Positions 1-5,589 of a stretch of 5,589 bases of DNA are shown here, one piece after another. The notes beneath the pieces were generated by a model. It worked only from the letters and a program-made list of their open reading frames with translations, ran no database searches and had not been told where the DNA came from. Origin of the DNA: an uncultured Actinomyces sp. GTDB lineage: Bacteria > Actinomycetota > Actinomycetes > Actinomycetales > Actinomycetaceae. Position 1 is the first letter of the stretch. Every line of letters starts with the position of its first letter. The position numbers were made by a program, and so were the translations under genes. The stretch spans positions 1 through 5,589 of the forward strand of contig CAMFDH010000101.1 of assembly GCA_945949035.1 (NCBI GenBank), given 5' to 3'.

Positions 1-1
1 C

Positions 2-532
2 TTTTCAGCGGTCGCGGGGAATCAGAGTGAGCAGCAGCGAGCGGTTGAAGAGGCGATGAGGGCGTCTGGAATCGAGCCGGGGGACCCGGTAGAGCTGGTG
101 GGCCACTCCCAGGGTGGGGCCATCGCCCTCAAGGTTGCAGGTGACCCCCAAGTTAAGGACCAGTTCAACATTGTCTCGGTTCTCACCGCCGGGGCTCCGA
201 CTGCCCGACTCGGAGGAGGGGTCGAGGCCTCAGTCCTCAACCTGGAGAACATCCATGACCTTGTGCCAGCGCTCGACGGCATGGCAGCTGACAGAACCCC
301 TTCGACGACAACGGTTCTCTTCGATTCCTCATCACTTACGCTCCCGGTGGGTAAACACGCGCACGACCTCGGAACCTACGTGGCTGCCGCAGCTCAGATG
401 GAAAGTGAGGTCGGTATCGATCCCATGGTGGATCCGGTGGGGACCTGGGAGGAGCAGCGAAGATCCGCCCTGGGTCTCGGTGTGGATACCAGGACGGAAA
501 CGCTTTACTTCCAGACCACGCGTGTTCGGTGA
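2..532 (+). CDS. Alpha/beta hydrolase, lipase-like (5'-truncated by window edge)
   Basis: This is a partial gene: the reading frame is open from base 2 to the TGA at 530-532, giving 176 visible residues, so the true start lies left of the window. The ATG at 56 is in frame but would leave too little of the fold before the nucleophile. Seen: the nucleophile elbow GHSQGG (visible residues 35-39, Ser36), a following 'SVLTAGAPTA' strand, 'LENIHDLVPALDG' with the likely catalytic Asp86, and 'GKHAHDLGTYV' with His119 or His121 as the likely catalytic base. The order Ser-Asp-His and the 'N/H-D-x-V-P' wording are typical of class 3 lipases and related serine esterases. The substrate cannot be told. 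The signal peptide or N-terminal domain, if any, is outside the window. It could form a short transcription unit with the membrane protein 46 bp downstream, but nothing shows this directly. Confidence 0.8.
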   Translation, partial: FSAVAGNQSEQQRAVEEAMRASGIEPGDPVELVGHSQGGAIALKVAGDPQVKDQFNIVSVLTAGAPTARLGGGVEASVLNLENIHDLVPALDGMAADRTPSTTTVLFDSSSLTLPVGKHAHDLGTYVAAAAQMESEVGIDPMVDPVGTWEEQRRSALGLGVDTRTETLYFQTTRVR

Positions 533-565
533 GAAGTACCTCTAGCTGCGCTTTCTTCACGCGTG
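517..565. repeat. Two copies of the 8-bp palindrome CACGCGTG
   Basis: The perfect palindrome CACGCGTG occurs at 517-524, inside the last codons of the hydrolase gene, and again at 558-565, just before and touching the Shine-Dalgarno site of the next gene. The start-to-start distance is 41 bp, about four helical turns. This could be a pair of operator half-sites for the downstream membrane-protein gene, or chance in GC-rich DNA. No matching regulator is visible. Confidence 0.3.
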
Positions 566-570
566 GGAGA
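565..570 (+). promoter_or_regulatory. Ribosome binding site for the 579 start
   Basis: GGGAGA lies 8 nt upstream of the ATG at 579. This spacing supports 579 as the start of the small membrane protein. Confidence 0.6.
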
Positions 571-578
571 CTGTCCCC

Positions 579-971
579 ATGCGATTTTTGATCAAGACTC
601 TCGGCAACATGGTCGGCATCTGGGTGGCGGCCTCAATCATTCCGGCTGTTACCTTCCGACAGAATGAGGACTGGCGCTACACGGTTGCCTACCTGTTTGT
701 GATCGCCCTGATCCTGACCCTGGCAAACCAGCTGGTTCGCCCCATCATCAAGTTCGTTTCGATACCTCTGTACATCCTGACCCTGGGCCTCTTCAGTCTG
801 GTGATAAATGGCCTGATGTTCTTCCTGGTTGGTTGGCTCTCCGGCCTCGTCAATGTTCCCCTGGTCGTTGACGGTTGGTTCGGGGCCATCTTCGGCGGAA
901 CTGTCACAGCAATCATTTCTTGGATCGTCGCGGGCATCGTCGGGGTAGTGTTCCCGAACCAAAGCGAGTAA
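579..971 (+). CDS. Phage holin family / YvlD-like small membrane protein (PF04020)
   Basis: This is a 130-residue integral membrane protein with about four hydrophobic helices: roughly residues 5-24, 34-50, 60-85 and 100-125. The central block 'NQLVRPIIKFVSIPLYILTL' (50-69), followed by GLFSLVING, is the hallmark of the Mycobacteriophage-holin-4-like / YvlD family. In that family an N-x-[IVL]-x-P-[IV] helix start and a 'P-x-x-[IL]-L-T-x-G-x-F' helix recur. The length matches the usual 110-130 residues. Members are widespread chromosomal envelope proteins of unknown biochemical function, and the 'holin' label comes from sequence similarity only. No lysin, phage structural gene or integrase lies nearby, so this is not evidence of a prophage. 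The start is fixed by GGGAGA 8 nt upstream. The gene stands 46 bp after the hydrolase and 101 bp before rocD. Confidence 0.85.
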   Translation: MRFLIKTLGNMVGIWVAASIIPAVTFRQNEDWRYTVAYLFVIALILTLANQLVRPIIKFVSIPLYILTLGLFSLVINGLMFFLVGWLSGLVNVPLVVDGWFGAIFGGTVTAIISWIVAGIVGVVFPNQSE

Positions 972-1057
972 AGCTGCGCCTCCGCCCCCGTACTGCGGTA
1001 GTTTCTGAAGTGAGATGAAGGACCGCGGATGCAGGTGACCCCTGCGCAAAACTCAAT

Positions 1058-1064
1058 GGGGAGG
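1058..1064 (+). promoter_or_regulatory. Strong ribosome binding site of rocD
   Basis: GGGGAGG is placed 8 nt before the ATG at 1073. It is a near-ideal Shine-Dalgarno match and fixes the rocD start. Confidence 0.7.
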
Positions 1065-1072
1065 CGAAGATC

Positions 1073-2320
1073 ATGGACCGGACTACCTATCAGCCGGGTG
1101 AAGCGACAAGGCGTGCGATTGAGGCCGAAGCGGGTGTCGTCGTAGGGAACTACCACCCACTGCCCGTCGTACTCGAAAAGGGGAAGGGGGCGTGGGTCAC
1201 CGACGTTGATGGCCGAGAGTTCCTGGACGCACTATCGGGCTACTCAGCCGTGAACTTCGGTCACTCGAACCCGCAGATCATTCAGGCCATGACTGACCAG
1301 GCAATCCAGCTGGGCCTCATCGCCCGCGCCTTCCACAGTGCCAATCTGGGGCCCTTCTGCGCAGCCCTTGCCGAACTGACTGGAATGGACATGGTCCTTC
1401 CGATGAACACCGGCGCCGAGGCGGTGGAAACCACGATCAAGGCGGCGCGTAAGTGGGGGTACCTCGTCAAGGGTGTCGAGCGGGATCGCGCGGAGATCAT
1501 CGTCATGGACGACAACTTCCACGGTCGTACCTCAACGATCGTGTCATTCTCTTCAGATCCCGACGCACGCGATGACTTCGGCCCCTACACCCCCGGATTC
1601 ATCTCGGTTCCATTCGGGGATGCTGAGGCCGTTCGCCGTGCCATCACGAAGAATACGGTTGCCGTCCTCACCGAACCGATCCAGGGTGAGGCCGGAGTGG
1701 TGATTCCACCCGCCAGCTTCCTTCCAGAACTGCGTCAGATCTGCGATGACAACAATGTTCTGCTCATTGTTGATGAGATCCAGTCTGGATTCGGTCGCAC
1801 CGGAGCCACCTTCGCCTGCGAGTTGGTTGGGGTACAGCCGGATCTTTACACCCTCGGCAAGGCGCTGGGTGGCGGGGTGTATCCGGTCTCAGCTGTCGCC
1901 GGCAAACGAGAGGTCCTGGAGGTGTTTACCGCTGGGACCCACGGGTCGACCTTCGGTGGCAACCCGCTTGCGGCTGCCATCGGCCTCGAGGTCATCTCCA
2001 TGATCAGGACGGGCGAGTACCAGCAGAACGCGGCTGAACGTGGCCGACAGTTGCGGGACCACCTGGTTGAACTGCACAAACAGTTCCCGGAACTTCTTCT
2101 GGGGTTCCGACAGATCGGCCTGTGGGTCGGTGTCGACTTCAACCCCGACCTCGTCACCGGCAGACAGGTCTGTGAGCAGATGATGAGTAACCGCGTCCTC
2201 ATCAAAGATGCGCACGGTTCCGTGGTCAGGATCAGCCCACCCCTCTGTGTGACGGAAGCCGACATAGACTTCCTGTGTATCGCGCTGAGCAAGACTCTGG
2301 AGCAGCTGCGGGCTGGTTAG
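1073..2320 (+). CDS. rocD: Ornithine aminotransferase (ornithine--oxo-acid transaminase)
   Basis: This is a complete 415-residue PLP-dependent class III (fold type I) aminotransferase. It would move the delta-amino group of L-ornithine to 2-oxoglutarate, giving glutamate-5-semialdehyde/pyrroline-5-carboxylate and glutamate in the cytoplasm (arginine/ornithine catabolism or proline supply). Seen: 'NYHPLPVVLEKGKG' (26-39), 'SGYSAVNFGHSNP' (55-67), 'MNTGAEAVE' (111-119), 'NFHGRT' (148-153), 'EPIQGEAGVV' (201-210), 'DEIQSGFGRTG' (234-244), 'LGKALGGGVYPVSAV' (261-275) and 'HGSTFGGNPLA' (290-300). Lys263 is the expected Schiff-base lysine and Asp234 the residue contacting the PLP ring nitrogen. By alignment to human OAT, Tyr27, Arg152 and Glu206 match Tyr55, Arg180 and Glu235, which give ornithine specificity and the 'glutamate switch'. 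This separates it from acetylornithine and GABA aminotransferases. No arginase, RocF-like or permease gene is adjacent. I saw no clear ArgR-type box upstream (972-1072). Confidence 0.95.
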   Translation: MDRTTYQPGEATRRAIEAEAGVVVGNYHPLPVVLEKGKGAWVTDVDGREFLDALSGYSAVNFGHSNPQIIQAMTDQAIQLGLIARAFHSANLGPFCAALAELTGMDMVLPMNTGAEAVETTIKAARKWGYLVKGVERDRAEIIVMDDNFHGRTSTIVSFSSDPDARDDFGPYTPGFISVPFGDAEAVRRAITKNTVAVLTEPIQGEAGVVIPPASFLPELRQICDDNNVLLIVDEIQSGFGRTGATFACELVGVQPDLYTLGKALGGGVYPVSAVAGKREVLEVFTAGTHGSTFGGNPLAAAIGLEVISMIRTGEYQQNAAERGRQLRDHLVELHKQFPELLLGFRQIGLWVGVDFNPDLVTGRQVCEQMMSNRVLIKDAHGSVVRISPPLCVTEADIDFLCIALSKTLEQLRAG

Positions 2321-2339
2321 TCGTGGGTCTGGGATGATG

Positions 2340-2353
2340 GACTAGGTCGTGAC
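2340..2353 (+). repeat. 14-bp direct repeat, left copy (flanks rpiB)
   Basis: GACTAGGTCGTGAC is here, between rocD and rpiB, and is repeated exactly at 2844-2857 across the rpiB stop codon. The two copies are 504 bp apart and bracket rpiB. This could be a remnant of a recombination or duplication event, a paired regulatory site, or chance. Confidence 0.4.
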
Positions 2354-2368
2354 CGCGATGGTTCACGA
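2347..2368 (+). other. Small inverted repeat in the rpiB leader
   Basis: TCGTGA (2347-2352) and TCACGA (2363-2368) are perfect inverted 6-bp arms around a 10-nt loop. They sit about 20 nt before the rpiB start and overlap the left 14-bp repeat. It may form a weak hairpin or an operator in the leader. There is no T-run, so it is not a convincing terminator for rocD. Confidence 0.25.
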
Positions 2369-2376
2369 AGTCACAG

Positions 2377-2382
2377 AGGGAG
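2377..2382 (+). promoter_or_regulatory. Ribosome binding site that decides the rpiB start
   Basis: AGGGAG lies 5 nt upstream of the ATG at 2388. It favours this start over the in-frame GTG at 2349, which would add 13 residues with no counterpart in the family. Confidence 0.65.
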
Positions 2383-2387
2383 AAGTA

Positions 2388-2849
2388 ATGAAAACCGTAC
2401 ATATCGCCGCTGATCACGCAGCCTTTGAACTTCGGGAAGCGCTGCTGGAGCACCTGAAGGACAGCGGGTACGAGGTCGTTGACCACGGCGCGTACGTCTA
2501 CGACGCCCTCGACGCCTACCCCCCGATGTGCATTGCCTGCGGTGAAGCTGTGGTGGCCGATGAAGGTTCGCTGGGGATCGTCCTCGGTGGATCCGGTAAC
2601 GGTGAGCAGATGGCTGCAAACCTGGTTGACGGAGTCCGTGCGGCCCTGGTGTGGAATGAGTCGACTGCCCGCCTGGCTCGCGAGCACAACAACGCGAATG
2701 TCATCGCCCTCGGCGCACGTCAGCACACCATGGAAGAAGCCATGCGACTGGTTGATGCCTTCCTGGAGACCCCGTTCTCAGACGATGAGCGCCACATCGA
2801 GCGCATCGAGATGATGGCGGAGTACGAGGCGGAGCGCTGCAACGACTAG
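2388..2849 (+). CDS. rpiB: Ribose-5-phosphate isomerase B, actinobacterial Glu-type
   Basis: This is a complete 153-residue RpiB/LacAB-family enzyme that interconverts ribulose 5-phosphate and ribose 5-phosphate in the non-oxidative pentose phosphate pathway. Seen: 'IAADHAAFELR' (6-16) with Asp9-His10, 'YDALDAYP' (38-45), 'GIVLGGSGNGEQMAAN' (63-78), 'AREHNNANVIALGAR' (97-111) and C-terminal 'DDERHIERI' (132-140). By position it matches the Mycobacterium tuberculosis enzyme with a shift of two. Glu73 corresponds to its catalytic base Glu75 (the E. coli enzyme uses Cys), and His100 to ring-opening His102. Arg111, Arg135 and Arg139 correspond to the phosphate-binding arginines. All are present, so the enzyme should be active. 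The start is set by AGGGAG at 2377-2382. The gene follows rocD by 67 bp on the same strand and could be co-transcribed, though the pairing has no obvious metabolic logic. It converges with the YwiC-like gene only 7 bp downstream. Confidence 0.95.
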   Translation: MKTVHIAADHAAFELREALLEHLKDSGYEVVDHGAYVYDALDAYPPMCIACGEAVVADEGSLGIVLGGSGNGEQMAANLVDGVRAALVWNESTARLAREHNNANVIALGARQHTMEEAMRLVDAFLETPFSDDERHIERIEMMAEYEAERCND

Positions 2850-2862
2850 GTCGTGACTAGGT
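2844..2862. repeat. 14-bp direct repeat, right copy, within a tandem GACTAGGT pair
   Basis: The right copy of GACTAGGTCGTGAC covers 2844-2857. Its first 8 bp, GACTAGGT, recur 11 bp later (2855-2862). The first TAG (2847-2849) is the rpiB stop. The CTA at 2857-2859 is the stop of the convergent gene read on the other strand. No hairpin followed by a T-run is present, so I see no intrinsic terminator between the two convergent genes. Confidence 0.4.
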
Positions 2863-3732
2863 GAGGGTGGCCGGCAGGATGAGGACGAGGACGACTGCCG
2901 TTGACACCGCAATCTCACTGAAACCAATGACGGCTGGACGAAGCGGCTTCCCGGTTCGGTAGGACCAGGCCGGGAAGGCTGCTGCCCGGATCAGCAGGAG
3001 TGCCCACAGGGCAACGATCCACCAGTTGAGGTGCCCCAGTAGGGCCGCCACAAAGGTGACCACGAGGACGACCCCGTGGAATGTCAGCGAGCCGATCAAC
3101 CAGGCCGAACTACCGCGTTCACGGATAAGGGTCTTCACCAGCGGAACGGTCCCGATGAAGTAGAGGGTGAGGATGGCTGTTGCAAGCCAGACCCTGCCCC
3201 AATCGTCCGGGTGGGATCCCAGTGAGAAGGCGATGGGGGTCAGAAGCTGCGAGGCAATGATGGCTGAAGCTCGCGAGAGCAGCCCTCGTTCGTTGTCATT
3301 CCACATCTCCCATAGGGCGATACCGAAGCAAACCGCGAATGCCGGCGCCCATAGCGCCAAGCTCGGCTTCAGAATAAGCAAGCCGACGGCCCCGACCGCA
3401 GCGACCGCAGCGTAGGTCACCAGGGCATTGCGGAAACGCCCCTGACGCTTCTTGATTGTGGCCAGGCGCGCTTCGCCAAGGGGCTTTCCCGCTGCCCGGG
3501 CCCGAGCACTTGAGTACACCTTGACCCACAGCCCAAGTGCGCTGAAATAGAAGAATGCTGCCAGCCATGCCACCAGCAGAAGCAGCTGCGGCCAGGCCAG
3601 CCCCCCGAGCAAACTGCCAACGATGACGGGCACCAGCATCATGGCCCAAGCCCCGTGTTGGTTCGAAATCCAACCATCTCGAACTAGGCGACGCGCCCGC
3701 TGCTTTGACGGAGATGATACTCGAGTTCCCAT
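2857..3732 (-). CDS. YwiC-like polytopic membrane protein (PF14256-type)
   Basis: This is a 291-residue membrane protein with about nine hydrophobic segments: near residues 30-46, 48-70, 103-121, 124-144, 151-171, 181-200, 209-232, 236-254 and 268-288. The short basic N-terminus (KQRARR at 10-15) is followed by 'NQHGAWAMMLVP' (24-35), the signature opening of the YwiC-like family. Other features are polar 'NDNERG' (145-150) before helix 5, 'GTVPLVKTLIRERG' (194-207) and 'LRPAVIGFSE' (264-273). YwiC is named from Bacillus subtilis, where its role is not known, and no reaction can be assigned here. The frame is open upstream to 3999, but the ATG at 3732 is the likely start. The family signature begins just after it, a GAGA lies 8 nt upstream on the minus strand, and the upstream extension has no recognisable similarity. 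The frame could also start at the ATG ending at 3840, but this lacks a ribosome site. Confidence 0.8.
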   Translation of the reverse strand: MGTRVSSPSKQRARRLVRDGWISNQHGAWAMMLVPVIVGSLLGGLAWPQLLLLVAWLAAFFYFSALGLWVKVYSSARARAAGKPLGEARLATIKKRQGRFRNALVTYAAVAAVGAVGLLILKPSLALWAPAFAVCFGIALWEMWNDNERGLLSRASAIIASQLLTPIAFSLGSHPDDWGRVWLATAILTLYFIGTVPLVKTLIRERGSSAWLIGSLTFHGVVLVVTFVAALLGHLNWWIVALWALLLIRAAAFPAWSYRTGKPLRPAVIGFSEIAVSTAVVLVLILPATLT

Positions 3733-3789
3733 GACCCCATTCTCGCAGGTGAGAAGTGCCGAGGGCCCACACCTAGATCCCAGGCTTCG

Positions 3790-3803
3790 GTGTACACGTA
3801 CGT
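3790..3803. promoter_or_regulatory. Overlapping palindromes GTGTACAC / ACGTACGT (candidate operator)
   Basis: Two perfect 8-bp palindromes overlap by 2 bp, about 60 bp upstream of the YwiC-like start. They are in a place where a repressor could act on the leftward promoter. No cognate regulator is in the window, and the call rests on symmetry and location only. Confidence 0.3.
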
Positions 3804-3824
3804 CGAATGAAGCCGGTTGAAGGC

Positions 3825-3838
3825 GTTGCCCGGACAAC
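3825..3838. promoter_or_regulatory. Imperfect dyad GTTGCCCGGACAAC (candidate operator)
   Basis: This is a 14-bp sequence in which 12 positions obey dyad symmetry (GTTG-CC-CGG-A-CAAC form, one mismatched pair). It lies in the middle of the divergent intergenic region. It might be a regulator site for either gene. It is unassigned and could be chance. Confidence 0.25.
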
Positions 3839-3985
3839 ATGAGGAAGTGGGTTGGTTTGCGGCGCGGCCAGTCTTCGTGGCAGGTGCGCTTTGATTCGAC
3901 AGGACTGGAGAGGACCCTTTGGGCCCCTTCGACGATTCGTTGGACAGAGTAAAGTTCGAAGCAGAGTACTTTATGCAGCGAAGCG

Positions 3986-3991
3986 AAAGGA
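3986..3991 (+). promoter_or_regulatory. Ribosome binding site that decides the mcrB-like start
   Basis: AAAGGA sits 8 nt before the ATG at 4000. The in-frame ATG at 3973 has no comparable purine run upstream, so 4000 is preferred; it also places the family N-terminus 'FTWVPFYEGLA' at residues 5-15. Confidence 0.6.
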
Positions 3992-3999
3992 AACTCCAC

Positions 4000-5589
4000 A
4001 TGGGTCCGCAGTTCACTTGGGTTCCATTTTATGAGGGGCTCGCAGATGCTTTGGCAAGCTACGCGGATCGTCGGGGTGAACTCCTGGGTGTAATGCAGTC
4101 CTTGTCAGCGAGTCGTCGAGAGTTCTTTGGCTACTTGCATTTCGAGAACAGTGCTCGGTGGGAAGCTCGAGGCAACCAGATTGACCCATTCACCATTCTT
4201 GGTTCCTTCAACCGGGGAATAACCGATGAAAAGCGCAGCACCGTGGCTGGCCTGCTCAAGGAGGCCTTCGACGTTGAAGCCCCCGTCCCGGATGACTTTG
4301 AGGGAATCCCACTGATCGCCAATCTCAACTCCCTGTTTGAAGGCACCGACAAACTCTGGGAACTGTTTGCTGCGGGCAGGGGTTACGCCTCCGGAGAGGT
4401 AAGCAAAGATGACATGGCAGCTTCGCTTGATCGGGTCTTTGCCGTAAAGGGAAATGGAAGGAAGTACCCGACTTTCGGTCTCTTCTGGATTCAACCCCAG
4501 ACATTTCTCCCTTTTGATTCCAATGTCGTGAAGCTTGCCCGTCGAGAATATGGCCTAGATCTTCCCCAGGGGAATGCTTGCTCTGGTTCTAGATATCTAG
4601 ATGCGCTGGAAGAGATCCGGGAAGCTGCGGGGGAGAGCATGTCCTTCCTTGAGATCTCCCGCAATGCGTGGTTATCCAGGGACGATGATTCCTCGATACC
4701 TTCTCGAACCGAGGATCCAGTCGAGATCTCATCTCGAGAGTCTTCGGACCAGCTAGTCGAGGAGAGGAACCTGATTCTGTATGGTCCCCCTGGAACTGGA
4801 AAGACCTATAGTTCGGTCCTCTATGCGGTAGCGATCATTGATGGTGTCTCAATGGAATCTCTCAGAGCCCGAGACTATGGGGAGGTTTTTGCTCGTTTTC
4901 AAGAGCTAGAAGACGATGGCCTAATTGGTTTTACAACCTTCCATCAGTCCTACGGATATGAGGAGTTTATTGAGGGCCTCCGTCCGGTTCTAGACGATGA
5001 GTCGTCTGAATCACCTGAGATCCGTTACGAGATTCATGATGGGATCTTCAAAGCATTCTGTGATCAGAGCGGAGCTCTAACCGCGATTGAGAGCTCTCCG
5101 ACCAACTTGGGCATTAGAGCTAACCCCAGCGTCTGGAAAGTCTCGCTGGAAGGGACCGGAGAAAATGAGACTCGTACAGAATGCATGAAGACCGGTCAAA
5201 TCCGAATTGCTTGGGATGAGTACGGAGAGAAACCGTCTGACCAGACTGGCTACGAATACGGTGGGAGACGAGTTTTAGATGCCTTCTATAACCAGATGCA
5301 GATCGGTGACCTCGTTCTTTCCTGCTACTCCAGCACCACTATCGACGCCATTGGAGTAATCACAGGGGAGCCTGAGTGGCGCCCAAAGTATGACTCGTTC
5401 AAGAGAGTGCGCAAGGTCAACTGGCTGGCTAAGGACCTCAAGCAGGACGTACTAAAGCTCAACGGCGACAAAGTAATGACTCTAGCTACTGTCTACCGCC
5501 TGAGAGTTGCGGTGGCGGATGTGATGGCCTTGTTAAAGGAACACCGCCCAGAGCTTTTCAAACCTGGAACGGCGGATCCGAACCGGGTC
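4000..5589 (+). CDS. McrB-family AAA+ ATPase with inserted EVE-like domain (3'-truncated by window edge)
   Basis: The 530 visible codons run in frame to the last base with no stop, so the 3' part is outside the window. Domains: residues 1-190 are the conserved N-terminal region of many McrB-like ATPases ('FTWVPFYEGLADAL', 'IDPFTILGSFNRGITDEKR' at 61-79, 'FEGIPLI', 'GLFWIQPQTFLPFDS' at 160-174). Residues 191-252 are a serine- and acid-rich linker. Walker A is GPPGTGKT (262-269). McrB-specific 'FTTFHQSYGYEEFIEGLRPVL' lies at 311-331 and 'YEIHDGIFKAFC' at 343-354. An EVE/PUA-like domain occupies about 376-505. Walker B, sensor and arginine-finger parts are not reached, so ATP versus GTP use cannot be judged. 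The expected role is motor/translocase of a modification-dependent type IV restriction system, working with an McrC nuclease that should lie downstream. Codon use is unlike the genes to the left: about nine CTA and six AGA codons plus TTA and ATA, which suggests acquired DNA. The ATG at 3973 is a less likely start. Confidence 0.88.
   Translation, partial: MGPQFTWVPFYEGLADALASYADRRGELLGVMQSLSASRREFFGYLHFENSARWEARGNQIDPFTILGSFNRGITDEKRSTVAGLLKEAFDVEAPVPDDFEGIPLIANLNSLFEGTDKLWELFAAGRGYASGEVSKDDMAASLDRVFAVKGNGRKYPTFGLFWIQPQTFLPFDSNVVKLARREYGLDLPQGNACSGSRYLDALEEIREAAGESMSFLEISRNAWLSRDDDSSIPSRTEDPVEISSRESSDQLVEERNLILYGPPGTGKTYSSVLYAVAIIDGVSMESLRARDYGEVFARFQELEDDGLIGFTTFHQSYGYEEFIEGLRPVLDDESSESPEIRYEIHDGIFKAFCDQSGALTAIESSPTNLGIRANPSVWKVSLEGTGENETRTECMKTGQIRIAWDEYGEKPSDQTGYEYGGRRVLDAFYNQMQIGDLVLSCYSSTTIDAIGVITGEPEWRPKYDSFKRVRKVNWLAKDLKQDVLKLNGDKVMTLATVYRLRVAVADVMALLKEHRPELFKPGTADPNRV
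5125..5514 (+). other. EVE/PUA-like modified-base reader domain inserted in the AAA+ core
   Basis: Residues about 376-505 of the McrB-like protein read as an EVE-type fold. They show 'VWKVSLEGTG' (378-387), 'TGQIRIAWDEYG' (398-409), 'FYNQMQIGDLVLSCYS' (429-444), 'IDAIGVITGEPEW' (448-460) and 'RKVNWL' (471-476). The order matches the usual pattern: W at the start, a '[IV]-x-[IV]-[GA]-W' strand, '[VI]-G-D-x-V', 'G-x-[IV]-T-G' and a 'R-x-V-x-W' strand. Trp379, Trp405, Tyr408, Trp460 and Trp475 are candidates for the aromatic cage. EVE and related YTH domains bind flipped modified bases. Ala404 stands where glycine is usual. The location, after the AAA+ 'DGIFKAFC' motif and before Walker B, makes it an insertion rather than a terminal fusion. 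Confidence 0.7.

What the first reader, a model, noticed from the sequence alone, without database searches (positions are those of the whole stretch)
4783..5589. Modified-base reader (EVE-like) appears to be inserted inside the McrB AAA+ motor, between Walker A and Walker B
The AAA+ core opens with GPPGTGKT at residues 262-269. It continues through the McrB markers HQSY/EEFIEGLRP and DGIFKAFC, and is then interrupted from about residue 358 by a full EVE-like domain (core 376-505). No Walker B has appeared by residue 530. In E. coli McrB the DNA-binding module is at the N-terminus. Placing the reader within the nucleotide-binding domain suggests that base recognition is coupled directly to the motor's conformation. 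From memory, similar sequences recur in databases as plain 'AAA family ATPase', so the architecture may be widespread. I know of no biochemical study of it.
Basis: partly seen in the sequence, partly recalled or inferred. Interest (0 to 1): 0.72.

Follow-up and report, generated by a model that had tools for sequence, protein, structure and literature searches.

The report
Base-reader domain inside McrB motor
A bacterial gene, cut off by the end of the assembled DNA, belongs to a widespread group of McrB restriction motors that carry an extra domain, predicted to fold like known readers of chemically modified DNA bases, inside the motor itself, where it likely helps recognise modified phage DNA.

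The parts
4000..5589 (+). 5' part (530 codons) of an mcrB-type gene, cut by the contig end
   Evidence: Open frame to the contig end; Met at 4000 aligns with Met1 of relatives; 7713 homologs at E<=0.001 among 7997 scored, the first nine rows 48-50% identical over 95-96%
4000..4671 (+). N-terminal helical module (aa 28-251), function unknown
   Evidence: Found in 25 of 80 related loci by blastp, not in 55 of 80; all-helical in the model of P0002
4783..4806 (+). Walker A GPPGTGKT
   Evidence: translation; GTGKT invariant in A3
4942..4986 (+). McrB motif HQSYGYEEFIEGLRP
5038..5061 (+). DGIFKAFC, end of helix 2
5089..5571 (+). Inserted domain (aa about 391-551); bounds set by eye against the empty site of L052
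   Evidence: L052 junction
5110..5583 (+). Segment modelled alone: EVE/YTH-like fold (predicted)
5584..5589 (+). Arg-Val, the two residues before the Walker B core FIIDEINRGN of relatives; contig ends here
3789..5589 (+). Probably acquired segment: a close relative matches 1-3788 at 92% and then differs
   Evidence: GC 0.606 before and 0.529 after

Best explanation
The window ends with the first 530 codons of a McrB-type AAA+ motor gene that carries about 161 extra residues, predicted to fold as an EVE/YTH-type reader, between the end of helix 2 and the Walker B strand, and the protein likely works with a McrC nuclease as a modification-dependent restriction system. Likely sequence of events: the ring assembles on nucleotide (known for McrB); the internal domain, up to six copies per ring, would flip out and bind a modified base; the motor and McrC would then cut the DNA. 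I take the internal domain to be a modular specificity unit hung on a tolerant loop, used together with, or instead of, an N-terminal module, rather than a part that the motor needs to run. Shown: the motifs, the insertion, its site, its constancy, its absence in nested relatives, and the McrC gene in relatives. Predicted: the fold. Inferred: base reading, the base read, and all steps in time.
Against: No binding data. Sequence profiles do not place the insert in EVE with confidence: hhalign 22%, E 9.5e-4 for one comparison over 22 columns, score 27.9 against 10.2-16.9 in controls; Pfam hmmscan none for the window; the insert profile found no EVE or YTH chain among solved structures by sequence. 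Foldseek TM-scores to EVE/YTH are moderate, 0.43-0.57 by query length in the 50 rows shown. Pocket residues were not superposed on VcaM4I. The full-length model has pTM 0.62, so the pose of the insert on the motor is not known. The window's own Walker B and McrC cannot be seen; no PF10117 in this incomplete genome (its control rang in only 1 of 14 genomes).
Confidence: 0.62

Rival explanations
1. The inserted domain senses or docks something other than a modified base (McrC, a neighbouring subunit, RNA) and acts as a regulator; DNA choice would lie in the N-terminal module.
For: 25 of 80 loci share the window's N-terminal module, so a second reader candidate is at hand; the EVE superfamily also has RNA-linked members (PMC7641849, passages); the pose on the motor is unknown.
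Against: N-terminal parts vary or are missing (55 of 80 lack this module; 5 of 80 start just before Walker A) while the insert persists; a related reader is fused to a nuclease in PDC-S02-type proteins with no motor.
Confidence: 0.2
2. The system reads unmodified DNA of a given sequence and is paired with a protecting methylase, as LlaJI does.
For: L034 is one 1,424-aa frame with HsdM-type domains in front of the same motor; Type I specificity domains are the commonest flanking family, 7 of 135, and N6_Mtase 2 of 135.
Against: These are a small part of the 135 flanking proteins sampled, which are only the nearest gene on each side for most loci; the structure matches are to EVE and YTH domains, several of them readers of modified bases.
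Confidence: 0.12
3. A broken gene or assembly chimera.
For: The contig ends in the gene and the 3' half was not found elsewhere in the assembly.
Against: Full-length relatives with the same order of parts in several phyla.
Confidence: 0.02

Closest known systems
McrB of Thermococcus gammatolerans (PDB 6UT3-6UT8)
   Different: Its YTH reader is N-terminal (PMC7680126, passages); the extra segment is short
E. coli K-12 McrB (6HZ4, 6UT6)
   Different: Helix 2 runs almost straight into Walker B; reader is an N-terminal DUF3578 domain (PMC7680126, passages)
EVE-McrB fusions (Bell 2020, PMC7641849, section 9 read) and McrB GTPases with insertions (Bell 2024, PMC11090510, section 6 read)
   Same: Same kind: an EVE-type specificity domain with McrB, or a specificity domain inside the GTPase
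   Different: In the parts I read no site, fold, family or empty sites are given for the inserted form
PADLOC PDC-S02 candidates (here P0320, P0321)
   Same: Related reader domain (insert profile matches them at E 2.1e-14 and 4.4e-14 in a three-sequence search)
   Different: Reader in front of a NucS-type nuclease, no motor
VcaM4I EVE-HNH endonuclease (6YEX)
   Different: N-terminal reader, HNH nuclease, no NTPase

Membership tests
McrB-type AAA+ GTPase | Walker A and McrB motif HQS[YF]...EEFI | tested here: met
McrB-type AAA+ GTPase | Walker B, NxxD (MNTADR) and double Arg | tested here: inconclusive
   Beyond the contig end in the window; in relatives, Walker B 14 of 14, MNTADR 13 of 14, RRR 13 of 14
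McrB-type AAA+ GTPase | McrC partner gene | tested here: inconclusive
   75 of 76 downstream frames in relatives; not visible for the window, none in this incomplete genome
McrB-type AAA+ GTPase | GTP-dependent hexamer and GTPase | not testable with these tools
   needs protein
EVE/YTH (PUA-like) reader | b-a-b-a-b-b-b-b barrel order | tested here: met
   predicted model of the window's insert against the order given in PMC7641849 (passage)
EVE/YTH (PUA-like) reader | Structural match to solved members | tested here: met
EVE/YTH (PUA-like) reader | Significant sequence-profile match | tested here: inconclusive
   hhalign 22%, E 9.5e-4; Pfam EVE 2 of 73 at best E 0.17, none for the window
EVE/YTH (PUA-like) reader | Pocket that flips a modified base | not testable with these tools
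   aromatic candidates only
CoCoNuT (NxD) McrB branch | NxD instead of NxxD | tested here: not met
   tested in relatives only: MNxxDR follows Walker B in 75 of 76 related loci, no match in L055; not visible in the window itself
PDC-S02 | Reader fused to a PD-(D/E)XK nuclease | tested here: not met
   only a weak partial match over aa 453-544; no such nuclease domain among Pfam matches of the window's protein
HhH-GPD DNA glycosylase (N-terminal module) | HhH-GPD fold | tested here: inconclusive
   Foldseek on the whole model of P0002 lists 1pu7, 3knt, 1pu6, 3fhg at E 0.037-0.084, prob 0.66-0.87, without ranges; hhalign not above controls; Pfam none

The most novel reading that the evidence does not exclude
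The helix-2/Walker-B junction of McrB is a natural socket for base readers: about 1 residue in E. coli, about 61 in T. gammatolerans, an EVE/YTH domain here. Base binding there would pull directly on the Walker B strand, so that each of six subunits reads bases as the ring works and switches hydrolysis or McrC cleavage on only at a modified base; lineages gain or lose this switch as a cassette.
Probability: 0.17. Interest if true: 0.75.

Novelty: new member of a known kind. Interest (0 to 1): 0.45.

Why it matters
How McrBC links base recognition to its motor is open: in solved complexes McrC sits in the pore, and the readers appear as weak density (E. coli) or as density on the outer edge of the ring (T. 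gammatolerans) (PMC7680126, passages). A family whose reader sits just before the catalytic Walker B strand, with near relatives that lack it (L052, 79% identical to L019 over the motor; L113 and L115, 73%), gives ready-made pairs for testing whether reading and motor are coupled. It also shows that naming McrB by its N-terminal domain alone would miss a likely reader in this lineage.

Tried and rejected
Broken gene: rejected for the family. Finding the 3' half elsewhere in the assembly: none. McrC in the own genome: none, but the control for PF10117 rang in only 1 of 14 genomes, so little follows.

N-terminal module as a DNA glycosylase: prompted by Foldseek rows and a GNG...D.N motif, then tested by hhalign against 27 HhH-GPD frames out of 30 loci; the first run was in global mode by mistake; local runs gave 0.1% probability with scores 12.8 and 12.0, no better than the same module against unrelated profiles at 10.6-13.6; the Asp is not invariant (L007, L031).

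EVE by sequence: the first EVE profile used wrong-strand frames and is void; the corrected one has frames of 8 of the 24 loci. A profile search of solved structures with the insert alone gave no EVE or YTH hit (3 hits, best E 0.0024 to a Type I methylase).

Independent gain of the insert in L115: its insert is nearer to the other McrB inserts (up to 40% identity) than to the PDC-S02 readers (25-29%), so a separate origin is not favoured. The tree counts three changes but does not tell gain from loss; it is a quick tree without bootstrap, 8 of 106 rows were dropped for lack of clear motifs, the window is not in it, and L040 is a long branch.

Full report
What is in the window. The window is one whole contig (C101) of an 85% complete, 303-contig genome. 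It holds a fragment with a sub-threshold alpha/beta-hydrolase match, a 4-TMS holin-like protein, a class III aminotransferase, a RpiB/LacAB isomerase, a YwiC-like protein on the minus strand, and the first 530 codons of an mcrB-type gene from the ATG at 4000. Relatives begin at the ATG.

The gene is cut, not broken. The frame ends in ...PNRV at the contig end. The 14 relatives aligned with it continue with FIIDEINRGN; 13 of 14 then have MNTADR and 13 of 14 RRR. The homolog search scored 7997 candidates and kept 7713 at E<=0.001; these include McrBs in general. I saw the best 120, and their precomputed Pfam lists all carry PF28530, which also marks 81 of the 82 proteins found with the insert alone. 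PF28527 marks the 120 listed of 683 proteins found with the N-terminal module. PF28530 is not in the Pfam copy on hand; the names of these families are not known to me.

The insertion. With L052 as empty site, the inserted part is about aa 391-551 (window 5089-5571). Between the HQS motif and Walker B, 72 of 73 measurable loci have 203-221 residues and L052 has 56; 7 of the 80 loci could not be measured by that pattern. Across 98 McrBs, Walker A to Walker B is 255-297 residues in 75 and 72-113 in 23. Aligned to solved McrBs, the same junction holds about one residue in E. coli and about 61 in T. gammatolerans. The hairpin in helix 2, described for McrB by Niu et al. 2020 (PMC7680126, passages), is present in the model (strands 329-335 and 347-353 of P0002); the insert follows the second half of that helix.

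Evolution. In the tree of AAA+ cores with the insert left out (98 of 106 rows kept), the insert label needs 3 changes; none of 500 shuffles reached that (mean 21.0). Insert-free L052 and L113 lie inside the insert clade: L052 is 79% identical to L019 over 304 columns, and L113 is sister to L115 (73% over 285 columns), which has the insert (sequences). One gain and two losses fit, but the root is not inferred. The insert lineage spans Bacillota, Actinomycetota, Bacteroidota, Synergistota, Desulfovibrionaceae and others by record title. In a sample of 296 genomes of the window's phylum, 25 including its own had an McrB match at E<=1e-12; of the 28 loci outside the window's genome, 4 (2 genes) show the insert spacing, 23 the short one and 1 could not be read.

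Partner and setting. McrC (PF10117) matches 75 of 76 downstream frames; 72 of the 76 start at most 40 bases past the mcrB stop or overlap it. The exception is the second half of a split mcrB, and 4 of 80 loci have no downstream frame. Among 135 flanking proteins (of 239 selected; the nearest on each side) no family is steady; Type I specificity domains lead with 7 of 135. N-terminal parts vary: 25 of 80 loci share the window's helical module, 5 of 80 have almost nothing before Walker A, and L034 has a Type I methylase (HsdM_N and N6_Mtase) in the same 1,424-residue frame. If L034's methylase makes 6mA, as its family suggests, a general 6mA reader there would harm its host; that is inference.

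Arrival in this genome. None of 38 other genomes, 5 of the same genus, has a match at E<=1e-30. G003, whose YwiC is 96% identical, matches the window at 92% from 1 to 3788 and then carries different frames, which I did not identify with a tool; GC falls from 0.606 to 0.529 there. Horizontal acquisition upstream of ywiC is likely; the far edge is not visible.

Mechanism. Shown: motor motifs, insertion, constancy, nested losses, McrC in relatives. Predicted: reader fold. Inferred: the barrel flips and holds a modified base and so gives the ring specificity. I favour a modular reader on a tolerant loop, because two relatives lack it cleanly with the motor motifs kept and because a related reader serves motorless nucleases (P0320, P0321).

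What is known. Bell et al. 2020 (section 9 read) name EVE-McrB the commonest architecture among EVE proteins in defence systems, in nearly 300 genera. Bell et al. 2024 (sections 6 and 7 read) write that GTPase domains frequently contained insertions, likely encoding specificity domains, and announce a separate publication on other branches. The passages I saw of the EcoSal review place the McrB reader at the N-terminus. [quoted passage not shown] I found no description of this site, fold or family in searches, in a library that lacks most subscription journals; supplements were not open to me.

Noticed in passing
4000-4671 and P0002 residues 6-232: The whole-protein model with this helical N-terminal module draws Foldseek rows for HhH-GPD DNA glycosylases, and the module has a GNG...D.N motif like theirs (motif recalled), but profile comparison does not support it.
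   Followed up: partly
L034:5193-9464: One frame joins HsdM-type N6-adenine methylase domains to the same motor with internal reader (1,424 aa).
   Followed up: no
P0320, P0321: Related reader fused to a NucS-type PD-(D/E)XK nuclease; both match PADLOC PDC-S02, whose reader may thus be EVE-like.
   Followed up: partly
L052:5357-7138 and L113/L115: Natural empty sites: near relatives without the inserted domain, with motor motifs kept.
   Followed up: yes
L043, L046, L050, L056, L077: McrB frames that start 8-25 residues before Walker A, so the internal domain is the only reader candidate in the protein.
   Followed up: partly
window 3788/3789: Sharp edge: a close relative (G003) matches to 3788 and then carries different frames instead of mcrB.
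   Followed up: partly
TgMcrB (6UT5) residues about 287-347: The solved archaeal McrB has about 61 residues at the same junction; I saw no comment on them in the passages I read.
   Followed up: no
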